From Bacteroidales bacterium (GTDB taxonomy: Bacteria; Bacteroidota; Bacteroidia; Bacteroidales; UBA3824): a DNA stretch of 41,800 nucleotides. Location: assembly GCA_017541145.1 (NCBI GenBank), contig JAFXZT010000061.1, positions 1 to 41,800 of the forward strand, written 5' to 3'. Below are positions 1 to 41,800 of the stretch, in pieces. Every line of letters starts with the position of its first letter. Positions within the stretch are counted from its first letter, which is position 1. The position numbers were made by a program, and so were the translations under genes. The notes below the pieces were generated by a model that was not told the DNA's origin, ran no database searches, and saw only the letters and a program-made list of their open reading frames with translations.

Positions 1-44
1 GGCAACGTTTTCAGCCGAGCAGTACTAATAGCCCGAAAGCTTTC
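1..44 (+). rRNA. 23S ribosomal RNA, 3' end only
   Basis: The first bases contain the conserved tail of large-subunit rRNA, with the AGTACTAATAGCCCGAAAG block close to the 3' terminus. Only the last few dozen bases are in the window. The exact 3' end is estimated, because the 5' half of the terminal helix lies outside the window. A 5S gene follows about 65 bases later in the usual 23S-5S order. Confidence 0.85.
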
Positions 45-109
45 TTATGAAAAGTCTTACGCGATTGATTTGTTACTAACTTTTAAGTTGTGTCATTTTT
101 TTAAGATAT

Positions 110-223
110 TAAGGCGGTGATAGCGGCGAGGTTCCACCTCTACCCATTCCGAACAGAGAAGTTAAGCTCGCTTGCGCCGATGGTACTGAGATACGAACTG
201 GGAGAGTAGGTAACCGCCACCTT
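110..223 (+). rRNA. 5S ribosomal RNA
   Basis: The length, about 114 bases, and the internal landmarks fit 5S rRNA: CCATTCCGAACAGAGAAGTT and the GGGAGAGTAGG helix are clearly visible. The terminal helix pairs GGCGGT near the 5' end with ACCGCC near the 3' end. It sits downstream of 23S and is followed at once by a rho-independent terminator, so it is the last gene of the rRNA operon. The ends are uncertain by a few bases. Confidence 0.93.
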
Positions 224-227
224 TTAC

Positions 228-264
228 AAAGCGAAATCGTTAGAAATAATGGTTTCGCTTTTTT
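228..264 (+). terminator. rRNA operon intrinsic terminator
   Basis: An 11-base stem, AAAGCGAAATC at 228-238 against GGTTTCGCTTT at 251-261 (one G-T pair), is followed by a T-run. It ends the 23S-5S transcript. Confidence 0.85.
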
Positions 265-560
265 GTGTTGGTATGTGGTGGGTTTGTGTCGGTATATGTT
301 GGTTTGAGTATTTAAATTATTAGTTTGTTATTGAAAGTTTTTTATTATTTAACTTGCGTATTTTGTTTTTGTAACTAACGAAATTTCTGATAGTTTTATA
401 GCTTAGCGATTAGAGGTTGTGCTGTTGTTTTCAATCTGTTAAGAAATTTTTGGGGGATTTTATTTGTTTTTCTAAAAGTTTTTATATTTTTGTTTCTAGT
501 ATTGTTGCAGTTTATTTTGCTTTGTAACATGTTTGTAGTGAATTTTAATAATTTGAGTTT
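265..560. other. AT-rich intergenic stretch without a recognised gene
   Basis: About 296 bases between the rRNA terminator and the next gene. It is T-rich on the plus strand. I see no tRNA, no convincing open frame and no strong inverted repeat. It presumably holds the promoter of the gene at 561, but no TAnnTTTG element stands out. Confidence 0.6.
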
Positions 561-1694
561 ATGATTGATATTGAGGAATTGAATGAAAGAATTTTGCGTT
601 GTTATGAGAGTTTTCGTCGTGAAGATTCTTTGTCGTCACGAAAAAAATTAGCTTATGCTTTTATTGATGTTTGCTCGGTTTTCGCTGATTTGGGGGATTT
701 AGTTAATTTCGAAAATAATTTTAATAAAATTCGCGATCTCAAAATTTTTGATCAATTTCCTGATATTTCTAATTCAATTGCTTTCCTTTTTCCTATTTTG
801 ACTCTTAATGCTTCTTCTAAAATCAAAAATAAACCGGAATTGCTTGATGATGTGTTTTTTATGATGCGAGAATTGGTGTTGAATAAACCTTCTGAAGAGT
901 ATTCGCAACTGTTGAAAGCTATTCATCCTTTTCGTACGATTTGGAAAGGTTACAAGGAGTTTTGCCGATGGTGGAAATTCTCAAATTTTAGCAACACAGA
1001 TTATGTAACAATTGTTAACGACGAACCCGGAATCGATGGATGTTCACTTGCTGAATCTGCGTTGATTACTTTTACTCAGCGTGTTATGAATACTCAGTTT
1101 AAAGAAGATTTGGCGCGGCTCACGATGCTTTTTATTGAAAATTCCCAAAAACACAATTTTTCGTTGTATTCTAATTTTTATATCGCTCGTCTGTTTTTGA
1201 AATTGGGAATTTGTTTTAACCTTATTCAGCGCGTCTTGCGGCCTTTTGTGATTGAGTATTATAAAAATCCTTTTGCGTGGTATTATTTGTCCAAAACGTT
1301 TCCAAATTCACGGTTTATTGACAAATATTCGTGTTTGTTGATGTCTTTGGATTGTGCTGAAAATTTTGACGGCGATTTGGTGCCGGGAATTTTTCTTGAT
1401 ACTGCTTTTGTTCTGAAGGTAAACGGTAATCTCGATGTTGCGAAATATTATTTTGAGAAGTTTGTGGATTGCAAAAAATCAACAGATTCTGCGATTCCGA
1501 CCTATATTTCCGCGATTTTGAACGAAAATTGGTATAAGTCAACACAATCCGTTCCTACTGAGCTTAACTTCGATTTTAAAGGAAATTGCCGTGGTATTTT
1601 GCGCAGTCTCAAGGATGCCGATCGTGAGGTTTGGGCAAGTCTTTATCGTTTTGCGCGTGACAAAAATATGGAATCTGTGGACTGGAACTGTTAA
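561..1694 (+). CDS. hypothetical helical-repeat (TPR-like) protein
   Basis: A 377-aa soluble protein with no signal peptide or membrane segment. It is rich in Phe, Leu, Trp and Tyr and reads as a helical-repeat protein: residues about 200-320 contain helix pairs with motifs such as PFAWYYLSKTF and GNLDVAKYYFEKF. The pattern of a helical repeat with PF.W..L...F resembles, from memory, Bacteroidales proteins labelled DUF7017; this is a weak comparison, and no C-terminal cold-shock-like domain is present. No catalytic motif is visible. It lies alone between the rRNA operon and proS, in the same direction as proS with about 100 bases between. Function unknown. Confidence 0.7.
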   Translation: MIDIEELNERILRCYESFRREDSLSSRKKLAYAFIDVCSVFADLGDLVNFENNFNKIRDLKIFDQFPDISNSIAFLFPILTLNASSKIKNKPELLDDVFFMMRELVLNKPSEEYSQLLKAIHPFRTIWKGYKEFCRWWKFSNFSNTDYVTIVNDEPGIDGCSLAESALITFTQRVMNTQFKEDLARLTMLFIENSQKHNFSLYSNFYIARLFLKLGICFNLIQRVLRPFVIEYYKNPFAWYYLSKTFPNSRFIDKYSCLLMSLDCAENFDGDLVPGIFLDTAFVLKVNGNLDVAKYYFEKFVDCKKSTDSAIPTYISAILNENWYKSTQSVPTELNFDFKGNCRGILRSLKDADREVWASLYRFARDKNMESVDWNC

Positions 1695-1794
1695 TACATA
1701 TTGATGTTAGAAAAAAATACCCGAAAAATTCTAATTTCTCAAAAAAAATTGTTTCCTTTGCATTCTGAAAATTAAGTTTATACATTACATACAA

Positions 1795-3267
1795 ATGGCT
1801 GATTTTATAACTAAAAGATCGGAAGATTACTCAAAATGGTACACCGATCTCGTTACTTCCGCTGATTTGGCTGAAAATTCAGCTGTCAGAGGCTGTATGG
1901 TAATCAAACCTTACGGATATTCTATTTGGGAAACAATGCAACACGAACTTGACAGAAGATTCAAGGAAACCGGTCATCATAATGCATATTTTCCTATTTT
2001 TATTCCGAAATCTTTTTTTAGTCGTGAAGCAGAGCACGTAAAAGGTTTTGCTAAGGAATGTGCTGTTGTAACACATTATCGTTTAAGAACTTCTGACGAC
2101 GGAAAGGATATCGTGGTTGACGAAAATGCTAAACTCGAAGAAGAGTTGATTGTTCGTCCTACTTCTGAAACTATTATTTGGAATACATACAAAAATTGGA
2201 TTCACTCATATCGTGATCTTCCGATTCTTATCAATCAGTGGGCTAATGTTGTACGTTGGGAAATGCGTACAAGATTGTTTTTGCGTACTGCTGAATTTCT
2301 TTGGCAGGAAGGTCACACGGCTCATGCTACCAAGGAAGAAGCTTTGGATGAGGCTCAAAAGATGCTTGACGTTTATGCAGATTTTGCAGAAAATGTGTTG
2401 GCAATTCCGGTTTTGAAAGGTGTGAAAACTCCTACTGAAAGATTTGCCGGTGCGTTGGAAACTTTCTGTATTGAAGCTATGATGCAAGACGGAAAGGCAC
2501 TTCAAGCCGGTACTTCTCACTTCTTGGGACAGAATTTTGCAAAGGCTTTTGATGTAAAATTCCTCAACAAAGAAGGTAAACAGGAAACTGTTTGGGCTAC
2601 TTCTTGGGGTGTTTCTACACGTTTGATGGGTGCACTTATTATGACTCACTCTGATGACAACGGTTTGGTATTGCCTCCAAAAGTTGCTCCTCTTCACGTA
2701 GTTATCGTTCCTATTTTCAGAAAGTTAGAAGAAGTTGATAAGATTTACGAAAGAGTAAAACCAATTATCGATTCGTTGAAAGCTAAAGGTTTGACTGTAA
2801 AATTTGATGATTCTGACAATCAAAAACCGGGTTGGAAATTTGCTCAATACGAATTGCAAGGTGTACCTGTTCGTTTGGCAATTGGTGCAAGAGATTTGTC
2901 AAATGGCACAATCGAAGTTTTCCGTCGCGATACTATGGAAAAACAGACTGTAAATATCGACGGTGTTGACGAATATGTTTACAAGCTTATGGACGAAATT
3001 CAGAAGAATATCTATCAGAAAGCATTGAATTACAGAGAGTCACACACTTACAAAGCTGATACTTACGAAGAATTCAAAGCTGCTCTTGATAAAGGCGGTT
3101 TTGTACTTGCTCCATGGGATGGAACTGCTGAAACTGAGGCTCGTATCAAGGAAGAAACAAAGGCTACAATCCGTTGTATTCCTTTGAACAATCCGCTTGA
3201 AGACGGCGTGGATATGCTTACTGGCAAGCCTTCTAAACAGCGCGTTGTTTTCGCAAGAGCTTACTAA
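1795..3267 (+). CDS. proS: prolyl-tRNA synthetase (archaeal/eukaryotic-type, ProS type 3)
   Basis: A class II aminoacyl-tRNA synthetase that charges tRNA-Pro with proline using ATP. The 490-aa length, the N-terminal [12 protein letters not shown] start and the C-terminal Tyr (FARAY) are typical of the archaeal/eukaryotic-like form used by Bacteroidetes. Class II motif 2 is visible in [20 protein letters not shown], followed by QEGHTAHAT. Motif 3 is in [18 protein letters not shown], after the proline-pocket segment [10 protein letters not shown]. The anticodon-binding domain occupies roughly residues 295-400. The C-terminal domain has one Cys in ATIRCIPL, so the four-Cys zinc site of archaeal relatives is lost, as I recall for Bacteroides homologues. 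A terminator follows directly. Confidence 0.96.
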
Positions 3268-3301
3268 TTTTAATTTGTATTTAAGAATTTTTCTTTAATA
3301 T

Positions 3302-3345
3302 TCCCGATTTCCTTGCAAAATGATGTAAGAAAATCGGGATTTTTT
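3302..3345 (+). terminator. intrinsic terminator of proS
   Basis: TCCCGATTT at 3302-3310 pairs with AAATCGGGA at 3331-3339, followed by a T-run. It lies about 35 bases after the proS stop codon. Confidence 0.85.
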
Positions 3346-3499
3346 GTAAATTGATATTCAGTATTTTATCTATTTGCTTTGAAAAAGATTTAAAAATAAT
3401 TGTTAAATAATTTCTTAATTAAAAATATTCTTTCTATCTTTCGATACTAAAAATACAGATAACTTTTTGTTTAATAATTTCATTAACAATAATAAAAAA

Positions 3500-4210
3500 A
3501 TGGACGCATTAACTAAAAAATTAGTAGCTGAATGTGTAGGAACATTCACTTTAGTATTAGGCGGTTGCGGTACAGCGATATTTGCCGGTGGATCAGTTGG
3601 ATTTTTGGGTGTAGCTATTGCATTTGGTCTTACCGTAGTTGCGATGGCTTACGGAATCGGACATATTTCCGGGGCTCACCTCAATCCGGCAGTTTCGTTT
3701 GGATGCTTTGTAAGCGGTAGGATGTCAGGCAAGGAATTCGGCTTGTACTCTTTGGCTCAGATTATTGGTGCAATTATCGCAGCAGCAATTCTTTACATCG
3801 TTGCTACACAGTCTTCAATGAAAATTGATACATTTGCAGCTAACGGATTCGGTTCTGAATTCTATTCAAATGCAACAGGTTATCAAAATTGCTCACTTGT
3901 AGGCGCGTTTATTACCGAAATGGTTTTAACTTTCATTTTCTTGATTGTAATTCTTGGTTCTACTGATAAATTTGGCGGTGCAGGTATCAACGCCGGTCTT
4001 GCTATCGGTTTAACATTGGTACTCATTCACTTAGTAAGCATTCCGTTGACAAATACAAGTGTTAATCCGGCTCGTTCTATTTCTCAAGCATTGTTTTCAG
4101 AAAACAGCTTGGCAATGAGTCAACTTTGGTTGTTTATCGTTGCTCCGTTAGTCGGTGCTGCATTGGCAGGTTTGCTTTACAAAGGACTTTTCCAAAAAGA
4201 AGATAAATAG
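3500..4210 (+). CDS. aqpZ: aquaporin Z, water channel
   Basis: An inner-membrane water channel of the MIP family with six transmembrane helices. Both NPA boxes are present: HLNPAVSFG at residue 62 and TSVNPARSI at residue 189. The segment IHLVSIPLTNTSVNPARS keeps the His, small residue and Arg of the narrow aromatic/arginine filter of AqpZ, which argues for a water-selective channel and not a glycerol facilitator. I chose the ATG at 3500 (236 aa), because AqpZ proteins begin a few residues before KLVAECVGTF. An upstream in-frame ATG at 3467 would add an Asn-rich 11-residue extension that is unlikely to be translated. The gene has its own terminator and stands alone. Confidence 0.93.
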   Translation: MDALTKKLVAECVGTFTLVLGGCGTAIFAGGSVGFLGVAIAFGLTVVAMAYGIGHISGAHLNPAVSFGCFVSGRMSGKEFGLYSLAQIIGAIIAAAILYIVATQSSMKIDTFAANGFGSEFYSNATGYQNCSLVGAFITEMVLTFIFLIVILGSTDKFGGAGINAGLAIGLTLVLIHLVSIPLTNTSVNPARSISQALFSENSLAMSQLWLFIVAPLVGAALAGLLYKGLFQKEDK

Positions 4211-4237
4211 ATATTAATTTTGATTTTTACATAATGT

Positions 4238-4271
4238 AAGAGATTGTCTTTTTTAGGCAATCTCTTTTTTA
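4238..4271 (+). terminator. intrinsic terminator of aqpZ
   Basis: AAGAGATTG at 4238-4246 pairs with CAATCTCTT at 4258-4266, followed by a T-run. It begins 28 bases past the aqpZ stop. Confidence 0.88.
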
Positions 4272-4283
4272 TTTTCAGTCAAT

Positions 4284-4322
4284 AAAAAAGCCGGAACTTG
4301 AAAAATTTCTTCATGTTCCGGC
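4284..4322 (-). terminator. intrinsic terminator of the helicase/coiled-coil unit
   Basis: Read on the minus strand, GCCGGAAC (4322-4315) pairs with GTTCCGGC (4297-4290) and is followed by six T (4289-4284). It ends transcription coming from 4356. Confidence 0.85.
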
Positions 4323-4355
4323 GTATATCTGTGGAATTGATTAACATTCAGTGTT

Positions 4356-5180
4356 TTACTTGAATAACATCTCTGTAATGTGCGGCCATTTTATAGCAAG
4401 ATAAACGATTGCTCCGGTGGCTACAATTGCAAGTAAAAATATTATCCAAACCAAAAATTTTAATGTTTTAAGCGAACTGTTGTTTTTCTTGGCTTGAATC
4501 AAAGTTTCGTTTTTAGCAAGTGTTTTGGTAATTTCATCAAGTTTCTGATTTGTAGCAGATTGTTCTGTTGTAAAATTCTCAATTAGAGTGTTTAAACGTT
4601 CCAATCGTGCCGGAAAATCTATGCTTGAAATCTTGTTGCTGAGAACTTCTGTACTTTGCGCCAATTCAAGATACGAATTCAAAAGTTTGTCGGTTTCGGC
4701 TGATTGTTTGATATAAGTTGCAGAAACTTCTTCAATTTTTTTCGTAGCTTTTTCGGCGTTTGATTTTAAAAGATTGTTTTGATCATCAAATTTTTTCTCT
4801 GCCTCGGTTACAAGTTTTGAAATTGAACTTTCTTGACTTGAAATCGATTTGTTCAAAAGTGTTGAAGTATTTTGATTTGCGGTTTCTACCAATTTTGTAT
4901 AATTGTCAAACACTTTTGATTGTTCCGAAACGGCAGATTTCAGATGATTAATCATTTCCTGCTGTTTGTCGGACGATTGTTTGTTGGCTTCGTTCAAAAA
5001 TTTGGTATAAAGGTCGGTGAGTTTATCAATATTTTTCGAAAACTCAGCATGTATTGATTTTGTTTCTTCGATTACCGAGTTGGATGCAGTTCCAGCCTCA
5101 GAAATCATTTTTGCAGCAGACTGAAGATTTTCCAAGTCTTTCTGCAATTGTGCTAATTCGTTGTTAATCAATTCTTTCAT
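4356..5180 (-). CDS. tail-anchored coiled-coil membrane protein
   Basis: A 274-aa protein made of long amphipathic helices (residues about 1-235; rich in Glu, Lys, Ser, Gln and Asn, no Cys and almost no Pro or Gly) ending in a single hydrophobic segment (about 243-265, FLVWIIFLLAIVATGAIVYL) and a short tail. With no N-terminal signal sequence it should be anchored by its C-terminus with the coiled coil in the cytoplasm. It lies 74 bases downstream of the 1365-aa helicase gene, same strand, and a terminator follows it, so the two are probably co-transcribed. It may anchor or oligomerise the helicase at the membrane; this is inference from context. I do not recognise a named family. Confidence 0.75.
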   Translation of the reverse strand: MKELINNELAQLQKDLENLQSAAKMISEAGTASNSVIEETKSIHAEFSKNIDKLTDLYTKFLNEANKQSSDKQQEMINHLKSAVSEQSKVFDNYTKLVETANQNTSTLLNKSISSQESSISKLVTEAEKKFDDQNNLLKSNAEKATKKIEEVSATYIKQSAETDKLLNSYLELAQSTEVLSNKISSIDFPARLERLNTLIENFTTEQSATNQKLDEITKTLAKNETLIQAKKNNSSLKTLKFLVWIIFLLAIVATGAIVYLAIKWPHITEMLFK

Positions 5181-5254
5181 TTCCTTTCTAAGAATTATTT
5201 TTTATGACTATAAAATTATTAGAATTTTCTCTTATTATGAAATTTTTTCGCTAT

Positions 5255-8200
5255 TTATTTGTTTTGACTTGTGTTTAATTCTTCGGTTTTCAAAACGTTA
5301 GAATTAAACCATTTTAGCCATTGGTGTTGAACTTTCATTGTCAAAATTTCTTCAGATTCGTCTTTCAAATCGTAATTTTCATCGCAAATTTTTTCGGTGA
5401 TATTTTCCATATTTTCGAGAAAATCTTTGATTGATTCTTTTTGTCGAAGTTCTGAAAGTCCTTCACTGATAATTTCATATGCATTGTAACGGTTTTCTTC
5501 GTCCAAAGTATTTCCGGTGAAAATCTTGCAATATCCGTAAATAATTTTGTTGGACGGCGTGCGATTTTCCGGTATTGATTGTTCCATCGAATCCTGAAGG
5601 CTGGCGAGTTCGTTGATATTGCTGCCTGCCCTGTTGATTATGCCGATTATACCGCTTACATTTGCTGTGTTGTCAGGAATTTCGTCGCAAACAAATTTGC
5701 ATTTGTATCTTGAAACAAAATAGTTTTGAAGATTTTTTTGAATCATATCTTGCGACAAAGTTCCGTCTTTTTGTTTCTTGAGTATTGTCTCAAAAAACTT
5801 GCTTGAATCCTTGGCTGCTCTCTCGTAAAGCGGATAAATCTCTGTGTAAAAGAAATCTATGAGTACATTTGAGTATTTTTCGATATTCAAGAATTTTTCT
5901 TCTTCGATACTTGAGATGTACAGCAAAGTTTTCTCTTTTGTAAGATTTCGTTGCAAAATCGGCAGCAATTTCATCTTGTAGAAATCCTTGTTGTGTTTTG
6001 TCAACGAAACAATCACTTCGCCCTTTGCCGAGTTCGTTTGGTAATCGTCTATGATGTCAATTTCTTTGAGCCTTGTTATCGCGCGTAGAGTATCTTTTTG
6101 ATTACGGAATTTTGTGTAATGTTCTATTAACTCGATGTGCTTTTTGTCGCTCAAATTTTTGGTTCTTACTTCATATTCTTTTGCCAACAGCTTTTCAAAA
6201 CTTGTAAAATCCGTTGTGTGATTATAACAACGTCTGATTTGCGAAACTGTAATATTTGCATTCAATTGATTGTTAATCAGTTCTGTAGCCTCGTAAAAAC
6301 TGTTGTTATAAAACGGAACTGTTACATTTGCCGAATTTCCTTCCATGATAGCGTCCAACGCGGTTTGAATTCCGTCGTTTTCTTCCGAAATTCGTTCGGT
6401 TTCCATTGTTGAAAGAAATTCAAGCGGATTTTCCGTGTTGTCGTTTATCAAATCGAAAATAAATGTCTGAATTTTTAGTGCTAACTCTTTGTCGTACTGC
6501 ATTTCAGGCATATTAAGTTCGTTGGTTTTGAAGTTGATAAAACCTAAACTTTTGTTGCGTTGTTGAGTGTAAATATATAATTGATACGGGTTGTAACTCG
6601 GTTCGGTATCAGTATCAATTTCGATATTAAATTCGTTGTAAACTGCGTCTATTACTGTCTGTCTGTCAGAATATTGCGGGAAAATCACACCGTTGAGAAT
6701 TTCGTTGATTATGATTTTTTCCTTGTCAGGTCCCGGATTCTGATTGAGCAACCGTTGAAGATTGTTTGCAGTATCAAAATTTGTAATTATAACATTTTCA
6801 GCAGTTTTAAGATTGCCTTTTTCATCGCGAACCGATTCATAACCCGAAAAATCTTTTTCTACAGTGTTGATAAACAAATCGATTTTCGGATTTGAACTTG
6901 TGGTAGCACCTCTACCGTTCATTCTGCAAAACGCATCCAAAGACAATGGCGGCTCAAAATGTATAATATTTGACAAATTGTTTACATGTATACCAATTCC
7001 GGCATTTTGTGTTGCTGACAAAATGTAAGATTTGTCGTTGCAAAAATTCTTGGTGGCTTTCATGCTGCTTACTGCTTCCGATGCTGTAATCGGACGGTCA
7101 AGTTCCACAATATCACCAAGATAGTAATCCGATTCAAGACCGGCAATCATATAATTGTCGCTTTCCGGAGTCTGTTTGTCGAACGGACTTTGTGCCGAGA
7201 AAATTATTGTTTTTGGTGTAAAATCTTTAGTTTTTTCGTTTGTGATTATTTTTTCGGCTTCCACCTGTTTCATCTTTCGAGAATAAGAAGTCAGGTCGGA
7301 GTTGCCGGCATTGTTCATTGTAATTTCGTGAACTGTAAGGTTAATTTTTCTTACAACATCCGATTTTACAACCATGATATTGTCGATTTGGAGTTTTTCG
7401 GCAATTTCGTTTTGAATATTTGTTTCTTGTACCGAAGTAAATGCTCCAATTCGTAACGTATTGATATACTCATCGTTGAAGTTTTTCGCGATGATATTTT
7501 TGATATCTTGATAGTAAGCTCTGTATTCCGAAGTTTGCAGCGAAATTCTTTGCGCCTCGTCGAGCATGATGAAATAAATCGGAATATTTTTATTGTCTAT
7601 CTGCTTGAAAACGTTGCGGATATACGGATCGTGTATCAACGACGGCGACAAGAATGTGATGATACTTCTACCGTTTATCACGTCCTGAACTGCCAAATAT
7701 CTGTCAAGAGAATTTTGCAATGCCGGATTGATATAATAATCAATATCAATATTTCTGTGTCGCAGCGTGTCGAATTGCATGTCCATTACGGCGAGGGTAG
7801 GAGAGAGTACAAAACTATAGCCCGGTTTCATGAGAGCTGTAAACAATGTTACTAAAGTTTTACCTGTACCCGGTGCCGAAACTTGCAAAATATTGTTGCC
7901 GTTTAGCAGTTGACTGATGCTCTCCGCCTGACCTTTCAGAAATTCGTTTTTCGCAAACAAGTTTTTCAAGAAATATCTCAACGATTCTTCTTGCTCGTTA
8001 AAATCTTCTTCGTCTTCTTTTTTAAGGTCAATATCGTAATGGATGTAATTGTTGAACAGCAGTTTAGTGTTTGTTCTCGGTGATTTTGCGGATCTGATTA
8101 CTGCGTATTTTTTTGCTTTGGTATTTGGTACTTCGTTCTCAAAACTTACACGTTTCAAAACAGAAATATCAATAAGCAAATCGTATTGTTTTTCCGAATC

Positions 8201-9352
8201 GAATTCCGTAACGTCCTCACGGTTACCTTGATACAGCAAGTTGAGTTCTGTTTCGGCAAATTCTTCGGTATAAAAAATATCAAGTTTTACAGTCGGGAAT
8301 TTTCGGTCGCAATTTTCAAGTTGAAAAAAGTTGTTGAAATGCTGTTTCAAATCCTCAATTGCGAGAAAACCGCATGGTACATCGCGCTCAATAACACCGA
8401 TTTTCCAAATTTTGTCGCTCAATTTCAATGCACCGGAATTGATTGCCTCAAGCAAAACTTTTTGAATTCTGGCAATTGCAAGCGGCGTGAGTGCAATTTG
8501 CAACGCTTCAATTCCGTCTTCTGAATTGTAAAGCGGAGAATTATAATTGTCGCGAATAATATCAAAATACGGACTTTGCGAGAAATACGAAAGTTCCTCG
8601 GTTTTGTCGTAAGGATTGTCGTTTTTTCTTACAATTACTCTTCCGTCAACATTTATCGAATTTAGTAATTCTTTGATACAATCCTCTGTAATATAATCAG
8701 TTGTATCAACTTCGCCGTCATCGTAATTGAAAGCAAAAGTTACGCAATCCTTGGTATTTTCTGAATACGGCGCACTAAAACACAAATCGCATTTCTCGTT
8801 GAGAAACATGTAGTTAGGATTGTTTTTCAGTACGTCGAGACGGCGGTGAAAATTCTTGGAAAATTCAAAAATCTTATCAAAATCTCTCTTAGTTTCAGCG
8901 AGTTGGAAAATATAATCACCCAAAACCGGAACTGCACCGTTTTTGATAAAATCATAAACTTGCTGTTCCTTGCTGTGTACAGAAATTACTCTTTTGGCTT
9001 TCACTCTTGGGTCGATAATATGCAACGCCTTGAAAACCATTTCTTTGACTTCACGCTTAGCGATTTCACGAGAGATTGTGCCATTGTCGGAAATTTTCTT
9101 TTGTGTTTTGCCAATTGTAGTAGACAAGATGTCTTCCACAAATTGAGAAACATACGCCGGCGTGCCTCGTGACACCATATTATAAATAAGTGCAACCGAA
9201 GCGTCTTCGCAATCGTCTTTTATATCGATATTGCTATCCAGTTCAAAATAAGAAAGTTGCTCGGTAAGTGAATCAACTTTCTTTTTCATCGAGTCGTTAG
9301 TTTTTAGCGTTTCGATGGCATTCGTGAAATATCCCGCCTTTAGCTGTATCAT
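5255..9352 (-). CDS. very large SF2-type DEAD-like helicase/ATPase, function unknown
   Basis: A 1365-aa protein with a helicase core in its middle. Walker A (SAPGTGKT) is near residue 495, the motif II Asp-Glu box (MLDEAQRIS) near 597, a motif III-like LSATQ near 780 and a motif VI-like FCRMNGRG near 812. The core is flanked by about 480 N-terminal and 500 C-terminal residues with no motif I recognise. DEAQ and RMNGRG are non-standard forms of DExx and QxxGRxxR. I see no nuclease, methyltransferase or zinc motif. The gene is first in a leftward unit with the tail-anchored coiled-coil gene and has a consensus -7 element 28 bases before its start. It could belong to a defence or mobile-element system, but nothing next to it proves that. 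Confidence 0.8.
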   Translation of the reverse strand: MIQLKAGYFTNAIETLKTNDSMKKKVDSLTEQLSYFELDSNIDIKDDCEDASVALIYNMVSRGTPAYVSQFVEDILSTTIGKTQKKISDNGTISREIAKREVKEMVFKALHIIDPRVKAKRVISVHSKEQQVYDFIKNGAVPVLGDYIFQLAETKRDFDKIFEFSKNFHRRLDVLKNNPNYMFLNEKCDLCFSAPYSENTKDCVTFAFNYDDGEVDTTDYITEDCIKELLNSINVDGRVIVRKNDNPYDKTEELSYFSQSPYFDIIRDNYNSPLYNSEDGIEALQIALTPLAIARIQKVLLEAINSGALKLSDKIWKIGVIERDVPCGFLAIEDLKQHFNNFFQLENCDRKFPTVKLDIFYTEEFAETELNLLYQGNREDVTEFDSEKQYDLLIDISVLKRVSFENEVPNTKAKKYAVIRSAKSPRTNTKLLFNNYIHYDIDLKKEDEEDFNEQEESLRYFLKNLFAKNEFLKGQAESISQLLNGNNILQVSAPGTGKTLVTLFTALMKPGYSFVLSPTLAVMDMQFDTLRHRNIDIDYYINPALQNSLDRYLAVQDVINGRSIITFLSPSLIHDPYIRNVFKQIDNKNIPIYFIMLDEAQRISLQTSEYRAYYQDIKNIIAKNFNDEYINTLRIGAFTSVQETNIQNEIAEKLQIDNIMVVKSDVVRKINLTVHEITMNNAGNSDLTSYSRKMKQVEAEKIITNEKTKDFTPKTIIFSAQSPFDKQTPESDNYMIAGLESDYYLGDIVELDRPITASEAVSSMKATKNFCNDKSYILSATQNAGIGIHVNNLSNIIHFEPPLSLDAFCRMNGRGATTSSNPKIDLFINTVEKDFSGYESVRDEKGNLKTAENVIITNFDTANNLQRLLNQNPGPDKEKIIINEILNGVIFPQYSDRQTVIDAVYNEFNIEIDTDTEPSYNPYQLYIYTQQRNKSLGFINFKTNELNMPEMQYDKELALKIQTFIFDLINDNTENPLEFLSTMETERISEENDGIQTALDAIMEGNSANVTVPFYNNSFYEATELINNQLNANITVSQIRRCYNHTTDFTSFEKLLAKEYEVRTKNLSDKKHIELIEHYTKFRNQKDTLRAITRLKEIDIIDDYQTNSAKGEVIVSLTKHNKDFYKMKLLPILQRNLTKEKTLLYISSIEEEKFLNIEKYSNVLIDFFYTEIYPLYERAAKDSSKFFETILKKQKDGTLSQDMIQKNLQNYFVSRYKCKFVCDEIPDNTANVSGIIGIINRAGSNINELASLQDSMEQSIPENRTPSNKIIYGYCKIFTGNTLDEENRYNAYEIISEGLSELRQKESIKDFLENMENITEKICDENYDLKDESEEILTMKVQHQWLKWFNSNVLKTEELNTSQNK

Positions 9353-9379
9353 AGATTTTGGATTTTGATATCAATATTG

Positions 9380-9412
9380 CAAATATAATATAAATTTCTT
9401 TACGCCCCCCAA
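9380..9412 (-). promoter_or_regulatory. predicted promoter of the helicase unit
   Basis: On the minus strand there is a perfect Bacteroidetes -7 element, TATATTTG, at 9387-9380. A TTG at 9412-9410 lies 22 bases upstream as a possible -33 element. The spacing is slightly longer than usual. Confidence 0.5.
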
Positions 9413-9520
9413 CAAATAAATAACTTTTTTAGCTATTTTGTTCAAATTATTTTGTTGACAAAAATATTGTATTTGTTGTTAATTATGATATTTTTTTATT
9501 TTCCTTATTTTTCTGAAATT

Positions 9521-9553
9521 TTTGTTGTTTTTTCACAGAAAAACTTATTTTTG
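9521..9553 (+). promoter_or_regulatory. predicted promoter of the secreted protein at 9606
   Basis: TTTG at 9521-9524, 21 bases, then TATTTTTG at 9546-9553. This fits the TTTG / TAnnTTTG primary-sigma promoter of Bacteroidetes and implies a leader of about 45 bases. Confidence 0.6.
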
Positions 9554-9605
9554 AGCATTATTTTATTACAAATTTTAGTAACAACAAATCAAAATCTATT
9601 CAATT

Positions 9606-10220
9606 ATGAACAAAATTTCTAAGTTTTCGATGTTACTTTTGTTGACATCTTTTATCCTTGCGGCGGGCAAACTATCGGCGCAAACTTTTGACGACGTTCG
9701 TAAAGCTTATTCTGATTTTCAGACTATTAAGAAGCAATCTTTGAACGGTGAGCGTCCGGTGAATTGTTTTTCTGTCAACCAAAAAGTTAATTATCCGGGT
9801 TCGGGACAGCTTAATTCCACGGTTGATTTTTGGTTTGATCTCAAAGATGATTTTGAATCAGGCGGCGATTCTTTTGAATACGTAATTAAGTTTGCATCAA
9901 GATCTTACACAATTGCTGAGAAAAAGTATTATGAAGAAAATCTTTATGATGAATCCGGCAATTTGATTTTTCTTTATGCCCGTTATTATGATTACAATGA
10001 CAATTGTGCTCGTGAAATGCGTGCGTATTTTAGTAAAAACAGTTTGATAAAAATTATCATGAAAGTTGATAAATTGGGAGGAACAAATTTCGTACAAGAA
10101 TATAACGGCACAACAGTTCCGGCTGCCAACAAGGAAGATTACAATCGTTTTGTGAAACTTTCGGATAGTGCAAAATCAGTTTTCAAATCGTTGAGTTCTT
10201 CTTTTACAAATCCGTATTAA
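9606..10220 (+). CDS. secreted hypothetical protein
   Basis: A 204-aa protein with a clear type I signal peptide (Lys, then the hydrophobic stretch SMLLLLTSFILAAG, cleavage probably after LSAQ). The mature part (about 180 residues) is rich in Tyr, Phe, Asp and Asn with alternating polar and hydrophobic segments, suggesting beta structure. No Cys remains and no enzyme motif is seen. Segments such as FEYVIKFASRSYTIAEKKYYEENLY and the Tyr-rich ARYYDYNDN suggest a periplasmic protein of beta-sheet type. It has its own promoter, and the next gene is convergent. Function unknown. Confidence 0.8.
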   Translation: MNKISKFSMLLLLTSFILAAGKLSAQTFDDVRKAYSDFQTIKKQSLNGERPVNCFSVNQKVNYPGSGQLNSTVDFWFDLKDDFESGGDSFEYVIKFASRSYTIAEKKYYEENLYDESGNLIFLYARYYDYNDNCAREMRAYFSKNSLIKIIMKVDKLGGTNFVQEYNGTTVPAANKEDYNRFVKLSDSAKSVFKSLSSSFTNPY

Positions 10221-10225
10221 CAAAT

Positions 10226-10263
10226 AAAAAACCTGTCTAATAATCACGAGGATTAAAGACAGG
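10226..10263 (-). terminator. intrinsic terminator of the leftward lipoprotein genes
   Basis: On the minus strand CCTGTCT (10263-10257) pairs with AGACAGG (10238-10232) and is followed by a T-run ending near 10226. The plus-strand direction lacks a T-run, so it serves the genes to the right. Confidence 0.75.
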
Positions 10264-10322
10264 CTAAAACTAAAAAATTATGAAAACTTATAACAATTTT
10301 TTTTCTGATTATTTTCGGTTAA

Positions 10323-10751
10323 TTATTTTTTTGTAATTGCACCGCCTTTTGAAAGGTTTACACTTATTTGTTCTTCGTTGTCGTCTTCGTCAACAATTGT
10401 GTAATTCATTGACATCTTTTGATAACCGGATGTGATTGTACCTTTACCGTTTTTGATTGTACAGCTTTTGAGATCTCCTGAGAATGAGAAAGTTGTACTG
10501 CCGGTCATAGTGCAAGTGATATCACCTAAACTTTGGAAATTGCTGATTTTGAATTGAGTTTCGTCAACTTTTGAAATCGAAACTTCAAAATAATCAGCGA
10601 TGTCGCCGGTTTCTGTTGTCCAAGTCCACGCACCTTCGAGGTCTTCGGCTGAATAAGTGTAGGTTGGCGCATCTTCTTCGCACGATGTCAACATCATGAC
10701 AGGAGAGAGCAATACTAACAGCAATAAAATTTTAAAGATGTTTTTTTTCAT
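10323..10751 (-). CDS. small lipoprotein, lipocalin-like
   Basis: A 142-aa protein with a lipoprotein signal peptide: basic start, a leucine-rich core and the lipobox LTSC followed by EED. Acidic residues just after the Cys often mark surface export in Bacteroidetes, but this pattern alone is weak evidence. The mature part consists of short beta-strands (TYTYSAEDLEGAWTW, FKISNF, CTMTGSTTFSFSG, KGTITSGYQKMSMNYTI), like the lipocalin-type repeat lipoproteins common in Bacteroidales. It lies 42 bases downstream of a small acidic-protein gene in the same direction. Specific ligand and role unknown. Confidence 0.8.
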   Translation of the reverse strand: MKKNIFKILLLLVLLSPVMMLTSCEEDAPTYTYSAEDLEGAWTWTTETGDIADYFEVSISKVDETQFKISNFQSLGDITCTMTGSTTFSFSGDLKSCTIKNGKGTITSGYQKMSMNYTIVDEDDNEEQISVNLSKGGAITKK

Positions 10752-10793
10752 TTTAGTTGGAATTAATTAGTGTTTTATTTAAAAGTTATATTT

Positions 10794-11033
10794 TTAGTTT
10801 TCGAAATGCTTGAAAATTGATTTCAGATCGTGTTCTTCGTTGATATTGAAGTTGTTATCACTGTTTTCCAGAAGACTTTCCTCAGAAAATTCTTCAAGAC
10901 AAACTTCGAAGTTTTTTTTCGGTTTTACGGCGATCATATCGAGATTGAAATTTTCCAATTCTCCGATTTCGAAGTCTTCATCATCATCTGTTACGCATGA
11001 AAATTTATGAAATATATTGTTTTCTTTTTCCAT
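10794..11033 (-). CDS. small acidic hypothetical protein
   Basis: A 79-aa, strongly acidic protein with many Glu, Asp and Asn, two isolated Cys and no signal peptide or membrane segment. It lies between the COG1579 terminator and the lipoprotein gene on the same strand, with 42 bases before the lipoprotein. Frame, position and spacing favour a real gene, and the reverse strand of this stretch has only a weaker open frame. I recognise no family. Its acid-rich composition could point to a protein-binding or inhibitor role, but this is a guess. Confidence 0.55.
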   Translation of the reverse strand: MEKENNIFHKFSCVTDDDEDFEIGELENFNLDMIAVKPKKNFEVCLEEFSEESLLENSDNNFNINEEHDLKSIFKHFEN

Positions 11034-11061
11034 ATTTGCCGTTTTTTTATTTTGTTATACG

Positions 11062-11115
11062 AAAAAAAACAAATAAAGTTTAATATTTTAGCGGGTAAAA
11101 TATTAAACTTTATTT
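11062..11115 (-). terminator. strong intrinsic terminator with a perfect 20-bp stem
   Basis: Positions 11071-11090 and 11096-11115 are perfect reverse complements, with a five-base GC-rich loop (11091-11095). On the minus strand the stem is followed by TTG and then eight T. It starts 12 bases after the COG1579 stop codon. Confidence 0.9.
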
Positions 11116-11127
11116 TGGAAAGAAAAA

Positions 11128-11910
11128 TTATTTCATAGCTTCTACTACTTCAGCAGCCAAAGCTTCGTCGATAAGGATTCTGCCGCAGTATTCGCAAACG
11201 ATAATTTTTTTGTGAGAAGCTACGTCCAATTGTCTTTGAGGCGGTATTTTGTTGAAGCATCCGCCGCAAGCGTCTCTTTGTACAGGAACGATTGCCAAAC
11301 CGTTTTTAGCACCGTTTCTGATTCTGTTGTATGCATTGAGAAGACGTTCTTCGATTTTTTCTGCGTATTTTACGCGTTTTTCTTTCAAAGCTTCTTCGTC
11401 TTTCTGAGTGTCTGAAATGATAGATTCGAGTTCTGACTTGCTGCGTTCCAAATCTTTGGTTCTGTCTTCGTGACGTTCTTTAGATTCAGCAATCATAGCT
11501 TTTTTATTAATCAACTGAGCTTCAGCTTCTTTGATTTTCTTTTCGCAAAGGTTGATTTCGAGGTTTTGGAACTCGATTTCTTTGCTGATTGAATCAAATT
11601 CTCTGTTGTTGCGAACCTGCATTTGCTGTGCTTGGTATTTTTTTATCGCTTCTTTTGCTACAAGGATATCGTTTTTTCTCTTAACGATGTCAGCCTCGTA
11701 AGTTGTAATTTCGCTTTCGATTTTTGCGATTCTTGTTTCCAAACCAACCAATTCATCTTCAAGATCTTGAACCTCCAATGGAAGCTCGCCGCAGAGACGA
11801 TGGATTTCGTCTGTCTTGGAATCGATTGTCTGCAAAGAGTACAATGCGCGAAGTTTTTCTTCGATGGTTACTTCGGCTGTTTCTGCTTTCTGTTGAGTAG
11901 CTGTTGTCAT
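11128..11910 (-). CDS. C4-type zinc-ribbon coiled-coil protein (COG1579 family)
   Basis: A 260-aa protein. Residues about 20-200 form a long coiled coil (for example LEDELVGLETRIAKIESEI). The C-terminus carries a zinc ribbon with Cys 215, 218, 239 and 242 (CGGC ... CEYC), spaced as in the COG1579/zf-RING_7 family. Family members are thought to bind nucleic acid or act near the ribosome; the function in this organism is not established. The gene follows the Nif3-like gene by four bases, and this pair is conserved across Bacteroidetes. A strong terminator ends the two-gene operon. Confidence 0.92.
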   Translation of the reverse strand: MTTATQQKAETAEVTIEEKLRALYSLQTIDSKTDEIHRLCGELPLEVQDLEDELVGLETRIAKIESEITTYEADIVKRKNDILVAKEAIKKYQAQQMQVRNNREFDSISKEIEFQNLEINLCEKKIKEAEAQLINKKAMIAESKERHEDRTKDLERSKSELESIISDTQKDEEALKEKRVKYAEKIEERLLNAYNRIRNGAKNGLAIVPVQRDACGGCFNKIPPQRQLDVASHKKIIVCEYCGRILIDEALAAEVVEAMK

Positions 11911-11914
11911 TATT

Positions 11915-12706
11915 TTATAAATATTTTATAGGATTCGTGTTTGTGTCTGAAATTCGAACTGCAAAATTAACAAATTTTTTTGTAAGTATATCATTAAAAA
12001 TCTGTTTTATTCCAATTTCTGTCTCAAAATGTCCCAAATCGGCTATGATTATTTTGCCGTCGGCTTCAAAATATTTGTGATACGTAAAATCTCCCGATAC
12101 AAATACGTCTGCTCCTTGGCGTATGGCTTCTTTCAATAAGAAACTTCCTGAGCCGGAACATATTGCTATTTTTTTTACTTCGGGTTTTATGATTTCTGTA
12201 TAACGTATTGAGCCGCAATTGAATACATCTTTCAATAATTGAAGAAATTTTAATGTTTCCATTTTTTGAGGCAATTCTCCAATCGCACCGGAGCCGCATT
12301 CAAAATTTTCGTTTGGGTTTGGTAACAACATCTCGTAATTGTTGATACCGATTTTCGAAAACATCACTTTGGAAGTTCCTTCGGGCATTGCATCGCAGTT
12401 GGTATGCGCACAATATATTGAAACCGAATTTTTTATTGCTTTCTGAATAGTGCGTTCTACTGGCGTTTGATAAGTCAATCTCTTTAGTCCGCTACCAAAA
12501 ATCAGCGGATGATGTGCCAATATCAAGTTGCAACCGTTTTGGATTGCTTCGTCTACTACTTGCTCTGTAACATCCAGTGATACAAGACATTTGGTAATAT
12601 TTTCGTCGCCTGAAAATACTTGTATTCCGGCATTGTCGTAGCTTTCTTGAAGCCTCGGTGGAAAATGTTTTTCTATTTCTTCTATTATTTCTGTAAGTTT
12701 GGGCAT
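11915..12706 (-). CDS. Nif3-like dinuclear metal-centre protein (YbgI/YqfO family)
   Basis: A 263-aa member of the Nif3 family, which forms hexameric rings with two metal ions per subunit. Metal ligands are visible in LILAHHPLIFG, IYCAHTNCDAM and the C-terminal ADLGHFETE, next to SGDFTYHKYF. It is the short form: the PII-like insert that lengthens YqfO-type relatives to about 365 residues is absent. Proposed roles in the family include GTP cyclohydrolase I type 2-like activity and metal handling, but none is firmly proven. First gene of the operon with the zinc-ribbon gene; divergent from the OmpA-family gene at 12813. Confidence 0.92.
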   Translation of the reverse strand: MPKLTEIIEEIEKHFPPRLQESYDNAGIQVFSGDENITKCLVSLDVTEQVVDEAIQNGCNLILAHHPLIFGSGLKRLTYQTPVERTIQKAIKNSVSIYCAHTNCDAMPEGTSKVMFSKIGINNYEMLLPNPNENFECGSGAIGELPQKMETLKFLQLLKDVFNCGSIRYTEIIKPEVKKIAICSGSGSFLLKEAIRQGADVFVSGDFTYHKYFEADGKIIIADLGHFETEIGIKQIFNDILTKKFVNFAVRISDTNTNPIKYL

Positions 12707-12775
12707 AATCGTTCAAATTCCTCTGCAATAATAATATAAATCTTACAGAATACCAAAATTTTTAAAATAATTTTA

Positions 12776-12783
12776 TATTTTTG
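12776..12783 (+). promoter_or_regulatory. predicted -7 element for the OmpA-family gene
   Basis: TATTTTTG matches TAnnTTTG and lies 29 bases before the start codon, in the short divergent region. No good -33 element is seen. Confidence 0.4.
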
Positions 12784-12812
12784 CTCAGTTAAAATTTCAT
12801 CTCTTAATTCTT

Positions 12813-15230
12813 ATGAAAAAAGTAATTTTCTTAATTTTAGGAATTTTGTTTTCCTTCGATGTTTTTGCTCAGGCTTTGAAATCGGGTTTTCAGAGTTTGA
12901 ACAACAACAAATTTGATGATGCTGTTAAAGTTTTTTCCAAAGCTATGGACAAGGGCACAGAAACTGTTGCCGCGATGTACGGTTTGGGGTGCGTACTTTG
13001 CAATCCTGAGTATTCTAACCCAAATTATATCAAGGGATTCCGATTTATTAGAAATGCCAACGACAGGTTCAATACAATGAGTTTGAAAAATAAATCTGCT
13101 TGTACGGATATTTATGGTTTCAACTTTAATACTATACATGAAAAGATGTGTGCGGTGGCTCAATCTGAATTGGAAAAAATCAAGAAAAAAAATACTGTAG
13201 AAGATTACGAATGGTTTGTTACAACATTTGAAGGTGCTGATTCTCAGGTACAAGAAGCATTAGCTTTGGAGGCAAAATTGGTTTGGACTACTACTTGTAA
13301 TATCGGAACATTTAGAGCTTACAAGGATTTTTATGACAAATTTCCTAATTCGGAGTTTGCCGAAGAAGCCAAAACAAGATTTCAAAGTTCGTGGAAATCG
13401 GTGTGTGACGATTTTTATTCTGAAGGCGAACTTTCTCAAATGCAGATTTTTGCTCTGCAATATCCTAATTATCCGTTTTATACACAAGAAAACAAGGATG
13501 CTTACAGTTTGGCTCAAGAGTGTGAAAAGCTGAAAATGGCAATGAAATACAATCAAACATACGAGTCGTTTTATACTTCGTTTATCGACAAAGCTGCTCC
13601 AAGTGAAAATGCGTGGGTAGCATTGCAACGTATAATTTCGCCGTATCTCGATTGGGGACGTTTTGTGGAGGCTGCTCAGATGTTGGAAAGTTATAAAAAT
13701 AAGTTTCCGAACAAAACTTCTGATATCGATAAATTGATTGCGATTCTAAAATCTCCGACAAAAAAATTAGCTTCAACACCTTTTCCGAATACCATTAATA
13801 CCAAAAATTGGGAGTATGCTCCGGTGATAACTCCTGACGGCAACACTTTGTATTTCTGTGGAAATGCTCGCGAAGATAATATTGGTAACGAAGATATTTT
13901 TGTAGCAAAAAAAGTTAACGGTCAATGGCAACAGGCTGTAATTTTCGGACAATTCAACACTGCATTGGGCAACGAAGCACCACTTGCAGTTTCTCCCGAC
14001 GGAAATATGTTGTTGATTTACAAGGATTCTAATATTTATTATACTGAAAAAACATTGCGCGGATGGTCGCCGTTGAAAAAGATGTCAGCCCTGAATACCG
14101 ACAAATCTTGGGAAGCCGATGCGTGGTTTTCCAACGACGGCAACGCGATATTTTTTATCTCTGACCGTAAAGGCAACGTCGGAAGATACCATCCGCACGA
14201 GAAATTGTTTCATGGTTCATACCAAGGCAACACTGATATTTATGTTTGTGTAAAAAACAGCGACGGCGAGTGGGACGAACCTATTAATCTTGGCGATGTA
14301 ATCAACACGCCGTTTTGTGAGCGCAGTCCGGTTTTGGCTTCCGACATGAAAACTTTGTATTTCAGTTCCGACGGTCATTACGGTTTGGGACATCTTGACG
14401 TATTTAAGTCAACCCGACTTTCAGATACAAGTTGGACACAATGGAGCGAGCCGGTGAATCTCGGTAAAGAAATCAATACTGCCAACGACGATTACAATTA
14501 TGTGATTTCTACTGATGGCGTTTCCGCATATTTCAGCAAGATAGGTTCTTCGGGTTCAAACATCTGTTCAATCGATTTGCCGGAATCAATGCGACCGGAA
14601 GTAATTGCATCGGTTTTCGGAAAAGTTACAGATGATGACGGCAAAATTTTGGCAGCAAAAATCAAATGGGAAGACCTTGAAACCGGAAAACTTCTTGGTG
14701 ATTTGCAGTGTGACCCTGTCAGCGGTACATATTTTATAACATTGCCTGCCGGTAGAAATTACGGCTATTTTGTTGATTTTGAAGGATATTACCCGGTTTC
14801 AGGGCATCTTAATACCGACAAACTGAAAGAAGGTAAAAATATCGAACACAATATTGTGATGTATTCCATCGAGGATATTATGAAAGGCGATGTTTCGGTA
14901 ACATTGTCAAATATATTTTTCGATACTGACAAATTTGAGTTGAAACCGGAATCTTACCCGGAATTGAAACGCCTTGCATCGTTCATAAAATCGCATCAAG
15001 GAGCCGTTCTCGAAATTTCGGGACATACAGATAATGTTGGCAGTCCTGACCATAACAAACAGTTGTCGCAGAAGCGTGCAGAATCCGTAAAAAAATATCT
15101 GATTTCTATCGGTTGCAGTGAAACTGCCTTGAAATCTGTTGGTTATGGTTCAGAAAAGCCTATTGTTTCCAATACTACTGAAGACGGAAAAGCCCGCAAC
15201 AGAAGAGTTGAGTTCAAGATAGTGATTTGA
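12813..15230 (+). CDS. PorE-like envelope protein: TPR, beta-propeller, carboxypeptidase-regulatory-like and OmpA domains
   Basis: An 805-aa exported protein (signal peptide ending FDVFAQ). Domain order: helical TPR-type repeats (about 25-310), PD40/WD40-like beta-propeller (about 325-605; blades carry PDGNTLYFCG, PDGNMLLIY, ISDRKG and TLYFSSDG), a small carboxypeptidase-regulatory-like beta domain (about 610-695, VFGKVTDDDGKI) and a C-terminal OmpA peptidoglycan-binding domain (about 700-805) with IFFDTDKFEL, GHTDNVGS and NRRVEF. This is the layout of PorE, a type IX secretion component that ties the machine to peptidoglycan. PorE is a lipoprotein, whereas this has no lipobox Cys, and no PorP/SprF gene is adjacent. 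It may therefore be a relative with another envelope role. Its 3' end overlaps the converging gene by 17 bases. Confidence 0.88.
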   Translation: MKKVIFLILGILFSFDVFAQALKSGFQSLNNNKFDDAVKVFSKAMDKGTETVAAMYGLGCVLCNPEYSNPNYIKGFRFIRNANDRFNTMSLKNKSACTDIYGFNFNTIHEKMCAVAQSELEKIKKKNTVEDYEWFVTTFEGADSQVQEALALEAKLVWTTTCNIGTFRAYKDFYDKFPNSEFAEEAKTRFQSSWKSVCDDFYSEGELSQMQIFALQYPNYPFYTQENKDAYSLAQECEKLKMAMKYNQTYESFYTSFIDKAAPSENAWVALQRIISPYLDWGRFVEAAQMLESYKNKFPNKTSDIDKLIAILKSPTKKLASTPFPNTINTKNWEYAPVITPDGNTLYFCGNAREDNIGNEDIFVAKKVNGQWQQAVIFGQFNTALGNEAPLAVSPDGNMLLIYKDSNIYYTEKTLRGWSPLKKMSALNTDKSWEADAWFSNDGNAIFFISDRKGNVGRYHPHEKLFHGSYQGNTDIYVCVKNSDGEWDEPINLGDVINTPFCERSPVLASDMKTLYFSSDGHYGLGHLDVFKSTRLSDTSWTQWSEPVNLGKEINTANDDYNYVISTDGVSAYFSKIGSSGSNICSIDLPESMRPEVIASVFGKVTDDDGKILAAKIKWEDLETGKLLGDLQCDPVSGTYFITLPAGRNYGYFVDFEGYYPVSGHLNTDKLKEGKNIEHNIVMYSIEDIMKGDVSVTLSNIFFDTDKFELKPESYPELKRLASFIKSHQGAVLEISGHTDNVGSPDHNKQLSQKRAESVKKYLISIGCSETALKSVGYGSEKPIVSNTTEDGKARNRRVEFKIVI

Positions 15231-15960
15231 TAATTGGAAGGATGGTTTTAAACTTAGTTTTAAAATCATCCAAATTAAATTTATACAATTTATTTTTGTC
15301 TTTTTCAGCGATGATCGAAAGTTTTACTTTTTCTAAATCATCGCTGGTTTCCAATTGCCATTGAATTTTGGGATTAGTAATATTTTCCGACAAAACAGAT
15401 TTAATGGTATTTAGAGTTATCTCTCTGGATTTCAAAGTTTTTCGAGCGTCTTTGGTAATATCTTCCCAATTGTTGTCCTTAAAATTTGTGATGTTTTGAT
15501 CCATTACTTTCATCAATTTCGCTAATTCGCTTGGAAATGTGTTTTGAATTTCGCGTTTGTACGAAGGTACATCCGGAAATTTCAGATAGATGAAATCCTT
15601 GTAAATGCCTGTGTTAATACATTTTGTTTGTTTAGAGATTTGAACTTTGAAATTGTTTAAATCAATCTCAAATTCCGAAAGAGGAGCATCAGCAGAATAG
15701 TTAGTCGTCATTAATCCCCGTTGGTAAAAACCGTCAAACTCATTAATTCTGTCCCCTGAATAACCGTACTTAATAAATCCCCTTTCAAAATCTTCCAGAT
15801 CAAAATTGTCATCTTCTTGCAATTTCGGGATGTCAAACTCTTTTAAGAAGTATTCTTTTACTACTTCGTTCCAGCATCTGTCGGTGTTATTTTCCCGCAG
15901 ATGCTCAATCAATAAATTAATAATTTTAGTTTTTTTGTTTTTTGTTAGTGCTTTTTTCAT
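15214..15960 (-). CDS. hypothetical protein downstream of the PP2C sensor
   Basis: A 248-aa soluble protein, mostly charged, without signal peptide or membrane helices. I chose the ATG at 15960 (MKKALTKNKKTK). An in-frame ATG further upstream at 16029 would run into the preceding gene by 61 bases. It starts eight bases after the stop codon of the TPR-PP2C phosphatase gene, so the two are almost certainly co-transcribed and may work together. The N-terminal third includes LLIEHLRENNTDRCW, a short helical stretch; the rest alternates Lys/Asp-rich helices and strands. I recognise no family, and a phosphorylated partner of the phosphatase is only one possibility. Its stop lies inside the end of the converging OmpA-family gene. 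Confidence 0.75.
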   Translation of the reverse strand: MKKALTKNKKTKIINLLIEHLRENNTDRCWNEVVKEYFLKEFDIPKLQEDDNFDLEDFERGFIKYGYSGDRINEFDGFYQRGLMTTNYSADAPLSEFEIDLNNFKVQISKQTKCINTGIYKDFIYLKFPDVPSYKREIQNTFPSELAKLMKVMDQNITNFKDNNWEDITKDARKTLKSREITLNTIKSVLSENITNPKIQWQLETSDDLEKVKLSIIAEKDKNKLYKFNLDDFKTKFKTILPIIKSLS

Positions 15961-15968
15961 AATTGTTT

Positions 15969-18191
15969 CTAATTTATCTTGATACCTATAATTGTAGTAT
16001 CGTCCATCTGAATCCGATTGCCCCGCCATTCTACAAAATGGTTGTGCAATAATTCTTTTTGCTCGCTAAACGGTCTCTTGTAATTTTCCGTTAATTTGTC
16101 CCTAAATCGTTTAGCCATATATTTTCGTCCTTCTTTTCCTCCAAACTGGTCTTGATAGCCATCGGAGTAGATATAGAATATTGTAGATTTTTCAATATCA
16201 ATTTCATGACGTGTAAATACACGTTGATCTTCCTTCTGCATACCGCCGATAGATTTCAGGTCGCCGTTGATTTTTTCAATTTTGTCGTCTTGTATATAAA
16301 TAAGCGGATTTTTAGCTCCGGCGTATGTTAGTTTGTGATTAGCCTTATCAATTACACAGATAGCAGCATCCATACCGTCGTTGTTTTCTGTGGTTTCCTG
16401 TTGCAAAGTGGTTCTTACAAGTTTGTGCAACTCGTTGAGAATCAAGTCTGGTTCTACAATTTTTTGTACATTTACAATTTGATTGAGAAATGCATCGCCC
16501 AACATACTCATAAATGCACCGGGCACACCGTGACCTGTACAGTCTATTGTTGCAACAATCAATTTGTTGGAATCATCTTCTTCGGCATCTTTGCGTCTGA
16601 AAAGTGACGGCGGGCGTTGTGTTTTTACTTCTGAGAACCAATAAAAGTCACCGCTGACAACTTCTCTCGGATAAAAGTATACAAAACCGTCAGCAAAATG
16701 TGTTTTGATAAAATCCAAGTGCGGTAACATCGCTTTCTGAATTCTCGCAGCATAGTTGATAGACGAAGTAATTGATTGATTGATTTCTTCAATTTCATCG
16801 TTTCTCAAGCGGATTTCGGCGTTAACATTGTCCACAATCTCTTTTTGATGAAGTATTTCGTCTTTTTGCTTGTTGATTTCATCGTTTTTGGTAGCGAGCT
16901 GACTGTTTACCTTTTTAATTTTTGCTGAGTTGACAATCGCATATATCATAAACAATACGATTAAACCGGCTATTCCGATGATAATTAATGTTATAATTTT
17001 GTTTTTCTGAAGAGATTGTTCTGCAATTGCAAGCTCTTTTTCTTTATCCTTTGTAGAGATTGAAACTTGAAGTTCTGAAAAGTTTTCAGCACGTTTCTGT
17101 TCGTAGAGCGAGTCGTTTGCAATTGTAAATCTCGACAAGAAAATATATGCGCTGTCGGTGCGGCCAAGTTTGTTGTTGATGTCAGCCAAAAGCAACAATG
17201 CTTCGGTTTTTTCTGTGAGCCACTGATTGAGATCCGACATCGTAAGTGCTTCTTTAGCTTGTCTTTCAGCTACACCAAAATCGCCTTGTAAGAAGCTTAG
17301 ACGTCCGAGTTTGTTGTTTACGGCTGCTACATTTGTTATCATTCCAAAATCTTGGAAAATGTTGCAAGCACGCATAAACATCATATATGCTTTGTCGTAT
17401 TCTTCGTTTTTGTAGTGCATTTCGCCAAGCATGTAGTATGTTTTTGCCATTTCAAATTTGTCGCCGGCAAGTCTGAACTTGGTGATTGCATTGTTAAGAT
17501 ATTTTTCTTCGTTGTCAAAATCCTCGTTTTGATCATATACCGAGGCCATGTATCTGTATGTTTCGGCTACGAGTTTTTGATTTTTGATATTTTGACTGAT
17601 TGTAAGCGCATCGTTGAAAAACGACATCGCTTTGTCGTATTGATAACGTTCCAATTCCACTTGTCCGATTCTGTCCATTGCGGCAGCGTGACCTTCCTGA
17701 CTTTTTACATCCATAAAAAGGCTGTCGGCTTTTACATAATTGGACATCGCTACATCTTCCACATTTTGAATGAAATAAGTGTCACCATATTTCAGAAGGG
17801 CATACGCACATTTTTCTTTTTCACCGTCGCTTAAATACAGTGAATAAGCATTAAAATAGTCTTCCATTGCAAGATAATATACTTTTTGTTCAAAGTAGAT
17901 ATCAGCAATTGCTTCCGACCATTCTGCTTGAATTGTTTTGTTGTCTTCTGTAACACCCAATTGCAAAGCCTGTCCTGCATATTCCAATGCAAGATACGGT
18001 TCTGAAATTTTGGTTAGTTCGTATAATTTTCTTATCAATTCAAGATTTTCTTTTGCACTCGCGCCAATTTCATAGTTTTTTTGGAGTTTCGCGTCCAAAC
18101 TATCTATCTGATTATCAATGTTAACCTTTGCATTGGCGTTAGCAAAAATAATTACGAAGACTATTGTGAATATGTATTTTAGTGAACTCAT
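15969..18191 (-). CDS. TPR sensor with PP2C/SpoIIE-type serine phosphatase domain
   Basis: A 740-aa membrane protein. A signal peptide (to about residue 22) leads into a periplasmic array of TPR repeats (about 40-375), one transmembrane helix (about 394-415, ITLIIIGIAGLIVLFMIYAIV), a coiled coil (about 420-480) and a cytoplasmic PP2C-like SpoIIE domain (about 480-740). Metal-binding and catalytic Asp motifs are intact: VVSGDFYWF, ATIDCTGHGVPGAFMSMLG, DGMDAAIC and YSDGYQDQFGG. It should dephosphorylate Ser/Thr on a partner, such as an anti-sigma antagonist, in response to envelope signals. No anti-sigma partner is next to it; the co-transcribed unknown gene at 15214 is the only candidate here. 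Confidence 0.92.
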   Translation of the reverse strand: MSSLKYIFTIVFVIIFANANAKVNIDNQIDSLDAKLQKNYEIGASAKENLELIRKLYELTKISEPYLALEYAGQALQLGVTEDNKTIQAEWSEAIADIYFEQKVYYLAMEDYFNAYSLYLSDGEKEKCAYALLKYGDTYFIQNVEDVAMSNYVKADSLFMDVKSQEGHAAAMDRIGQVELERYQYDKAMSFFNDALTISQNIKNQKLVAETYRYMASVYDQNEDFDNEEKYLNNAITKFRLAGDKFEMAKTYYMLGEMHYKNEEYDKAYMMFMRACNIFQDFGMITNVAAVNNKLGRLSFLQGDFGVAERQAKEALTMSDLNQWLTEKTEALLLLADINNKLGRTDSAYIFLSRFTIANDSLYEQKRAENFSELQVSISTKDKEKELAIAEQSLQKNKIITLIIIGIAGLIVLFMIYAIVNSAKIKKVNSQLATKNDEINKQKDEILHQKEIVDNVNAEIRLRNDEIEEINQSITSSINYAARIQKAMLPHLDFIKTHFADGFVYFYPREVVSGDFYWFSEVKTQRPPSLFRRKDAEEDDSNKLIVATIDCTGHGVPGAFMSMLGDAFLNQIVNVQKIVEPDLILNELHKLVRTTLQQETTENNDGMDAAICVIDKANHKLTYAGAKNPLIYIQDDKIEKINGDLKSIGGMQKEDQRVFTRHEIDIEKSTIFYIYSDGYQDQFGGKEGRKYMAKRFRDKLTENYKRPFSEQKELLHNHFVEWRGNRIQMDDTTIIGIKIN

Positions 18192-18233
18192 TTTACTTTT
18201 TTAGTGTAGCTATTTTTGTTTTTCATTTTTACA

Positions 18234-18269
18234 GCATATTTTATGCCTTAAAGTGAAATTTTACACTTT
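18234..18269 (-). promoter_or_regulatory. two small hairpins in the PP2C-gene leader
   Basis: AAAGTG (18250-18255) pairs with CACTTT (18264-18269), and GCATA (18234-18238) pairs with TATGC (18242-18246). Both lie between the predicted -7 element and the start codon, so the leader of this gene may be structured. Short AT-rich stems like these can occur by chance. Confidence 0.35.
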
Positions 18270-18280
18270 TTTTTCTCTTG

Positions 18281-18288
18281 CAAATATA
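18281..18288 (-). promoter_or_regulatory. predicted -7 element for the PP2C operon
   Basis: On the minus strand TATATTTG matches TAnnTTTG and is followed by GC, as at 9380 and 20267. The implied leader is about 85 bases. No clear -33 element. Confidence 0.45.
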
Positions 18289-18366
18289 AATAAAATCTTT
18301 TAAAAATTTTTGTTTTTCATTTTTTTTGTTATACTTCATCATGTTGATTTTATTTTACTTTTTGAT

Positions 18367-18846
18367 TTATTCTCGGTAAATCAGGCAGGTTGCATAGCAA
18401 GCTATACCTTCTTCGCGACCTGTAAAACCTAGTTTTTCTTCGGTTGTTGCTTTTATTGAAATATCATCGATATCAATATTCATTACTTGTGCAAGACATT
18501 CTTGCATTTTTGGAATGAAATCTTTTATTTTGGGTTTCTGAAGACAGATTGTACTGTCAATATTTGAAATTTCGTAATTATTTTTTCTGATGATATCGCA
18601 AGTTTTTTTGAGCAAAATTTTGGAATCGATACCTTTGAATTCGTCGCTTGTATCGGGAAACCAATATCCGATATCTCTTTTGTTGGCAGCTCCAAGCAGT
18701 GCATCACAAATTGCATGTATCAGACAATCAGCGTCTGAGTGTCCTACTGCGCCTTTGGAATGTTCTATTTTAATTCCGCCAAGCCAAAATGGCAGATTGT
18801 CTGCCAACTTGTGTACGTCGTAACCGAATCCTGTTCTGATTTTCAT
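18367..18846 (-). CDS. ispF: 2-C-methyl-D-erythritol 2,4-cyclodiphosphate synthase
   Basis: The enzyme of the non-mevalonate isoprenoid pathway that converts CDP-methylerythritol 2-phosphate to methylerythritol cyclodiphosphate with loss of CMP. Typical motifs are present: GFGYDVHKL (Asp-x-His metal ligands), GHSDADCLIHAICDALLGAA (second metal-site His), FPDTS and the C-terminal ATTEEKLGFTGREEGIA. I chose the ATG at 18846 (159 aa, the usual length), seven bases after the LRR gene stop. The ATG at 18867 would overlap that gene and add MLNYNNK. The coupling with an exported LRR-protein gene is unusual, and whether it is a true operon is unclear. Confidence 0.96.
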   Translation of the reverse strand: MKIRTGFGYDVHKLADNLPFWLGGIKIEHSKGAVGHSDADCLIHAICDALLGAANKRDIGYWFPDTSDEFKGIDSKILLKKTCDIIRKNNYEISNIDSTICLQKPKIKDFIPKMQECLAQVMNIDIDDISIKATTEEKLGFTGREEGIACYATCLIYRE

Positions 18847-18853
18847 TTTGTTA

Positions 18854-20248
18854 TTATAGTTTAGCAAATGGAAAAGTATTTTTTATCTGTGTTTTTGTAT
18901 TTTCGTCAAATTGATTACCTGTTAAATCAAGATTGCTGAGAGCATCAACATGACTCATAGATGTCGGAAAATTTGTGAGCGAATTTTTTGCAAGATTCAA
19001 TTCTATGAGATTGCTCAATCTTGACATCGATTCCGGTATTGTTGTTATATTGTTGTAACTCAGATTTATAACTTGTAAATTTACCATTTTGCCAATATCA
19101 TCGGGCAGAGTGTTGAGTTTGTTGGTAGAAACCGAAATTTTCTCAAGACCGCTGAGTTTTGATATTGATGACGGCAGTTTTTCGAGGTCGTTACCGTCCA
19201 TGAGCAATTCTTTCAAATTGTTCATCGAACCGATTTCCGGTAATTGTGCGATGCTGTTGTCGCTGATATTCAATGAAGTGATATATGTAAAATTGCTGAT
19301 TGTTTTTGGTAACGATGTCAACATATTTTCTGACACATTTAAATCTTGCATCATTTTTATTTCGCCGATTGATACAGGTAGCGATGTCAGTTTGTTTTTA
19401 CTAATGTCAAACATCTGTAAAAACGACATCTTGCCGATATTTTTCGGTAAAGATTGCAATTCATTATGATTCAGATTAAGATACGGCAGTTGTGACAATT
19501 TGCACATCTCTTCCGGAATTTCGGTGATTTTATTGTTGTGAGCGTCAAAAATCATGAGTGCCTGAAGGTTGCCCATCGAGGCGGGAAGATTTGTAATTTC
19601 GTTGTTAGAAATATCAATGCTCTGAAGTTCAGGTAATTTGCCTAATCCTTCGGGTAATGAAACCAATTTGTTGTTAGACGCCGAAAGGTTGGCAAGTGTT
19701 CTAAGATTTTCAATATTTTGAGGTAACGCTTTTATCTGATTGTCACCGATTACGAGGTCCTGAAGGTTTTCCAATTCAGAAATTTCCTCGGGCAATTCAG
19801 TAAGGGCGTTTTGTTCCAAATCGAGCATCAAAAGGTTTTTGAGATGACCGATTTCGTTGGTTATCTTGCTGACTTTGTTGTTGTTGAGAGCTAAATACTG
19901 AAGGTTTGTAAGTCCGGATATTCCGTCCGGAATTTCAGTAATATTATTTTGCCAAAGGTCAAGAATCTGAAGGTTTGGAAAATGGAAAACTTCGGGCGGA
20001 ATTTCAGTAAGATTTTGTTCCGAGAGGTTTAATTTTATTACTTTTTCCGGCGAAGTAAGTGCTTGGTCGAGCGATGTATATTCGTAAGCATCAGGCAGAA
20101 ATTCATCTGCCAACAGTCCTTTGTCATCGAGATATTGTGGTAGGATTTTTCCGTTTTTGTCAAACCATTTGTCGTTGACGTTTTGAGCTGTTGTGTTGAT
20201 TGCTGCACATGCAATCAAAATTACTGATAAGATCTTTTTTGTGTTCAT
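18854..20248 (-). CDS. exported leucine-rich-repeat protein
   Basis: A 464-aa protein with a signal peptide (MNTKKILSVILIACAAINTTAQ). After a short head come about 15 tandem 23-residue leucine-rich repeats of the pattern LxxLxLxxNxLxxLPxxIxxL, from about residue 70 to 450; a repeated example is LQILDLWQNNITEIPDGISG. Such repeats form a curved solenoid for protein binding. The pattern resembles the SDS22/Ras-group type seen in bacterial exported LRR proteins. No catalytic domain, anchor or C-terminal sorting tag is visible. It lies just upstream of ispF and has a TATATTTG element 19 bases before its start. Confidence 0.92.
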   Translation of the reverse strand: MNTKKILSVILIACAAINTTAQNVNDKWFDKNGKILPQYLDDKGLLADEFLPDAYEYTSLDQALTSPEKVIKLNLSEQNLTEIPPEVFHFPNLQILDLWQNNITEIPDGISGLTNLQYLALNNNKVSKITNEIGHLKNLLMLDLEQNALTELPEEISELENLQDLVIGDNQIKALPQNIENLRTLANLSASNNKLVSLPEGLGKLPELQSIDISNNEITNLPASMGNLQALMIFDAHNNKITEIPEEMCKLSQLPYLNLNHNELQSLPKNIGKMSFLQMFDISKNKLTSLPVSIGEIKMMQDLNVSENMLTSLPKTISNFTYITSLNISDNSIAQLPEIGSMNNLKELLMDGNDLEKLPSSISKLSGLEKISVSTNKLNTLPDDIGKMVNLQVINLSYNNITTIPESMSRLSNLIELNLAKNSLTNFPTSMSHVDALSNLDLTGNQFDENTKTQIKNTFPFAKL

Positions 20249-20266
20249 ATATTTGATTTATAATTG

Positions 20267-20274
20267 CAAATATA
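20267..20274 (-). promoter_or_regulatory. predicted -7 element for the LRR/ispF genes
   Basis: Minus-strand TATATTTG followed by GC, 19 bases before the LRR start codon. Such a close position implies a very short leader. No -33 match is obvious. Confidence 0.45.
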
Positions 20275-20323
20275 ACACATTTTTTTCTAATAGTATTGTT
20301 TTGTTATGATTTTTTAATAAAAG

Positions 20324-20362
20324 ATAAAAAAAATCCTGCGACAGGCATGCCCGCGCAGGATT
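20324..20362 (-). terminator. intrinsic terminator of groEL
   Basis: On the minus strand AATCCTGCG (20362-20354) pairs with CGCAGGATT (20340-20332) and is followed by a run of T. It begins 27 bases beyond the groEL stop codon. Confidence 0.9.
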
Positions 20363-20388
20363 CAATTATAATTTTAAAGATCAATATT

Positions 20389-22050
<1,662 letters not shown>

Positions 22051-22091
22051 TTAGATTGAATAATTAAAAAAACTGTTTCTTATTACAAAAA

Positions 22092-22370
22092 TTAAGAAAC
22101 GATTGCCATGATATCAGATTGATTCATGATAAGGTATTCAACGCCATCGAGTTCGATAGTTGTACCTGCATATTTGCCGTAAAGAACAACATCACCGGCT
22201 TTCAATTCCATAGCTTCGTCTTTAGTACCGTTGCCTACAGCTACTACTTCACCGCGTTGTGGTTTTTCTTTAGCTGAATCCGGAATATAAATTCCTGATT
22301 TTGTTTTAGTTTCAGCTTCTTGCACTTTTACTACTACTCTTGTGCCAAGAGGTTTGATGTTCAATGCCAT
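22092..22370 (-). CDS. groES: 10-kDa co-chaperonin GroES
   Basis: A 92-aa co-chaperonin that caps the GroEL chamber. The sequence has the expected motifs: [12 protein letters not shown], the mobile-loop region [26 protein letters not shown] and the C-terminal [13 protein letters not shown]. First gene of the groESL operon. No CIRCE repeat was found in the upstream region, so heat control here must act through another element. Confidence 0.97.
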
Positions 22371-22413
22371 TTTTTAGATGTTTTTTAAAGTTATACTTTA
22401 TATTGTTTAATTT

Positions 22414-22421
22414 CAAATTTA
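22414..22421 (-). promoter_or_regulatory. predicted -7 element for groESL
   Basis: Minus-strand TAAATTTG matches TAnnTTTG 44 bases before the groES start. No -33 TTTG is found at normal spacing. Confidence 0.45.
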
Positions 22422-22428
22422 TGTTGAG

Positions 22429-22695
22429 GTTGCTTTTTTATTGTTGTCTTCACTTTTGCGCAACCGATATGCCGAAAATCACATTTTGTGCCAAAGGATT
22501 TTTTTGACTGTTTTGACATGTTATACTGACAAAATTTCATTATTTTAATTTGTCATGCTGACAATAACATGTCAAAATGACCTTTTATAAATGATTTTGT
22601 CTGCTTTTATTTTGACATCTTTATATTAATAGGGTAGGGCAGAAGCATTGTACAAAAAAGATTGAAATAAGTTGTTAAGTTGCTTTTTTATTGTT
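22429..22695. repeat. 17-base direct repeat, two copies
   Basis: GTTGCTTTTTTATTGTT occurs at 22429-22445 and again at 22679-22695. Each copy is followed within a few bases by ACTTTTG and GCAA (22453-22464; 22696-22706). The second copy abuts the CHAT-gene promoter -7 element. Confidence 0.7.
22511..22577. promoter_or_regulatory. 67-base imperfect palindrome
   Basis: TTTTGACATGTTAT at 22511-22524 is the exact reverse complement of 22564-22577. Inside it, TGACAAA at 22527-22533 pairs with 22549-22555. No T-run follows on either strand, so it is not a simple terminator. It could be an operator pair or a folded leader. Confidence 0.6.
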
Positions 22696-22702
22696 ACTTT
22701 TG
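22672..22702 (+). promoter_or_regulatory. predicted promoter of the CHAT gene
   Basis: TTG at 22672-22674, 20 bases, then TACTTTTG at 22695-22702. Normal spacing for a Bacteroidetes promoter, with about 60 bases to the start codon. Confidence 0.55.
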
Positions 22703-22767
22703 GCAAGTTGTTATTGACATCGATACAACTAAAAAAACACGATTATTAACTCGAAAATTCAGATAAT

Positions 22768-25700
22768 ATGAAACATTTTTTTATATTTTTGATTTTGCTT
22801 TTGCCGATGATGTCTTTCGGGCAAAGCAAAGAGGCTGACGAATATTATAATAAGGGTATAAAATTGCACGAATCCAAACAAGCGCATTTGGCAATTCCTT
22901 ATTTCGAAAAAAGCGATTCTTTGGAGAAAAAAGAATTGAAAAAAAACTCGCCTAATTATTACCGTTCGGAACTTATGCTTGCAAAGTGTTGGGACGCCCT
23001 TGCTAATTATTATTACGGCATCAAGGACACCGTCGAAACAATCCGGTTGCAAACTCTTGTAGTTGAAACCCGTAAAAAGATTTTGGGTGAAAAAAATCCC
23101 GATTATGTTGAAGCACAGGAAAAACTTGACAGATACCGTTCTTTACTTTCCACAAACCTCAGCGCAGACGAATATTACAATATCGGTTTAAGCCTTAATA
23201 AAACAATGCAAGGACATTTGGCACTTCCATATTTAGAAAAATGCAGCGAACTAGACAAAGCCCAAAACAAAAAATCCTCACCTAATTATTATCGTGCTGA
23301 TTTGGTAATCGCCGACATTTATAAAGGGTGGGCTATCTATTTTTCAAGAAACAATAATTATTCAGGAGCTGTTGAACATCAGACACTTGTTGTACAAATA
23401 TTGAAAAAAGTTTACGGAAAAAAACACTCAGATTACATTGATGCAAAAGAAGATCTTGATAATTACCGTTTGTTTTTGAACCCAAAAGCCGGTGCAAATG
23501 ATTTTTATAATAAAGGTAGAGAAATCATAGATTATCAACCGTATAACGCAATAGCATATTTTCAAAGAAGCGATTCAATCGAAAAAGCAACATTAGAACC
23601 TTCATCAGAGGAGTATTACCGTTCTGAACTTTCTATTGCTGAATGTTATTGGCTTTTGTCAAATTACTATTATAAGCGAAGAGATTACTATGAGGCGGCT
23701 AACTACCGCAAACAAGCCGTAGAAATTTACAAAAAAGTATACGGTGATGTTAGTGACCAATATATAGATGCATTACAATATCTCGAATATTGTTATTATT
23801 TAATTAATAAATATGACGAATGTATCAAAATCGACAAAATTATTTTAGAAAGCATTAAGAAAAAATACGGAGAAGAACACGATTCCTACATTAGTGCATT
23901 AGGAAACCTTGCATATTCTTATCAAAAAAGTGGCGACAATGCCGAAGCGTTTAGACTACGCAATGTTGCGTTAGAACTTATAAAAAAAGTTTATGGCGAG
24001 GAACATCAAAAATACATAAAACAACTTGATCGACTTGCTATGGATTATGAAATAATTGATGATTATACCGAGGCTATAAAACTTAGAAATCTTGCGACGG
24101 ATCTTTCAAAAAAAGTTTATGGAAATGAAAGTGCGGAATACGCATCGGCATTGAATAATCTTGCTTTTGCGAACTCTTGGATTGGCAACGATACTACAGC
24201 AATCAGACTCAGCACAACAGCATTAGAAATCAACAAAAAAATATTCGGTGAAGAAAAATCCGAATATGCTTTGTCGTTGTCTGATATTGCCAATTTTTAT
24301 GCACGAGCCGCATATATGGGACGAGGAGGAAGTTATGCGGAGGCAATCAGATTACAAAAAAAAGCAGTAGATATATTGGGAAAAAACGCGGTTGAAGATG
24401 AAAAACAAGATACTTTGTTTCGTTGGTCTTCACAATATGGAGGGGCGTTGCGTAATCTTGCGATGTATTATGATTTAAGCGGCAATTACACCGAAGCAGT
24501 AAAATACCAAACTTTATGTATTGAACACGAGAATGAATATCGCGGAGAGAATGCACCTGATTACGAATTTAAGCGACTTGCCGATTATCATCTTTCTGCC
24601 GGAGAATATGACAAAGGCATAGAAATATACAAAAATATTTACGATGCAAAAATTTCTGACATGTCGAGAGACTTTGCTTTCTTATCTAATGAAGACCGCG
24701 CAAGAAAGTGGAATGAGGGGTATTCTTATTCTGATTTTTTCAATAAAGATTTGCCTTTTGCAGTGTACAAAAGTAAAAACAATGAAATTGCTGCCTTGGC
24801 TTATAACGGAGCAGTGTTTTCAAAAGGATTTTTGCTAAATTCAGAACTTGAAATTCAGAATATAATTGAACAAAAAGGCAATTCTGTTTTGGTAAATCGT
24901 TATTATACAATAAAAAAGAATCAGTCAATGCTTGACAGTCTTTTGTCTATTTCAGCAGATTTAAGAACTATCAATACGGATTCGCTTTCTAAGGCGATTC
25001 ATGATGAAGAGCATCAATTAATATCCCTAACCAAGGAACTCGGTGATTATGTCGGTAATCTTTCTATTGACTGGAAAGAAATTTATAAAAAATTGAAAGA
25101 TACCGACATCGCAATAGAATTTGTAAATTTTAGACTCGAAAACGAAAACCAGCAAATCTATGCCGCCCTTGTTTTGAAAAATGGCATGAAATATCCGGAA
25201 CTTGTAAAACTTTTTGCCTCAGACGAATTTTATGACATACCGTCAAGCGAATATTATAAATCAGCCAAACTTTATAACATTGTTTGGAAACCGTTAGAGA
25301 AATATCTGCAAGGTGTTAAGAACGTTTATTTTTCACCTGCCGGATTGTTTCACACAATAGGCATTGAATATCTGCCGGACGAAAACGACAATTTTTTCTC
25401 AGAAAAATATGCTTCTTACCGTTTGTCATCAACGCGCGAACTTGCTTTGGAACATTCCGTAAATCAGAATAAAAAAGCGGCAACTTACGGCGGTATAAAA
25501 TATGACAATTCAGACAAAACCGGCAAAAAACGTGGCATTGCAACTTATCTCAAAGGTTCAAAAATAGAATCCGACACCGTTGCAAAACTTTTACAATCAG
25601 TAGATTACGAAGTTATTGCGTTAAGTGATATTATTGCTACCGAAGAAAGTTTCAAAAAGCTGTCAGGAACGAATTTGAAAATTTTGCATATTGGCACACA

Positions 25701-26208
25701 CGGTTTTTATTATTCTCAAAGCGACTTGGAAAAAGCAGGGTTCAGTTTCTTTTCTAACAATAATCAACAAAGTGAAGAAGACAAAGCCCTGAGTTGTAGC
25801 GGATTGCTTTTTGCCGGTGCTAATTTTGCTCTTGATATTGACACTCGAAACGCTATTCCCGAAGGCGATGACGGAATTTTAACGGCAAAAGAGATTTCAA
25901 GACTTGATTTCAAAGGTTTGGATTTGGTGGTTTTGTCGGCGTGTCAGACGGGTTTAGGCAAAGTTACGGGCGAAGGCGTTTTCGGACTTCAACGCGGTTT
26001 CAAGAAGGCCGGAGCGCAGACAATTGTTATGAGCCTTTGGGAAGTTGACGATTATGCTACAAGACTTTTGATGACAGAATTTTTCAAAGGGTTGACAAGC
26101 GGAAAAAGCAAAAGAGAGGCGTTTCTTGCGGCTTCCAATTACGTTAAATCCAAAAAGTCCGACCCGAAATATTGGGCGGCGTTTATTATGGTAGACGGAT
26201 TGGAATAA
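22768..26208 (+). CDS. exported TPR-CHAT protease-like protein
   Basis: A 1146-aa protein with a type I signal peptide (cleavage near MSFGQ). The N-terminal part holds three tandem modules of exactly 110-residue period (each beginning ADEYYN or ANDFYN, at residues 23, 133 and 243). They are followed by about eight 42-residue TPR repeats (about 320-620) and a C-terminal CHAT caspase-fold domain (about 800-1146). The dyad is intact: His 978 in LHIGTHGFYY and Cys 1059 in LSACQTGLGK, followed by the conserved VMSLWEVDD. CHAT proteins are cysteine peptidases of clan CD, often controlled by their repeats; substrate and trigger are unknown here. It has its own promoter and stands alone. Confidence 0.92.
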   Translation: MKHFFIFLILLLPMMSFGQSKEADEYYNKGIKLHESKQAHLAIPYFEKSDSLEKKELKKNSPNYYRSELMLAKCWDALANYYYGIKDTVETIRLQTLVVETRKKILGEKNPDYVEAQEKLDRYRSLLSTNLSADEYYNIGLSLNKTMQGHLALPYLEKCSELDKAQNKKSSPNYYRADLVIADIYKGWAIYFSRNNNYSGAVEHQTLVVQILKKVYGKKHSDYIDAKEDLDNYRLFLNPKAGANDFYNKGREIIDYQPYNAIAYFQRSDSIEKATLEPSSEEYYRSELSIAECYWLLSNYYYKRRDYYEAANYRKQAVEIYKKVYGDVSDQYIDALQYLEYCYYLINKYDECIKIDKIILESIKKKYGEEHDSYISALGNLAYSYQKSGDNAEAFRLRNVALELIKKVYGEEHQKYIKQLDRLAMDYEIIDDYTEAIKLRNLATDLSKKVYGNESAEYASALNNLAFANSWIGNDTTAIRLSTTALEINKKIFGEEKSEYALSLSDIANFYARAAYMGRGGSYAEAIRLQKKAVDILGKNAVEDEKQDTLFRWSSQYGGALRNLAMYYDLSGNYTEAVKYQTLCIEHENEYRGENAPDYEFKRLADYHLSAGEYDKGIEIYKNIYDAKISDMSRDFAFLSNEDRARKWNEGYSYSDFFNKDLPFAVYKSKNNEIAALAYNGAVFSKGFLLNSELEIQNIIEQKGNSVLVNRYYTIKKNQSMLDSLLSISADLRTINTDSLSKAIHDEEHQLISLTKELGDYVGNLSIDWKEIYKKLKDTDIAIEFVNFRLENENQQIYAALVLKNGMKYPELVKLFASDEFYDIPSSEYYKSAKLYNIVWKPLEKYLQGVKNVYFSPAGLFHTIGIEYLPDENDNFFSEKYASYRLSSTRELALEHSVNQNKKAATYGGIKYDNSDKTGKKRGIATYLKGSKIESDTVAKLLQSVDYEVIALSDIIATEESFKKLSGTNLKILHIGTHGFYYSQSDLEKAGFSFFSNNNQQSEEDKALSCSGLLFAGANFALDIDTRNAIPEGDDGILTAKEISRLDFKGLDLVVLSACQTGLGKVTGEGVFGLQRGFKKAGAQTIVMSLWEVDDYATRLLMTEFFKGLTSGKSKREAFLAASNYVKSKKSDPKYWAAFIMVDGLE

Positions 26209-26245
26209 AAAATGTTTTCCCTTCTGTCTTATGAATTGAATTTCT

Positions 26246-26277
26246 TTTGGATAACTCCCAAAAAGAATTTACTTTTG
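26246..26277 (+). promoter_or_regulatory. predicted promoter of the Rpn-family gene
   Basis: TTTG at 26246-26249, 20 bases, TACTTTTG at 26270-26277, start codon at 26309. A full match to the TTTG / TAnnTTTG promoter at normal spacing. Confidence 0.65.
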
Positions 26278-26308
26278 TACCAATTAATAACAAACACGTT
26301 GTAAGGCA

Positions 26309-27319
26309 ATGATAACAATCGGTAATCCAATTTTTGATTCGGTTTTTAAATTTTTCTTGGCTGACGATACCGCCGCAAGAATACTATTGTCGGCACTTAT
26401 AAAAAAGAAAGTTACGAAACTCGAAACGCGCAAAAACGAATTTACGCAAAAAGGCGATGATGGTGAAATTTCTGTAATGCGTATCGATTTTGGTGCTCAT
26501 ATTCTTACTCATGATGACGAAGGTAACGAAGTTGACCGTTTGATAATCATTGAATTACAAAAAGCGTGGGTTAATTATGAAGTTCCTCGGTTTCGTCGTT
26601 ATTTAGGTCACAACTATATTGCGTCAGAAAATATTTTTCATGACACAAATGACGACCGTGATTATGGATTGCCAATTATTGCCGTTTATATTCTCAATCA
26701 CCGGGTTGGAAATCTTACTGAACCTGTTACTTATCTCAATCGCAAATATATGGATTACGACGGCAACGAGCTTAAAACCGGAGTTCCTGATAAATTTGGT
26801 GAAAGCTTGTCTCATGATTGTATAATCGTACAAGTTCCGTTATTGTCTGATAAAATCCGTAATCGTGCCGAAAAAATTCTGCAAGTGTTCAATCAAAAAT
26901 TTTCGGTAAACAAAAAAGGTTTCAAAATGCAGTTTGACGATTCTTTGACCGAGGGTGACAGCGAAATGCAAAAAATTGTAAACCGACTTTCAATGGTATT
27001 CACCGACGACCATACTACCGAGTTGATGATTGCTGAAAACGAAGAGTATCAGGAGCATCTTGAACACATTGCAGCCAAAAAACAACTTGCCGAGCAGAAA
27101 GAAAAACTTGCCGAACAGAAAGAAAAACTTGCCGAACAGAATGCAATTCTTTTGGCAAAAGAGCAGGAATTGGCTCAAAACAAAAGACAGTTAGCTGAAG
27201 CGGACGCATTGTTATCTGCGTCAATCAAAATGCTTGCCTCTGCTGGTATTCCCAACGAACAGATTGCTAAGAATCTGAATATTTCAGTAGAGAAAGTTGA
27301 AAAATTATTGGCAAGTTAA
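26309..27319 (+). CDS. Rpn-family PD-(D/E)XK nuclease (putative transposase family)
   Basis: A 336-aa member of the Rpn/TIGR01784 family, once called a transposase and now seen as recombination-promoting endonucleases. It starts with the family hallmark GNPIFDSVFKFFL. The nuclease core shows Asp in VMRIDFGAHI and the Glu-x-Gln of IIIELQKAW, matching the PD-(D/E)XK active site. A coiled coil (about 250-300) contains three near-identical KLAEQKE heptads, and the C-terminus IPNEQIAKNLNISVEKVEKLL looks like a small HTH. No inverted repeats or target duplication flank the gene. These genes are often multicopy in Bacteroidetes genomes, and heptad number may vary between copies. Confidence 0.9.
   Translation: MITIGNPIFDSVFKFFLADDTAARILLSALIKKKVTKLETRKNEFTQKGDDGEISVMRIDFGAHILTHDDEGNEVDRLIIIELQKAWVNYEVPRFRRYLGHNYIASENIFHDTNDDRDYGLPIIAVYILNHRVGNLTEPVTYLNRKYMDYDGNELKTGVPDKFGESLSHDCIIVQVPLLSDKIRNRAEKILQVFNQKFSVNKKGFKMQFDDSLTEGDSEMQKIVNRLSMVFTDDHTTELMIAENEEYQEHLEHIAAKKQLAEQKEKLAEQKEKLAEQNAILLAKEQELAQNKRQLAEADALLSASIKMLASAGIPNEQIAKNLNISVEKVEKLLAS
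27086..27140 (+). repeat. 21-base in-frame tandem repeat
   Basis: CTTGCCGAACAGAAAGAAAAA is repeated about 2.6 times (first copy with one change), encoding KLAEQKE heptads in the Rpn-family coiled coil. Such repeats can expand or contract by slippage without loss of frame. Confidence 0.85.
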
Positions 27320-27331
27320 GTCGTGAAGTAG

Positions 27332-27403
27332 TAAAAAAAAATCATAACAATTTCCCCTTTGATTTAATTTCTATTCTTATAAAAATCGGGGAAATTGTTA
27401 TGA
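27332..27403 (-). terminator. intrinsic terminator of the GH5 gene
   Basis: A 16-bp stem, 27388-27403 against 27342-27357 (GGGGAAATTGTTATG on the plus strand), is followed on the minus strand by a run of T (27341-27332). It lies between two converging genes; the plus direction lacks a T-run. Confidence 0.8.
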
Positions 27404-27419
27404 AAATTTGATGACTGAT

Positions 27420-28565
27420 TTATTTCTTACCGCCTAAAAGTTCGGCGAGTTGTTTGTCTTTGAACGTATGTTTTTCCTGATCCCAAAAGCCAAAGTCAGC
27501 ATCGTAACACCATGTTGTCCATGCAATGTTGAATTCGTCGAAAACAGAAAGCATGTCTTTGGTCCATGCGTAGGCAATCTCTCTGTCAACGGGACAATAA
27601 ACACCCCATTCTCCGCAGAAAAGCTGAAGTCCGTATTTCGCTGCTACGTCGATCGCTTCTTTCATCTGATTGTAAATCATTTGACGATTCCATTCTACCT
27701 TGGTGTATTGTTCTACAAAAGGTTTTACACTGTCGGGAGTGGCTGCAAAATCTTCTGCCGAAATCGCTATGCCGGGATATGTTACTTTGCCTTTGTAGTC
27801 TTTGATAGGTGTCCATGGCGCGCCGTAATGTGTTACAATCATTGGGTTGTAGAAATGGAAACTTAGAATGATATTTTTGTCATTTTCAGGAACTTTCAAG
27901 AATTTGAATGTTTCTACACCTTGCCAACGGTTGGAACCTATTACCAAAGTGCGTTCGGGTTCGCGTGCGCGTATTGCCTTGTGAACTTTTGCAATAAGAT
28001 TGTTCCACTGGTCGTGCTCTTCGGCAACGGGTTCGTTCATAAACTCGTAAGCCACCCAATCGGTACTGTAGTTAATCAGCGAATCTTCCAACTGATTCCA
28101 CAAATTGATAATACCTTGTTGTGCTTTTTCGTCGGTAAAAAGTGTGTTTTTGCCGCCTTCGTTTTCTGCGTTGAAGTAGTGCGCACGAATAATATGAAGG
28201 TCAACAATAGCGCGGATATTGTGTTTACGGGCAAGATTAAGAGCGTTTTTCAGCAAAGCCCAAGCTTCAGGAAGTTTGTTGCCGTTTTCGTCCCAAAATT
28301 GTTCCTCATCGATTGGAATTCTTACGTGGTCAAAACCCAGACTGTCAAGCCTTGCAAAGTCGTCTTCTTGGATGTGGAGACGGCGTTGTTCGCCGCGCTC
28401 AGTGCTTTGGGACAGCCAGTGACTGAGGTTTGTGCCGCGTTTTATTTTGAAACCTTCTTTTGTTGCAGGTGTTTCCTGTTGATTGGAATTACTTGTAGTA
28501 CCGCAAGATACCAAAATGCAGCATAATGCCAATAAGGCAAAGAATAAATAGTGTTTTCTATTCAT
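27420..28565 (-). CDS. glycoside hydrolase family 5 lipoprotein (cellulase-like)
   Basis: A 381-aa endo-acting beta-glycanase of GH5 type. The lipoprotein signal ends at the lipobox LVSC. I chose the ATG at 28565 (MNRKHYLFF), because an in-frame ATG at 28643 would put 26 residues before the signal peptide. GH5 motifs include KIKRGTNLSHWL, LGFDHVRIPID, the acid/base Glu 178 in FMNEPVAEE and the nucleophile Glu 319 in CGEWGVYC. Substrate could be cellulose, xyloglucan, mannan or mixed-linkage glucan; this cannot be read from the motifs. It is the last of three leftward hydrolase genes, and no SusC/SusD pair is in the window. Confidence 0.93.
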   Translation of the reverse strand: MNRKHYLFFALLALCCILVSCGTTSNSNQQETPATKEGFKIKRGTNLSHWLSQSTERGEQRRLHIQEDDFARLDSLGFDHVRIPIDEEQFWDENGNKLPEAWALLKNALNLARKHNIRAIVDLHIIRAHYFNAENEGGKNTLFTDEKAQQGIINLWNQLEDSLINYSTDWVAYEFMNEPVAEEHDQWNNLIAKVHKAIRAREPERTLVIGSNRWQGVETFKFLKVPENDKNIILSFHFYNPMIVTHYGAPWTPIKDYKGKVTYPGIAISAEDFAATPDSVKPFVEQYTKVEWNRQMIYNQMKEAIDVAAKYGLQLFCGEWGVYCPVDREIAYAWTKDMLSVFDEFNIAWTTWCYDADFGFWDQEKHTFKDKQLAELLGGKK

Positions 28566-28707
28566 TTTATTGAATTTTTTGATTTGTGATGAGCGTATAT
28601 ATAGTGAATTGGTAAAATAAAATACAAAATATGTACGCTGCAAATTATTTAATTAATGATTTGTCTGTATTTATTTTATTTGGTAAAAAGTCAGATTATA
28701 TTTATTA

Positions 28708-28748
28708 ACAACGGAAAACACAGATATTTTATTTGCGTTTTCCGTTGT
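28708..28748 (-). terminator. hairpin after the inner GH43 gene
   Basis: A perfect 12-bp stem (ACAACGGAAAAC at 28708-28719 with 28737-28748) lies nine bases beyond the stop codon. Only an AT-rich stretch follows on the minus strand, with no true T-run, so termination may be partial and allow read-through into GH5. Confidence 0.6.
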
Positions 28749-28756
28749 AAAAATTA

Positions 28757-30217
28757 TTATTTATCGTGTTTTACGATATTCCATTTGGAATTGTCGGTAT
28801 TGTAGTCCCATTCTTTTAGAATAGGAGTGCTGTCGCCGATAGAGTATAGTACAAATTTGGTGTTGTCGGAATTTTCTCCGGCAAGACGTTTCGGCATAAT
28901 TCTGTAATTGCCGTCGATGGTTTGTTCTATGCGCCAGAGTTGGGTATCAAGTCCGGAGTATTTTTCGGTGGCTTTTACTTCAAAATTTTCTGCCGCTGTT
29001 AATGCTCTGTCGGTACCTTCGATTGTGATTTTGAAATATGGATTTCCGAGGTAGCCGCCTTTGTCGGTTACGGCTTCAATCTTCCAATTTTGATTCGGAC
29101 GGAACATAAAATCGCTCAAACGTACTTCAATATCTCCTTTTTTCCAATTCTTTTCTACATCAGAAAGTTGTTGAAATTTAAGGGTATCAACTTTTTGTTT
29201 AGGATCGATTTTCCACCAAGCCTGACGGTCTTGCGGTATGCGTACAAAATCAGTAGCAATTTCCAAAGCGTAACCGCGGCGTTCTGATTGAATTTCATAA
29301 ACTCCCGGTTTAATTTTTTCGCCGGCTTTGGGCCAACCGTTTTTCCATGTTAACGGTAATATTGCCAAAACACTGCGACCGCCTTGATTGAAATCTGCTT
29401 CCCAGTGACACGACATCACTTCAATACCTTCGTCAACAACAAAACGGCCGAAATGTCCTGCGCCGACAGCTCTGTCGCCGGTTGCTACTACCATTTTGCC
29501 GCCGCCTTGTTTCATATCGCGGTTTACATTGTCGAGGTACGGACCTTTTACATCCTTTGAGCGGCCTACTACGATGTTATAAGTAGAATTTACACCGTCG
29601 CAGCATGTACCGTGAGTGCCAAGAAGATAAAACCAACCGTCGCGATAAAGTAAATCTGTAGCCTCGCAGTCTATTGCGATATCTATCGGTTCATAGCCTT
29701 CAAGACGTTTTCCTGTTTCGGGATCGAGTTCCACCATGCGGATATTTCCGAAATATGTTCCGTAACTTACCCAAAGACGGTTTTGCTCAGGAATATACAA
29801 AAGTCCGGCATCGATAGCATCGCAATCTTCCATACCGTCTGACATCGCTACCTCAATCGGTTTGGAGTATTTGAAATCAGGCGATTTTGGGTCTAAGGTT
29901 TTGTTCCACATCGTGAGAATTCTACCGTAGTGACCGCCGCCAAGTCCGCCGCCTGTTGCGCTGTATGCCACGAGGTATCTGTCTTTGATTTTTACAACAT
30001 CGGGAGCCGCACCGCCGCCGGGACGCTCAGCACCGCCTTTCCAAGTCCAGCCGCCGTCTTCGGATATCAAACCGCCGCTGCCGGTGCCAAATGTGTAATA
30101 TTTTCCATCACATTCTGCCAATGTTGACGGATCATGGATGTAGGGTTGACCGGTTTGCGCACAGAGTACTCCGGCTGAAAACACAGTCAGTATTGTAGAT
30201 ACAAATTTCTTTGCCAT
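28757..30217 (-). CDS. glycoside hydrolase family 43-type enzyme (arabinanase-like) with C-terminal lectin-like domain
   Basis: A 486-aa exported enzyme (signal peptide ending VLCAQ). Residues about 22-310 look like the five-bladed propeller of GH43. The three expected acids are Asp 29 (IHDPS), Asp 136 (DAIDAGLLY) and Glu 185 (DCEATDLLYRDGWFYLL). The pattern resembles the arabinanase branch of GH43, which hydrolyses alpha-1,5-arabinan. The C-terminal part (about 330-486) has repeats around WWKID, NWKIEAV, LWRIEQ and KWNIVKH, typical of a beta-trefoil/ricin-type fold, probably a carbohydrate-binding domain. It lies between another GH43 gene and GH5, all leftward. Confidence 0.87.
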   Translation of the reverse strand: MAKKFVSTILTVFSAGVLCAQTGQPYIHDPSTLAECDGKYYTFGTGSGGLISEDGGWTWKGGAERPGGGAAPDVVKIKDRYLVAYSATGGGLGGGHYGRILTMWNKTLDPKSPDFKYSKPIEVAMSDGMEDCDAIDAGLLYIPEQNRLWVSYGTYFGNIRMVELDPETGKRLEGYEPIDIAIDCEATDLLYRDGWFYLLGTHGTCCDGVNSTYNIVVGRSKDVKGPYLDNVNRDMKQGGGKMVVATGDRAVGAGHFGRFVVDEGIEVMSCHWEADFNQGGRSVLAILPLTWKNGWPKAGEKIKPGVYEIQSERRGYALEIATDFVRIPQDRQAWWKIDPKQKVDTLKFQQLSDVEKNWKKGDIEVRLSDFMFRPNQNWKIEAVTDKGGYLGNPYFKITIEGTDRALTAAENFEVKATEKYSGLDTQLWRIEQTIDGNYRIMPKRLAGENSDNTKFVLYSIGDSTPILKEWDYNTDNSKWNIVKHDK

Positions 30218-30247
30218 TTTTATTCTGATTTTTGGTTATTGCTGCAA

Positions 30248-30304
30248 TTACCTGACATCTTTTTGTTAACATCAATTATTTTTGCAGTTGGGAATATCAG
30301 GTAA
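30248..30304. other. inverted repeat between the two GH43 genes
   Basis: TTACCTGA at 30248-30255 pairs with TCAGGTAA at 30297-30304 around a 41-base loop, with partial pairing just inside. It could be an operator or a weak RNA structure; no T-run follows directly. Confidence 0.4.
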
Positions 30305-30333
30305 ATTGAGCAATTTTTTTGGTGATTGATTTT

Positions 30334-32322
30334 TTATTCTATTCTGATATTTCTTACGGGATTAAGATTTTTGTCGATAAAACGTACACAAAAATCGCTC
30401 ATGCCCGGACCGTTGATTACTGCGCCTCTCAACACGTTGCGGCCTTTTTTGAGTGTAACGGATTTTGATACACAATCATCTTTTACCATACGGCGGTCGC
30501 CCTGCATAAGCAGGATTTTTTCGTCGTTGAGCCACCAGCAAGATGCTGAGTTGCTGCCTACTGCAAGTCTTACATTTTCGATATCTTCATCGCAATTAAT
30601 TACTGTAACGGCAGAATACAATACACCGTAGTATTTTTTTGAATACATCTCTGAAAATCTGAATAGTTTTACATTGAATCTTTCGCTGTCGGTTTTGTGC
30701 CAAACAAGATTCTGATTATTATATTTTACTTTTTGATTGTCAGAGGGTTGTGTTGCAAACAATTTTGTATAATTGCTGTTGCAGAATACGCTGTCAAGAT
30801 ACGAATCGGTAAAAATGGCATTTGTAAAAAGATCCATGTTTATCGGCTCAAGGATATGCCAGCGTTTGATAAAGCCGTCGTTGTCAGGCTGCAAAAAAGT
30901 GGAAGAAGGCTTGGAAAAATACTTCTCAGAGTTTTTAAATTGTATATTGTCGATATTTAAGCCTCCTTCCTCTGTTGAAATATAAAGGTCGGTAATATTT
31001 TTAGGCAGATAATTTACGGGCGCAGTAACGGTAAGCCACTGACCGCTGTAATCGCGTTTAAACTGACCTTCGGTGATACAAACCACTTTGAATTGGGCAA
31101 TTATTTTGCCTTTTGCGTTTTTGTCGCGGATTATGAAACTTGTATTTTTGTCGGCTTTAACATTGGCTGTTACATAACCGTTTTCAAATTTAGAAAAGTC
31201 AACATCGTTGAATGTTAAATAACTTCCTTTCTTTTCTAAACGAGCCGACCAGCCTTGAAATTTGTCTTCCTCGTCCAAGAATTCGATTTTTACATCGGAT
31301 GAGGCTGAGCTGTATCTGTCAACTTCGATTTTGGAAAGAGCGTCCACAATACCTACGCCGCGAAGTGTCGGAGTTACTTCTTTGATTGTGCCGTCGGGAT
31401 TGAAATAGAGTTTCTCGATTCTTACGCTGCGGCGTTTGTCATCGTTGGGAGAGTAGTCGTTTTGATGATAAAACAAATACCATTGACCTTTGAAATTTAC
31501 GATGGAATGATGATTTGTCCAACAGCCGTTGGCATGTTCTTTCATTATCAAACCTTTGTATTCGTATGGTCCCATCGGATGTTTGCTCATTGCATATCCG
31601 AGTACTTCGGTGTTTTCTCTTACGTAAGGATATGTAAGATAGAAATTTCCGTTGTATTCAAAAGCAAACGGACCTTCGGCTTGTCGCGAGGGCAAATCTT
31701 TCAAGCAGTTGACGCCGCTCATCTGAAATTCTCTTTCACCGAATTTAATGGTTTCAACAGGGGTGTCGTCCTCAATTTCAATCATATTGTCCTTGAGTTT
31801 TGCACATCGTCCCGGTCCCCAAAACAAGTAGGCATTGCCGTCGCTTGCAAGCAGCACGCAAGGATCGATGCCGCCTACACCTTGGATATTGGTTTTCACC
31901 GGAGTAAACGGGCCTTCGGGTTTGTCAGCAATTGCTACACCAATTGTAAAACCGTGTCCGTCTTTGGGTGCATCAGGAAAATAGAAATAGTATTTTCCGT
32001 TGCGTTCCACACAATCGGGAGCCCACATGCTGTAAGCTCCGGGATTGCCCCAGGGTACATCTTTTTGATTGATAATTACGCCGTGGTCTTTCCAATCAGT
32101 TAAATTTTCAGATGAAAAAACATGATAATCTTCCATGCAAAACCAGTCTTCCCTCACGCCTTCGGGCAACGGTTTTGGAGGATTGATGTCATGGGACGGA
32201 TAAAGATAAACTTTACCGTTGAAGACCCTTGCAGTAGGGTCGGCGCAAAATTGATTATGAATTATTGGATTTTGCGCATGAAGTGTTAGCGGTAAAAATA
32301 ATAATGGTAAAAATTGTCTCAT
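30334..32322 (-). CDS. glycoside hydrolase family 43-type enzyme with carbohydrate-binding module
   Basis: A 662-aa exported enzyme (signal peptide ending LTLHAQ). Residues 18-330 form a GH43 propeller of the beta-xylosidase/arabinofuranosidase type: Asp 28 in FCADPTA, the Asp of GGIDPCVLL and the acid Glu of RQAEGPFAFEYNGNFYLTYP, then HHSIV and YLFYHQ. A CBM6-like beta-sandwich follows (about 350-480), with WSARLEKKGSYL and LTVTAPVNY. The last 180 residues are a further domain that I cannot name with confidence. It is the first of three leftward hydrolase genes and has a motif in its upstream DNA that also occurs before the esterase gene at 38701. Confidence 0.9.
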   Translation of the reverse strand: MRQFLPLLFLPLTLHAQNPIIHNQFCADPTARVFNGKVYLYPSHDINPPKPLPEGVREDWFCMEDYHVFSSENLTDWKDHGVIINQKDVPWGNPGAYSMWAPDCVERNGKYYFYFPDAPKDGHGFTIGVAIADKPEGPFTPVKTNIQGVGGIDPCVLLASDGNAYLFWGPGRCAKLKDNMIEIEDDTPVETIKFGEREFQMSGVNCLKDLPSRQAEGPFAFEYNGNFYLTYPYVRENTEVLGYAMSKHPMGPYEYKGLIMKEHANGCWTNHHSIVNFKGQWYLFYHQNDYSPNDDKRRSVRIEKLYFNPDGTIKEVTPTLRGVGIVDALSKIEVDRYSSASSDVKIEFLDEEDKFQGWSARLEKKGSYLTFNDVDFSKFENGYVTANVKADKNTSFIIRDKNAKGKIIAQFKVVCITEGQFKRDYSGQWLTVTAPVNYLPKNITDLYISTEEGGLNIDNIQFKNSEKYFSKPSSTFLQPDNDGFIKRWHILEPINMDLFTNAIFTDSYLDSVFCNSNYTKLFATQPSDNQKVKYNNQNLVWHKTDSERFNVKLFRFSEMYSKKYYGVLYSAVTVINCDEDIENVRLAVGSNSASCWWLNDEKILLMQGDRRMVKDDCVSKSVTLKKGRNVLRGAVINGPGMSDFCVRFIDKNLNPVRNIRIE

Positions 32323-32619
32323 AGGTTAAAAAATTTTGCGTAAAATTAGATTTTTGCATTGAGATTCCACTTACGTTTTTGTTACAAAGTATTATCGGGA
32401 TGTAACATGACATGTTTTTTTTTGTTACAAATCCGTAAAAAACGTATTGACGTAAATAATCAGATGAAAAATATTCGGATTTTTTATTTTTTTTGAGTTT
32501 TCCGTAATTGAGATATTTTAAAAAAGTTAATTAAAAAAAATGCTAAAATTATTTTTTTTGTCATTAATTTTTTGTTTTCTTTGAAACACTTTATTTTCTA
32601 ATCCAAAAATTTATATATT
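32323..32619. other. 297-base divergent regulatory region
   Basis: Separates the leftward GH43 gene from the small membrane-protein gene. It holds a 39-base motif shared with the esterase promoter, a palindrome ACATGACATGT at 32405-32415, and a partial second copy of the motif in the other direction (TACAAATCCGTAAA at 32426-32439). No open frame worth naming. Confidence 0.55.
32369..32407 (-). promoter_or_regulatory. putative operator shared with the esterase gene
   Basis: On the minus strand TGTTACATC, ten bases, TTTG and ACAAAAACGTAA occur in the same order and spacing as at 38771-38809 before the esterase gene; 28 of 39 positions are identical. The motif ends 46 bases before the GH43 start codon. 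Confidence 0.5.
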
Positions 32620-32790
32620 ATGAAACTATCAGCACCTAAGAATTCTGTATGGATAGTTGCTGTAGTACTTGGTGTACTCGGCATTCTCGGAAAATTTGTA
32701 GCGATACCGTATGTATCGCAGTATGCATTTGCAATTTTGGCAGTAGGCTTTGTAATTTTGGCAATTGCCTGTCTGTTGAAAAATGTTTAA
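32620..32790 (+). CDS. small two-helix membrane protein
   Basis: A 56-aa protein starting MKLSAPKNSVWIVAVVLGVL. It has two hydrophobic helices (about residues 10-26 and 32-52) joined by a short polar turn, so it should span the inner membrane twice. Similar short proteins that begin with M-K-[IL]-S-A-P-K are common in Bacteroidetes as conserved proteins of unknown function, which supports it as a real gene. It has no close neighbour in the same direction. Start chosen at the first ATG after the AT-rich leader; frame use and composition are consistent with coding. Confidence 0.75.
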   Translation: MKLSAPKNSVWIVAVVLGVLGILGKFVAIPYVSQYAFAILAVGFVILAIACLLKNV

Positions 32791-32813
32791 TTTTTTTATG
32801 AAATTTGATAAAA

Positions 32814-32846
32814 ACAAAGGGTATTCTTTTTTAGGATACCCTTTGT
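32814..32846. terminator. hairpin downstream of the small membrane-protein gene
   Basis: ACAAAGGGTAT at 32814-32824 pairs perfectly with 32836-32846. T-rich DNA lies on both sides but no tight T-run follows, so it is a probable but not ideal terminator. Confidence 0.55.
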
Positions 32847-32935
32847 TCGTGTATAATCTTTTTTTTGGTGAAAGTTGATTTTATTTTTGTTTTATTTTTA
32901 TACTTTGGTTTAATAGTTAAATTAATCTGGTAAAA

Positions 32936-32943
32936 TATTTTTG
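32936..32943 (+). promoter_or_regulatory. predicted -7 element for the barrel gene
   Basis: TATTTTTG matches TAnnTTTG 29 bases before the start codon at 32973. The nearest TTTG (32904-32907) is 28 bases upstream, too far for a standard pair. Confidence 0.4.
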
Positions 32944-32972
32944 CGGTATAAAAATAAAAATAAAATAAGCAG

Positions 32973-35286
32973 ATGAAAAAGATAATTTTATTAATTTTTT
33001 GTTTTTCAGTAACAAAATTATTTGCACAAAACACAATTAAAGGTACAATTTATGACCAAAACAACGAGCCTGTAGATTTGGCTTTTGTAAATGTATTCAA
33101 CGATTCTGTATTAATTAGCAGAGTCTATTCCGAAAAAGCCGGATTATTTTCTCTTGATTTGGAATCCGGAATTTACAAGTTTCAAATCGGATTTTTTGAG
33201 ACCGTCGGACTTGATACTTTAATTTCGGTTGATAGAAATATCGATTTGGGCAAAATCGCTATCAACACTTCAAAAGAGTTGGACGAAATTACGATCTCAG
33301 AACGCAAAAATATTATTACTCAAAAAGCCGACAGAATGGTTTACAATGTCGCAAACGATAAATTCACGGAAGGTCGTTCCGCTTTGGAGGCAATAGCGCG
33401 AGCTCCAAGAATCACTGTCAACAAACAGCAGAAAACAATTTCGATGTCAGGCAGAAACGGAGTGAAAATTCTTCTTGACGGAAGACTTCAAGAAGACGCA
33501 ACAGCACGAGACATCATCCAAAACCTAAGAGCCGAAGATATCGAAAGTATCGAAGTAATTCCTATTCCGCCGTCAAAATATTCTGCGTCTGAGAATTACG
33601 GAATGATAAATATTGTTACCAAAAATAGTAAAAACTACGGATTTAGTGGAAACGCCGATCTTGAATATGATTTTATTAACAGCGAATACGATGTATGCGG
33701 AGGACTAACTCTCAACTACCGAAGCAAAAAATTAGAAATTAAGGTGGGAATAGAGCCGGAGTTCGATAATATCACAAACGAGTCTGTTTCAGAATACCGC
33801 TACACGGACTCGCTTTTCAAAACCTCAGGATATTATTCAGGTCCTGACAAAGATTTTTCAACACATGAAATTATAAAATTCCGACCTAATGATAAAGTGG
33901 AAACAGGCGTGGTTTTCGACTACTACAAATCGGATGTTGATATGACAGACCGTAGGGTTTCGTCTATGAGCGGCTCCAAAAACGACTTTATAGAAAACTC
34001 GGTTTCAAAATACTCAATAATTACCAAAATATTGAACTTTTCTGCGTATGCTGATTATAATTTTTCAAGTGACGGTAAAAAAGTTTCGCTTACTTATAAC
34101 TTTACGCAAAAAGATATGGACGAGAAAATGGGCATGAATTCCGACAAAAGCGGCAATTTGTCAGACAACAAAATCTCATGGCTCAACAAATACCGTGTCG
34201 GCAATCCTATGCTTGATTTTTATCTGCCTTTTGGCAAGACGGCTATCGAGACCGGTGTTTCGGGTCTTTTTATAAACAATGACAACAACGTCAGCGATGT
34301 TTCAAGCGAGGATTTCAATTACACTGAGCAGACTTACGCGGCATACGTTTCGGCATCTCGCAAGTTGGGTGAAAAAGTAAGTGTGAAACTTGGTTTAAGA
34401 TACGAGACTGCTGATATTAACGGCAAAATAAAAGACTACGACGTAACATTCGACAACAAATTCTCAAACTTTTTCCCGACAGTTAATTTTGCGTTCCAGC
34501 CCAATGACGACAACTCTTTCACGCTGAGTTACGCCAAAAGAATCAGCCGTCCGGGATTTCCGGCACTCAATCCGTTTAGGGTATACAAAAACGCGACATC
34601 GTACAGCGTCGGAAATCCGGAAATCCAACCTCAGTTTTTTCACAATTTTGAAGTAAGCTACACATTCAATGACTTATATGTTCACTCTTGGTTGATGTTT
34701 TCAAACGACAAGATTATTACCGTAGAGCGCATAACTCCAGAGGGATTGGCAGAGTCTAAGTTAGAAAACGGTGTCAACGAAAAACAATGGGGAGCGGGTG
34801 CTGATTATATGCTTTATCCAGCCGATTGGTTGGAAATCTCGCTTTCTGCAAATGCAAAGTATCGTTCTTTCGATGGCTGTAAAAAAGAATTCAAAATAGA
34901 ACACTCGGAAGGCTGGGGCGGTGAGTTTGAATCAACAATTGATTTTTATCTTAATCCGTCTCAAACGCTCTCGGCTGAAGTTTATGTTATTTATTACACA
35001 CCGCACATCGGTTTTTAACGGCGCTAAAGAAGAAAACAGCACACTTACGTGTTTTTCATTAGCGTATGATTCTCCTAACGATAAATTTAGTGTCTCAGTT
35101 TTCGCGATGGATATTTTCAATCAAAATTTTTCCCGCGCAACAACCCGTTACAAAGACTATGAGATAAAAAGCACTTATTGGGCGTTTTCAAAATATTTTG
35201 GAGTTTCGCTCAGTTACAAGTTTGGAAAACAATCAGTAAAAGATGTAAATAAATTCTTAAAAGTAGAAGGCAAAAATAGGATGTAA
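32973..35286 (+). pseudogene. outer-membrane beta-barrel (TonB-receptor-like) protein, frameshifted near its end
   Basis: An exported barrel protein: signal peptide (ending KLFAQ), CarboxypepD-regulatory-like domain (about 20-95, IKGTIYDQNNEPVD), TonB plug-like region (about 115-215, with SGRNGVKILLDGR and YGMINIVTKN) and a barrel. It fits the outer-membrane beta-barrel family related to TonB-dependent receptors. The first frame stops at 35018 after 681 residues. The missing barrel strands continue in the next frame to 35286, and removing one T from the run at 35012-35016 restores GFNGAKEE and a 770-aa protein ending in a normal last strand (GVSLSYKFG). The shift is a sequencing error, slippage, or a real knock-out. 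It lies just upstream of the 49-aa peptide gene and may be its receptor or exit pore; this is inference. Confidence 0.8.
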
Positions 35287-35303
35287 AAAAATAAAAAGGT
35301 AAA

Positions 35304-35336
35304 GCGGGAGGCCTTAGAAATTTCCGCATTTTTTAT
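35304..35336 (+). terminator. possible weak terminator after the barrel gene
   Basis: GCGGGAG at 35304-35310 can pair with TTTCCGC at 35321-35327 using two G-T pairs, followed by a T-rich run. Partial read-through into the peptide gene is possible. Confidence 0.45.
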
Positions 35337-35360
35337 TTTAATTTTCTAAATTTATGGATT

Positions 35361-35510
35361 ATGAAAAAAATCTCTAAATTGGACTTGGAAAAGAAAATGG
35401 AAATCCAAGAAATGAGACAAATTAAAGCCGGACAACAGCAACATGTAAAAACAAAATCCGACGGCGGTACAACCAAAAGCCAGGCAAATGACCATGATAG
35501 TGCTAATTAA
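35361..35510 (+). CDS. RiPP-like precursor peptide
   Basis: A 49-aa peptide gene. The leader MKKISKLDLEKKMEIQEM is followed by RQIKAG, closely resembling the Bacteroidetes double-glycine leader family (TIGR04149 type: MKK, basic/leucine-rich helix, then EM-x-x-[IL]-K-G-G). Here Ala-Gly replaces Gly-Gly. The following core, about 25 residues (QQQHVKTKSDGGTTKSQAND...), is polar and has no Cys or Trp but several Ser, Thr, Lys and Asn. That excludes lanthionine or disulfide chemistry and could fit glycosylation or side-chain linkage; this is inference. It lies 74 bases after the barrel gene and 67 before the fusion gene, separated from the latter by a terminator. Confidence 0.68.
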   Translation: MKKISKLDLEKKMEIQEMRQIKAGQQQHVKTKSDGGTTKSQANDHDSAN

Positions 35511-35525
35511 TAAATGTAAAAAAAC

Positions 35526-35556
35526 TTGGCAGTTTTGACGTTTTGCAGTAATTTTG
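35526..35556 (+). promoter_or_regulatory. predicted promoter of the 712-aa fusion gene
   Basis: TTG at 35526-35528, 20 bases, then TAATTTTG at 35549-35556. The -7 element lies inside the loop of the terminator palindrome at 35529-35571, so DNA shape and transcript folding compete at one site. The implied leader is about 15 bases. Confidence 0.55.
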
Positions 35557-35577
35557 CGGCGTTAAAACTGCTTTTTT
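35529..35577 (+). terminator. intrinsic terminator whose T-run abuts the next start codon
   Basis: GCAGTTTTGACG at 35529-35540 pairs with 35560-35571 (12 bp, one G-T pair), loop of 19 bases, then six T at 35572-35577. ATG of the fusion gene is at 35578. It should end the peptide transcript; any read-through RNA would have the start region tied to the stem. Confidence 0.8.
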
Positions 35578-37716
35578 ATGAGAAAGAAACCATTTAAATT
35601 TATCCAAACGCTGTATTTGAATGAAAAAACTAACCCGTACAAAGACAGTTGCGGCTGGGTTGCTCCTGAGTTTCATCTGATGAGTTGGGCTTTGAGTTGT
35701 TTGCAGTTGAAAAGAATCTATGGCAATATCGATTTATTTTGCAACGATGCAGCGGCGGATTTACTTTTAGATGATTTGCAACTCCCTTATAACGAAATAA
35801 ATACAGATTTAAATAATCTGTCGATTCCCGATGACAAACTAAAAATTTTACCGAAAGTTTTTACATGTTCAAATCAGACTATGCCATTTTTGAATATCGA
35901 CAACGATGTTTTTGTTTTCTCAAAATTTCCGCCGTATCTTTTGGAATACAAGTTAATTCTCGAAAATCCGGGAATGGCAGGCGGGCATAGTTACAGATTT
36001 TTCAAAAAAAATCACGATGCCGCTTACCTTTATGCCGACAATCTATTGAACGATCCAGAAAAAAACTCCGCAGATTTTAATGGAACAACTCAAGGATATC
36101 TTCATTTGTCCACAGAAACCAAAAAAGACCTTCCTACTTGTCTTGCAATGGCAGCAAAACTGTGCGAACTTTACCCCGAATATTATTACAAAATAATTAA
36201 TCTGTTCAAGAAGAAAAAAATTGAAATTTTTACAGAGTTTTATAACAGTAAAAATGTTGATACAAAAGCAGATATTGCAGTTTTAACAGAAAAGTCGTGG
36301 TTTGCTTTTTTCAAAAATGTATATTTGGAAAAAGATTCTGCCGTATTAAAAAAAAGGACTCGAAAACATGTAATACAAAAATTGGAAGATTTTGTAACAG
36401 AAATTTTTAGCGACAAACTGCCTGAATCACTAAATGAGGATTTCGAGAATTTCAAAACGGCTTTGCTGTCTCTTGAAAACACGTTTAAAATCTCGGAATT
36501 CTATCTTTATGGTAAAAGTCTTGAATTTCAGAATCTTTTTTCAATTTTTAAGTCATGCAATCCTCGCAATATATTGTTAACCAGAATTTTGGGAATAAAC
36601 ATAATAACAACTTCGTATAATTATGGCGGGATTCTTGCCAAAAAAGCCCGCTGCGGAGTTGATTATTACAACAAATTGGATGTCAGAAAAAAAGGTACAT
36701 ATTACAATCTGGTAATTCCCGACGCGTTTTTCGGGTGTATAATCTACGACATCAATGAAGAAGAAAAACATATTTTGGAACTTTTGCAAAAACCTATGAC
36801 GGCAACCGAGATATTTGAAAATATGAAAGAAATTTTTGAGGAAGAAGTTTTAAAAGACTGCCGTCAGGAATGTGAGAAATATGTTTTCTCCATTCTGCAA
36901 AGCCTAATTTGTAAACGCGCACTTGTTCCCGAAACCCTCATTCCGGAAAACAACACTCAGAAAACAGTCAGAGCCTTAAAAAACATCGTCGTAAATAACG
37001 GTCTGAAAGAAACAGTTTACGAGGATATTTATGACGGAATCAAACCGGTTTTTGAGGTTTTGGATGCAGTGTCAAAACTCGACGGCAAAACTTTTTATAT
37101 TATGGATTATGCAAAGCATGATATTATTTATCTGTCTGATACTCATTTGTTAGACTTTGACATTACATTGCATGAAATAAAAAATCGCGGTTATGATTTT
37201 TTCTTTTCGATGATTCCGCCCCAAGAGCATAAAATGCTGACGGATTTAACTCGTTCCAATATCGAGTTTGTAGAAAATCTGCCGGAAAATCTTCGTACGG
37301 AAACTATTTTGTCATGTAATTTCAATATAATACACAATGGGCAGAAATGGCTTTTGAACGCCAAAAAAAAGCCTTTGAGACTTACGCCGGAGGGGAAAAT
37401 TTGGCTCGCTCTGTTTGAAATTTCGTATTCGCTTGAAACAGAACCGGGATGTGCCGAAATTGTCTGCACTGCAAATCAAAAAAAATGGATTTTCGATTTT
37501 GAAACTTCGCAATGGAACGAAACCGAACAAGTCTTTTTGTCGGAAATAGAAAGGATGATTTTACGGCTTTCTGTTCAGGGAAGAAGCATTGACGAAATTT
37601 CGGAAATTCTAAAAAAAACAAAACAAGATATAAAATTTCACAGGGGAAATATTCTTAAAAAATATAAAACTCAAAAGATTTGGGTGGCGTATTACAAATC
37701 TCAGAATATGTTTTGA
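35578..37716 (+). CDS. multidomain protein: DUF6734-like, RRE-like, PAS-like and LuxR-type HTH domains
   Basis: A 712-aa cytoplasmic protein. Residues 1-about 270 resemble DUF6734, a glycosyltransferase-fold family seen with Bacteroidetes RiPPs: MSWALSCLQLKRIYG, then LQLPYNEI and NIDNDVFVF with a DxD-type motif at Asp 108/110. Residues about 374-450 look like a PqqD/RRE winged helix (strand-rich lead-in, then EEKHILELLQKPMTATEIF and a C-terminal ILQSLICKRALV), the domain that binds RiPP leaders. Residues about 488-640 resemble the PAS domain of Bacteroidetes PAS-LuxR regulators. Residues about 650-705 fit a LuxR/FixJ HTH (LSEIERMILRLSVQGRSIDE, then FHRGNILKKY). No transmembrane helix. Domain calls are by eye; the first and last are the firmest. 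Confidence 0.75.
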   Translation: MRKKPFKFIQTLYLNEKTNPYKDSCGWVAPEFHLMSWALSCLQLKRIYGNIDLFCNDAAADLLLDDLQLPYNEINTDLNNLSIPDDKLKILPKVFTCSNQTMPFLNIDNDVFVFSKFPPYLLEYKLILENPGMAGGHSYRFFKKNHDAAYLYADNLLNDPEKNSADFNGTTQGYLHLSTETKKDLPTCLAMAAKLCELYPEYYYKIINLFKKKKIEIFTEFYNSKNVDTKADIAVLTEKSWFAFFKNVYLEKDSAVLKKRTRKHVIQKLEDFVTEIFSDKLPESLNEDFENFKTALLSLENTFKISEFYLYGKSLEFQNLFSIFKSCNPRNILLTRILGINIITTSYNYGGILAKKARCGVDYYNKLDVRKKGTYYNLVIPDAFFGCIIYDINEEEKHILELLQKPMTATEIFENMKEIFEEEVLKDCRQECEKYVFSILQSLICKRALVPETLIPENNTQKTVRALKNIVVNNGLKETVYEDIYDGIKPVFEVLDAVSKLDGKTFYIMDYAKHDIIYLSDTHLLDFDITLHEIKNRGYDFFFSMIPPQEHKMLTDLTRSNIEFVENLPENLRTETILSCNFNIIHNGQKWLLNAKKKPLRLTPEGKIWLALFEISYSLETEPGCAEIVCTANQKKWIFDFETSQWNETEQVFLSEIERMILRLSVQGRSIDEISEILKKTKQDIKFHRGNILKKYKTQKIWVAYYKSQNMF

Positions 37717-37758
37717 AAAAAAATGGCTGTAACTACCATTTTTTATGCAGTCACAGCC
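37716..37758 (-). terminator. intrinsic terminator of the esterase gene
   Basis: On the minus strand GGCTGT (37758-37753) pairs with ACAGCC (37730-37725), extended by GACT/AGTT pairs, and is followed by eight T. It lies 22 bases past the stop codon. It also covers the 3' end of the converging fusion gene. Confidence 0.75.
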
Positions 37759-37780
37759 TGAGATTTATTATTTCTTTAAT

Positions 37781-38701
37781 TTAAAATTTCTTGAAAAAAT
37801 CCACCATAGTTTTGTAAGTCTGTTCGTTGAAAGTAACAGGACCGTGTTTGCCGTTAGGAACAGTTACAAATTCAGTAAGTTTACCAATCTTTTGGAGTGC
37901 TTCAGATAATGTTTTGCTTTGGCAATAAGGTACTACGTCGTCAGCATCTCCATGAATTACAACAAATTGCGGCATATTTTTCTTGTTTTTCATGTAATAT
38001 ACCGGACTGATTACCTTAACCATATCTGTCATAACACGAGGATCTCCGCCGATGAGGACAGCTTCCGGAGATTTGTCGTCTTTGGGTTCGGTACAATTTT
38101 CCATGTGAGCCATATCAACCGGACCAAACCAATCAACAACAGCATCTACACGGCTTGAAAAATTCTCGTTGCCGCCAACATTGCCTTCAATATCAACGCC
38201 TTTGAAAGTTTTCATTCCGTTGGTAACACCTGCCATTGCTGAAAGATGTCCGCCGGAAGAAAAACCTGTAATTCCGATGAAAGAATCATCGATTTTAAAT
38301 TTCTCCTTGTTGGCTCTGATAAAACGGATTACGCCTTTTACATCTTGAATTTGTGCAGGAAATTTTGCATCGGTGCTTGCGCGGTGATTGATACAAATTA
38401 CAGCAAAACCGGCGTCAATAAGAGGTTTTCCGAGCGAGAAATAAGTAATTGCTTTCATGTTGTTGGAAAACCATGCCGAACCGTAAATTGCGATTACGGC
38501 TTTGTAAGATTTTTGCCCCGTTTTTGGAAGATAGATGTCCAACCGGTGAGCTTCCAAATCGTCGCCGGCATAATTTACGTCTTTGAAATCCGGTTCTACT
38601 GCTGGGATTACGTTGTGGAATCCTGCGTGAAAATCCGGTTGTTGTGCTTTTGCTAACATCGCAAATAAAAACATCAATGTAAACAACAATGTTCTTTTCA
38701 T
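37781..38701 (-). CDS. exported alpha/beta-hydrolase, esterase-like
   Basis: A 306-aa enzyme with a signal peptide (ending MLAKAQ). It has the alpha/beta-hydrolase triad: nucleophile Ser 148 in GFSSGGHLS, Asp 254 in HGDADDVVP and His 286 in GKHGPVTF. The sequence resembles the BD-FAE/acetylesterase group that removes acetyl or feruloyl groups from plant polysaccharides. The oxyanion-hole HGGG of that group is replaced by YGSAW (73-77), so its catalysis may differ. It lies about 5.5 kb from the GH43/GH5 set and shares a 39-base upstream motif with the first GH43 gene, suggesting a common regulon. Confidence 0.88.
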   Translation of the reverse strand: MKRTLLFTLMFLFAMLAKAQQPDFHAGFHNVIPAVEPDFKDVNYAGDDLEAHRLDIYLPKTGQKSYKAVIAIYGSAWFSNNMKAITYFSLGKPLIDAGFAVICINHRASTDAKFPAQIQDVKGVIRFIRANKEKFKIDDSFIGITGFSSGGHLSAMAGVTNGMKTFKGVDIEGNVGGNENFSSRVDAVVDWFGPVDMAHMENCTEPKDDKSPEAVLIGGDPRVMTDMVKVISPVYYMKNKKNMPQFVVIHGDADDVVPYCQSKTLSEALQKIGKLTEFVTVPNGKHGPVTFNEQTYKTMVDFFKKF

Positions 38702-38762
38702 TTCAAATTTTTTTATGTGTTTTGATTAAAAAAAAAGTTGAGCTAAATTAATAAAATTCTTT

Positions 38763-38770
38763 CAAAATTA
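38763..38770 (-). promoter_or_regulatory. predicted -7 element of the esterase gene
   Basis: Minus-strand TAATTTTG matches TAnnTTTG. It directly abuts the 39-base motif (38771-38809), which would then cover the -33 region, a position typical of an activator or repressor site. Confidence 0.45.
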
Positions 38771-38809
38771 ATTTACGTATTTGTATCAAAATGTTTCTTT
38801 GATGTAACA
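38771..38809 (-). promoter_or_regulatory. putative operator shared with the GH43 gene
   Basis: On the minus strand TGTTACATC, ten bases, TTTG and ACAAATACGTAA in the same order and spacing as at 32369-32407; 28 of 39 positions are the same. It overlaps the -33 region of the esterase promoter. Confidence 0.5.
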
Positions 38810-38852
38810 AAAATTCAAAAAATGGGGTTTAAAGCCCGTAATTTTGATTTTG

Positions 38853-39020
38853 ACATTAAAAAATGGTTTTGTTAATAATTTATAAAAAGAAGTTTTTAAC
38901 TGAACTTTGTTGAAGTTTTTACGTAAAAGAAAGTAATAAAAAAACTGACTCAACATAATTCCCATAATTAAACTTTATTTACAAAACCTGCAAATTTTTA
39001 ACTCTTTGCAGGTTTTTTTT
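38853..39020 (+). ncRNA. candidate small RNA ending at an orphan terminator
   Basis: A TAATTTTG element (38839-38846) could start a transcript near 38853 that ends at the T-run of the hairpin at 38983-39020, giving about 168 bases. There is no -33 match and no homology is known to me, so this is a low-confidence candidate. Confidence 0.25.
38983..39020 (+). terminator. strong intrinsic terminator with no upstream gene
   Basis: AAAACCTGCAAA at 38983-38994 pairs with 39005-39016 (12 bp, ten-base loop), and an uninterrupted T-run continues to 39020. The nearest plus-strand gene ends at 37716, before the leftward esterase gene, so this hairpin ends some other transcript or insulates the next promoter. 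Confidence 0.8.
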
Positions 39021-39040
39021 TATTTTGACTTTATTTGTAT

Positions 39041-39048
39041 TATCTTTG
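39041..39048 (+). promoter_or_regulatory. predicted -7 element for the membrane protein/lipoprotein genes
   Basis: TATCTTTG matches TAnnTTTG. It lies 25 bases upstream of the ATG at 39073 and inside a possible upstream start at 39025, which argues for the later start. Confidence 0.5.
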
Positions 39049-39072
39049 ACGCTGAATAAAATATCATGTTCA

Positions 39073-40488
39073 ATGAAAATCAGTTACCTAAAAAAGATTG
39101 TTAAACATCATAATTTCATTTATCTTGTTTTTGCATTTGTAGCATTTTTGATATTTCATTTTTGTTACAAATATCATTTTTTTATACAAGAGCAAAACCA
39201 AATTTTTATTTATTCCAAACAATATTTTTTTGAATATTTCTCTCAAAACGGTTTTTTGTCACGATTTTTTGGGGATTTCGTTACTCAATTTTTTTACTAT
39301 CTTTTTGTCGGACCGGCAGTTGCCGCAGTATTGATTTTTCTGATAACTATAGAAATCAATAGAAGTTTTGCTCGAACAATAAACAATTTTATAATTCTGC
39401 TTATTTCAATTTCGATTGAAGTTTTGTTGATTTTTACAGTATTCAACAATCAATTTAGAATAGACAGTTTGATTTCAATATATTTGGGAATTTTATTTTA
39501 CAACATCTATTCATTTTTGTTCAAGAAAGAAAAATTTTGGATGGCGTTGATTTCTATTGTTTTGCTCTATTACGTTGGCGGATTTGCTACGATAATTTTT
39601 GCTACAGTTTATACAATCAAAAAGTTAAAGCAAAAAAGTTACATCGAGTTGACTTGTGTTTTGACTTCGGTTTTTGTAATTCCGATTTTCGGGCAACAAA
39701 TTTTTCAAACAACTTATTTTGATAATTTATTCGCTCCAAAATTTTATGCGCCCTCATTTCCTGATACTTACAACGAGTTTTCTTACTCAGTTTCTACAGA
39801 ATACTATTTCAAACATTTCAACAAAGTAGAACAGATTGTATTACAACAAGATACAATGACGGCACAATCCGGAATTTATTACAATATGATTCAGGCACAA
39901 AGAGGCGTTTTGCCGGATATGATTAAAAATCAGGCAATTCCGGAGCTTGGTACATTGATTCATATCGACGAACATTCACCACTTGAGGCGATAAATCTGA
40001 TGAACGATTTTTATTATTTAATCGGCGATATGGCGATGTCAGAACGAGCAGCAATTCAAGCCCAAGTTTTTTCGCCTAACAATCGTAACGTCAAGATGAT
40101 AAAGCGGTTATGTGAAATCAATCTCGTTACAGGCGATACGGCGGTTGCGTTGAAATATGTTAGAATTTTGGAGAAAACTTTGCTTTATAAAAATTGGGCA
40201 AAAAAACATCATCCTTATTTTCTTGACAAAGATATTGAGCTCGAAATTTTAGAAAAACGTAAATTTTGTAACAAAAAAGAGACAATCCGAGTCAACGATA
40301 ATTGCCGGCAAATTTTGATTGAACTTTTGGAAAGCAATCCCGAAAATATTGTTGCGCTTGATTATTTGCTTTGTACGGATCTCGTTTTAGGGCAAATTAG
40401 CACTTTCAAAGCCGATTATTATAAATTCTGTACTAAAAATAATTTACAACGTTTGAATCAAATATATATTGACGCACTTTCAAAATGA
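39073..40488 (+). CDS. polytopic membrane protein with TPR-like C-terminus (DUF6057-like)
   Basis: A 471-aa protein from ATG 39073. An in-frame ATG at 39025 lies on top of the promoter -7 element, so it is not used here. Residues about 10-230 hold five or six transmembrane helices, including YLVFAFVAFLIFHFCY and FIILLISISIEVLLIF. Residues about 235-471 are soluble and helical, with TPR-like pairs around EAINLMNDFYYLIGD, AMSERAAIQAQVF and CEINLVTGDTAVALKY. This build matches, from memory, the DUF6057 family of Bacteroidetes. Its stop codon overlaps the ATG of the next gene (ATGA), so translation of the two is probably coupled. Confidence 0.75.
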   Translation: MKISYLKKIVKHHNFIYLVFAFVAFLIFHFCYKYHFFIQEQNQIFIYSKQYFFEYFSQNGFLSRFFGDFVTQFFYYLFVGPAVAAVLIFLITIEINRSFARTINNFIILLISISIEVLLIFTVFNNQFRIDSLISIYLGILFYNIYSFLFKKEKFWMALISIVLLYYVGGFATIIFATVYTIKKLKQKSYIELTCVLTSVFVIPIFGQQIFQTTYFDNLFAPKFYAPSFPDTYNEFSYSVSTEYYFKHFNKVEQIVLQQDTMTAQSGIYYNMIQAQRGVLPDMIKNQAIPELGTLIHIDEHSPLEAINLMNDFYYLIGDMAMSERAAIQAQVFSPNNRNVKMIKRLCEINLVTGDTAVALKYVRILEKTLLYKNWAKKHHPYFLDKDIELEILEKRKFCNKKETIRVNDNCRQILIELLESNPENIVALDYLLCTDLVLGQISTFKADYYKFCTKNNLQRLNQIYIDALSK

Positions 40489-41800
40489 ATACTTTAAAAC
40501 ATCTATATATTTTCTTGTTTCTGATTTTGCTTATTTCTTGTAAATCGGAACCTAAAGAGATAAAACAAATCGACTGTTTCCCTGAAATTTATCCTGATTA
40601 TAAAGAAGTTAGCATTCCTCCAAATATCGCGCCTTTGAATTTCTTGGTGCGTGACAGTTGTAAATCAGTTTATGTTGTAGCGTCTTGCAGCGATAAACAA
40701 ATTAAAGTTTCGTGTAATAATAATCAAGTTAGTTTTGAAATTGACGACTGGAAAAAATTGATTTCCGCCGCTGTTGATAGCGATATCAAAATTACGGTTT
40801 ATGAGGAAAAATCTGACGAAATTTTTTATCAATACAAAAGTTTTGACATCCATGTTGAAAGCGATTCTATTGATTCGTATCTGACTTACAGACTGATAGA
40901 GCCTGATTACGAGGTGTATTCGCGTTTGAAAATCGAACAGCGAAATCTTGAAAATTTTGAAACGAAAGATATTTGCAACGATAAGATTACCAACAATTCA
41001 TGCATGAATTGTCACACGTTTGCCAACAACAATCCTGCTGTTTCGCTGTTTTATGTGCGTGGCGAAAATGGCGGAGCGATTTTTAATAGAAACGGTGTTT
41101 TGCGAAAACTCAATATCAAGACCGACGGAATGGCGTCAAGTTCGGTGTACGGACATCTTTCAAATGACGGCAGATATTTTGTATTTTCTACAAATATCAT
41201 AATTCCGGGTTTTCATTCCGAACCGGGAAAACGGATGGAAGTTTTCGATACAAAATCTGATATTTATGTAGCTGATTTTGAGACTAATAAAATAATTTCG
41301 AGTCCGTTGCTTTGCGATACCTCCCGGGCGGAAACTTTTCCATGTTTTTCGGCAGACGGCAGAAAAATTTTCTACTGTTCCGCGCCTATTTTAAAGGATA
41401 ATGTCAACAACATCCAAAACGTCCATTACGATTTGATAAGCATCGATTTTCAGGACGGCAAAATCGGCAATCATACCGACACTATCGTCAAGTCAACCGC
41501 TGGCGAAAGTCCTGTATCTGTCTGTTTGCCAACAGTTTCGCCCGACGGCAAATATTTGATTTACACAGAATCTGACTATGGAACATTCCCGATTTGGCAT
41601 CGCGAGGCGGAATTACGAATGATTGATTTGCAGACAATGACAACGGATTCATTAAAAGCCGTAAATTCAAAAAACAGCGATACTTACCACACATTTTCGT
41701 CCAACTCGCGATGGGTAGTTTTTGCAAGCAAACGCGACGACGGATTGTACGGCAAGCCTTACTTTTTCCACATCGACTCCAACGGCAACACAACAAAACC
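40485..41800 (+). CDS. TolB-like propeller lipoprotein with CxxCH haem motif, 3' end outside window
   Basis: An open frame from ATG 40485 to the window end (438 codons so far, no stop). A lipoprotein signal peptide ends at the lipobox LISC. A haem c attachment motif CMNCH is at residues 173-177. PD40/TolB-like propeller blades follow, with repeated DGRYFVFSTN, DGRKIFYCS, DGKYLIYTES and SNSRWVVFAS. A single c-type haem with a beta-propeller suggests electron transfer or sensing at the outer envelope; this is inference. The ATGA overlap with the DUF6057-like gene makes a two-gene operon. The last residues are missing, so the full domain layout is unknown. Confidence 0.85.
   Translation, partial: MNTLKHLYIFLFLILLISCKSEPKEIKQIDCFPEIYPDYKEVSIPPNIAPLNFLVRDSCKSVYVVASCSDKQIKVSCNNNQVSFEIDDWKKLISAAVDSDIKITVYEEKSDEIFYQYKSFDIHVESDSIDSYLTYRLIEPDYEVYSRLKIEQRNLENFETKDICNDKITNNSCMNCHTFANNNPAVSLFYVRGENGGAIFNRNGVLRKLNIKTDGMASSSVYGHLSNDGRYFVFSTNIIIPGFHSEPGKRMEVFDTKSDIYVADFETNKIISSPLLCDTSRAETFPCFSADGRKIFYCSAPILKDNVNNIQNVHYDLISIDFQDGKIGNHTDTIVKSTAGESPVSVCLPTVSPDGKYLIYTESDYGTFPIWHREAELRMIDLQTMTTDSLKAVNSKNSDTYHTFSSNSRWVVFASKRDDGLYGKPYFFHIDSNGNTTK

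Follow-up and report, generated by a model that had tools for sequence, protein, structure and literature searches.

RREs are defined, in the accessible text of a 2025 update, as winged helices in which three strands are followed by three helices, and their glycosyltransferase fusions are named there as PF00535 (PMC12710340). The fusions reported with RRE-Finder and in that update join an RRE to a glycosyltransferase, with no regulator attached in the accessible portions of either source (PMC7470986; PMC12710340). In Bacteroidales RiPP clusters, as far as their description is accessible, glycosyltransferases occur in BGC3 and BGC9 and an HTH protein in BGC3, each as a separate gene (PMC10352776). 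The families associated with graspetides include pfam14905, again according to the accessible part of the source (PMC8939145). The accessible portions of the literature on RREs in connection with LuxR, regulators and autoregulation hold no chain joining an RRE to a regulator, and the name DUF6734 was met in no paper of the literature searched. Here we analysed a Bacteroidales locus at which, according to an earlier note, a short leader-type peptide is followed by a single protein that joins a glycosyltransferase-type domain, as in the RRE-glycosyltransferase fusions, to a leader-binding domain and a transcriptional regulator.

The peptide gene and its surroundings

The window, that is, the whole stretch of 41,800 nucleotides analysed, is an entire contig (C145) of a draft genome of 4.6 Mb in 192 contigs; all features given below lie on its + strand. 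Three + strand genes are clustered: an outer-membrane beta-barrel gene (PF14905; 32973..35286), a 49-aa ORF (35361..35510) and a 712-aa ORF (35578..37716), the latter two being where the earlier note had placed them. The barrel gene, which adjoins the peptide gene directly upstream and carries a frameshift near its 3' end, had been overlooked. It is read in two frames (32973-35018, then 34984-35286), the first of which matches PF14905 in Pfam over profile positions 2-338 (2e-57), while the remainder in the other frame matches positions 351-408 (1.5e-4). The frameshift may be a sequencing error of the 192-contig draft.

The 49-aa peptide consists of a leader (about residues 1-24) ending in IKAG and a polar core without cysteine. 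We showed that its leader, MKKISKLDLEKKMEIQEMRQIKAG, matches that of the precursor of a Paludibacter sp. locus (L061), MKLSKFDLEKRMSIADMKMIKAG; the Smith-Waterman score of the two peptides is 85, a value reached by none of 20,000 shuffles, whose maximum is 48. When the 6,225 small ORFs of loci encoding DUF6734 proteins were compared with the window peptide, the 12 best matches were all leader peptides, as judged by eye. The curated peptide families stay below cut-off for the 49-aa ORF (Bacteroid_pep, 13.9 vs 25 in Pfam; TIGR04149, 10.2 vs 25 in NCBIfam), and with a generic leader profile it ranks second among the 181 small ORFs of the window, the first place going to one without leader-like features. 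Despite these sub-threshold scores, the L061 match led us to reject a chance ORF: judged by its sequence, a leader-type precursor gene is present at the locus. The earlier description of the leader as double-glycine-type holds for its leader-like character and fails at its end, which is Ala-Gly and not Gly-Gly, as in its best relative.

The gap between the peptide and fusion genes (35511..35577, 67 nt) contains a promoter-like TTG-N20-TAATTTTG at 35526-35556, resembling what we take to be the Bacteroidota promoter consensus. It also contains an imperfect inverted repeat (35529-35540 / 35560-35571), which is equalled or exceeded in 122 of 1,000 dinucleotide shuffles; an operator palindrome before the fusion gene was rejected on this test. 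The statement of the earlier note that radical-SAM and peptidase-transporter genes are absent is supported: the single C39 peptidase match that the genome yields at E up to 0.1 lies outside the window, on contig C95, and the window frames of at least 100 residues contain no radical-SAM CxxxCxxC motif. The ATP-grasp family TIGR04192 has no match in the source genome at E up to 0.001. The sole candidate for a modifying enzyme adjoining the peptide gene is the damaged DUF6734 part of the 712-aa protein.

Domain make-up of the 712-aa protein

The 712-aa chain, which begins 67 nt 3' of the peptide ORF, is composed in order of DUF6734 (a GT-A glycosyltransferase fold), a PqqD/RRE-like domain, a PAS-like region and a LuxR-type HTH. 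Its first two thirds correspond to a Bacteroidota protein of about 500-590 aa that is often found near leader peptides, and its last third to a common stand-alone regulator. Residues 7-209 (35596..36204) match DUF6734 (PF20508) with 149.6 bits, well above the Pfam cut-off of 27 (1.6e-43), in agreement with the earlier call; the domain is incomplete, profile positions 128-218 being missing. Alignment with a hand-picked set of 40 relatives (about 500-590 aa) from 79 DUF6734 loci revealed two in-frame deletions that the earlier note had overlooked, one after residue 129 (35964..35965; about 40 aligned columns) and the other after residue 170 (36087..36088; about 41 aligned columns), the latter taking with it the conserved segment that holds a near-invariant Glu-Gln. 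Retained in the window copy are D108-x-D110 (35899-35907), N-x-G-x-x-G-G, N168, H176 and K182, all of them conserved in the alignment of 41 proteins. When modelled with AlphaFold2, the window protein and its intact relative from L061 (mean pLDDT 70 and 92.9, respectively) both matched GT-A glycosyltransferases in the PDB, the window model at low TM-scores only; these matches are presumably of the glycogenin, GT6 and GT8 types. Among the Foldseek matches listed (50 of 799 and 50 of 731), almost all are glycosyl- or related transferases. Because the two deletions remove conserved parts of the glycosyltransferase fold, Glu-Gln included, modification of the peptide by this copy, which the earlier note had suggested, is doubtful, and catalysis has presumably been lost. 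A helical region (residues 231-330; 36268..36567), modelled as helices by AlphaFold2, separates this part from the next domain.

Residues 331-456 (36568..36945; core 375-451) form the PqqD/RRE-like domain. The single-sequence PqqD score is 13.2 bits (E 0.12), below the Pfam cut-off of 23.4, with PqqD matches in 2 of 28 members and a sub-threshold match to the NCBIfam lasso PqqD family (0.03) in one of the 28. PqqD was likewise missing from the results of a profile search against PDB sequences, in which unrelated proteins or an HTH ranked best (E 0.009-0.024). We then compared, with hhalign, a 28-sequence profile of the domain with 24 PqqD proteins of the same order, and obtained 70% over 37 columns, spanning a strand and the first two helices, and 77% over 58 columns in the reversed direction; in the controls, MarR gave 0.5%, GerE 13% and 100 column shuffles at most 2.6%. 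The AlphaFold2 model is confident over residues 331-450 (block-mean pLDDT 87-97) and arranges strands 375-382 and 386-392 and helices 394-402, 409-419 and 422-445 in succession, further strands (333-336 and 341-345) lying upstream. The earlier PqqD/RRE-like call thus draws some support from the profile comparison and not from the single-sequence score; at residues 370-455, where a winged helix had been foreseen, the model shows a confident strand-strand-helix-helix-helix order, with two strands instead of three directly before the helices. We name the domain RRE-like, not RRE.

The regulator half (residues 471-712) can be aligned with stand-alone regulators about 245-270 aa long, and the best PDB match of the regulator profile is 3clo (1e-13), which covers the end of the PAS-like region and the HTH. 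The LuxR-type HTH (residues 645-712; 37510..37713) was correctly identified in the earlier note: GerE scores 29.3 bits (Pfam cut-off 23.5), and the PDB profile search agrees. It is nevertheless less LuxR-typical in both fused copies, this one and a paralogue described below (29 and 30 bits), than in three stand-alone relatives (43-61 bits). The PAS-like region (residues 481-644; 37018..37509) was delimited by the family alignment. In its favour are 3clo, over its last part only, and a weak PAS_3 match (0.014, below cut-off) in the relative L144; no Pfam PAS family matched the window protein at a maximum E of 10, so that each of the four domains proposed earlier has some support and the PAS-like one the least. 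The pLDDT of the PAS-LuxR part is mostly below 50, with HTH block means up to 74, because the alignment contained no regulator rows. In the family sample, matches to the fusion protein were found in 14 of 18 genomes, G000 included, and outside G000 they concern the regulator half only.

Distribution and divergence of the fusion

We assayed the surroundings of DUF6734 proteins with a leader profile in 79 loci, which represent the best 80 of 223 confirmed relatives and come from a scan driven by one short peptide pattern. Peptides were detected in 33 of the 79 at E<0.01 and in 41 at E<1; 18 of the 33 loci had supplied the 25 peptides used for training, leaving 15 that are independent. In hand-picked loci with DUF6734 proteins of 497-589 aa, peptides accompany 26 of 45 (the set does not contain L134, 509 aa). 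By comparison, no peptide was detected with the profile around MarR genes (30 loci), around stand-alone regulators (27 and 18 loci) or in 4 other loci (305 kb in total, in shorter stretches). L061 is a grasp-with-spasm cluster, with the ATP-grasp TIGR04192 (337.8 bits, cut-off 230), the SPASM protein TIGR04193 (295.1, cut-off 175) and a C39 transporter, and on an Emticicia plasmid DUF6734 has a lantibiotic dehydratase as its neighbour, together with a kinase/LytTR pair encoded separately. Within the source genome, a DUF6734 protein of 644 aa on contig C22 is accompanied by two leader peptides, a PF14905 barrel and a radical-SAM gene truncated where the contig ends, while C95 carries a peptide, a radical SAM/SPASM protein, a PF14905 barrel and the C39 match mentioned above. 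Together these settings suggest that DUF6734 represents an enzyme with a glycosyltransferase fold that belongs to peptide clusters of Bacteroidota and often carries an RRE-like tail.

The complete fusion was seen twice, both times in the source genome: in the window and, with 790 aa, on contig C9. The two proteins are 50% identical when aligned end to end, and since separate contigs carry the same join in paralogues this divergent, a join made by assembly or annotation was rejected. DUF6734 is full in the C9 protein (223.6 bits, profile 2-285). Identity between the copies is 59-61% in the glycosyltransferase part outside the deletion zone, 53% in the helical middle region and 54% in the PAS part, and falls to 23% over residues 129-171. 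No leader peptide of this kind was found near the C9 gene. The search for the same fusion in other genomes, proposed in the earlier note, gave no further case: it was not seen in the 79 DUF6734 loci (stretches up to 8 kb on each side, with positive controls), and no fusion-length frame matched in the family sample (17 genomes besides the source) or in the other 394 phylum and 392 order genomes sampled (overlapping samples; in the phylum and order scans, at most two candidates per genome were scored among the matches listed). Among 72,556 plasmid records, 6 matched and none covered 80% of the query, and a single-protein scan of genome contigs yielded no further fusion. Homologues do lie near such peptides as far as the enzyme two thirds are concerned (33/79 loci); C9, the only other fusion, does not.

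Trees of both halves unite the window copy with that of C9 as its sister (100/100). By tree path, the enzyme half is nearest to L061, whereas the regulator half groups with G075, G491 and G615, the three included regulators from other families of the class, and not with the stand-alone regulators of the genus. Relative-rate comparison revealed that the RRE-like part has more outgroup-like residues in the window than in C9 with four outgroups (17:4, 20:6, 17:8 and 17:6) and fewer with the fifth (12:16); against the outgroup majority the ratio is 14:5 (p=0.064, uncorrected). At the level of sequence, this is suggestive only of a better conserved RRE-like part in the window. A similar tendency is seen in the glycosyltransferase part once the deletions are set aside (majority 25:13, p=0.073), hence the enzyme half as a whole may be under constraint. 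Neither copy is favoured in the PAS part (9:8), and in the HTH it is C9 that tends to keep more outgroup-like residues (7:13, p=0.26).

Possible roles of the fusion and relation to known systems

The earlier observation is confirmed and its interpretation partly supported. The reading that we put forward, tentatively, is that a peptide-tailoring enzyme was fused to a regulator and now serves as a leader-peptide-responsive transcription factor. The locus would be a small derived RiPP-type cassette of outer-membrane protein, precursor peptide and fusion protein. A DUF6734-RRE-like tailoring enzyme would have been joined to a 3clo-type PAS-LuxR regulator, and duplication after the joining would have given the window and C9 copies. 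Two in-frame deletions would then have damaged the window glycosyltransferase, the leader-recognition part and the regulator staying open. In the cytosol, the RRE-like domain would bind the neighbouring 49-aa peptide by its leader, or another leader similar to it; this binding would alter the dimer state or the DNA binding of the LuxR end, and the level of peptide would thereby control how strongly the cassette, or else other peptide genes, are transcribed. Computation shows the domain make-up, the deletions, the paralogy, the kinship of the leader and the peptide-cluster setting of the enzyme half; the peptide binding, the loss of catalysis, the DNA binding and the target promoter we infer. 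The combination of a damaged glycosyltransferase, an adjacent leader and the relative rates we read as the mark of a protein still recognising a leader and reporting to DNA. The homologues of the enzyme half in peptide clusters (L061, the Emticicia plasmid, the 33 loci) argue for this reading, as do the domains, the occurrence of the fusion in two paralogues, the peptide match to L061 and the deletions. Against it stand C9, without a leader nearby, and the stand-alone PAS-LuxR relatives, which do not lie beside leaders in the short stretches covered (0 of 27 and 0 of 18 loci); the sub-threshold PqqD score and the two strands before the helices; the less LuxR-typical HTH of the fused copies; and the barrel frameshift, the chance-level palindrome and the miss of the generic leader profile. 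Moreover, the better-kept glycosyltransferase part of the window copy does not fit with a part free to decay.

The strongest rival, which we consider somewhat unlikely, is a decaying relic, a former peptide cluster deprived of its transporter and maturases in which peptide and fusion persist without a peptide-sensing role. What keeps it strong is the frameshift in the barrel gene, together with a window in which neither transporter nor maturase was found (no C39 match, no radical-SAM motif); to this are added the two deletions and the lack of a TIGR04192 match in the genome. Yet 712 codons have stayed open despite 50% divergence from C9, both halves resemble C9 outside the deletion zone, the leader is still recognisable and the frameshift of this draft is possibly a sequencing error. 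Alternatively, although this is unlikely, the regulator half could answer a small molecule, the PAS-like domain sensing an acyl-type signal and the enzyme half being a passenger or scaffold. Indeed, the nearest PAS-LuxR relatives lie beside an acyltransferase with weak FeeM/LuxI-like matches in 13 of 53 locus rows, and three of these relatives are the ones that share a tree group with the fused copies to the exclusion of the stand-alone regulators of the genus. However, the FeeM matches are sub-threshold (E 0.0004-0.06, in 7 of 10 scanned), neither the window nor the surroundings of C9 yielded such an enzyme, and the adjacent peptide is left unexplained.

A working bifunctional protein, of which the window or the C9 copy glycosylates the peptide and also regulates transcription, seems to us quite improbable: the retained D108-x-D110, N-x-G-x-x-G-G, N168, H176 and K182, the outgroup-like glycosyltransferase part and the full DUF6734 of C9 speak for it, but some 80 residues of the fold, as well as the near-invariant Glu-Gln, are missing from the window copy. 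That peptide and fusion are neighbours by chance, the fusion serving the other leaders of the genome, is a very improbable explanation. C9 without a peptide would fit, as would C22 and C95, where leader peptides occur with radical-SAM genes; on the other hand, the window leader is most similar to the L061 precursor and the L061 DUF6734 protein is the nearest relative by tree path, which points to the same source for the peptide and the enzyme half.

Returning to the leader-responsive transcription factor, its fullest form is slightly more doubtful: a tailoring enzyme turned, within one chain, into a transcription factor whose RRE-like domain would read its own precursor's leader, the first class of regulators sensing a RiPP precursor, with the broken glycosyltransferase as a scaffold and the full-length sister C9 perhaps still modifying peptides. 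The locus may represent a novel means by which a cell senses a peptide of its own, and leader-dependent DNA binding, if true, would define a new class. With a natural RRE-regulator chain next to a leader peptide, the sensing of a precursor could be tested directly, and a peptide-responsive switch would be available ready-made. The best relatives of the enzyme half, the DUF6734 proteins of about 500-590 aa, are colinear with residues 9-451 and share the DxD, the NxGxxGG and the RRE-like C-terminus; they end at the RRE-like domain and possess the glycosyltransferase segments missing in the window copy, and many of them, unlike the window protein, accompany both leader peptides and C39 transporters. 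The 3clo-type PAS-LuxR regulators share the C-terminal 240 residues but are stand-alone proteins of about 245-270 aa without an RRE-like domain. Finally, the grasp-with-spasm graspetide system of L061 (TIGR04192/TIGR04193) differs by its TIGR04192 protein, for which the source genome has no match, and shares with the window both the precursor leader and the DUF6734-RRE-like protein.

The fusion paralogue, other peptide cassettes and the TPR-CHAT gene

The genome of the window encodes a full-length paralogue of the fusion protein (790 aa, with a complete DUF6734 domain) on contig C9 (locus L012, 8019-10391), with no leader-type peptide gene in its vicinity. Two more peptide cassettes were found in this genome, on contigs C22 (L013) and C95 (L172); in both, radical-SAM genes and PF14905 barrels accompany leader peptides, and the one on C95 carries C39. 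The window itself encodes a TPR-CHAT protease-like protein of 1146 aa (22768-26208; PF12770), downstream of which lies a 336-aa ORF (26309-27319) that matches no Pfam family at E ≤ 0.001.

Leader peptides around DUF6734 genes

In Algoriphagus and relatives (L085, L087, L090, L095), DUF6734 genes are surrounded by multiple alike leader peptides of the type MKKLSLEMLRL..SQMKKITGGYG, which suggests large precursor families.

Stand-alone PAS-LuxR regulators and their neighbours

In other Bacteroidota, an acyltransferase gene adjoins stand-alone PAS-LuxR relatives (L143-L151, L155, L156, L173, L180). Among 53 locus rows, in which L143 and L173 are one place and further duplicates are included, the acyltransferase lies next to PAS-LuxR in 13 and a ThiF gene is often there too (9 rows, among them L029, from the window's genus), as counted with profiles trained on 4 and 2 of these rows. 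At L144, the PAS-LuxR/ThiF/acyltransferase group is close to two nearly identical peptides of 49-50 aa (3244-3393 and 3399-3551), with leaders ending in LKGG/LTGG, charged tails and no Pfam match. A literature search returned nothing evident on the PAS-LuxR/acyltransferase pair. The acyltransferases match FeeM (PF21926) weakly but recurrently (7 of 10 scanned, E 0.0004-0.06), and one gave a single, weak match to the LuxI type (PF00765, E 0.01); together, PAS-LuxR and acyltransferase may form a LuxI/LuxR-like pair.
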